This document shows positions 1-64,000 of a DNA stretch of 64,000 bases, in pieces. Below the pieces are notes generated by a model. It saw only the letters and a list, made by a program, of their open reading frames with translations. It did not search any database and was not told where the DNA came from. The stretch is from Dysidea avara. Its lineage: Eukaryota; Porifera; Demospongiae; Dictyoceratida; Dysideidae. The translations under genes were made by a program, and so were the position numbers. Position 1 is the stretch's first letter, and each line of letters opens with the position of its first letter. The stretch lies in contig NC_089284.1 in assembly GCF_963678975.1 (NCBI RefSeq), positions 2,169,001-2,233,000 on the forward strand, given 5' to 3'.

Positions 1-1446
1 GTTCTCTCAAACGACATAGCAAGTTATAAAACTTATATGTAATTCGCTCTGTAAAGAGTTATAGTGTCCGAACGGACTTAGTTTTAGCAAGCTTGCTATC
101 CTCAGCTCTTAGTACAGCAAGTATGTTATAGTGTAAGGTTTGAGCAATAACATATCCATTCTTAAAATTTCGAGTTTTAGGAGGTAGCAAAATGCACTAA
201 AAATGTACTCTGCAAGATTTCACTGCTACGTAGAATGATAAATTAAATGCTTATAAAGTGATATGTACTGTAGAATATTCCATCCCTATTCTACTGCAGT
301 GACAAAACATTTTTAGAGTGCTATAGTATGTACCGAGTGCTTTCCTGTGGGGAAACCATAAAAGTGGTAGGAAGCCATAAAAATGTAATGTTCATTACAG
401 CCCTTTCCCAAACTTGTGATGGAGCCAAACCACACATGTTGATGACACCTTTTTCTGTCACCACTGATCATGTGGTTGGCTGAAATGTTAACTCCCTTAA
501 AAAAAATCCACTTCTAAATTTTAGCAGGATCCAGCTCAACTTTGTACATACTATAGTGCTATTTAGTGACAAGTAATTTATATGTAAGGATTGAATTATA
601 GTACATCCATTGCATAAGGCAAAGGGACAATTCCTACCCTACGCTGGACTCACGAATCGATCTCAGGCCAGTGAAAACTCACTGAAAATGTTCCTCACTA
701 ATATTCTTCACTACTACTTAGAATTGAACGGTTTGCATACCTTAGAACATTCTGTATCATTTACTAAAACATTGTAAAACAAAATTTCTGTTGATATCTT
801 GACCAACAATGTAATGGTACGTGAAACAGAAGCAGGGGAACATGCCCCAAAAAAGCAACCCGTCTATTAGCCAATTACTCTTTAGGGTATCTCAATCTTG
901 TTCAGCCAGTTTTGGAATTTCAGAAACACCGTACCCCTGAACTAGTACTCATGTGTGACTGTACACTGACAAACGTACAGTTACTGAGTATGGTGTAGCC
1001 CTCCATGCAAGTGGCCCATAAACTTACATATTCTTCAAACCATTCTTGCTTCACCATTAAGTCTTTTTCAAACTGCTTGACCAGTTGCTCCACACTATCA
1101 TGTAGTATTGTACAATGTATTCCCAACTGCCTAAGCCACATCACGTTCTCCCAAGAAACTCTTACATCAATATTGTTATTGCTGATGTACCATATGTCCA
1201 TACCTGGTTGTGTAGAGATCGCCTGATACTGCACACGAGACACATTAGAGCTATACATAGAAAAACAATTTGCTGAAGTGCGACATGTGTGCAATTTTGC
1301 CTACCATCTCACAACGACCTGATCGCCATAGTTTTGTTTTCGGCCGTAGGTTGCAGAAGTAATGCAAACCAGTGCACCTAAAAAGAAGCAGAGGAATAAG
1401 ACCAAAGTCTCGACCAAAGTGGTCCTCATCATTTTCTATGCACTGA
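1..1446. other. Upstream flank, no gene recognised
   Basis: AT-rich DNA with no convincing exon on either strand. The short open frames around 920-1300 on both strands show no recognisable domain and no splice-linked continuation. No repeat family seen elsewhere in the window was recognised here. Confidence 0.4.
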
Positions 1447-1474
1447 CACGTGACCGCGCGTGCACACCCACGTG
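1447..1474. promoter_or_regulatory. Pair of CACGTG E-boxes upstream of PIPOX
   Basis: Two perfect palindromic CACGTG hexamers lie at 1447-1452 and 1469-1474, 73-100 bp upstream of the PIPOX start codon, in a locally GC-richer stretch. CACGTG is the classic site for bHLH-zip factors such as MITF/TFE, MYC and USF. Spacing and position suit a proximal promoter. That they act on this gene is inference. Confidence 0.45.
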
Positions 1475-1546
1475 CACTGCCCAGAAAATACGTTCCTGAA
1501 AACCTCGTGAGACCTCAAGATAGACGATCGAGTCGAAGACGATACA

Positions 1547-4500
1547 ATGAGCACAGCAGACTGTGGGGTTAACTGTGAGATTTACGATGTCATTGTTGTA
1601 GGAGCAGGTGTACAAGGAAGTTCTACAGCTTTCAACATAGCCCGTAAAGGTCACACTCGATCGCTTCTCCTAGAACAAGTACGTATTCATTGTTTCGGGA
1701 AAAGTGCATTGTTAGATCAATTAGCACCAAAGTCGATCTTGAAACACCCCAGTCATTTCATTTAAAAAGAATACCAATATTAAATGCACAAACTTATGCA
1801 TGTATGTAGCTATCTCAACTTATACCAGTTGGGCACTAACAGAATACCACTAGCTTAGGAGCCAACAGGTGACACACAGGCACTCATTGTAAGTAGATCT
1901 GCAACCGCAGTCAAATTCTTTAAGTCACAGGTCAAGGCCACTGAATTCGTGCAAAGTCAACAGTCAAGAATAAAAATTTTCCAACCCACAATCAAAAAGT
2001 ACTGAAATATCATCGCTGAGTCACAGGTCAAAGATCGAATAAAGCTCTTAATCACAGCAAAATTTTGGCAGTTCAAGACTGACCGTGGTCGCAGATCTAC
2101 CTACAGGGCATACCTACGTAACACCCCCATGGAAGCCTAAGCGAAAATATTTGAGTAAAGTATGCTAGAGTGAAATGGGACAAGTGGATTGAAAAAGCCA
2201 ACCAATCATGACTTGGTCCACAGTCCGGCCAAGTGCCACACCTCATCCCAACCAGGAAGGCCACACCTAAGTAGGGAAATGTCATCAATGTGTTTCTAAT
2301 TTACCAGTTGGGCACAGAGGGAGGTCCTGTACGAGATGTTTACCAATAGCATGTGCATTACTGCTATTATTTGCAACTTATTTCCCTGTTATTCTACCAT
2401 AAATATAACCCCGTACTGGAGTTAGTATACTGGGATCAGTATATCTATGAGTCTGCTATTCTGTACACTTTCATTGTAACCTGAGAATCTATGGCATCGC
2501 ATGACTCATAAAGAACCAGCTTTCTGCCAATTCTTCAATGGCCTTGGGTATGTACATTTCCTGCCCTCTATCATTGATGAAAAGCATACTAAACACTTTA
2601 AATAAGTCACCAATACGTGGCGTTGAGCTTTGCAAAGTTGGCTTCACACTTTCATCAATCATGTTCATCACAAGAGAACAGCTGTTTACATTAAACTGAC
2701 AAATTGTAGATTTTCTTGTCTTGAGGTCAGTGAATTCATGACCCAGTACCTGACCATGATAAGGCCCAAAACCTTGAGTCTCGTGGTAAAACAGCTAGTG
2801 GAAGCTGGTCAAAATATTTGGACCCACATATAATTTATGTGAAATTAGTGTTCCACCGATAATCAGATTGGAGCCAACATTTGCTGTTGTAATAGAAATT
2901 CTATTCCGCCACTGATTAATAACGACTCACACAGATAATTATCATCATAAGTGCTATGCAGAATTTGGGGCATCATAGGCTGGAAATGGCATTGGGGCAA
3001 TATTCTGGGCACAGGATTTTTTTAGTTATGCATTGAATAACACCAACTGATCACATTTGCATTAAAAGATCAGGATACTCTAACAGAACAATCACCAAAA
3101 TATCCTAATAGAACAGTCACACATAGCTACGTGGAAGGTATGTAGTTACAAAATGGCCAATTACAAGACAATACAAGCAATATAGTATAACTATACACAA
3201 GCAAGTGCAATTATATGGTCAATATCAGCATCTGTATCAACATAGGTGCTGAGTGTATCAGTATCAGATTAGATTGGTATGTGCTGTATCAGCAGAACAC
3301 TAGTTGAAATGTTGAACACCATCCCAGGAGTATTTAAATTCCATCGGAGTGCATTTGAAAAATTAGTAGGATTCCAGCAATAAAAGATTGTGAAACGAGA
3401 TGTGAATGATGGCCAGATCTGTGAAAACCCAACACAATTGTGCAAGCCTAAATTTACAGTATAAAGCGTTGAATACAATAAGTGAAATACTTGCATATTA
3501 TTTTGAACACTTTGTTCTTAGTGAAGAAAGGGCCTAACAATAAAAACCTGAATATCAGTTTATTTGCCTACTCAAGAAGAGTTCGAGAATCTTTATTTTG
3601 TTGCAATACACTCAAGGATACAGATGTTATGGGCATATCTTTACATCACGTTGGAATGATGGTACGTAATCAATCTTTCTTTTTTCCTTTCTGTGTAGCA
3701 AAGAAAGGTGATATAAAGAAAAACATACCTAGTAATTTATTCTCCTACTCATGGCAAACACAATGGTGCAAATTTTAACTCTGTGCACATACGCCATTCT
3801 GCTCATAAGTTTCAACCATTTTAGTAAGTTATACTTGCTGTACAAATCACAATCTTTCTGTTGTTGCTACTTTGTAGGGCTGTAACTCCCAAAGTTATTG
3901 ACATATGAGGCTAAAACTGCCAGAGCATGCACTTGGCTAAGTAGATTATAACTATTCAATAAACAGGAATTTGAAAAATGCACAATTGTTTCACAGATGC
4001 GGTCACATTGGCATGTTTTCAAAGTAAAGATTTTCCCACCTAGCTATGTTGTAATAACTACCATCATTCACACCTCTTGTTTCGCTACATTTTATTGCTA
4101 CATTTTATCGCTACATTTTATTGCTACATTTTATCGTTAGTACCCTACTCCATTAATTGCATTGTAGTAGTGTTGTTTGTTAAGCTATCACGGATGTGAC
4201 TGTTTTATTAGAGTATTGCAATCCCCATCTCATATATCATGCAATAGAATAAGGACTAGGTGTTTTACGGACCTTGGGGTGTGGTTACTATGTCTACAGC
4301 AAAAACTGCAGTTGATGATTAATGGGCATAGTCATCATGATCAGATCTTGTAAGGGTGTGGCTGATCATTTAAGGGCCGGGTTGCTATGGGATCATTAAC
4401 ATGCAGTTACACATATCTACTCCCTCTTACAATAATGTAAGCAGTTCTAATGGTTTTGTGGCATTTAAACATGCTTCTCTAGGAAAGTATTGATAAGGAA

Positions 4501-7500
4501 AATTAATGCCTCTGTATGGTTTCCTTGCATTCAAAAGAAGACAACAGCATGATTAAAGATAAAAGGCACAAATGCTGTGTAACAGGCTGAACATAGCTGA
4601 AAACGAAGCGTAATGGCCACCTTGCTATTTCAGTAATTGATAGTTCGGGGGCAAGTTCAGACAAAAAACAATGAGCCTGGCACTATTCTTTCTGTTCTAA
4701 TGCAGTATGTGTGGGTTCAGTAATGTTACAAAAAGGTTAGCAAACAAGAATAAGGGAAAATTAAGGATATTAAAAGTGAAACAAGGTAGGTCATCTACAC
4801 CTGAAGGTATACTAGTGGACATTTTCATCCCTAGTGGGTATAGACTAAAGTAGGAATTAAATGTACGCTAGTATATCTTCAGGTGTAGGTGGCCTCCCTA
4901 CAATCCTAAATCGAACTTAAACTTATACTTGTTGTATTAGGATAGAGAATGTATTGTTACACTGGAAGTAAAATAAACTCATTTACTATGTAGTTTCAAC
5001 TGGGTCACACACATGGAAGCTCTCATGGTGGTAGTAGAATTATAAGGAGCTCCTACGATGTTCAACATTATGCTGAAATGATGCCTGAGGCATTTAAATT
5101 GTGGAAGGAGATTGAACAGGAAGCCGGAGTCCAGCTTTATTAGTGAGTAACTTACTCTGTTATGTATTTAGTTAATCACTACTTGTATGATAGTAATACA
5201 GGTGGCACTTTCTTTGGACATCCAGATTCTGCTATCAAATCCATAATTTGTCACTTTCAACAACTTGATCTTCCACATGAAGTGTTGTCTGCTAAAGAAG
5301 CTAATAGTCGATACAAATTTCTTAACCTTCCCAACAATTTCATTTGCGTTGTGGACAAAAGTGCTGGGATTCTGGCTGCCGACAGAGCTGTTAAAACACT
5401 ACAGGTAAGTGTGGCCTTTTACATAAGCTATATTATTTCATATATATTTTAAAGTCACTGTTCATCAAAAATGGTGGAAAGATAGTTGATAACTGCAAAG
5501 TAACTTCTATTCATCCTGGTGATGTTATTACCTTGAAAACTGACAAAGAAGATTTTAAGACTAGGAAAATTGTGCTGACTGCAGGTGTGTTGACTCTACA
5601 TAGGGAAAAGTTTGGTGAGAAAGAAAATTTGACAAATTGGCAACTTTCCTCAAGGTCACCAAGTTTATATTTTGCTATTATTGTTATATCTGTGTAAAAG
5701 CTACAGAGAGCCATATGTGGTGTACATTTCTATATAGATTTTTTATGTAAGGTACTTCTGCCACTACCCCACTACTGGTATTAGTTATTTAGTAGATTAA
5801 ACAATACACTAAGTACAGTAATTCATTAAGAGGAACTGTTACTCTCTTGAAGACTGTCTCTCACATGAGAGATGTAGATGTCCGGTCTCCACATCTCTTT
5901 TTCTAAATCTTGATGATCTGTGAAAATGGTGACTTTGTTGTTTCCCAAACTCTCATGAGTAGCTAAAAACTTCCAGTTCAGTTTTAAGCTCACACTCTCA
6001 CAAGTCTTTTTGAAGACTGTTTCTTACATATCCCTGAGTCCTGATACTGATTGATTTGGGTGTCCAGGCTCCACATTTGTAACAAAAGTTTTTGTCCTTG
6101 TATAGTATTTATAAATGTGTAATGGATGCAATTTAAGAAGGTGATTCAGCTAAAATTAAGTGTTTGAATTGGTACAAATACTTAAGGAGCCTTTTTTCTA
6201 CCAATTTACATAAGTATGATGTAGGTTCCCATCCAGATGTTTGGTAAGCTAGGAGGGATGGAGACTATTGTTCATTATTGAACATCTGAACTTTAGTCAG
6301 TGTTGCAAATGATTTTGTATTTGTTGTCAGCTTCCCACACATCATATTATGATATGTCTTAAATGCTAGGACCATGGACATCCAAACTACTGGTACCACT
6401 GGGACTCAAATTACCACTAACTCCAAAATTATGTGATGTGTACTATTGGCAAGTTGATCATCCAGAGTTGTGCACCATTGGAAGTAGTAGTCGTGAGATG
6501 GGTGTATTCAGCCAGTCATTAGAGAAAAACATCAGCTGTTATGGTCTACCATCATTTGAACATCCTGGCCTTGTAAAGGTTTGAAGTGTTATGTGCATTC
6601 CTGTTAATGATCATTAGGCTTGCGCCAATTATGCCGGCATAATTTTGAGCATAATAGGCTAGCAAAAGTATCAAGCATGATGCCAGCATAATAAGATGAT
6701 TTTCAAGAATTTTAATTAAAACACGTAATGCGCGCACCAAAAATACTTCACAATATGAACACACTGCACATTATTACTGCATTTCATATCAAAAAACCTT
6801 GCAATATTATTATTTTTACTATTCTTCACACTTTTATATGGAAATAAGATCAAGATACTGTAATAGAGCAGTCATTTACTCTAATACAGCAGTCAGGAAT
6901 GCAGATATACTCTAATAAAACAGTCAGCTCTAGTTCCAAACCCTACGTCACTACAAAGGGTAGAGGTGTCCTTTGATCTCAAGCATAATCTTGATTTTGA
7001 GAGCATAATAGGCAATTTTCAAAGCATAATTAGCTTAAGCCTAATGATCATATTTGACATTCTGTACAATAGCTGTGGTGCACAGCACACCATGTGTGTT
7101 TATTTGGGTTTTACTGGCCAAAAATCACCCAAAAACCATCTTGACAATACCATCCTGGCATCTTGGCAGTATTAGCTAAGTACAACCAAGCCCAACAGTG
7201 CCTTCAGTTTCAACCCTAAATGCTTCCAATAGATTGCTACAAATTTTTTTGAATTTTCTACTGACTGACTAACTGCTTGCCTGCCTGATGCCTTCAGACA
7301 AGCATAACTAGATAACAGCTAAGGCTATAGGCTTGATTTTTTCACTGTTTGATGTTGGTTCATCCCAAGATGTGCCTTTTGGCATACTGCAGTATGTACA
7401 ATGCGCACATCATGGACTAAACGTTGTCCTCCTTTGTGTCCAATTTCTTTATGCTGACAGTCAAAGGTGTCGATTCACGGTAGCATGATGGCTTCCCTAC

Positions 7501-10500
7501 AGAAATCATCCATATTTTCTGTGGTGACTGAATTGATTGCAGAGGCGTTTCTCCTACTGTTCTTTGTTTGTAGCACTGTGAAACAGGCTGAACATAGCTG
7601 AAAGTGAAGCATAATAGCCACTTTCACTTTCAAGTCAGTAATTAATAGTTAGGGCATGCAAATTGTCCATATTTTTCGTGGTGAATTGCAGAGGTGCTTC
7701 TCCTACCTGTTCTTCGTTTGTAGTGCTGTGTAATGGGCTAAACATAGCTGAAAACGAAGCGTAATAGCCAACTTCACTTTTGAATCAGTAATTGATACTT
7801 GGGGTGTGTGTTCAGTTAAAAACATTACCTCTGGTGCCATCCTTTCTTTTGATGCAGTATACATGGCATTGTACTTCCACACAGTTACAGACAGTTGCTG
7901 AAGAAGTTGGCACCTATACCAAACTATAATTGCTATAGCTATGTATAGCTTGGGTTCACCAGTCATAATAATATTACAAAAAAAAAAAAAACAAGCATAA
8001 AGAAAAATTAAAGTTCGATTAGGGATCATAGAAAAAAGGAGGGAAACAAGGGAGGCCACCTACACCTACAAATATACTAGTGGACATTTAATCCCTAATT
8101 CAATCTACCTTTGTAGTAGATATAGATATAGTGTAACTATCTTAATTTTAGAAATTCAGTGCTCTTGTTAATCAGCGCTGTAAAGAAAGCATGTTGCTTG
8201 GAATATCAGATATTAAAGACCTGTACTTCAACCAGTGATGATATGTTAATGCTATAAGTGTAATTTTAATAGCTGTTAGCATTCAAAGCATTTTTGGGTC
8301 TTGTGAGTATTCTGTTAATGTTCATATCAAGAAGTTTGCGGATATTTGCTATAGTTTTGTTCATGGCAAAAATGCCAGCTGGAACAGGCATGTCCAATAC
8401 ATTTCGATTGAAAAACCATTAAAAATTAAATTAATTATTGTGTATCGCCTACCTCGAGTCTGTTTAGTAACTTTCCGAATTTGATACATGTAGAATAACT
8501 CTCTGCGAGTACAATGATGCCAAAAGAAGTCCAATTCACGGAAATTGTAGTGCGTCAAAATGGCCTAAACGACCGGATGTAGCAAATTTCTTGGCGTTTT
8601 GGGGGCATGCAATAAAAGGTGTAATAACCCGCGACACGTGATAGATACCTCAGATTCCGAACCAGATTTGGAAAGAGCAGTGAATAGTGATTAAGATGAG
8701 GTATAGCAGAAGGAAATCAGAGGAAATTTAAGCATGTCATTTTAAGGTTGAAAATCACTTACTTTTGCAGATATTTGGAAGGGAACGCTCTGAGCTATTT
8801 TGATGTCTTGACAGCCATTAACCTTCACTACATTTGTGGTACTATGAAACAAAAGCACTGTGAATTAGTTCTGCAGGTTAGTTTGCGAAAATTACAGCAT
8901 TCCATGCTTCAGCAAAATAATGTCCGTGCCATGTAGTTAACTTCTTCATATGCTTGCAAGAAACAAGAATCTTGCATTGAAAATGTTCCTTTATTGTAAG
9001 AATCTTCAACCTTGCAAAATATTTTTGCTGGGTATAAGAAGCTACTATAGTTTGCATCTTTGGGGCCTTGGCTAAAGAGCTTGTGTGATGTAATTGTTAA
9101 TATAAACAGGTAAGAGCTTATTTCTTTCTGTCTATATGGTAGTAACAACTAGCTTGTACACAGGTGTATATATTATAGTTTTTCTTCATTTCTGAGATTT
9201 TTCAATTTTATTGTTTATATAAATTCAGGGGCATACAGGGTTTTTCAAGGTGGTTTCCAGATGTGTTAGTGAGTTATGGGTGCAGGAGTCTGGCGGCACA
9301 GCTCCCAGCCATTGACAAATATTGAACACCAAAATACTTCAAGACTCATTCGTATAAAGTATTTTCAATATATGCTTGGTTCCCTCAAGTCCTTAATGTC
9401 ATTATGGTAGTGACCCACAAATAGCTACACACATGGTTTGTTCAGTAGGCATGGGACAGCCATACCTGTGATATTTCAGAAATTGTAAGTAACTTGCCAG
9501 TTCTGTATGAAAGCTGGAGCATATGGTGTAACATGCTTGTATAACCCTTCAAATTAATATTTTAAAAATGCACAATTTATTTGCAAGTTGTAAATAAAAC
9601 AAAACTGAAAACAAAAACACTATGGCACACTGTGAGCCCATTTTGGAGATGGCTGAATAGCATTAGCTCAATATTTGGTATGGAAGGTGACCTACCCTGA
9701 GGGAATTTTCATAACCTGTTTATGTCTGGGCACAACCAGATTACAAGTGTGGAAAATTACAGTAGTTTTTTTGTTTTTTTTAAATCTGCACCAGCTTCCT
9801 TGGCTGATATGTTTTAAATCCATAAGGTAAAAAAGTAACAATCTATTAAACACATCGTCACAACCTCCTCATACTTTAATCTACTATGGCTTGTCAGAAA
9901 CAAAGGATGAATCAAGTGATGTAATATAGTTAGTGCAGTGACTGAGAGAAAAGGGACAGAGCCTTGTATCGCCAGGTTATGTGTTCAAGTATGTACGTAA
10001 TAACACAGCAAAAAAAGACACTATCTGTGAATTAAGCACTAGCTTTTGTTCTTAATTGCCAAATAGAATGATACCAAGTTTAACAAATTCTGTTTCGGAT
10101 AACACACTACTTTTGAGGGGTTTCCCACCTTGTAATTACATTCTCTAATAGGAAATTGCATAAAACATGTATTCTGTCGTAATCAACAGTGAATAGATGT
10201 CACCATGGAAATGTTAGAACAAACCTTCAGGTGGATTGTGTAGAGCAATTCAAGAACTTCTATTTTGCTATATATAGTGTGCTGTAGAAACTATGGATAC
10301 TAATGATTCCTTTTTGCATTTTTTGCATTAAGTATAAAATACATTAGGACAAGAAATGACATGAAAAATAACTTGGAATTGATTTTAATACATAATTCTT
10401 AAGAGCTAAAACTTGACTTGTACAATTTTAACCACACAATTCCCAATAGATATCTTTACTTGTACTGTATGTTGTCTCTGTAGTTAAAACCATGAGGTTT

Positions 10501-13432
10501 TAGATTTGAAGATTTTTACTTCCTGTTGCCCTCTTACAGGTCTCTTGTATTTTAATGTAAATGTGAATGTCCTATCCTATCTAGTTACTATGTGTGTATT
10601 GTGGTCACAAAGTTAACTATTATTTATATTGTTTAGATATGTCCACACAGGAATATTGATTTTGATCCAGCAAACTGTGAAGACCGTGATACTTGTCCAG
10701 AACTAATGGAGGAAGTGAAACAATTTATAGAAACTTATCTTCAAGGCGTTAGTTCGTCTCCAAGTGTTAAAGAATGCTGCACAGTTACAGTAAGTTTGTC
10801 TGCATAGCTGCCATGCTGATCTTAACTTGTACATTATTTGTGGCTTCTAATTGTAGTATCAATGAAAAGTAACAGTAACTAAACTTGCTATAATTGTTGT
10901 ATATTGTGAAGGTTTGGTACGCTTAGTATTGTGTGATCTTAGATGAAAGAAGATGCTTTAAATTAGGAGATCAATTAATATTCCCCAGTTAATATATAAG
11001 TGTTATGCTATAATTGCACAACATGTTTGTGAACAAATGCAGATTACAGCGAAAAGAATAGAGCACTGGGAAGAATAGAGCACTGGGCTACTTACTAATG
11101 TTTTTTACATAAGTAACACTATTAACTAGTTACAACTGTTCAGACAGTATAACTAAGTTACAATAGCAACTAATACAATAGCTGCTTTAATAACTGAAAT
11201 GCTCTGCTATTTTTATACCATACATGCTACAGCCACATTAAGTATACAAATTCTGTACTCATGATTCAGTAATTGTAGTTGAAATTGAGCGGAAACAAAT
11301 GTGAGATTTTTATGATGGTGGTTGAAGGCATCATTCAAAGCAGCAGATGTCCAGGCTCTACATGTAGGTAGTGCTTATTCACATTTCATAGCAAGTGACA
11401 GCTGTCTCCAGTCACCACACCTACAAAATGGAATGCCAAGAGGCTTACTGGCTAGTCACTAACAGTACTCAACAAAGTCAACAGTTACTGTATTTGCTGA
11501 AGTGGCCAAGCTCAATTTTGATTGGAAGATGTACCATAAAGAATCAACTGTAGTTAAAAATTTTAGCTAAATTGGCCAAGTACTGTCAACAATCAAAACA
11601 GTTGTTTAAATTAGGGTTGGGCAATATTTTAATAAATCTCAAGTGCTTGCAATACCATTATCGCATGTATTTAGCCTTCACAATATTATTGCATAGGCAA
11701 TATTTATCACATTTCACACTTAACTTGTTAGCAAAGAAGTTGTGTTTGTAAAATAATTCTCAGTGAAAACAAGTCATCACATGGACTTTTCTAACTATGT
11801 GGTTGTGTTTCAATTTTCACATGCAATATTGTATTAAATGACACATGCAATAATCGCATGTCACAAATTCAGTATTGCCCACCCCTAGTTTGAATAACAC
11901 CTTAATAGCAATTAAATTCTAGATATTGTTGCTATACTCATAATTTTCTTCTGTATGTGTGTCAGATTAGGTGTAATAGTGTGCATGGTATATTACAATG
12001 AACAAGTTGATGTTGTGCTACCTCTAAAAACCAGGCGCCATGCAGCTAGCTAATTCATCTGGAATTAACCATAGATAGTACATGCTACTATGAATTAACC
12101 AACTATGACTATTTTACAATAGGGTAGTTTTTGGTTGTACAACATTATTAGCTAATTCTTGTATTTCGTAATTCATGAAATTTTTGTAACTCGTTCAATT
12201 ACGTTGTTATGCGCACAGAAGTATCTTCTAAACTGTTTTATAGTTTGACTGTTGTTTTTTTCCCACAAATTATCTCGACAGCCTCATAGCTGCTCTTCAT
12301 TTTTGCACGCGTACATAAGGGATACGCCCCCTTTCAACTCGAAGCGATAGGCTACTCCTGGTAGTGTACAAGGCCTGCACCATTGTTTTTCAGTTGTTAA
12401 ATGCCTGAAAACCTCAAAGGGAAGGTAGTTTACAAAGCCTAAGAAAATTCGCCACACCCGTATTTCAGTCCGCCAAAAAGAAACCACCTCAGAGCAAAGT
12501 TTACCTGTGCAGAAGTTTAATACAGACTTTGTTTCACTTTTACTTCTTACGTAAAAGCTGCTTTTACCATTATTTTAACGATTTTGCTCATGTGGGTGCA
12601 TACGGACAAACATAGGTAGGTAGATATGTAGATAGGTAGATAGGTACACACACACACACTTTTACGAAAACAATATCAGTAAACCAGGCATGCGCCCACA
12701 GCCGGCCTGGTTTAAAAAGTGAAATGCCATTTAACATGATCTGGTATAATAATTGTTCTGTAAGAAATCAGTTCTCAAAAGAACTAATATATTCCTGATG
12801 ATCAAATGATTATGTTGATGCCGTTTTACTTACAGTTTAGATTTTAACATTATATACTCTGCAGTATATAAAATAATAATAATTCATTGTAAAAGACCCA
12901 AAATCAAAGCCTAATATATGTATATGTTTACACTGCATTTTACAGCTGACACCTGATGAAGATTTCATTCTGGATCGGCACCCAAAGCATCATAACATCA
13001 TTATTGGGGCAGGATTTTCTGGTAAGTTTATTATAAATTGTGACTGGGCCTGCGAAAATAGGGCATGTGGGCACAAGCTACACCCCATCACTCTACAGGT
13101 CATATCTCAGTACTGGAATAGTATATTTGCATTCTGTAACTTGCATCATGATGCCAATTAAATGCTTATTAAGAGCTGAAAATTGTAATGCCATAGCATA
13201 ATGGTACAAGATGTTATGAGTGATGAAAGTGTGAAAAAGTAGGCAAAAATCATGTGCCCACCTGCCCTATTATCGCAGGCCCAGTCACAATTGATCCTTT
13301 TTGGTATATTAATATGTTTTAGGCCATGGATTCAAGCTAGCTCCTGTAGTAGGAAGAATATTAGCTGAGTTAACACTCGGTCTTCCATCATCTCATAACT
13401 TGCAACCATTTAAGTTAACTAGACTACTGTGA
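1547..13432 (+). CDS. PIPOX: Peroxisomal sarcosine oxidase / L-pipecolate oxidase (FAD-dependent), 8 exons
   Basis: Monomeric sarcosine oxidase family flavoenzyme: it oxidises sarcosine or L-pipecolate to an imine, reducing O2 to H2O2. Exons read 1547-1678, 4994-5142, 5194-5404, 5455-5584, 6370-6578, 10637-10789, 12946-13021 and 13323-13432; all joins keep phase and give 389 residues (human about 390). Exon 1 carries the Rossmann motif [10 protein letters not shown] (residues 17-26). Exon 2 has the RGSSHG-type segment [11 protein letters not shown]. Exons 4-5 give [12 protein letters not shown], exon 6 the CC pair at residues 324-325 whose second Cys aligns with the family's covalent FAD cysteine, and exons 7-8 [13 protein letters not shown] and [16 protein letters not shown]. 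The ATG at 1547 directly precedes the FAD fold. Introns 1, 5 and 6 are long and repeat-filled. The C terminus ends TRLL, with no SKL-type peroxisome signal. Family assignment is secure; substrate preference and location are inferred. Confidence 0.93.
1892..2102. repeat. Short element with inverted ends (possible MITE)
   Basis: In PIPOX intron 1, GTAGATCTGCAACCGCAGTC at the left end is matched, inverted and with a few differences, by the sequence ending GGTCGCAGATCTAC at 2101. Inside are two copies of GAGTCACAGGTCAA-like sequence (about 1921-1935 and 2018-2032). No target-site duplication is clear. A small non-autonomous DNA transposon is likely; the family is not identified. Confidence 0.4.
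4084..4135 (+). repeat. 13-bp tandem repeat (GCTACATTTTATY)x4 at a MITE remnant
   Basis: Four adjacent copies of a 13-bp unit alternate in their last base. They sit within a half-element (about 4028-4150, from GATTTTCCCACCTAGC through CATCATTCACACCTC to TAGTACCCTACTCC) that resembles the right arm of the palindromic repeats at 18843-19051 and 33380-33475. The expansion appears to have occurred in the TTTCGCTACATTTTATCGC part of that arm. Confidence 0.6.
4316..4570 (+). repeat. Interspersed repeat family B, copy 1
   Basis: A segment with GGTGTGGCTGATCATTTAAG near the left and AAAATTAATGCCT..GTATGGTTTCC then GAAGACAACA near the right recurs at 28835-29115 in the same orientation, and at about 30590-30800 inverted. 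No terminal repeats or coding capacity were seen. It may be a SINE or MITE fragment. It lies in PIPOX intron 1. Confidence 0.5.
4575..4921. repeat. Family A fragment ending in a palindrome
   Basis: 4580-4620 contains GGCTGAACATAGCTGAAAAC-GAAGCGTAATGGCC, shared with the family A copies at 7117-8110, 17580-18315 and 27232-28155. The right end is a palindrome: AGGTCATCTACACCTGAAGG near 4789 is mirrored by CTTCAGGTGTAGGTGGCCT ending near 4911. This resembles the terminus of a DNA transposon. Confidence 0.5.
6607..7051. mobile_element. Non-autonomous element with inverted ends (MITE)
   Basis: ATGATCATTAGGCTTGCGCC at the left is mirrored by AAGCCTAATGATCAT at 7037-7051, and the flanking parts both contain repeated GCATAAT steps. 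No transposase is present. The element sits in PIPOX intron 5, just after exon 5, and holds three copies of the recurrent TACTCTAATAGAGCAGTCA motif (6852-6928). Confidence 0.6.
7117..8110 (+). repeat. Interspersed repeat family A, long copy
   Basis: About 1 kb in PIPOX intron 5 shared in part with 17580-18315 (inverted), 27232-28155, 15455-15600 (inverted) and 29727-29898. Landmarks are CAAGCCCAA..GCCTTCAG, ACTGACTGAC, GGCTAAGGCT..GGCTTGATTTTTTCAC, TGCCTTTTGGCATACYGCAGT, TCCTCCTTTGTGTCC, and ACATAGCTGAAAACGAAGCG. The last block occurs twice here (around 7585 and 7740), indicating an internal duplication. No protein is encoded. Likely an old non-autonomous transposon. Confidence 0.6.
8111..10636. 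other. Remainder of PIPOX intron 5, nothing recognised
   Basis: About 2.5 kb of AT-rich intronic DNA. No exon with homology support, tandem repeat or inverted-repeat element was recognised on either strand. Short open frames (for example 8361-8558 and 8909-9148 on the minus strand) have no supporting feature. Confidence 0.4.
11612..11887. mobile_element. hAT-type MITE in PIPOX intron 6
   Basis: The element starts TAGGGTTGGGCAATATT and ends AGTATTGCCCACCCCTA, an imperfect terminal inverted repeat of the TAGGGGTGGGCAATA kind found on hAT elements. It is flanked by near-identical 8-bp duplications, GTTTAAAT on the left and GTTTGAAT on the right. The 276-bp body has no coding capacity and contains ATGCAATAATCGCATG-type inner repeats. 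Confidence 0.75.
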
Positions 13433-14445
13433 TGAACAACATGGTAGTTTGATAAGCCCAGTTGCAACAAGTGTATTTGTTTATGTTGTATGTATAACAT
13501 TTTATCATCTGTTTTCTCTAGATAGTATATTTGTATAGTATACCGTACTAGCTATGACTGATTATTGTAGATCTCTTACATGTTTCCTCATGAAAAGTTG
13601 GTGCTTATAACTTGTGTGTACCATTGCTGTCACCACTGGTGATAATAGTGTCCGTATTGGGAGATGGACACTTCAGTGAAGCAGTGTAACTACCATTGAA
13701 ATGAATAATTATGTAGTCCACTTTATACTGTACAATTTGCTGCGAGGATGGTCACCTTGGGTGACTTTGGCAAGGGAAGATCTAGGATTTTCTGGGAGGG
13801 GGAGCCCCCTCCCACCTAGAAAACTCATGTTTTGCAGAGTGTACAAGGCACACTGTTCTACCAGTGTATCCCCCCCAGGAAATTTTGAAAAATTAACATT
13901 CTGAGTGAGATTTAACACTAACAATTTTTGATAGGTCATGTCACCACTGCAGCTGGAAGTAGCTACGAATACTACTGAACTTTTGTAGTAGTATTAGCTC
14001 TCCAAAGAAAAATGAAGAAATAAGCTTCTGAGATTGAATTTGGTGGCTGAAAGTTGAAATATACAGTACTGAGCTAGAAACAACATTAGTAGTATAAGGT
14101 CTAAAGTACAGTAGATACTGCTGGTGTGAGGTATGCAGATGCATAATCATGCATCTGCAAAAATATTTGGTTAGGGTGTGGACTGAGTCAGAAACACTTA
14201 GAATGTGTGACTGAGTATGCGACTGCTCTATTAGAGTATCTCAATTAGAGGGTTCCCCTTGTGAATATGTCCATGTGGGTGGGATATATATTCACACATC
14301 ATAAACTGCACCAAAAAATGTTTGAATTAGCTATGTACAATGAGTAACACTGCCTGCCCCCCCCCCCCCCCCCCCCCCCCAAAAAAAAATCCACCCAATT
14401 TGATGCCTACAAGCACCTGCACAGTCATGTGTGTTGTATGTACCC
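13433..14445. other. Intergenic DNA between convergent PIPOX and TIMM22
   Basis: No gene recognised. A G-rich/C-rich repeat remnant (GGGAGGGGGAGCCCCCTCCC around 13795) lies near 13760-13880. A 24-base or longer C run followed by an A run is at about 14357-14390, and one inverted copy of the TACTCTAATAGAGCAGTCA motif is at 14221-14241. Confidence 0.4.
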
Positions 14446-14750
14446 AATGGCGGATCCAGGATGGGGCATTTGGGGCAAATGCCCCCCCCCCCCCCCTTCA
14501 AGAAATTGCATACAAGATCGAGATACTCTAATAGAGCAGTCAATTACTCTAATAAAGCAGTCACAATGTTCATGAGGCAGTGCAGCTTACTTATGAAGCT
14601 ATAAATAGGATTTTATTTTACATAACATACGTGATATAATATATTTGGTAAAGGATAACTGACTATTATTGTTGTGACCTTTTTTTTTTTTTTGCGCTTT
14701 AACTTTTTTCAGCAAGGTTCCCCCCTCTTTCCAGACTCTGGATCCGCCCC
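14446..14750. mobile_element. Short element with GGCGGATCCAG ends
   Basis: AATGGCGGATCCAGGATGGG on the left is mirrored by CTCTGGATCCGCCCCTGG on the right, an 11-bp match of terminal inverted repeats. A polyC run (about 14483-14497) follows the left end. Two tandem copies of the TACTCTAATAGAGCAGTCA motif (14521-14564) lie inside. A related CTAGATCCGCCACTGG terminus is seen near 46321. No protein is encoded; superfamily not assigned. Confidence 0.5.
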
Positions 14751-15397
14751 TGGTACCCTCCACAAATTCAAAGGGTAAGTGGTAAGTCTACGGTAGATAG
14801 CTGGCTGGATTTCTTCAGGATGCTCCATTGATCAACAACTATGACTGATGACATCACCCAATCCTTCAACTCGCTTGTAGTCAAACTGGATCCTGCTTGC
14901 CTTTGTAAATCAATGTTTATTTGTGTGAGAAAGTCTATGGCTTACAAACATGCCATCAGCAATTTCCCCCACTTTCTCGTTTTGTAAAAGAAGTGAAGAG
15001 ACTGAATTTCAACACCTCAAGACCCCCTGTATTCAAGAAGCCCTGTTGTTTTGCAGACTTTGAATGGCTCAGTTGCTTAACTCTAATCATAATGCAGGAC
15101 AATGTTTTGTGTCAGATAAACAGTAGGATACTATTATTATAATTACAATGAATGGTTGTAAAATATTCCCCCACATTACGTACATGTTGGTTATACCAAA
15201 TTTAGTTTGATAATAAACCATATATGGTGTGAAATGTCCAGTGCTGTACACACCAGTCCACCAACTTTTGAAATAAAAGGTGAGATCCATCAAGTATAAA
15301 AATGTCACCAATGGGTGCCATAATGGCATTTCACCTTGGGAAGTTGACCCAATCCCCATTTCCCCCCAACTACAGTTGGGGAAATTGGCAGCCTAGT

Positions 15398-15443
15398 CTT
15401 GGCATGCCAAGCCCCCTACACGCAGAGGGCTTGGCATGCCAAG
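15398..15443. repeat. Perfect 17-bp hairpin made of two 14-bp palindromes
   Basis: CTTGGCATGCCAAGCCC (15398-15414) and its exact reverse complement (15427-15443) flank a 12-base loop. Each arm contains CTTGGCATGCCAAG, itself a perfect 14-bp palindrome, so the site can pair in two ways. It abuts a family A fragment on the right. Confidence 0.9.
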
Positions 15444-15454
15444 ATACCTGTCGC

Positions 15455-15620
15455 TAAAGTGACATCTAACAAGCCTGTGGCCTTAGCCATTGTTGATCTG
15501 AAGACATCAGGCAGCTAGTCAATAGATATTTTTGTTAAATCTGTAGCAATTCTTCACAAGCACTGTTGACCACTCTAATGACATGGGCTTGAACCAAGGC
15601 ACATTGAAGGCATTGTGGCA
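15455..15620 (-). repeat. Family A fragment
   Basis: Sequence around AAGCCTGTGGCCTTAGCCATTG, GAAGACATCAGGCAG, GTAGCAATTCTT and TGACCACTCTA matches, inverted, the middle of family A (compare 7290-7330 and 27430-27480). It is truncated on both sides. Confidence 0.5.
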
Positions 15621-16887
15621 CTGATTTCTGGTTAATATTATCTATGATATCTAATACACTGTTAATATCATAATGTATGATAGCATCAGCATGTTACTAT
15701 CATTGTCATTACATTGTATCTACTGCTAGGCTGACACCCATTTCACGTAGTTTGGCTGTTTTTATCATTTCTTGTGTTTCCATACAAGACTAAAAGCAGG
15801 CTGTATAGGCCAACTTCAAAGCTGCTGTTATTTTTGCACCCTAAGACAACAGTCATTTGTTGTGCAGTGATATTTTAACTCGTTCACTTTTTTTTGCATT
15901 CTCTATTCCAAAACATTATTTCTAGAATTTTAGAAGATGATCATGACAAGGTGTCCCAGGAAAGTTTCAAAAATAGCTATCATGAAGTTGAATCTGGAAC
16001 CAATTTAAATGTAAAATGTTGATAACTGAGGTAGGACCTTTTAAGGTAATTTTAATCAAATAGTGGGAACAATTATAAGATTAGGTCTGGAAGCAATTTT
16101 AGCTGTTGAAGAGAAATATTTTGAAAGTGGCTATCATGAGATCGGGAAATTTCAATTGTAAAGAGGGAAAAAAAAATCAAAAACAACTTATACAGGATAG
16201 TAAATACATAAGCGGACTAATGAAGAGAAAAAATTGAAATATTGTCACTGCAAGACTGACACTTAAATTAAGCTCCTATTAGGGGTTAACATAGATAATA
16301 CAGCAAAAGAATTCACAACAGTGACGTCACTATAGACAATCCGTTATGGGTTTGACTTGTCTTTCAGTAGTTGACAGAATTAGCCTCAAATGTATCCTTC
16401 ATACTAATCTTCAATCATTGTGGACTTCTCATACCTTGTCAGTCCTTAGTAATAGTACCACAAAAATTAATGGTGCCACAGCTATGCAACCACAATGATG
16501 AGGTTATAGACAAACAGGCTTGGTACTGTCACAATTTGAGAACAAGTACTTACCTGATGCAATAGTGAAAAGGAAATGGTCAACGTAAATTCACAAGTAC
16601 AGTTAGCAAGATATGGTCACTCAGTTGTCTAGACCGGTATAACAAGAATTACCTGTATACAAAACTGAACTATTAGTTCCTATGGGAATAACATCATGAT
16701 TATGAATCTATTTACATGCAAGTGCAGCATCAAAGGGGGAGGCACGTACGCACGAACACACACACACACACCAAAAATAAACCCTGGCATACACATACAC
16801 ACACACTCCAATATAATCAAATGTTCATATTTTAACAAATGTGATGTAAAAATGAATATTAATACTGTACAAAAAATTCCATTGCTG
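15621..16887. other. Intergenic / TIMM22 3' flank, nothing recognised
   Basis: No exon or mobile element was recognised. A short (CA)n run lies near 16755-16808, just downstream of the TIMM22 stop codon (minus strand), and is probably within or near its 3' UTR. No AATAAA signal was pinned down with confidence. Confidence 0.35.
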
Positions 16888-19800
16888 CTATCTGCGTAGA
16901 AAGTAGTCAATTGCTAGAGAGAAGGCAGCAAATGCTGTACATCCTGCCATCCCAGCAGTGACTCCAGCTGTGGCAGGAGAGAAATAATACAGAGTAATAC
17001 TTTACTGTTCCCAGTGTATACACATTTCACAGAGACTTTAATTTCTGATAACAGCAATCAAGTAAATGACTTTTCTTAAGGGCCCAACTAACAAGTGGTC
17101 ATAGCATGATACAGTGTGATTGTTCCAAATAGAGAAATTTGTTAGAGATCATCCTTTTAAATACAGTGTGATTGTTCCAAATAGAGAAATTAGTTAGAGA
17201 TCATCCTTTTTGTGATCACTACAGTGATGGATCCATTGCTTAATGCGAGCACTAATGCAGACAAGTATTTCAAAAAATTTGGAATTTATACTAGAGTAGG
17301 GACCATAGCACATCGATAAAAAGTACTGAAACAAGCTGTAGTAGTGCACGATATTAAATCACAGTAAAACAATAAGTTATAGTTATATCCCTACTGTGCG
17401 GCTCCATATTGGAAATGCACAGTAGGGATATAACACTTCTTATTGTTTTACTGTGATTTAATATTGTGCACTGCTCCAGCTTGTTTCAGTACTTTTTATC
17501 GATGTGCTATGGTCCCTACTCTAGTTGTAAATTCCAAAATTTCGAAATACTTGTTTGTTAACTTTACTGCATTTGAAATGGCGCCATGCGCCCCAGCTAT
17601 ATCAATTATTGTCTGAAAAGTGAAGTATCCATTACGCTTTGTTGTCAGCTGTTACACAGCAGTACGAATCAAGAGCTGTTCGAAAAGCATCTCTGCAAAC
17701 CACACATACCGAAAGAAAGGGTTGGTGCCGCGCACCCCAGTTATATAAATTATCATCTGAAAAGTTAATTATCCATTACGCTTCGTTGTTGGCTATGTTC
17801 AACCCGTTACACAGCAGTACGAATCAAAAACTGTTTTAAAAACATCTCTGCAATCGAAGTAGCCATTATGAAAAATATGGACGCTTTTCGCTATGAAGGG
17901 AAGCCATCACGTGCTACCACCATATCGACACTTTTCGCTGTCAGCAAAGATGAATAGGACACAAAGGAGGACACTGGTAAGTCCACGAAAAATGCATTGT
18001 ACGTACTGCGGTATGCCAAAAGGCACCTCTCGGGCTGAAGTGACATCAAAGAGTGAAAAATCAAGCCCATAGCCTTAGCTGTTATCGAGTTACGCTTGTT
18101 TGAAGGCATCAGGCAGTCAGTCAGAAAATTCCGATGAAAATTAAAAAAAAAAAATTCTGTAGCAACTTGTTGAAAGCGTTTCGGGTCGATCTGAAAGCTT
18201 GTTTGGGCTTAGTTTTATGTAACCAATACTGCCTCATCATTGTCTGGGGAAATTAAGGCTGTTTTTTAGGTGATGTTATTTTGTGGGCCACGCCTACTCC
18301 TTTGTGGTCCCTACTATACACTACGATAATGATACAAACACTACTGTTCACAAACAGACAGCTATAAATGCAGTAGTCCCATAAACTTTTTTGGTATATA
18401 GTAGAGTCTCTCTTAACAAACTCCCTGGATCAAGGACACAGTAGAAAAAAGGATAAAAATTTTGGTCCCAACAGATCTGGTTAATACATTTTTTATCTCT
18501 CAAAGAGGAAACCTCAGCAAAAAGCAGCCAAAAATTTGTGGTCCCAAATTGTCTGTAATAGAGATGTTCCACTGTATTATAGTAACTATAAGCTCAAGCT
18601 GAATAATTATTATCTGTTCTTCCAGCTGTTGAATATATGAAGCACAACAAAAAATGCACACACACACACACACACTTGAAACTCAAGCATTGTCACCAGA
18701 TGGTGTTTGTGCATTAGCGTGAGACCCTGGGCACGAGACTATAAATATTGCATATTGGTTGAAGTATACTCTAATAAAGCAGTCACCCTAGTACCTTTCT
18801 ACATGGCTGAACAGGATGACTTATAAGTATTAATTTAATTTTGAAGTAGGGATCTAAGCAATAAGAACTAGTGATGATGCAAGATTATATGAATGACAAC
18901 ATAGCTCTGTGGGAAAATCCCTACTTTGGCATTTAACAAAATAATTGACATGCCAATATAGGGATTTTCCCACATAGCTATGTCATAATACTATCATCGT
19001 ATAATCTAGTCTCACACTCTCACTAGCGCTTATCACTTAGATCCCTACTTCGTTTATTTATTAATATACTAGTATAATTCCTAGCTACTGTAAATGTCAC
19101 TATCCATTATGATGTGCAACTAACTAGTAGCATTGCTACCCCATGTGGCAAGTGAGGTAGATGTCTCAACAAAAACTTCTCAACTTACACAGTTAGGTGT
19201 CTGCATGCGCATGAATGTATTGGAAGTAGACTAAGAAGCAGACAATTTAAAGCCATTTATTAGAAGCTATTCACCTAGGTTGTTTATCACCATTGTTGCA
19301 AAGTTGTGTTTTCCAATCTCACCTTATAAGACCAAAGAATCGTGACTTGACGTTTCACCAGATATGAAATGCTATCCTCTGCTAAAACAATAAATGAAGA
19401 GAATGCATCTAGTAAACGCCCTATTCTGAGTTTTACTTTATTCCTAGCCACTTTTAGATGTTTTTTCACTATTTTTAAATGATTATGCAACTCCTCGATT
19501 CTGATTGGCCAGCCAATATTTAGGCTGGATCACACATATGGACCCAAGAAATTCGAGCATTGTCACCAGGCAGTGCTTGCGCATTAGCGTGATCAGTAAT
19601 AGCACTGCTGTAAATAATTTTGCAGCGTTTAATACAGAAAGTGTCAATACGGAAAAACGCCTTGATACGGTTTTGTTTCATGAAGGTGACCAGTATGATT
19701 GAAGATGGAATGGCAAAGTGTAGCGGCAAACACTTGTCAGAACCCCAAAAGGCACATGTCACACATGAGTAAAGTGTTGTGGTGAAAAATTGTGGCTGTA

Positions 19801-21257
19801 TCATGCATCATTTAGACTCTAAAGGCTGGTTTCCATATAGCCACAAACCGCCTGTGCATTGCCTGCGATTACTACTGGGGTCTTGATGGGGGCACTTTAA
19901 CAACTATGGAAACATACCTTGCCGGTATCGCAACTGTGCTGCAACCACCATAAAAGTGGAGAGAGGTTCAACCTTCCCGGCTCTTCCGGCATCGCAAGCA
20001 GGAAAATTTGTTAATGGAAACAAACAGCGCAGGCAGATGCCGGCAATGTTCAACACGAAGTAGTGAAGCATGGTGCCTACAAGTATACCATGCTTCATAG
20101 AGTGTCACTAAAACATCTGTAACGTGCCGTGTTGTAACAAATTAAGGCGTACCTTTGCTGCCACCATCGTTTCCAAGGTTTGCTAAACTTATAAAATACA
20201 GAAAAATAGACGTGCAGCAAACTGTTGCTATGGTCGCAGACCAACCGCAGACACTCTAACTCAGGCAATAATTCAGGCAGTTTGTGGCTATATGGAAACC
20301 AGCCTTAACCTTGCAACTGCAATCAGGCAGCCAAGCAGAAATTGGGTTTTGGCAATTTAAAAAAATTATATTGGCATGTGTATGTTTTTTTACTGATAAG
20401 TGATATGATAAGACTATTTGTGCCATTCATTATAGGGACAATCTCTACTAAACAGTACTGGGTAGCACTGTTTGATAAGGTAACTAAGTAAGTTTGAAAG
20501 CAATACTGACATGCTCTAATCAATAATCAACCTCAAAATTAAAATGCAATGGTTGAGCTGACCAAATGAAATGTTAAACTTTAGTCCCTCAACTACATAC
20601 CTCTTAATCCAATGACTCCCCCAGTGGTACATCCAGCCAGTCCACTGTTAACCAAATCTGATTTACCACGATACTAAAGAGTGTATACCGTGAACCAGTG
20701 ACTTGTAATAATCACCTAATCAGGCTTACACTCTCTATTAGGCATTCTGTACCAGAATACATTGCACCAAACATGGCAAAGTTCTTGGCATAAGAGCCAC
20801 TTCGTTTTCCCATCTCCCTCAGTGTTTCCCGTGTGTTCAGCTTGGATGGTTGGCCAACATCACCAGCTATAGTGGGATCTAATCCTGATGTGATCAGACC
20901 AAATGCTGCTCCCAGTCCATACCCTAGAACAAATTAAAGCTGTGTTCAGCCTTTCACATTTACCTTGAAACATAAAATAAGCACATCGTAATACTTTTTT
21001 CAGTTAACAGTATACAAATTTAACACACCCATTACACAACTGAGGAGACTTTTAAAGGTACAACTTTCCATGGCCTTTTCTATTGTCACTTGCTGCTTGC
21101 TCTTAGGAATAGTATTGTTCTCTAGCCAAGGGAATGGTTTATATTGCTCCCCGCTGCTCAGGATACCTTCTCTGAGGCGATTTGTCACCGCATGATAGTC
21201 AATAAAGGGATATTTGTTATCTCCGACCGGGCCCTTGCTCTTTGACCCATGCTCCAT
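16888..21257 (-). CDS. TIMM22: Mitochondrial import inner membrane translocase subunit Tim22, 4 exons
   Basis: Core channel subunit of the TIM22 complex, which inserts multi-pass carriers into the mitochondrial inner membrane. Minus-strand exons are 21257-21029, 20923-20730, 20673-20601 and 16967-16888; all joins are in phase and give 191 residues (human about 194). The N-terminal 55 residues are variable. IEKAMESCTFKSLLSC then begins the Tim17/22/23 fold, followed by a GLGAAFGLITSG membrane segment, REMGKRSGSYAKNFAMFGAM, GTECLIESYRGKSD, GCTTGGVIGLRAG and a C-terminal FAAFSLAIDYFLRR. Cys66 (ESC) and Cys137 (TEC) match the pair known to form a disulfide in human TIM22. Intron 3 is 3.6 kb and mostly repeats, while introns 1-2 are about 105 and 56 bp. 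It is divergent from UQCR10 across 47 bp. Confidence 0.95.
17103..17211. repeat. 52-bp tandem duplication
   Basis: ATACAGTGTGATTGTTCCAA followed by ATAGAGAAATTWGTTAGAGATCATCCTTTT occurs twice in direct succession (about 17110-17161 and 17162-17211), with one or two differences. It lies in TIMM22 intron 3 and is a recent local duplication. Confidence 0.8.
17270..17553. mobile_element. Palindromic MITE (TAGAGTAGGGACCATAGCAC family)
   Basis: The whole 284-bp stretch folds back on itself: arms run from ACAAGTATTTC through CTAGAGTAGGGACCATAGCA and AAGTACTGAAACAAGCTG to ATCCCTACTGTGC, around a short centre near 17405. A second copy is at 28176-28405, and related half-elements occur at about 32180-32400. 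No coding capacity. Inserted in TIMM22 intron 3. Confidence 0.8.
17580..18315 (-). repeat. Interspersed repeat family A, inverted copy with internal duplication
   Basis: The reverse complement matches 27232-28155 over most of its length. The outer block, with GCGCCCCAG-TATAT-AATTAT..TGAAAAG and GTTACACAGCAGTACGAATCAA, is duplicated (about 17585-17690 and 17727-17850). It ends with TTTGTGGTCCCTACT, matching the TAGGGACCACAAAGG start of the 27.2-kb copy. Confidence 0.7.
18409..18576. mobile_element. Pogo/Tigger-like MITE
   Basis: The right end, read on the minus strand, begins TACAGTGGAACATCTCTATT, a typical Tc1/mariner-pogo terminus. The left end (ATAGTAGAGTCTCTCTTAAC) is its degraded inverted partner. 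GGTCCCAA blocks are repeated inside in inverted context. It is in TIMM22 intron 3. Confidence 0.5.
18684..18745 (+). repeat. Short recurrent block with TGCATTAGCGTGAGACC
   Basis: CATTGTCACCAGATGGTGTT then TGTGCATTAGCGTGAGACCC recurs in variant form at 19557-19600 and about 46505-46550 (GCGCATTAGCGCGAGCCC). All copies have a GC content above the background. Origin unknown; possibly the end of a larger transposon. Confidence 0.5.
18843..19051. mobile_element. Palindromic MITE (GAAGTAGGGATCTAAG family)
   Basis: GAAGTAGGGATCTAAGCAAT at the left is mirrored by ACTTAGATCCCTACTTC at 19051. Inner arms GTGGGAAAATCCCTA and TAGGGATTTTCCCACATAGC are also inverted. Related copies occur at 28512-28672, 31090-31250 and 33380-33475. 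In TIMM22 intron 3. Confidence 0.75.
19823..20305. mobile_element. Harbinger-like MITE with TAA duplication
   Basis: A 483-bp element begins AGGCTGGTTTCCATATAGCC and ends with its near-perfect reverse complement GGCTATATGGAAACCAGCCT. It is flanked by TAA on both sides (19820-19822 and 20306-20308), the 3-bp target duplication expected of PIF/Harbinger elements. Inverted repeats extend at least 32 bp. No transposase frame. In TIMM22 intron 3. Confidence 0.7.
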
Positions 21258-21304
21258 TAAAACAGTCGGAGCATTAAATAAAACAAACCATTGGTGACGT
21301 CACC
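21258..21304. promoter_or_regulatory. Bidirectional TIMM22/UQCR10 promoter with CCAAT and CRE
   Basis: Only 47 bp separate the two divergent start codons. The interval contains ATTGG (21290-21294, an inverted CCAAT box) directly joined to a full palindromic cAMP-response element TGACGTCA (21295-21302), two bases before the UQCR10 ATG. Transcription start sites were not determined, so the CRE may be transcribed in one direction. CREB/ATF and NF-Y are the known factors for such sites; their action here is inferred. Confidence 0.65.
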
Positions 21305-21551
21305 ATGATCTCGAAGTGGATGTACAACGTACTCTTCAAAAGAACCAGTGCATTTATCCTAACTTCTGTCGTGGGTGCAGTATTTTTCGAGCGAACGTTC
21401 GACAGTTTCTTTGACTCCTTCTATGAAAGACACAACAGAGGGGTAAGGTTGTGTACTCTTAATAATGCGCACTACATTGCATTTGTTTTTATAGAAACTA
21501 TGGATGCACATTAAACACAATTATGAAACACCTAGTGATGAAGAAGAATGA
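21305..21551 (+). CDS. UQCR10: Cytochrome b-c1 complex subunit 9 (7.2-kDa subunit), 2 exons
   Basis: Small accessory subunit of respiratory complex III in the mitochondrial inner membrane. Exons 21305-21442 and 21495-21551 join in phase to give 64 residues (human 63). The order LFKRTSAFILTSVVGAVFFERTFD matches the family: a basic N-terminal segment, one membrane helix ending in FFER, and the AFD/TFD step. The second exon gives KLWMHIKHNYE, the conserved C-terminal helix, then an acidic SDEEE tail. The intron is 52 bp. The gene shares its promoter with TIMM22, and PHAF1 starts 215 bp downstream. The start codon sits in a strong context (CACCATGA). Confidence 0.95.
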
Positions 21552-21655
21552 CTTAACATTTAGCCGTGCTCTTTGTAATTGTTAGTAATCAGATATGTAA
21601 CAATTCTACAGATATTAACATTTATTTATTTATAAATTGCACAATCCATGTAATA

Positions 21656-21684
21656 CGAGAAACGCGTTTAGAACGCGTCTCTCG
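21656..21684. promoter_or_regulatory. ACGCGT-containing hairpin upstream of PHAF1
   Basis: CGAGAAACGCGTT, then TAG, then AACGCGTCTCTCG forms a 13-bp near-perfect stem with a 3-base loop and one mismatch. Each arm holds ACGCGT. It sits 82 bp before the likely PHAF1 start codon in the short UQCR10-PHAF1 spacer, so it could be a paired factor-binding site or part of the 5' UTR. Confidence 0.6.
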
Positions 21685-21766
21685 CAACACAGAGGAACTT
21701 TAAAATCGCCATAGCAACTTCAGTGGTGTGCATGAAAATATTGAGATACAGTCGCTGGCCGATGTA

Positions 21767-27112
<5,346 letters not shown>

Positions 27113-27231
27113 TCCCTGCCAAAATATTAAGCCAGATCCAACCTTCTTTTGACATAATGAGCAATACTGGTTGGGTACAATCTATCATCTGAAACTTGTT
27201 ATTTTTTATCATACAATACAATAGTACTATA

Positions 27232-28155
27232 GAGTAGGGACCACAAAGGTTTGGGTGTGGCCCCTGAAAAAACATCACCCAAAAACCAGCCTCACTATTA
27301 CCTAATAACGATGAGGCAGTAGTGGTATTAAGCCCAAACAAGCCTTCAGATTGACCTGAAACGCTTTCAACAAGTTGCCATGGAAATATATATATATTAA
27401 ACAGAATTTTCTAGTGACTGACAGAGTAACTGATGCCTTCAGATAAGCATAACTTGATAACGGCTAAGGCTACGGACTTGATTTTTTCACTATTCAACGT
27501 CGCTTCAGCCGGACACGTGCCTTTTGGCATACCGCAGTACATACAGTGCATTCTTCATGACCTTACCAGTGTCCTCCTTTGTGTCCCATCAAAAGGTGTC
27601 GATTTGGTAGTAGCACGTGATGGTTTCTTTTCATAATGGAAATCGTCTGAATTTTTCATAGTGGCTACTTTGATTGTAGAGGTGCTTTTAGAACAGTTCT
27701 TGATTCGTAATGTTCAGGGGGGGGGACAGGCCCCCTCTGGGTTAGCTATTGCCCCCCCTAGGTTTATACCTAAAGCCTTGAGAAATGGAAAGGTTTAATT
27801 GATCCCAAAGTTGTATAATCCAATGATCAATATTCAATGGCATCACAGTAAAATTTCACCAAAATTGAGTATATTTGCACCTAAATTTTCAAAATTTCCT
27901 GGGGGAGCATGCCCCCAGACTTCCCTAGAATCCGAAGCAACTTACTTCGCCCCCTCTAGGTTTATATTCTGGGTTGAGCCCTGAATTGTTGTGTAATGGG
28001 TTGAACATAGCTGACAACGAAGCGTAATGGATACGTACTTCACTTTTCAGACAATATTTGATGGCTGGGGCATGCGGTGCCATTTCTTTCTTTTGATGCA
28101 ATATGCTTGGGTTCACCAGTCATAATAATGTTGTTTTACAAAGAAAGTTAACAAA
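27232..28155 (+). repeat. Interspersed repeat family A, copy disrupted by an insertion
   Basis: Starts TAGAGTAGGGACCACAAAGG and continues through CAAGCCTTCAG, TGCCTTCAGATAAGCATAAC, TGCCTTTTGGCATACCGCAG and GAACATAGCTGACAACGAAG. It matches 7117-8110 and, inverted, 17580-18315. At about 27715-27985 it is interrupted by a C/G-rich block bounded by TTCAGGGGG and CCCTGAA (mirrored ends), a secondary insertion. Confidence 0.65.
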
Positions 28156-28175
28156 CAAGTACACAAAAAATTTAG

Positions 28176-28405
28176 TATTTTCAACTACCATAGCACATCA
28201 ATAAAAAGTACTGAAACAAGCTGAACTATTAAATCACAGTAAAACAATAAGAAGTGTTATATCACTACTGTGCATTTCCATTATGAGCACAGTAGGGATA
28301 TAACACTTATTGTTTTACTGTGATTTAATATTGTGCGCTACTCCAGCTTGTTTCAATACTTTTTTATCAATGTGCTATGGTCCCTACTCTAGTTGAAAAT
28401 TCCAA
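28176..28405. mobile_element. Palindromic MITE, second copy of the 17270-17553 family
   Basis: Shares AAGTACTGAAACAAGCTG, TTAAATCACAGTAAAACAAT and CACAGTAGGGATATAACACT with 17270-17553 and folds back on itself. The left arm has lost the AGAGTAGGG step that the right arm keeps. Confidence 0.75.
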
Positions 28406-28511
28406 ATTTTTGTTGGAACTAACTGATTCTTTCTCAACCACAACTCATTAATGTTTACTATAAAGTAAACATTAAAGTGCAACAAAAAATCATTAATTTA
28501 GGGTTCCAGTG

Positions 28512-28690
28512 ATAAAAAGTAGTGAAACAAGAGATGATGTATGAGGGAAAATCCCTGCTTGGCATTCTATCAATGTGGGAAAATCCCTAATTTGACATGT
28601 TTTCACCATCTTTTCAATGCCAAGTAGGGATTTCCTTCATAGCTGCCTTGTTTCACTTCTTTTTATTGCTGTAAATCTTTTTTATTGCTG
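28512..28690. mobile_element. Palindromic MITE related to 18843-19051
   Basis: Arms CAGTGATAAAAAGTAGTGAA and TTCACTTCTTTTTATTGCTG, with inner GGGAAAATCCCT and AGGGATTTCC steps. A short tandem duplication (CTTTTTATTGCTGTAAA) expands the right end. Confidence 0.6.
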
Positions 28691-28834
28691 TAAATTATTT
28701 CTTGCGCTAGTTTACTAACTTTTTTGTTAGAACATAGCTAAAAAACACATGTGGCTGTGACTGCTGTATTAAAGTATCTCGGTCCCGCTACTTAGCTATG
28801 CAGTAGGGGGTGTGGTACAATACCTTGTCTACGG

Positions 28835-29240
28835 AGTTAGATTGTCGAGGATCGTGGCATCAGCCCTGAATATTAGAGGTGTCATGCCATGTTCTGATCA
28901 TTTAAGGGGGCATCGCCCATTGTAATCATTTTACAAGTCCAGTTTATCTGCTACCTGATACTACAGGTATACTACAGTCTGTTAAGCACCTCAAATAGTT
29001 TCATTGCATCTAAATACACTCCTTCAAGGAAAGTGTCTATATGAAAAATTAATGCCTTGGTATGGTTTCCTGGCATGAAGAAGAAGACAACCATTTAATT
29101 GAAGATGAAAGGAAATGGTGAAACACAGAAAGCAGATACATCTGTACTCATTGGAACCACTAAAGGCACATCCCACCCATGAGTTTGTTATGGTGTGAAA
29201 TGGTGCTGCTTAGTTTGGTCTCTAACATGACTGTGGTTAG
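28835..29240 (+). repeat. Interspersed repeat family B, copy 2
   Basis: Contains TCTGATCATTTAAGGGGGC, AAAAATTAATGCCTTGG then TATGGTTTCCTGGC and AAGAAGACAACC, matching 4316-4570. It continues with CATTGGAACCACTAAAGGCA-CATCCCACCCATGAG, a block also recognisable at about 19734-19790. Confidence 0.5.
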
Positions 29241-29726
29241 GCAGTGAAGCAAGCAGACCAAAATACAGGTACTCTATATCCGACCACCTGTAAGTGTTTT
29301 CTTGTTTTTAGTGCTGTATTTGATGTTGGATGGAGCTATTCTGTCAAGGTGGTTTTTGTTGCATATGGTACTTCTATGATGGTTTTTAGGCGCTGCATTT
29401 TTAGTAGTTCCTGCCACTTTAGGGGGGAACCGGGGGTATCTCCACTATACAGTACTACTGTACTGTATGATATTTGCATTGTTCATTTTGAAGACTCAAC
29501 ACTGATTTGTTCACCATTTAAATTAGCAGCTTATATTATACAGTTTTTTTTTTTGTTTTTTTAGCTGGTTTTAAGCTACTTAGAACTGTAGTACTGTACT
29601 GTACCTTTAAGCTATCCTTTTAAAACTTGGAAAGGTGCTTTACGTTATTAGAGCAGTCACTTACAAAAAGGAGAATATTCCCTTAAAGGAATAAATGAGA
29701 AATCATACAGTATGGTAGTGCTGTAT

Positions 29727-29898
29727 ATTAGGGATCATGGAGATTCGGGTTTTTCTGGCCAAAAAAAAAAGAACAGCTTCACAAGACCATCCTGACACCT
29801 TAGCAGTATTGGTTAGGTATAACCAAGCCCAAAAGTATCTTCAGTACGACCATAAATGCTTCCAATAGATTGCTACAAAATTTTAAAAAAAATTTTTG
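29727..29898 (+). repeat. Family A 5' fragment
   Basis: TTAGGGATCATGGAGATTCG to AATAGATTGCTACAAAATTT matches the left end of the 7.1-kb copy (ACCAAGCCCAA, AAATGCTTCCAATAGATTGC). It is cut off where the next copy would read ACTGACTGACTAACTGC, and a minisatellite takes its place. Confidence 0.6.
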
Positions 29899-30182
29899 TG
29901 CCTGCCTGCCCTACCTGCCTGCCCTACCTGCCTGCCCTACCTGCCTGCCCTACCTGCCTGCCCTACCTGCCTGCCCTACCTGCCTGCCCTACCTGCCTGC
30001 CCTACCTGCCTGCCCTACCTGCCTGCCCTACCTGCCTGCCCTACCTGCCTGCCCTACCTGCCTGCCCTACCTGCCTGCCCTACCTGCCTGCCCTACCTGC
30101 CTGCCCTACCTGCCTGCCCTACCTGCCTGCCCTACCTGCCTGCCCTACCTGCCTGCCCTACCTGCCTGCCCTACCTGCCTGA
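29899..30182 (+). repeat. 13-bp minisatellite CCTGCCTGCCCTA, about 22 copies
   Basis: Nearly perfect head-to-tail copies of a 13-base unit. Because 13 is not divisible by 3 and the unit makes no stop codon, all three plus-strand frames stay open, producing Pro/Ala/Cys/Leu-rich translations that are not proteins. The array begins exactly where family A normally has a CTGCCTGCCTG-like sequence (compare 7273-7287), suggesting expansion from that seed. Confidence 0.95.
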
Positions 30183-30589
30183 CCACAGTTACAAGGCTGG
30201 AGGCCAAATGAAGCAGCACATGGCCATCATTTTATGCCACAATAACTTACCAGTGGCATATGCATTTTGGGGTTCCGACAAGTGTGTGCCCTCTGTGCCT
30301 TGTCTTTCCTCTTATCTTTAAGGCCACATAAATTTAATTATTAGTTTCTCATCCCCGCCCACATCGCCATTTTTCTCACCTCATCAAGGATTTTTTGTAC
30401 CACTGGTGGCTGAGTGCAGCCATCCAGCACGTTTAAAAGTTGGCATCTTGCTAGAGCATGCATTCTGAGTCATTTTAGCTAGCTAATTCAGCTATTTAGT
30501 TAGTAAAATAAAATAAAAATCCACCCTCCCGCACTGACATTTTGAATACAGGAGGATGAGAAACTAATAATTAAGTTTATGTGGCCTAA

Positions 30590-30800
30590 TCAGGCTGGTT
30601 TTCATCCATGAAACCATATTGAGACATTAATTTTCCCTATCAACACTTTCACTTAATACACCACAAACTTATTTAAGCACTTATGCTTGGTAGATACCTG
30701 TAACTTAACGATACCGGTAGGTTCAAGATCATGCCTTTAACACCTGTAACTTCACAATAGGGTCAAGACTACACCTATTAAAGCGATCTTGGTTGATTAA
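30590..30800 (-). repeat. Family B fragment, inverted
   Basis: Read on the minus strand it shows GGAAAATTAATGTCTCAATA then TGGTTTCATGG and a GTTAAGTTACAGGTATCTAC region, resembling 28960-29080. It is diverged. Confidence 0.4.
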
Positions 30801-32473
30801 TAACGATCAAGCACCGAGACCATACCTCTAAGCAATCTATTTAGTCAATCACAATGACACACCCTGTTATTATTGGTCTAGCTACATTCATAATGCTAGC
30901 ACAGTGAAAATATGAAATAGTGACACACACCCTTGGTAGTAGGTACTCTAATACAGCAGTCACCCTAATAGAATAGTCACATGTGTATAGTATATAGAAA
31001 ATTAAAAAAAAAAAAAAAAATAGTAAATTAAAAAACATTTAAAGGACTAGTTTGTTTGGTGTTACCATATTTTAAAAACATGTTTTAAAACGAAGTAGGG
31101 AACCAAGCGATTAAAAAGTAGTGAAACAAAAGATGAATGATGGTATTACAGCGTAGCTCAGTTGGAAAATCCATAATTTGGCATTGAACGAAATCATTGT
31201 AATAACATACCAATGTAGGGATTTTCCCATCAAGCTATAGCTTAATATATTTCATGGGCTGGACTCGCTGACTGGACTCACAGACTAACAGCTTTTAAAC
31301 CATCTCTTGCAACACTGGAGACACCACTATCAAGCTACAACTGCTGGTACTGCTCTTCCTTATAAGTCATGAAACTAGCATGTGTACTAAGTAATTAGAA
31401 TACACTTACGATACACGTGTACTAGCAGTGATAAAGCGTGATAGAGGCCATTGTCGTAGCGTAGATGTTCTCCTTTGTTGCTTTAACACTAGTGTTAGGG
31501 TTGTAGAGATAAGCCAGTAATTATTCTTAGCAGGTAGCTATAGGTGGCACCACTGAGGGAGGTGATGGGGCTATCCAAATAAACTGGCTCATCACTACAA
31601 CCAAGAGTTAATAATAAGAGAGGAGAGTGTCTAACGCTGTATAGTCCTGTAATAGATGATTGTGCAGAAGTTAAACAGCTTCCTTTCCACGTAACGTACA
31701 GACTGGCTAGTATATTTTTGCATTCAACCACAAAGACTATCCCAGACACAAGGGTGTGCGTTCAATGTTCAAGTTCACCACGAAGAGCATTGCTCTGTTG
31801 TGTAAAGAAGCGTGGCTGTTAACCTCAATCATAACTCTGGGGGAGCGCATCTGAGAAACCAATAACACTGAACTGAAGCTAGGCGGAGTATCGTTTCGAA
31901 TTTTCACTGCTTCGCCATGTTACCCTACCTCTGAGCATTCTTCAATTGAAGGAGCACTATTCTCTGTACGTACCAGCTCAGTCTTTGGTTCAGTCTTCAA
32001 ATATTCTCGAGGATTCATCACGGTGCGGCTAAACTAATTGCGGTAATGAAATGAACAAATACTAGAAGTCTATACGTTACACGGAAAAGAAGCCGTTTAA
32101 CTTCTTCACAATCATCTATTACAGGACTATACAGCGTTAGACACTCTCCTCTCTTATTAACTCTTGCTACAACCCTTAGTACTGCAATAAAAAGCACTGA
32201 AACAAGCTGGGTCGGAGTAGTACATAATGTCCAAATAAAACAGTAAGAAGTGAATATCCCTACTGTGCACTTATACTTGTTACGATGCATGTGTACTAGC
32301 AGTGATAAAGTATGATAGAGTTGTAGCGTAGTTTGTTGTTTCAGTACTTAGTACTAGTATTTACACTGTCCCTACCCTAATTTATAATTCCTAATTTTTT
32401 CTTATACTAGTTGGCTTGGCAGCCATTTTGATCGCAAGTCTTTATCCCTCACAGTAAGGGATGACAACTCGCA

Positions 32474-32527
32474 ATGGAAACGGCTGCCACATCACTTGCA
32501 CGAAATGATGTTGCATTCGATCGAGTG
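32474..32527 (+). other. Candidate orphan first exon
   Basis: ATG at 32474 in good context (GCAATGG) opens an 18-codon frame, METAATSLARNDVAFDRV, followed at once by a strong donor GTAAGC. It lies inside the nested palindrome, after a TCCCTCACAGTAAGGGATGA hairpin. No downstream exon was identified. It could be a captured host exon, an old promoter exon, or chance. Confidence 0.25.
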
Positions 32528-32659
32528 GTAAGCTATCATACAACTGGCAAAGTTGCTTGTGTTTCTAAACACCAAGCTAAACACATTTCTTTGCTGTGAC
32601 CAACACTATGTTTTATAGTTACGTGAATCCAACCATAGATAACTACAGTTTAGCAATTT

Positions 32660-32830
32660 ATATAGTGGTGCACATGTGTTACAGTATGCTATATAGTGGT
32701 GCACATGTGTTACAGTATGCTAGTTAATATATAGTGCTGTGATTAACTCTATAATACTGGTTCCAGGATATTTAGTAGTCATGAGCTTGCAAAAAAAAGT
32801 TCACTCATGAGCTTGCAAAAAAAAGTTCAC
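32660..32830 (+). repeat. Two adjacent short tandem duplications
   Basis: A 33-bp unit beginning TATATAGTGGTGCACATGTG occurs twice (about 32659-32724). About 60 bp later a 27-bp unit beginning CATGAGCTTGCAAAAAAAAG also occurs twice (about 32779-32830). Both look like fresh local duplications inside the composite element. Confidence 0.85.
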
Positions 32831-33475
32831 ACCTTAATTGGCGAGTTGTTTAATTACTCGCACTTGCGTGTATACAGTACGTGGTAGCTACATTCTATCA
32901 TGAAAAAATTCAGGTGAAGTGCCATTCGCCAAAGTTTTTATTCATAAATTTTGCAATAGTGGGTTTTTGCCAAACTTTTTTACTATACAGTATCAACTTT
33001 CAACTTCGAAAACCACTGAGCCACGTGTGTTCAAATAGTTTGGTGCAATGCTAAACTAACCACGTGTATTTGAATAGTTTGATGCAATGTACACCCGTAG
33101 ATGGAAGCCCTACATAGTCTATTAACATTATCAGTGGAGAACCTTGACTGATGGCCATGGTAAAAAAGGATAAAAGGTACCAAAATAGTGCACTCATTGT
33201 ATGTTTATCAATATACCAAAAGTTTTTTCTTAAGCAAACTAGAAATGTTTCTGTGAAATTGTAAGGAAGAGCAGTACCAGCAGTTGTAGATCGATAGTGG
33301 TGTCCCAGTGTTGCAAGAGACGGATAATGCCTAGTTTATTGTTTAAAAGATGTTTCCAGCTCAGTCCGTGAGTCCAGTCTGCAAAATACATTACGCCTCA
33401 AGCTATGCTATAATACCATCATTCATCTCTTGTTTCGCTACCTTTTATCGCTTGGGTCCCTAGTTCGTTTTTTTT

Positions 33476-34090
33476 GTTTGTTTTTTAATTTAAGTACAAG
33501 TGAGTTTTGTGTGTAATTATCAGAAGACACAAATGTGCAATGTGCCACTAGCAAACTGCTTATGAGAACCTAACACTCTAATAGAACATCCGGTGAATGA
33601 GACTGCATGCATGGGCTTGTTTATCATGAACCACGATAGTGGGTTCATAATAGGGATCGCCCATGTTTTATTTTGCAAAAACTCTAATAGAACGCACACC
33701 TAAAAACCACCTTGGAAAGCATCCTCCAACTCAAAACCACCCTCTGGTGGTTATTTTCAATGAGTATTGGTCCTCTAGTAAGTATCAAGTGAAGAGGAAA
33801 CGGTATGTGTATTTGGGACAAAACTGAAATTTGTCGTTTTGTTCATATTATTATTATTATTATTCTTATTACTAGGACCGCGTCACATACAACCAAGTAC
33901 ATACACCAACATTGCAACCTACCCATTGGGCAAGTATAAACAGTGCCATAGGAAACACTCAGAGCAGTGTGCGTGTACCTGTGGAAATGATACATATGCA
34001 TACGTACACAGGCAAGGGAGTTTAACTGTCATCAGAAAACCACAATACTAAAACACAACCTACACAAAAAACCAAGTTAAGTTAGCTATA
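33476..34090. other. Intergenic, no gene recognised
   Basis: Contains diverged copies of the TACTCTAATAGAG motif near 33573 and 33682, and a poly-T stretch at the left. The 70-codon plus frame at 33839-34051 has no domain or splice support. Confidence 0.35.
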
Positions 34091-34541
34091 TAGAGGATAT
34101 GCATGCTATATTATTCGAACGAAAAATGATCAGCGGCGCGGCGCTTCCAAAAAAAGTTGATGGTGAACGACTATCGAAGATTTACGAAAATTCCATATAA
34201 AAGTACTGGGTAGTGAATGCGGCTCGAAGTATAACTCGCCTTTTAAGCTACAAGCAGGCTTTCTGTTGTCGTGAACGATTACCACAAGGTCACGAAAAAC
34301 TCATATAAAAGTATGGGCAGTGAATGAATGTTCGAACTGGAACTCGCTACTAAAGCCACTGGCCAGCTTCTCGCCGGATGTACTACTTCTTAGGCAGAAG
34401 GATATGTCACTTAGTAAGAATTGCTCGTAACTGATCTACCGTCCATGTAATGAATCGATTCGCATTCCGTTCACCGTCATGACGTATGAAAAAATCACGT
34501 GTTCATTAGAATGTATTCGGCAGTGCATATCCTCTATTGAA
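34091..34541. mobile_element. Unclassified GC-richer element with AGAGGATATGCA ends
   Basis: TAGAGGATATGCATGC at the left is mirrored by GCAGTGCATATCCTCTA at the right. Inside are two diverged direct repeats of about 110 bp (each with ACGAAAA-TCATATAAAAGTA, AGTGAATG and AACTCGC). Base composition is noticeably richer in CG dinucleotides than the flanks. No open frame of note. Confidence 0.6.
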
Positions 34542-34875
34542 AGTAACTATATATTGTAGGTGTGACGTGTCTCTGAAGATGACTCAGCAGTGAAATGAGG
34601 CTATGCAGAATAAGGGATATGGTGAAGGCACAATTAGCAATTGATCCCAATCAAGCCAATATGGCACAACAGACTCTGTTGTAACTAGAGGCCACTGGTG
34701 ATGTACCTGTATATCAGCGGTGTGGCATTGGCACAGTGATCACAGTCTATAATATTATGCATACAGCCATGCACAACATACAGGAGATAGTTACACATTG
34801 TTGTATATGCAGCACTGCATCGGCTTCTTGTTTAGCTATTACAGACTCCTAGTAGACTAGTAGTTAAGCCGAGTG

Positions 34876-34965
34876 GAAAATAATTCCAGCCGCCAGCAAG
34901 CCAGATGAAGGTGCCGGTATAATGAAAATAATTCCAGCCGCTAGCAAGCCAGATGAAGGATGAAG
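34876..34965 (+). repeat. 45-bp tandem duplication
   Basis: GAAAATAATTCCAGCCGCCA followed by GCAAGCCAGATGAAGG occurs twice in succession with one or two differences. Confidence 0.8.
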
Positions 34966-35812
34966 ATGTAGACCTATAATACAACTACCGGTACAAGTAT
35001 TACATTACTCATTACCTTGCTGTTCCAGCTGGTTGTTTATGAGCGCATCAGCTGGTATCCCAACTGGTCATCAGCTGGTCCTTCACTGCATGACGCCTGG
35101 AGCGCATATCCTGCACACAAAATACACAGTTACAAACATTTAAACATACTTGTAATGTTGTTGCTTACCAGTAAAGTGGCGCCTGGCCTCTCCGCGAACG
35201 TTTACTAATCTTCTCGTTCGAGCAATCTGTAATTAAACAAGGGCGTGGTGCCGGGCGTTATATAGAATTACACGTACGGTAAAATCATCAGCACTAACAG
35301 GCGTACTTATTATATGGTTGTGCCTTCATTCACAGGCGAATCTATCCCCGCTTAGACTATGATATAGCTCATTTAGAGGGTTACTAAATCACTTAGTCAC
35401 CTGACATGCTCATTTAGTCACCTACAGAGCAGTTTCAAAACCATGGTAATCAAAAATTACGCAATGGACACACCCAAATCGCCATGTTTTTGTACCAGAC
35501 TGTTTCATGTTGCAAGTTGAATTCCTCGCTAAATTCATGCCAAGACTTATTAATACGTAAGTAAAAGAGATGCCAGTGATAGAATAAAACATGTAGGTGA
35601 GTTATTACGCATTAAAAGATCTGTACTGCCTCCCAACAGGGTAGTTTCGTAGGAAGGAGAAATGCGTAAAGATGGATTTGGCCAAATTTCGACCTATTCA
35701 CCGCCCAAAGGTGGTTAAAACTAGGGGAAACCTGCAGTATAGGTCTTTATCCAGCACCACAGCATCGTACAGCTACATCGAGCTATCCCCGAGTTAGCCA
35801 GAATCGCTCATG

Positions 35813-36072
35813 TGCTGGGATTCCGAGGGGTCCGCCACTCAGGATTATGATCGACGTGATTCGGAATCACCGCGTAATTCCAGTTGATTCCTAGATTCCG
35901 AACGTTGAATCCTCTGATTCCTCTAATTCTGCCAGCGATTCCTCGCGATTCCTTTATTCCGTCTAATTCCAAAAGGGATTCCTATAATTCCATATGATTC
36001 TAATAATTCCGGCTGATTCCAAGACTGATTCTGTAATTCCAAGTTGATTCCACGATTCCCTAGAATGGATTC
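35813..36072 (+). repeat. Irregular GATTCC/AATTCC array, left part
   Basis: About 21 occurrences of ATTC, nearly all as GATTCC or AATTCC, in 260 bp with irregular 8-14-bp spacing. The same motif on the same strand resumes at 38217-38300 (GTTGATTCCGC, CAGATTCCC, ATAATTCC, ATGATTCC), so the array was probably one block before the LINE-bearing insertion split it. Confidence 0.8.
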
Positions 36073-36329
36073 TGTACTATAGGCAAGCCAGAATGGTGAC
36101 TATCACAGTGTATCACTTTAGCTACCTCTGCTGAACCTACTGGTGAGTATTGAAGTCATGTTAAGTTCCACCCGGCATGGACTCGGGCCGCTGCGAAATT
36201 CGCTGGCAATAGCCTATTTTTATTTATTTATTTTATCATTACTGGGCAGGCAGCTCTATATTTCTGCTTCTGGCAAAAGTGTCAGTGGACACCGTCACAA
36301 CACTAGCTAACCCTGATGAAAGACCTTAA

Positions 36330-37695
36330 ACTGGACCACATCTTTCCTGACTGGACGTACACAGAGTGTTGTGTGTGGTGGTTGCACTTCCACCCCCTGT
36401 GATGTTTTGAGTGGTGTCCCACAAGGTTCTGTACTAGGGCCTCTGCTATTTTTTACGTACATAAATGATATCAATATGCTACTCGTACTACACAGCTATT
36501 TGCACAGCCACCAAGATGTAGAGTTTCTTTTACTCAAAAGCATTTTAGATCTCAAGCTGCCCACTGGTGGAATGCAGTTCCTAACGACATGTTAACATCT
36601 CCAACTTTTCAGGACGATTTATTTTCTTAATTGTGTAAAATTTGTTGATGATTTTTATGTTTGTAAATTGTTTGCTTAATTGTTTTGTATGTGCTATGTG
36701 TGTGTTGTAATTTTTTGTTCAGTCTTTGTGTGTGTGCAGTTGTAATTTATATGTGTATATGTATGCTATTTTTGTGTTTCCTCCTCAGTCAGGGAAGAAC
36801 GGCATTGCCGACTGACTTGAGGCTAATTTAAAAATCAAATCAATCAATCAATCAAATCGATATCAATAACGAATTAAGTTCTATTTGTCGCTTATACGCT
36901 GATGACTGCATTCTATATAGGAGAATTGATAGTTTAACAGATGTTAAAGATCTGCAAGATGATTTACAGATATTGGAGCTATGGGATAAAAAGTGGAAAA
37001 TGTCTTTCAATGTTGACAAATGTGTGGTATCTATAACTCTTAAACGAAACCCTATATACTCCAGTTACCACCTTCATGGAGAACAACTTACTGTGGTTCA
37101 GTGTGCCAAGTACCTGGGAGTCTCAATTGATTCAAAATTATCTTTTAACCAACATGTGGACAATGTGTGCAAAAAGGAAACTCTGTATTAAGTTTTGTGA
37201 GGAGAAATTTTGCAAACTGCTCCTGTAAAATCAAAGAATCGACCTGTTTCTTACTTACGTCAAGCCCACAATGGAATATGCAGCTGCAGCATGGGATCCT
37301 TATAGCAGACGGTCAAAAAACAAACTTGAGTCTGTGCAAAGATGTGCAGCTTGCTTTGTAATGAATGATTAATATCAAACCAGCAGTGTATCAAACATGT
37401 TATCACGTCTTAACTCGAGCACCATTGAAACTCATTTCAAACATTTAAGGCTTCAGATGTTCCATAAAATTGTTCATAGCATTGCGGATGTATCACTTCC
37501 TGATTATATAGCTCATAGATCAAGGTATACCAGAAGTAGTGAACTTAAATTTATACAGCCAGACACAGCTATTGATTCTTATAAATACAGTTTCTTTCCT
37601 GCTTCTATTTGATTGTGGAACACTCTACCTTGTGATATAAATTGTGACAATATAGATACTTTTAAGGAACTTCTGAAACATATTACATTGTAATT
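36330..37695 (+). pseudogene. Dead non-LTR retrotransposon (LINE) reverse transcriptase fragment
   Basis: The plus strand encodes pieces of a Jockey/CR1-type reverse transcriptase: VLSGVPQGSVLGPLLF and YINDI (36410-36470), then after an insertion LYADDCILYR with the catalytic YADD box (about 36890-36930), FNVDKCVV, AKYLGVSIDSKLSFNQHV (37108-37160), EYAAAAWDPYSRRSKNK and RLNSSTIETHFKHLRLQMFH (37400-37460). Frameshifts near 37170 and 37240, in-frame stops near 37370 and 37610, and a missing 5' half make it inactive. It lies inside the foldback-like element. Confidence 0.85.
36476..36858 (+). mobile_element. 5'-truncated LINE 3' end nested in the LINE above
   Basis: A 383-bp insertion splits the reverse transcriptase after YINDI. 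It is flanked by a perfect 9-bp target duplication, GATATCAAT, at 36467-36475 and 36859-36867; the host frame reads on as NDI-NNELSS when the insert is ignored. The insert encodes a LINE ORF C terminus (AAHWWNAVPNDMLTSPTF, about 36553-36606), then a T/G-rich 3' UTR with GTCAGGGAAGAACGGC and a terminal (AATC)n tail. Confidence 0.88.
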
Positions 37696-38892
37696 TATTT
37701 TTATAGCTTATATTTGTAGCCTCATGATTTTACATCTATATTGTAATATACTCACCCATATGAGTTCTGTAATAATCATAGTAAGAATGTATTGCAACTC
37801 ATTAACAAGCTAGTTAGCTAAGGGTTAGTATAAGTCTCGTTGGGAACACAGGATCAGGGCCCCACTGAGAACTTGTAGGAGCTGTTATTGAAAATTGTTA
37901 GATTACAGGATGTTCTGGAATCCGGGAAACCTCGATCCAACAGCCAGCTGACGGAGAATAAATTAGCTAGTATATAGTGGCTGTAGTTAGCTGCTTCTGC
38001 GACGGCTCGCACTCACTCGCGAATACTTAAACCTCACTAGAAACGCACAGGAACACTCACTGTAATACACGTAGGCGTATACACAAAGTGTAAAACCAGG
38101 TGCAAAACAAGTGAGAGTTAGCGTCTTTAACTTATGAGTGTGTTATACTGTGTTAAACAGTAATTTACGATATAATTTTCATAACATTTATTTCAAAATA
38201 TTTCTAATTACAAAGTTGATTCCGCTTCAGATTCCCATAATTCCATGATTCCTTGATTGATTCCAGTGATTCCTGAGGTCTTCGACGTGATTCCGAATCG
38301 TGGCGGACCCCTCGTGGGATTCACTTCGTGTGAAAAATCAGACAGCAAAATAAGACCGCTAAAGTTTAACTGATGGTTGATTTCGACAATAAAACTTAAC
38401 TCTAGCAAAATTCACCACTAAGAGTCTTCTTTTGCTGGCGTTTTATCACAGTTTGGTAGTACGCCATTACCGGTCTCGTGCCTTTCAGGAGCTCTGGCTA
38501 ATCCTGGGATAGCTGGATGTGGCTGTACGCTGCTGTGGTGCTGGGTAAAGACCTATACTGTAAGTTTCCCCTAGTTTTAACTACCTTTGGACGGTGAATA
38601 GGTCGTAATTTGGCCAAATCCATTTTTACGCATTTCTCTTTCCTTCGAAACTGCCCTGTTGGGAGGCAGTATGTATCTTTTAATGCCTAATAACTCACCT
38701 GCACATTTTATTCTATCACTGGCATCTATTTTACTCATGAATTAATAAGTCTTGGCATGGATTTAACGAGGAATTCAACTTGCAACATCAACCAATCTGG
38801 TACAAAAACATGGCGATTTGGGTGTGGTCCATTGCGTAATTTTTGGTTACCATGGTTTTGAAACTGCTCTACACATGTTCATTTAGTAACCC

Positions 38893-39180
38893 GCCCTCAG
38901 GCAATTTTGTACGTGAAAAATAATTATAACACGAAAGATATACTATAGTACTTGATTATACTGTAATACAATTCTTCTCCGTGTTCTGCGAATAATTCTG
39001 GAGAAATAGTAGACTAAGCGGCATATCTACTATAGTTCTAGCCGTTACTTTGGTTACCGGTCGAATAATTGGTTTTGTGGGCGCTGTAAGGACTTCAGGA
39101 AGAAACTGTTCTGCTGTTCTGCATTGCTCTTTCACCCCACACTCATGCTCTGGCTATAAAGGTACGTACTTTAAACTATA
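38893..39180. other. Spacer, nothing recognised
   Basis: Short AT-rich interval between the foldback-like element and the next palindrome. No exon or repeat boundary recognised. Confidence 0.3.
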
Positions 39181-39343
39181 GTCTAAATAAGTTAGACACC
39201 GCGACCAACGGGAACTAAGCGATTTAGTAACCCCTCTGGCCCTTAGTAGCGCCCTCACTGCGCTCGGGACGCTACAGCCTCGGGCCATCAGGATTACTAA
39301 ATCGCTTAGTTCCCTTGGTCTTGGTGTCTAACTATTATTTAGT
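39181..39343. mobile_element. Palindromic MITE with GC-rich loop
   Basis: GTTAGACACCGCGACCAACG, GGAACTAAGCGATTTAGTAA and CTGGCCC on the left are mirrored by GGGCCATCAGGATTACTAAA, TCGCTTAGTTCCCTTGG and TGGTGTCTAAC on the right. The 40-base centre (CGCCCTCACTGCGCTCGGGA) is GC-rich. The GATTTAGTAACCCC step echoes the termini of the 35378-38892 element. Confidence 0.75.
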
Positions 39344-40094
39344 TCATGTCTCTAGGCCTTGTAGTTTTCTCAAACATTATTTATTTATTTATTTATTCAT
39401 TCATTATTAATGACATAATTTTAACCGCATTTCGTATTATTCTTACTACTTGGTTGTATAATTATTCATAATATTATTTTGTTTCACTCATGTACAGCAA
39501 AAGTTATCCACTTTTTTGTGCTAAAAACTATATAGCCATGCTTACCTGAGTCCTTCATGTCCATGACCTATTTTTGATTTTGTTTTCGGATGGAAACAGC
39601 CCAAACCAGGCCGTTTCTTCTTACCAAAATGCCATTACGCTCAAGAAGCCATACAAGATCGCACTAAAAGTTATGAGTTTTGGTGTGCGCTGCTTGTGGC
39701 TAATAGAATATGTCTTTATTAGACTCAGTATAGGTCAGGAAGCTTAATCTGGGCTGATGACTTTGTTGCAGGGTGGTTTTTTCCGCTCCGTGATTATTGT
39801 ACGTGGGCGGGTTATCCAGATTAAATACTCTAATAGAGCAGTCATGTAAATACTCTAATAATGCAGTCAAGTGTATAACAACAATCCTTGCACTGAATTT
39901 GACAGCTATTAAAGGCACCAGTAATGTGAATTGTAGCTCATATTAGGAGACTCTCAGTCTGTATGCACACTGCAATTTGATCAGTTTCATGTGTGTACTG
40001 AAATGTTGATGGTGTTACTATGCAGAATGCAAAATTACACTATTCACAATTGTCTTCTTCATAATCCATTACTGGATTAATAAAAAGTACACAA

Positions 40095-40411
40095 ACTAGA
40101 TGAATAAAAAATTGGAAATTTTAAAATGGGAATAGAGATCGCTGAAAAAAGCCACGAAACAAGAAGGGATCACTGGGGTGGTAATGTAAACCACAAATCC
40201 CTATTTTGACTCTCTGTCGGTGTTAATGTAAACCACAAATCCCTATTTTGACTCACTTCAAAATGACAGAGCATGTAACTAAAGATTTATGACAGAGTAA
40301 AAATAGGGATTTGTGGTTTACATTACCACCCCAGCTATCCTTTCTTGTTTCATGGCTTTTTTTAGCGATCCCTATTCCCATTTTAAAATTTCCAATTTTT
40401 TATTCATCTAG
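40095..40411. mobile_element. Palindromic MITE (CTAGATGAATAAAAAATTGG family)
   Basis: Arms run from CTAGATGAATAAAAAATTGG through TTTTAAAATGGGAATAG and AGCCACGAAACAAGAA to GGGGTGGTAATGTAAACCAC, and are mirrored to the right end ATTCATCTAG. The inner block GTAAACCACAAATCCCTATT is duplicated in the left arm (about 40190 and 40226). Confidence 0.8.
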
Positions 40412-42338
40412 TAGCTTATAGGTTATGTAGCTATAAACTTGTGCAATATTCAGTACTGTAACACCACTCATGCACACAGACACACAGACACACACGCACA
40501 CACAAGCTTTGTTATTAAGTTTGATATAATACACTATTGTTTTACCCTGTACAGATCATGAGGAACCACCATATTGCTTCAGTCACAGTGTACACCCCTC
40601 CTACCAACAGAACGTGACATCCTGTGTAACATTATTATTGCATGTTGGAGAATCAGCAGTGTTTTCAACAGGGGTGTGTCTATTTAATTAACATGACTAG
40701 AACAGAAGTTGTTTGACCACAAATGTTTAAGGTTAATACTGAATCAACCATATTTTCTAGTACTGCAGATTTTCTGTCCATTTGAAAATTGTGTACTGCA
40801 TACTTGAAGCGGGTATTGCATAGATTGCATGGATTACAATGCTATTTACAATACTCAGTACGCAATACACAATGTTCAAATGAACAGAAAATCCACAGTA
40901 GTAAGTAGCTAGCTATATTCGTTACTTGTGTTGTAGGTAATTTTTAAGTATTGTACATAAGACTACATCTGCACTTTGATTAGGTCTTTTGGTTGTTGCC
41001 ACTCTGCACTAGCTGAGTAGCTATTTTGAGTCAAGGTCTCTTATCTAGATGTAGACATTGTCACATAGCAGCCATACCTATGTCCTCTGGCTTCATTCCT
41101 TGTTCACGTTATTTGTGACCTCCCCCAAGTTTATAACTGACTAGCTACATCATTAAAATCACACGCTAACAGTTAAGCAGCCATGCATGGATGCTACATA
41201 GCTATGTAATCTTGTAATTAATACATAAAAAGATGTTACAGAAGTCCTTGCAGGAAATTATACGAGATGTTGCCAAATAACTTCCGGTCTGGTTCATTAA
41301 ATAGACATACCACCATTCAACAAGACTTAGTGCCATGACACTAAGGAATGTTTCAGTCAATGTATATTAATAATTAGAAGTTGATTATTGTATATATGTA
41401 TGGGAGTATATACCTTGCAAATTTACATACCTTCTATGTGATTTGTAACAATCTCATAGTGTACACAACATAACTTCCTGGAGTCAAATGGCTACACATA
41501 CATGAAGTATAGTCACATTCAATGTGATGTGATTTAAACAGTATAGTCTGGCACTATTATATGCACTAACGTGTTAATACCATGCAGGAGTTCATAAGAT
41601 ACCCCACTGCCATCACAATTAGCATATAATTCATGTGTTCCTGTAAATGCTTATGCCATAAAGGAAGAAGTTTGGCACGACTTGATTTGGCAGTTTGGTT
41701 GGATAAGTACAGCTAATATTGAACTATATAAAGTTACTAGATGGCGAATTCCCTTCAACCTTTAGTTCCACCAAACTTTAGTCATTTACAGTAAATGCCA
41801 TTCTTGGGAGCTGAAATTAATACAGGGCATGTGGGTACAAACTACATCCCATCAATCAAAGAGTCATATCTCAGCACTGGAATAGAATATTTATACTTTG
41901 TAACCTTTATCATAAAGCCAATTAAATATTTAATATATAGGCTGCATGGCCATAGCATGATGGTATAAAAAGTTGAGACATGAAAGTTTGAAAAAGTAGG
42001 CAGATTTTATGTGCCCACAGGCCCAGCCAGATATTATACTATTAAACCCAGCTACCAGTCTTGTTACTGTAATGAACCTCAATTTGCTAGACATGGATAG
42101 ATGTCTATACTTGCACAAGTCATGTCTTATACAATAACTAATTAACTATATAGCAAGCTCTCTAATCTACATTGACTTCAGTAATGCCACATCTATGACT
42201 TAATGTATATATCAGCTTATAGCAAGACTACAATGTTTTTAAATGTGACAAAAATCATGCATGCAGGAGGCTTGTGGTAGTGATAGCTAAACTATCATGT
42301 TCTTCACTGCACGAGTGATGACCATTGAAAATATCATT
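40412..42338. other. Intergenic, no gene recognised
   Basis: About 1.9 kb of AT-rich DNA downstream of the calmodulin-like gene. One segment (41825-42025, with GCATGTGGGTACAAACTAC, CAGCACTGGAATAG, AAAGTTTGAAAAAGTAGGCA, GTGCCCAC and GGCCCAG) repeats 13050-13290 in PIPOX intron 7, another interspersed repeat. A (CA)n run is near 40470-40503. Confidence 0.5.
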
Positions 42339-42821
42339 TCATGAGCACATCCTGGCTACAAAATCCTCAAAATTAATTTGCCCGTCGCCATCCACGTCGG
42401 CTTCTCTTATCATCTCCTCCACTTCCTCTTCTGTAAGCTTCTGATCACCCAAGTTCATCATCACGTGCCGCAATTCTGCAGCACTGATAAAACCATTGGC
42501 ATCCTTGTCAAATACCCTAAATGCGTCCACGATATCTTCTTGTACATTTGCGCTGGATTCTTTTATTTTGCGGGACATCATGACTAGAAACAGTTTAAAG
42601 TCTATTAATCCGTTTCCATCAGCGTCGTGCTCCACTTCACCTTCAAAAGCTCGCAGTTCTGCCTCTGTGGGGTTTAGGCCTAGAGTACGCATGACTATGC
42701 CTAGGTGTTTAGTGGATATCATACCAACTTCGTCTTTGTCATACAGGGAGAATGTTTCTTTGAAATGAGCAATCTGTTCTTGACTTAAATCGCTAAAGCC
42801 GTCAGCTATCGCGTCTGCCAT
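42339..42821 (-). CDS. Calmodulin-like four-EF-hand protein, 160 residues
   Basis: Calcium sensor of the calmodulin/troponin C superfamily, presumably cytosolic. The CDS is uninterrupted. Loops: EF1 at residues 28-39 ([12 protein letters not shown]), EF2 66-77 ([12 protein letters not shown]), EF3 105-116 ([12 protein letters not shown]), EF4 142-153 ([12 protein letters not shown]). Only EF3 has the canonical Glu at loop position 12; EF1 has His, EF2 Leu and EF4 Asp, so calcium binding should be weighted to the C-terminal lobe. The ATG at 42821 has an ideal context (ACTATGG). The same frame is open 20 codons further upstream, to a splice acceptor at 42881/42882, and would add a Lys-rich stretch ([15 protein letters not shown]) if translated from an earlier exon. 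Too diverged to be the canonical calmodulin. A decayed sister copy lies 1.4 kb upstream. Confidence 0.9.
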
Positions 42822-43514
42822 AGTTAATTCTTTCTGCTCAGCTTTCTGGACAGATTTCTTCTTGCCTTTCTGAGCAGCAGCCTACAGAATACGACCACAA
42901 AAAGAACATTCGTGATGACCATTGGTTTTGTGTCTCACCATATTTCATGGATCACTTCTGTCACGTTTGCTTGTAGTAAACACATACACCATGCAGTGTC
43001 TTGCCACGCCTCTCACTGTATGCCTCGTATACCACCGTAAAATCTGCATTTACAGCTTGGCTACGCGAGAGTGTTAACTAGTCTGTTACGCAACTAGCTA
43101 TATAGAGTGACGAGTCTCGCACCACTTCGATTTTACCTGTCTGAGTGTTTGGTCAATTGGGGAAGCCCGGATAAAGCGGATAATAACGACAGACAGGAAG
43201 AACTCCAGCTCCCTCTATTGAATTAAACAAAATACAACTGTTAGAAACGGTTTACCACGAAAGTTTGCTAGGCGCCAACTTCTCCAGCAACTGTCTGTGA
43301 CTTTGTGGAAATACAATGCAAAAATGATACTCCGCCAGTATTCGCTTACTGCTGAGGACGAATTTCCTGACTTTGACATTGGTTAAGTTAAGTACGTATA
43401 GGTAGTAATAAGTATATAGTTAGGTAATAAGTAGTAGTATGTTGTAGTTTTCAGTATGTAATATTATGGCTTCAAATGCATGTAGGAGTCGCATGTCACT
43501 GAGCCAGGAAAGTA

Positions 43515-43738
43515 CAGTGGAACCTCAGTTATCCGAACCCCTTGGCCGGCACCAGGGGTGGTCCATAAGTCTGAAAAGTCCGTGTCTCTGAAACTGTAAA
43601 TAACTAGAACATTTTAAAAATTTCAGTTATTATCAACTCATGCAGTACCCTCAGTAATAGAAGTACTCTAATAGAGCAGTCATTTCCGTAGTTCGGCTAA
43701 CCGAGAATCCAGATAAGTGGGGTCCTACGGCTCCACTG
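43515..43738. mobile_element. Pogo/Tigger-like MITE with TA duplication
   Basis: Begins CAGTGGAACCTCAGTTATCC and ends with the degraded inverse CCTACGGCTCCACTG. It is flanked by TA on both sides (43513-43514 and 43739-43740), as for Tc1/mariner-pogo elements. GGTTAGCCGAA- and GTTATCCGAA-like steps are typical of Tigger termini. Contains one TACTCTAATAGAGCAGTCA motif at 43663-43683. Confidence 0.75.
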
Positions 43739-44200
43739 TAGTGTGGGACACTGAAACATACAATACTGACCAGTGTCTTGCTTGCAATTAATTATAATAT
43801 TTATTAGTGCTTTAATTAAGTGTAGTTCAATTGTTAAGTAATTTATAGTCAATCCGTAATACCTTGAACTAGGTCTTGTAAACAAATAAAATATACAATT
43901 ATCTGCATGCAAGTCCGACCATGTAAGTAGGTGTTCAGAACACCTGCCATGAGCCCATGACAGAGGGTATGAAATGTCCTGCATGGGTATGATATGTCTA
44001 AGATTATATTTACAAAACAAGCAGTTCCATTTTCCCATCGACAATCAAACAATGGGATAATCTTCTAGAAACTATAATAGTGCAAACAGTTATGTAATTT
44101 ATTATAATCTTTCCCCCCAGCCACCATTGTCAATTCTTTTATGGCAAGCTCAGCCATGAATCTTCAATTAATGGCTATTAGATATCAGTTTAATATGAGC

Positions 44201-44646
44201 TCATCCTATAACTACAAATTCCTCATAGTTAATTTGATTGTTTTTTTGCTTCAAGTATCATCTCATCGATTTCCTCTTCAGCATGTTCACCCAAAATCAC
44301 CATTACATGTCGCACTTCTGCAGAACTAATATATCCACTGCCATCTTTGTCAAACACTGCACTCTGAATGCCTCGATAATTTCCCCTGTATTTTCTGATG
44401 CTTTCTTCATACACGTCCCATTATGCATAGAAACAGTGTAAAGTTTATTACACCATTTCCCTCAGCATCCCGTTGAGCCAATTCACTGCATAAATCTTGC
44501 AGTTCACGGTCAGTCAGGTTCATGCCAATAGTATGCAGTAGACTGCCTAGGTCTTTAGTTGGGATCACACCAGTTCCATCTTTGTTAACCATTGAGAACG
44601 CTTCTTTAGCTATTTGTTCTTCACTCAGTTGGCAGCCAACGTTGGC
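44201..44646 (-). pseudogene. Decayed calmodulin-like copy
   Basis: The minus strand shows the same protein in broken frames: QLSEEQIAKEAFSMVNKDGT with EF1 (NKDGTGVIPTKD), EF2 (DAEGNGVINFTL) and LFLCIMG, then a frameshift near 44410. EF3 ([12 protein letters not shown]) with [20 protein letters not shown] follows after a further shift near 44370. Finally EF4 lost most of its loop, leaving INYEEFVV before a stop at 44201. A splice-acceptor-like TAG|GCC at 44646/44647 matches the position of the acceptor before the intact gene, favouring a DNA-level tandem duplication over a retrocopy. It shares Leu at EF2 position 12 with the intact gene. Confidence 0.85.
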
Positions 44647-45287
44647 CTATTGTTAAAAAAATCAAATACATGCAACCATAGATTTACCATGCAGTGTCAC
44701 ATGCAGGGATATGTTCCCCAGGTGTCTGATTTTACACACAGACACAGACACACACCAGCACTAAACATCTGCAGGCTGAAACCACTTTTGGATGAACCTT
44801 TCAGTGTTCAAGAATGGATTATAACAATAAGCAATGACAGGATAGAAGTGATGCTGAGAGCTGGATAGTTCTAGTCCTTAATCCAAGAACAGCAGGACTA
44901 AAACTATTTAAGAATAGTAGGTATACCTGCATGCAAAATTAACATGCAGTGGGAACACACAGCATGATATGAAAACGTGTTACCTGAGGGAACACATAGC
45001 TACACTGTTTATAGTTTGCAAGCGAGTTAAAGTTGTATAAGTTTGCAGATCCTTATAGGATTTGTAGAAATTACATTTGGGTTACTTTTAGTTAACAATC
45101 ACAATTCTTTAAACTGTGAAGTAACTAGCTTTGATTGCTCTATTAGAGTAGTTACTAGACTGCTCTATTCATTGTTTGAATGCAGTGGGAGGTGGAAAGT
45201 GAAGTGTTGCTGAGGGCATAGTATAGCTATAATGAATAATTAAATGCAATTTCATTCTTGCTACTGAAGTACAGTATACATTGCTAG

Positions 45288-45338
45288 GTGCTTTGCTAGG
45301 TGCTTTGCTAGGTGCTTTGCTAGGTGCTTTGCTAAGAT
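45288..45338 (-). repeat. 12-bp tandem repeat (TTTGCTAGGTGC)x4
   Basis: Four to five head-to-tail copies. On the minus strand the frame reads as repeated KAPS, giving a small open frame that is not a supported gene. Confidence 0.85.
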
Positions 45339-45669
45339 AATATATCGGACTACCACTACCAGCAATTCTACAACACTGAATTAATGATTTGTAATTTTTA
45401 GCTATTTGGGCTGTAATTGTCATCTACTCTGTAATTAAGTTTTTGGTTCTGTATAATGTGGCCAGTTTGTGTGTGTGTGTGTACTGCATAGTTTGTTATA
45501 TTATAAATGCTATCCCACTAGGGTCCTGTGAGAAGTTGTATGTTGTAACTCCTCAGTGCAAGGAAGACTGACCGGCTCTAGCTAATTGCATAGAGTTTAA
45601 ACAATAGTGTTTGTATGTGGTAGAAAAGAAAATTACAACATACACATGTGAGCTAAAACAATAATTATA

Positions 45670-46110
45670 CTAATTATAGTCAAGTTGGAAGACGCTGGGC
45701 ATAGTAGGGAAGGATGAATACAGGGTAACGGGGGAACTGGTAGGTACTAGTGGACCAGTAAATGAAGAGATGAATGGATGGTAATCATTGGAATAGTGTG
45801 TAGCATTAAAGTCAGAAGTCAGTTCGTAAACAGATAGATCTGGTCCGGAAAGTGCTAAAGGTCTACTACTAACTGTGGGTGGATGATAAAGGGGCAATTC
45901 TAATGGGTAGTGAGCTCGATAACTAGAGTGCCCCAAATCATGTGGTTGCCCATCACACAGAGTTTCAGAAGCAATTCCATCAGCAACAACTAAAGGAGAG
46001 TTCACGTGACAGTCAATGATCTGGGGGTGCTGAAGTTACCAACGTGAAGTCTTCTGCTCTGCAACAGCAGCAATGGCCTCCTCAAGCAACTCAGTTGGCC
46101 CAATGTTCTC
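45670..46110 (-). pseudogene. Possible gene remnant with one in-frame stop
   Basis: The minus strand holds a continuous frame from about 46108 (ENIGPTELLEEAIAAVAEQK) to the stop at 45670, broken only by one TAA near 46036. The 3' part (SPLVVADGIASETLCDG, then Pro/Ser/Tyr-rich to SVFQLDYN) is over 110 codons long. No family was recognised. The upstream side is cut by a LINE 3' tail. It could be a decayed exon or, if CCCCCAG at about 46027 is an acceptor, a terminal exon. Confidence 0.35.
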
Positions 46111-46290
46111 AGTCGTAACGCATGTGGTTGTATATTTCTTCTATACGTACTGATGTGTTTCACTGTGTTTGTAAACTGTCACCGATGTATGTGTATGTTG
46201 TATTATATAGTTTTGTGTATGTGTGTACTCCAGTACGGAAGAACGGCTAGTCTGAGCACTGGAGTTTAAACTAATAATCAATTAATCAAA
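46111..46290 (+). mobile_element. 5'-truncated LINE 3' end
   Basis: T/G-rich 3' UTR-like DNA with TACGGAAGAACGGCTAGTCT and a (AATCAATTAATCAAATC) tail, built like the tail of the LINE at 36476-36858 (GGGAAGAACGGCATTGCCGA, then AATCAATC). Coding sequence is absent. Confidence 0.6.
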
Positions 46291-46700
46291 TCTGAGCGAA
46301 CTAAGGAGGTTCCCACCTACCTAGATCCGCCACTGGAGACTCTCCCCTTTCCACCGCCTATCACAACAGTATAGTACAACTCACCATACAACACGGGATA
46401 CAAAAACTGACTCGATGACTTGAAGTCGAATAGCAGTGAACACATAGCACCAGCATTCACGTCTTTTTGGTCAAACGCGAAATCAATAAAATCCCTTCAT
46501 AGCATTAGTCTCGTGCCCGCGGTGTTTGCGCATTAGCGCGAGCCCGGTTGGGTACCATAGCCCATTCAAAAATAATCTAATCAATTGTAATTATTTTAGG
46601 TCACTGGCACAGGTTGCCAAGTGGACCTTCAGCATACCTGTAGTCACCAATCCGTCGTAACCATGTATCATTGTAATTCTGTATGCTGTAAAGTCAAAAA

Positions 46701-46740
<40 letters not shown>

Positions 46741-49053
46741 CGTATGGATAATTCTAGTTTACAGCACCACTTATAGTCAAAAGTTGGCTATTGAAAGCCT
46801 CAGCAGGGAATCAGAAACATGATACTAAACCAGCAATCCCAGACCAGGTGGTAACTTGATCCACTGACAGCTTGCAGTCTAGCAAGTGCCTGAGGAGCAC
46901 ACAGCCTGGGATCCTTCATCATGACTTCAGTCTTGAATTGAGTTTTCATGGCCGGCGAGGCTGCAAGAAGTGACCATGGGCAAAGTGGATATGCTGATTT
47001 TTAAATTTGCCATCTGTTAGATGTTTTCTGGTGGTTCATGACGAAAATACACCTTGTATAAGGTATACCACCATCTAAGACTGTTCAAAATCCTGCATTA
47101 CATTGATTACAACCACCTTGGAATTCAAGCCATCCATCAGCACCAATCCAAATCGTTTGAAAGTGAACAGTATGTTGCGTTGGACGGAATTGCTATATAA
47201 CATGCAAGGTCATGGATAACTTCTGAGAAAACAGTGTTCAGCACATAGTACAAACTTTTTAAAGCTTCATAACTGCCTGTTGAGATATAGTATCTGATGT
47301 ACCTACTACTGTTACTGTCTATTTGTTGCAGCTGCAATCATTAGCAGATCTGAAGGGGGGCTTTTCCCTCCTCCACAACCCTTCTCTTGCCCCCCCCTTG
47401 GCCGGACTTATATGACCATATTGACACCAGAAACAGGAAACATGCATTCACAGCACACTGTATTCAGAAGTACAAAAAGCCAATGGGCAAATAGAAGACA
47501 ACAGTTATAAATGCACTTTACAGCTATAACTGTAAGCTGTGAAGAAAATAAGGTGCTAAGATCAAGATACTCTAATAGAGCATGGCGCAGTCACTACTCC
47601 AATGGAATAGTCACAGTTCTAAACTTCTAATGTCATCAATATAATTATTTTGTAACACTACCTTGTTTTGATTTAGCATCAAACATGCATTCAGATATAG
47701 GCTAGCTATAATTAATTTTTATATATATACTTTGCAAAGCATACACTTTCTTGTTATCAAAAATGTTCCCAAACTCAAACCCAGGAGGTCAAATTTCATT
47801 TTTTTTCAGAAGATATCCAACTAAAGTCTTAGAAAGTGTATGCCCTTCATTCATCCAACTATACCAAACAAAGTTGTGCAAATGAATATAACTTGTGTAC
47901 TATTCCATTATTCTGCTCTCATGGAATAAACACTGTCATGTCGTTTCCTAAAACTTCTTGCCCCCTAACAGTGTCTCTTAGATCTGCCTATGGCTGCAAT
48001 GGCTGTATATATTTTTGGTCAGGGACAGTTTATTATTGCACTTGGTAGCAATGTCATCATAATTATATAATAATTACCATATACTTTTAGGTGGCAAATA
48101 AAGTAAGGTGGTATCCAAAACAATGCAACATTGAATGTTATGTTATAAAGTAATTGTTAGCTGTGACCTGTGATGCCAAAGTTAATTCAGTGTTCTGGAA
48201 CATATATGGTATATCTGCATGTGTATTATTAGTATTGCATGGAACATGCAGTATATTCTTAGCAAAATATTGACTTAATCAAAAATATTACGTTGGGTCA
48301 TTCTACAAAGGAGTGGTCATTCTTACCTAGTTCATGCTTTATACTACATTAAGTGGTTGTGTGGTGAAAATTTCATGTCATTAGGAGATTCATATTCAAA
48401 TATATGACACTTCTGCTATTATGCTTGGTGCCATAAAACATACAGGAAAGCCCTGAAAATGTTGTACTCAAAAATCACTGTTCTATATGCAATTTCTTTT
48501 AACTGTATCTCTTGATAGGAGCCATCAATTGAGGTGGGGTCTGCACTAAAATGATTCTAAAAGATGGCACAATATTTGCTATACCAAAGAATTTAAGGAA
48601 TGTAAAATTTATTTGGTTGAAAATCCCTATCATAATTAGCACCGAATTTCCAGAGCCCTTTGCAGCACTCCTGGGCTATGGTAATACTGAGTAGTTGGGC
48701 CTTACGTGCTCCTATAGCATATGTATAAGGTCAGTCAGTTAGCTTCATTAAATTGAATGCCCATGGTGCAATATCACAATTTGTACCCATGTTTTAATAA
48801 TACATCAAAAAAGCAGTACACACTTCAATAAATAATGATAAGCAAAAATGTACTTTTGTTGTTTGCATGTAATGGGGCAATGTGAGCAGATGCATTAAAG
48901 TGTACACACAAAATTTTTAAAAAATGTACAACACGAAAATTATTGAATTGGGTTTTCAGTGGAAGCAAGAAAAAATTGATCAGTGAGACTCACACTTCAT
49001 CCCTACAGAATAAAGTAACAATGAAATAATAAAACAATAACCACATCAATAAC
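46291..49053. other. Intergenic downstream of TRIM37, no gene recognised
   Basis: Holds an (AAAT)n run at 46699-46738, a GCGCATTAGCGCGAG repeat remnant near 46528, a C-rich stretch near 47355-47400 and a split TACTCTAATAGAG motif at 47568-47613. No exon recognised on either strand. The 3' UTR of TRIM37 (minus strand) should begin at the right end. Confidence 0.4.
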
Positions 49054-52000
49054 TTACCCTCTCCGTGGTTGAGACAAGCTTGATGTACTATTGCTCTTGT
49101 CTCCAGCTGCTAAGTGATGGCTGCTTTCACCAGAATATCTTCTGCCTGGAACACGATTTTTAGGATGCCTACTACGATTGCCATGACGTCCAGAAGGAGG
49201 TGCCATGCTTTGAGAATAATGGAGTCCTGACGAATACCTGTAATTTGACGGAGGATATTGATTTTCATATATTGCAGTGCAAACAGTGGATTGTAAGCCC
49301 GGCGGGCCAAGATAAGGTTCACTGGCCATTCTACTGAGGTTGCTTCTTTCAGAAAATTGTGAGAAAGCTTCCTCCTGCCCATTGAGTTCCATAACCGACT
49401 GTGACAAAAAGTTTCTTGGTGATGGAGGTGAATTTTCTGCATTATAAAGGTCACCACATGAAGTCCGTGTCTTCTTTGGTCCCATTGAAAAACTGTCCAC
49501 CTGAGATAATTCATGGACACTGATTTGAGCTGGAGATACTCTGAACTCATATGTTTGCTCATTAGGTGATCTCACAAAAGAACTTGTTTCTTCTAGCTCT
49601 TTCAGTGACTGGAACTCACTAGAGTTTCGCTGCTTGAATTTAGGATCATGAGATGGCGGCTGTAGGTTGTAAGAATGTCTTTGTTTAGAATAATACTTGT
49701 CTCTATATTCCTTAGGGACTACACGATCCAGGTCTCCATCTGATGAAGGCTGGGGCTTGGCAGAGTGTCTATAGTGGTGATCATTAACATCACCATGTCC
49801 ATTACATTCTGGTGAGTGAATGCCAACTGTGGTCAGTGTTGAGGTTGAAGTAGCTGGAGAAACTCCGATGTCAATTTCAAAAGACTCATAGCCTGGTTTA
49901 GGTACTGGTGTTGAGTTTCCAGAAGAGATTTCTCCATCATCAGATTCACCGACAACAATTTTAGGGTTTGCACTAGCAGCCAGAGGAGTAGCTTCTCTGT
50001 CTTGTCTTGCAGTATCAGCTGATGCCTCTCTAGCTGATGAAGCGTTCTCTTGCTTGCTAGATGTTCGACTTACAGCACCACCACCACTACTCTCAGCTGC
50101 TTCACCATGCTGCTTTCGTTTATCATGAGACTCTTTTGAGTTTTTAGTTTTATAATTGTACTCATTTGTACGATTACTGTGAGAAGAATGGTCAGATGGA
50201 CTTGATTGTGGTGGTAGAGACAGAGCATTAAAAGTTCCAGGCTCATCATCAACGTTTTTGGCATCATGATTGTGCTCAATATAATGTTCTTGCGATAAAC
50301 TCTCACTACCTGCAACTGCTGAGCTGGAAGTTTTTGAACGCATTTCACTTTCTCGACTGTGTCTTCGTTTAGTTGTGGAAGTTGGTTTGCTGTGCTTCTG
50401 CTGATGTTGTTGAGAAGTATCACTTGAACGATGTTGCCTGTCTCGATTTTCTTCTTGAATGTCCTGAGATTGACGACTGTGAGATGAATGACGACCACTT
50501 GTGTCTCCTTTCCTCTTCACCAATTCAGTGCCCAATTTCTAAATGAACACAAATTATACAAAGTGCTTTCTAGGCACAAAGGAATACATACTTCTTCAAG
50601 CTGAGCAATAGTTCGATGAAGGATAGCATTCTTTTTCTCTAAGCTGGCACAATACCTAAGAAAAGTACAAATTAAAAAGCATCATACTTTGCTAACAGTT
50701 CTTACATTGATAAGTCACGGCACTTCAAATGGTAAGTTGGGGCATGTACACTGTACCTCAAGCACACAGTATCAGTGGCAGAATCAATAAATCCATCAGA
50801 TGCCTGCATAGAAATCACCAACATTTTTTAACACTGCACACACAAATTATACAGCTACCAGTACATTGGGTGTATGTTCTATTAGGGTATAATAATTTAA
50901 AACTGCAGCAAATTACTTTATACTTTTGTAAGGATTCAGTTAATGACATGAAACCAGAAACATATTTATAATGTACAGAGCAATATATACTCACCAGTAA
51001 ATCCAGTCTGTAAAACCTGTTGTATCCCCAGCACTCACCAACTGCAAAGTCAGAGGCTAAATAAAATGAAAACAGTGATAAAATTACGAGAACTACACAT
51101 CAAATTGCCACTCACTAAATTCCCTAACAACATTCTTCTTAGCATCATGTCCTCCTCCACCCTGATATAACATTTCAATACGATACTGGTACCTGGAAAA
51201 GCAATACAATAATAAACTACATATCTACGTATTCTAGTTTGGCATACTGTGATGTCTTGTGGAATCCCTGTGTAAGTTCTAGGAACACAGACAAGTAGTT
51301 TCCTTTTGTTGGTGCATTTCCAAACTGTGGGGTGACACATATTTAATAGGCCAGCAATTGTAATGGAGAAATCTGTCACTCACAGGGTAAACTTTCAGCC
51401 TCCATGTTAACCCAGACACGCGTAGTGATTCACTGTAAACTGGATCACCTCGTTGTCGAAGGCGACTGCACATATATCAACATAGAGAGAAGCTTACAAT
51501 ACTTACCTGACACTAATGTAACAACTGCACACACACACACACACACGCGCGCGCGCGCACAGGCACAAACTATGGAATACCTGAAATGCTTAATTTTGAA
51601 TGTAGCAGTGTCATATGGTGGAACAATTTCACTACAACAAAAATATGGCACATTAAACTACTAATGTTAACACACTAAAGTGATCCATACTTAGTAAACA
51701 ATCCAACATCTGGTAAAGTCTCAAAGTCACGAGTACTAGTAGTTTGTTGTACCTACACAAATACACGCAAATATATTAAATTCGTGTTAATTTCAATTAC
51801 ATTGCAGACCTGTTGAATTAAAGGCATCAACTTTTTTTGTATTTCGTAACCCTGATTGATTAGCTCACTGCGGGTTGTTGACTTCATCTACATCAAAAGC
51901 ATTTGATAAATTAAAATGGTTAAGCAAATTTATAGACAGACACACACCACACAAAATCACATCACTGTAATACCTTTCTGTCTAATTCTTGCAGTAGTCC

Positions 52001-55000
52001 ATTAATATCGTCTGCTTTCCTACTCAGTATATTACGACTCTCTGTAAAGAATCAATACAGATGGTTCTCTATTGTATAATGTATGGCACTCACCAACTAG
52101 TTTTTGAAGCTTAGTTTTAAGTTGTGTTTCCAGCCGGTTAACAATGTGGTCAACACTCGCATGAATCTGCCTCGATTGCTGTAACACAAAACAAGCAAGA
52201 ATGTTAATGCAATCATTTAGGGAACAAACAGTACACTAATAATGTACCTCTTGTTTATCTGCTCTCACACGATCCATACTTCTCTCCTATACAGAGTACA
52301 TCAAATAAATACTTTCAGAATGTATTACAAACACTTACCACTTTCTGTACAAGTTCCGAGATTTCTAAAAAACGTTTCCAAAGTTTGTTTCGCTGTAAGC
52401 AAAGTTTGTGCATTAGCCAACAAGCATGTAATCACTACAAACATACCTCGGTCTGTATCACTCCTTTATGCTTCTTGTAAATCTTATCAACCTCCTCAAA
52501 CGTGTGACTAGCATGCTGGAAACAGTACATTATAATACTATGGCAATAGCTATACACATAACTATATAGTGTACAGTCATATAAAACATTTAATTACAAA
52601 TACTTAGTTATATAATCTGGTGTAATGGTGGTTACTAAGGTATTAGCTTGCCAACTGTCAGTATATTATATTAGGCAAAGTGGATCAACTCCACTTACGC
52701 AAAAGTAGGAAGGAATACATACAACTAGTGAGGCCACTCTCCACATTATGTTATAGCAGACAGCCACATGCACACGCATACACACCACAAATATAAACAC
52801 ACATGTCATACCACAAAACAGAACATCTAAACATAATATACTCACTTCTCCTCCCCATAAAGCACACTTGTGACAGATGCACTTGGTACATGTTGCGCAG
52901 TACACGGTCAAGTCTTCGTGGTGTTGTTGGCACCTAGATGGAAGACATCTTTACATCAGCTGCTACCCCCACATACACATCGAACTAATCGCTTATAACT
53001 AACAAATTAAAATTTTAATCTGAACTATTTGGTCCGTAACTGGAGCCAGCAATAACAAACTATGCTTAAGTGCATTCAAAACAGCCAGTTTAAACTTCAC
53101 ATAGTTGCGATAGAAGATCATTAAATTGTAGACGGTAATTGCCCATGCCTCAAGTTCAGCCACACACATGCTAGCACTAAAACAACAGATTAGAACAGCT
53201 CTCAGTTCACACAAACTGAAACAGAACCAGACCACAACTGGTTACCTGATCCTTATAGGCTTAGCGTGAGCATTTGATTATTAGCTAGTGGTGATAACTG
53301 ATAGCTGGGGGGTCTATCCAGCCTCCCCACACACACACAACACAATGGCCCACATATATCACAACTAATATGTGTAGTTCCCATGAAACCACTACAACAG
53401 TAGATGCAGAACAAAAATCCCCTTGCCTGTCTACTATGTTTAAAAATGTCTACAGACAAACAAAAGTGATGTCTACAATTTCCTGTTCAAACAAACACTT
53501 TACCTTTCTCTTTCTTTGACTTCTGGTCGATGTCTAACCTCTGTTCTGACCTTGTCCACTTGCTACAGATAACAACACATTAACAGTGTAATAGTTCACC
53601 AGACTAAGAGAATATTATACATTGTGGACCCTGATAGCGTAATAACCTTCCACACCACAAAGACATCCCATATAGGTCATTATGAATATAACAAGAATGG
53701 CACATACTTACGTACAGTGACTACCTCAAAACATTTAGTTTTGTGAAGTTTGATATCATGCACTACCCTTAACAGTTGGAGGGGACTGGTTTATGGTACA
53801 TAGTTCAAGTATCTTAAATATTATAAGTATCCTCATTTTGAATATGTTCCCCGTCTGACAACTGGGATAGGGACACACACACACACACGCACACGCACAC
53901 ACACACACACACACACACTATACACATTGTACCATGTAAATATCTTCTGCCCAACGACATTTAACAAGCTCATGTACCATCAGTGATGATCTAGAGCAAA
54001 ACACAGGACAATGAAAACATAATAAAAAACATAATAAAAAATATTCTCTCTACTTACCTACAATGTGGACAGTTGGGTCTTTGTTCTATTAGCCATCGCT
54101 ATAGCACAGAAAAATTGAAACAATACATGTATGTACAATAGAAGGACACTTTCTATTAGTGCTGTTTTCTATACATCAAAGCAATTGCGTGCTTACCTGA
54201 ATGCAACCAAAGCAACATAGTTTAGAGCAGTGTGGACACATGCTTGCATCTTTGGGCCACTCCATGCAGATGAAGCACTTGAACACCTCTGCAATGTTCT
54301 GTGTAAGGAGTAAACAGATTGTGTTTAGCACAACAGATAGCAGCTAGGATTTCATGAAAAGAATACTGGCTTTGTTTAAAGGCACATACATACTTGAAAT
54401 ATTGACTGTGTTTTGATGAAAACAAATAATGTATATTAATATTTTTAGTGTATATGGGCTCGTGCACGTGCGTGTAGTGTGCGTGTGTGTGTAGCCAATC
54501 TAGTCAGTTTGCACAGCATTACACATCAACTACACAGTTGGTAATTAATATAATTAAATACAAACACACACTCAAGTAGCTACTTACATGTACACACACA
54601 CACAAGTTGGCTGTTAATGTAAATGTAGTTTAGCAATCACAATAAACTACACACAAACATTAGAAGCTCTTAACTTGTTGGACAGAAAGTGAAAAACATA
54701 ATAATATACAGCATGATTTAACACACTTAAAAGCTTGATTAAAAAGTATATCAAAAACATTTTAAATAGCTAAAACCCTCCTCTGCAAGTAACAAACCGT
54801 TTTCCCTAAGGACACTTGTTTGCTAAGTGCACCTGCACAGCCACAGTTTATGTAGGATGCATGAAAGCTGTCACAACTAGCTAAATAGCTGAGCGATGCC
54901 CACACACCAAACTATGTAATCATGGGCTGAGCTGTGTGTGATCACTGCTCTGGTGAGAATGCTAACTATTCCCTTTGAAGGAGAAATCAATAGAAATCTG

Positions 55001-55640
55001 TATATTGCATGCACAAATTGGCAGATAATTACTTCAACAGTAAATTTGCATGCAGCTGCAAACTTTATTTTATATATAGCTAATATGGTTTGAAATTAGC
55101 TATGTCTGTGCATGTAGATGTATGCTGAGATGTATGCAAACCAGCTGTGCATTCTGACTGACCACTCTTGCAATAGGCATAATATAGACCTACCATACAG
55201 CAAAGTTACATTCATCTCTGAGGAAAGTTATTGCTCAAAACGCTGAATGTGGGGCAGTGAAGTATTTCTACACATAGGTGTGAAAGAGTGGTCGGGATTA
55301 TACACAGCTTGATAGCGCTACCATGCAGCCATCAATTGGCACAAGCACCATACAAAACAGTTATTACAAGGTGCAGATGTGTGTGTTACACACCTAGTAA
55401 TTTTCTACGATTACAGTACAAGTGCAAATTGCTCATACACAAAACATTACACGTCGCTAAACAAAAAATGTGTCTGCAGAAATGCTGTGGCGAAACGTTG
55501 CACGACCTAATGCCACAGGTCTGTCTATAGCTATTAACTGTCTAAAGATGCGTTGTTCGCTTTGCACGACTCACGAATACAATAGGGACGACATGGACGA
55601 CACGATACATTACCTCGACTCCATCCCCATGACCACTCAT
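49054..55640 (-). CDS. TRIM37: E3 ubiquitin ligase TRIM37, 21 exons
   Basis: TRIM-family ubiquitin ligase, in mammals acting at peroxisomes, centrosomes and chromatin. Minus-strand exon starts: 55640, 54298, 54098, 53990, 53562, 52933, 52515, 52392, 52286, 52178, 52041, 51887, 51752, 51631, 51465, 51324, 51192, 51056, 50803, 50655, 50538. All joins are in phase: 941 residues (human about 964). RING, residues 15-57: [25 protein letters not shown]-box, 97-131: [20 protein letters not shown] and HASHTF. Coiled coil about 149-250. MATH about 281-425: [58 protein letters not shown]. The last exon (residues 448-941) is a Ser/His/Pro-rich disordered tail without recognised domains. Thirteen introns are shorter than 70 bp. 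The terminal TAA overlaps a donor-like GTAAGT. Divergent from MED23. Confidence 0.95.
51527..51560 (+). repeat. (AC)n-(GC)n alternating tract in TRIM37 intron 14
   Basis: ACACAC repeats pass into CGCGCGCGCG then CACAGGCAC. The alternating purine-pyrimidine run of over 30 bases, with a GC core, is a classical Z-DNA-prone sequence. It fills a large part of a 115-bp intron. Confidence 0.85.
53873..53922 (+). repeat. (AC)n microsatellite in TRIM37 intron 4
   Basis: CA repeat with occasional G interruptions directly downstream (in transcript terms) of the exon 4 donor region. Confidence 0.9.
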
Positions 55641-55995
55641 CTTGAGTAACACAAGCTAGCCGTACAATGGGCGCGGAAAAACTCCTTTCTCTTGAACGGT
55701 AGCGCCGATTTTTGTGAATAGGTCAATTTAACTAGCAAACCGTGGGAGTGTACAGAACTGTAGATTACGGAACTCCGTGTCGGTGGTGGTGAGCTCTCTC
55801 TGGAATTCGCGCCATGGTGTAAGCCGGAGTAGTTTAAACAGCAACGCTCACTCATCATCGCTACAGGTAAGGTGCATTACAACTGCATGAGTTTCAATAA
55901 GCGTTAAATTGGTTATTTAAGTTTTGAGTATCCGACTGCTTGGATATTCTAGGATACTATACTACCATCCTGACTGCTAGTGGTTTGGAGTCAAA
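55641..55995. promoter_or_regulatory. Divergent TRIM37-MED23 promoter region
   Basis: Only 355 bp separate the start codons of two divergently transcribed genes. The interval is richer in CG than the surroundings (GGGCGCGGAAAAACTCC, GGTAGCGCCGATTTTTG, GAATTCGCGCC), consistent with a shared CpG-containing promoter. No TATA box was recognised. Start sites are not determined. Confidence 0.5.
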
Positions 55996-63853
<7,858 letters not shown>

Positions 63854-64000
63854 GTACATGAACCCAGTAATGCTATAAGCTTGTGATGTAATCTCTGTAA
63901 GTGATACACGTAAGCTCAGACGTTCATGATTGTATTTTCACAAAGCTTTCACCACTCGCAAAATTCATGAAAATTTTATTCTGAAAATTTCTACCTTATG

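Follow-up and report, generated by a model that had tools for sequence, protein, structure and literature searches.

The window, a 64,000-nucleotide stretch of Dysidea avara DNA (C13:2169001-2233000), was compared with a 550.8-Mb genome assembly of 108 contigs, and a nested series of insertions was found. The outermost sequence is a repeat, termed D, whose left piece (35352..35425) carries GGGTTACTAAAT and whose right piece occupies 38871..39349. Within D lies a palindromic element, A, which was delimited by the pairing of its arms and by its copies elsewhere in the genome. Its left arm starts with AGAGCAGTTTC (35426..35823, plus strand), and its unpaired centre and right arm, ending in GAAACTGCTCT, occupy 38323..38870 on the same strand. 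Between these two parts lies transposon B, which spans 2491 bp of the plus strand (35824..38314) and recurs elsewhere as one mobile unit. Its limits follow from an 8-bp target duplication, TGGGATTC, recognized by comparison of B copies and located at 35816-35823 (left copy, inside A) and 38315-38322 (right copy). B consists of a 15-bp terminal inverted repeat (TIR; CGAGGGGTCCGCCAC, 35824..35838, plus strand), a subterminal array of the hexamer RATTCY (35876..36073, plus strand), a reverse transcriptase (RT) remnant (36877..37128, plus strand), a second RATTCY array (38218..38294, plus strand) and a 15-bp right TIR (GTGGCGGACCCCTCG, 38300..38314, minus strand). A 383-bp insertion (36476..36858) is flanked by GATATCAAT at 36467-36475 and 36859-36867. 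There is scarcely room for doubt that the site is a stack, in which A entered D and B, itself a unit, entered the centre of A. An apparent new hybrid element is thus resolved into an ordered series of insertions.

A genome search with window positions 35806-36075, which include the left array, returned 50 candidates, 40 of which were scored, at 90-100% identity. The match starts at query base 16-24 (near position 35824) in 38 of the 39 loci outside the window, and at base 8 in the remaining one. Twenty-one B copies were read, comprising that of the window and 20 array loci taken as 4.5-kb stretches. These copies are pairwise 97-100% identical and have CGAGGGGTCCGCCAC in common, while their left flanks vary. 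Both ends are present in 19 of the 21, at an end-to-end length of 2331-3593 bp, and all 19 are bordered by perfect 8-bp target duplications; no right end was found in the other two (L063 and L075). The arrays, which the initial annotation had placed in the loop of an element with inverted arms, therefore possess terminal repeats and target duplications of their own in unrelated flanks. Two B copies abut at C9:26610002 and 26612493. Moreover, one copy of A (L021, locus L064) carries a second B within the right arm. This insertion, located 329 bp along the stretch beginning at the centre of A, has its own duplication, TTCGAAAC, and A resumes behind it. Because B has inserted at two different places in A, the two are separate elements.

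The middle of B carries an old LINE-like fragment, which in turn holds a further small insertion. Its match to RVT_1 (E=1e-4, 22.6 bits) falls below the cut-off of 29.6 bits. The RT region is present, at least partly, in 29 of 30 loci from the array search, either in the locus itself (24 loci) or in a longer stretch or at its edge (L033-L036 and L045); for the thirtieth, L056, the available sequence stops before this region. Since the region was seen in 29 of the 30 loci examined, B must have spread with the RT remnant. The initial annotation was probably right that the middle is derived from a LINE, but a LINE splitting the array at this locus was rejected, as array, RT region and array recur together as a unit. 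What entered B afterwards is only the inner piece of 383 bp. This piece is found in 19 of the 21 copies read and is absent from L071 and L075, in which the GATATCAAT site is single with one base changed; L057 also lacks it, as judged by BLAST coverage. Intact genes were not observed in B. B is a DNA transposon that, as it spread, also amplified the dead LINE-like fragment it carries.

The terminal repeat of B is common to several families. The exact 15-mer CGAGGGGTCCGCCAC occurs 179 times in the genome (97 forward, 82 reverse) compared with none for the backward control, and CGAGGGGTCCGTNAC occurs 91 times forward and 99 times reverse, with controls of 8 and 9. For pairing, we used 200 listed places of the 369 (the first 100 per list, which extend from C1 into C6). 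With a limit of 30 kb, these yielded at least 76 convergent pairs, the longest of 9417 bp, and 48 unpaired places. Among the listed places, 18 pairs measure 2440-2560 bp, 13 measure 700-760 bp and 9 measure 600-660 bp. The last group, which has CGAGGGGTCCGTNAC at both ends and is known from positions alone, is termed Z. When 600 bp were read at 20 places with the exact TIR, four proved to be B (two left and two right ends), eight belonged to a second family, X, and eight to a third, Y. Counted from the last three TIR bases, X starts with CACGCTTTAAATCT and Y with CACGACCTTAAAATCC. Seven X copies were read at length (2441-4542 bp), as was one Y copy (730 bp).

Family X carries the hexamer RAATCY in place of the RATTCY of B, likewise in same-strand arrays with about one site per helical turn; its consensus has 15 sites in the left ends (8 copies) and 8 in the right ends (7 copies). 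In one X copy (L099), AATCT occurs on the left 15 times on the plus strand and once on the minus strand, and on the right 8 times plus and once minus. With AATCC included, this copy has 18 left and 8 right sites, spaced much like those of B. The sites of Y are fewer and less regular. Long Y copies of 4.8-5.1 kb were considered as autonomous forms and rejected, as within the left 600 bp the Y sequence gives out after 96, 179 or 299 bp; they are probably Y copies with insertions, because the left ends run into sequence that, judged by reading, resembles a LINE 3' end. The longest X copy (L105, 4542 bp) has an addition of ∼2 kb in which six-frame translation gave no Pfam match at E 0.1, and its 5-kb locus has no stop-to-stop frame of more than 77 amino acids.

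In the window, RATTCY is found at 19 sites in 35812-36072 and at 7 in 38210-38330, which corroborates the same-strand arrays described initially. Bases 16-250 of B contain 18 sites, whereas 5000 mononucleotide shuffles averaged 0.4 and never exceeded 4. Across the 19 copies with both ends there are 16-18 sites per copy on the left and 6-7 on the right, with one opposite-strand motif on the left and none on the right. Neighbouring sites in the window are generally 8-12 bp apart, and a few intervals reach about 20 bp. When gaps from one B copy and one X copy were pooled, 40 of 48 measured 7-12 bp and 6 measured 19-22 bp, with a median of 10. In B as in X, both arrays lie just inward of the TIRs. 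Because the arrays use the same strand at both ends, the ends of B are not mirror images.

Substitutions in motif and linker positions, respectively, number 12/2454 and 18/2046 in B, 5/720 and 11/910 in the left array of X, 2/324 and 6/233 in the right array of X, and 8/288 and 4/360 in Y, where the direction is opposite to that in B and X. None of these four separate tests revealed significantly greater conservation of the motif than of the linker. Pooling B with X gives p=0.013, and including Y gives p=0.084, but these values are not counted as evidence because the pooling was post hoc and the copies are not independent.

By analogy with characterized transposons, the best reading of B is that of a Ds-like non-autonomous cut-and-paste element with putative subterminal protein-binding arrays. 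The 15-bp terminal repeats would be the cleavage sites of a transposase provided in trans, and the RATTCY arrays would be cooperative subterminal sites, about one per helical turn, for this transposase or for a partner protein. The position, density and helical spacing of the arrays are consistent with such binding sites, in keeping with the earlier suggestion that the array could bind a protein. We consider it probable that B is a cut-and-paste element and that its arrays are binding sites. Cut-and-paste movement and mobilization in trans are inferred, as is what the arrays do, and among several candidate enzymes a hAT-like (Ac/Ds-like) one is the likeliest. TIR transposons of this general kind, non-autonomous and equipped with subterminal repeats, are already known.

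Maize Ac/Ds elements combine short TIRs and 8-bp duplications with AAACGG hexamers that lie within 200 bp of the ends and bind transposase cooperatively, and non-autonomous Ds2 copies carry unrelated filler DNA (PMC3260210). B resembles the Ds2 class of this hAT system in its 8-bp duplication, short TIR, terminal hexamers and filler. However, B has the hexamer RATTCY instead of AAACGG, a TIR of 15 bp (CGAGGGGTCCGCCAC) instead of the 11 bp of Ac, a LINE-like filler and left and right arrays that share one strand, and no autonomous partner was found for it. For the hAT element Hermes, PMC10368747 gives 17 left and 14 right short sites that are read as BED-finger sites, three of which were seen bound at the left end and none at the right. 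The Hermes motif is AAGT, and in the same paper the first left sites are mostly antisense and the first right sites sense. B likewise has many short sites per end, unequal between the ends, but they number 18 and 7 and all but one are on one strand. The CACTA/EnSpm element Tgmt likewise has asymmetric subterminal repeat regions with a motif that varies between related families, and its authors suggest that the motif co-evolves with the binding protein (PMC2613891). Unlike B, Tgmt has a 3-bp duplication, CACTA ends, and both direct and inverted repeats.

Membership of B in the hAT superfamily is a tentative assignment, with a likelihood that comes close to even without reaching it. Perfect 8-bp target duplications border 19 of 19 B copies, 7 of 7 X copies and the one Y copy, and B has subterminal repeats by both TIRs, a feature that is common in hAT elements, although not universal. 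hAT TIRs usually start with CA or TA, whereas the 15-bp TIR of B begins with CG. Also, the B duplications do not display the nTnnnnAn target preference of Hermes, with T at position 2 in 6 of 19 and A at position 7 in 3 of 19. As in the initial annotation, no transposase came to light: among KDZ, hAT and P-like domain matches on C1-C6, none was tied to the terminal repeat, with exact CGAGGGGTCCGCCAC and CGAGGGGTCCGTNAC as the TIRs intersected. The search with the hAT dimerisation domain, in which 150 of 1875 candidates were scored and 93 of these lie on C1-C6, is a weak test. None of the 93 falls inside a listed TIR pair, and the match at C5:3549784, among those listed, lies outward of an unpaired TIR at a distance of 1.9 kb.

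A realistic possibility, if a less than even one, is that B, while non-autonomous, belongs to a different superfamily, either one of those that likewise make 8-bp duplications (P, Zisupton/KDZ, Merlin or MULE) or one not yet described, and that its arrays would follow the same logic. The TIR start CGAGGGG, which is untypical of hAT, points in this direction, and an 8-bp duplication fits further superfamilies besides Zisupton. KDZ and P-like domains both exist in the genome. For Zisupton (KDZ), the 8-bp duplication shared with B is described in PMC12730594. Conversely, of 39 KDZ matches in the genome, none of the 19 on C1-C6 lies inside a listed TIR pair, and the closest is 13.5 kb from a listed TIR. 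For the P-like RNase H domain, 150 of 447 candidates were scored, and none of the 74 listed on C1-C6 is inside a listed TIR pair. Among these listed matches, 6 lie within 45 kb of a TIR, and that at C6:10874151 is 19 kb from an unpaired TIR on its inner side; the KDZ and P-like near misses are presumed to reflect chance. Two KDZ, five hAT and six P-like matches are located beyond the listed TIR stretch on C6.

The co-directional arrangement of the arrays, not mirror-imaged in any of the B, X and Y copies examined, could alternatively mean that they are regulatory DNA (promoter, enhancer or silencing-factor sites) and hence use one strand at both ends. This reading is unlikely, given that in both B and X the two arrays sit right behind the terminal repeats, that B showed no intact gene, and that the position and density of the arrays are like those of the subterminal sites of Ac and Hermes (PMC3260210, PMC10368747).

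It is conceivable, although we would not expect it, that B, X, Y and Z represent a superfamily of DNA transposons not described before, or a separate branch of hAT, with polar ends, long one-strand arrays and a switched hexamer. Such a group would be marked, in what is an equally doubtful proposal, by ∼18 left and 7-8 right sites in B and X, at intervals close to the helical repeat. By the same improbable account, RATTCY would have given way to RAATCY through both arrays between sister families while the TIR stayed nearly constant. If true, cutting and array-binding specificities would evolve separately. To our knowledge, co-directional arrays together with a motif switch between families with near-identical TIRs are an unreported variant, and a limited literature search returned no title describing these families. 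As a fairly young group with nearly one TIR and two fully rewritten arrays, they offer a natural experiment on change in binding specificity.

Element A is a palindromic repeat of ∼950 bp. Its inverted arms, reported initially, were recovered as 334 nt at 90% (35469-35802/38493-38826) and a second stretch of 44 nt at 98% (35426-35469/38827-38870), and by BLAST as a pairing of 378 bp at 91%. Searched against the genome, the left arm produced 671 first-look candidates, and the 40 that were scored match it at 96-100% identity; the arms are therefore repetitive and not peculiar to this locus. The 39 scored matches outside the window are 96-99% identical and all begin at query base 42-49. Therefore, the first ∼45 bases, including GGGTTACTAAAT, are outside A. 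The arms start at 35426 (AGAGCAG), and GGGTTACTAAAT, initially taken for the arm ends, belongs to the flanking repeat D. Of the 40 scored loci, 28 were read, 8 from the search output and 20 by means of their coordinates. One of them (L001) is the locus of the window itself, in a stretch that stops before the right arm. In all 27 others, the arms join at or near CTGGGATTCCCACTTCG without an intervening array. The centre of A is an unpaired stretch of ∼170 bp. Both ends were located in 23 of the 27, with a length of 948-954 bp in 22 copies and 914 bp in one.

That arms and GATTCC array together form one foldback-type element, its array split here by a LINE, would account for inverted arms flanking arrays on one strand, but this proposal is extremely improbable and was rejected on the array-free centre in 27 of 27 other arm copies and on B copies outside A with their own TIRs and duplications, the different position of the array element in L021 and the RT region in 29 of 30 array loci also standing against it. 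What survives is mobile DNA with long arms, not the union of arms and arrays in a single element. In Foldback (FB) elements the inverted arms are tandem repeats. Element A is similar in having long inverted arms, but no tandem repeats were found inside them, and its centre is not an array.

The two window pieces of D (35352-35425 at 100%, matching L005 3088-3015, and 38869-39349 at 94%, matching L005 3018-2536) are contiguous in L005:2536-3088, where A is absent. Read on the opposite strand, the uninterrupted target in L005 is CACCTACACATG, and in the window TACA borders GAGCAG...CTGCTC on both sides. The contiguity in L005 and the TACA at both edges show that A inserted into D, which is identified as a separate repeat from this one other locus. 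In the 23 A copies with both ends, the left flank reads WAT before AGAGCAG, and in 22 of them the right flank reads ATW after CTGCTCT, with one right end deviating. Examined for a TA duplication of the Tc1/mariner type, these 23 copies fit a WATATW target, and the copy in the window instead has TACA.

Two copies of B, the transposon found inside the palindromic repeat A, lie directly against each other near positions 1490-1512 of locus L050 (C9:26612493), where the junction reads GTGGCGGACCCCTCGAGGGGTCCGCCAC. The CG at this junction is common to both copies, with no duplication between the two. Among the 93 hAT matches checked, the only one located less than 20 kb from a listed terminal inverted repeat (TIR; 200 of 369 places) is at C5:3549784. 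An unpaired CGAGGGGTCCGTAAC lies 1.9 kb from this dimerisation-domain match, the two falling within C5:3549784-3551653, and the match is on the outer side of the TIR.

Three copies of Y, a family whose TIR is nearly the same as that of B, are 4.8-5.1 kb long (L080, L084 and L095). The Y sequence is left at three different points (n=3), beyond which each copy continues into sequence that, on reading, resembles LINE 3' ends. Y-type elements may thus be frequent insertion targets. Adjoining a copy of the related family X is an open frame of 604 codons (L099:4301-6112) that reads like a reverse transcriptase.

Repeat D, into which A inserted, contains a short near-palindrome of about 144 bp (39190-39333; AGTTAGACACC...GGTGTCTAACT) that resembles a small inverted-repeat element. 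On C6, about 160 kb separates two copies of A (L010 and L011) that have identical short flanks on both left and right and are likely products of segmental duplication.

Elsewhere in the window, the minus strand holds an open frame of 180 codons (42339-42881) that reads like a calmodulin/centrin-type EF-hand protein, and long simple arrays at 29804-30321 and 61846-62327 yield open frames in which LPALPACPTC and LTHS are repeated.
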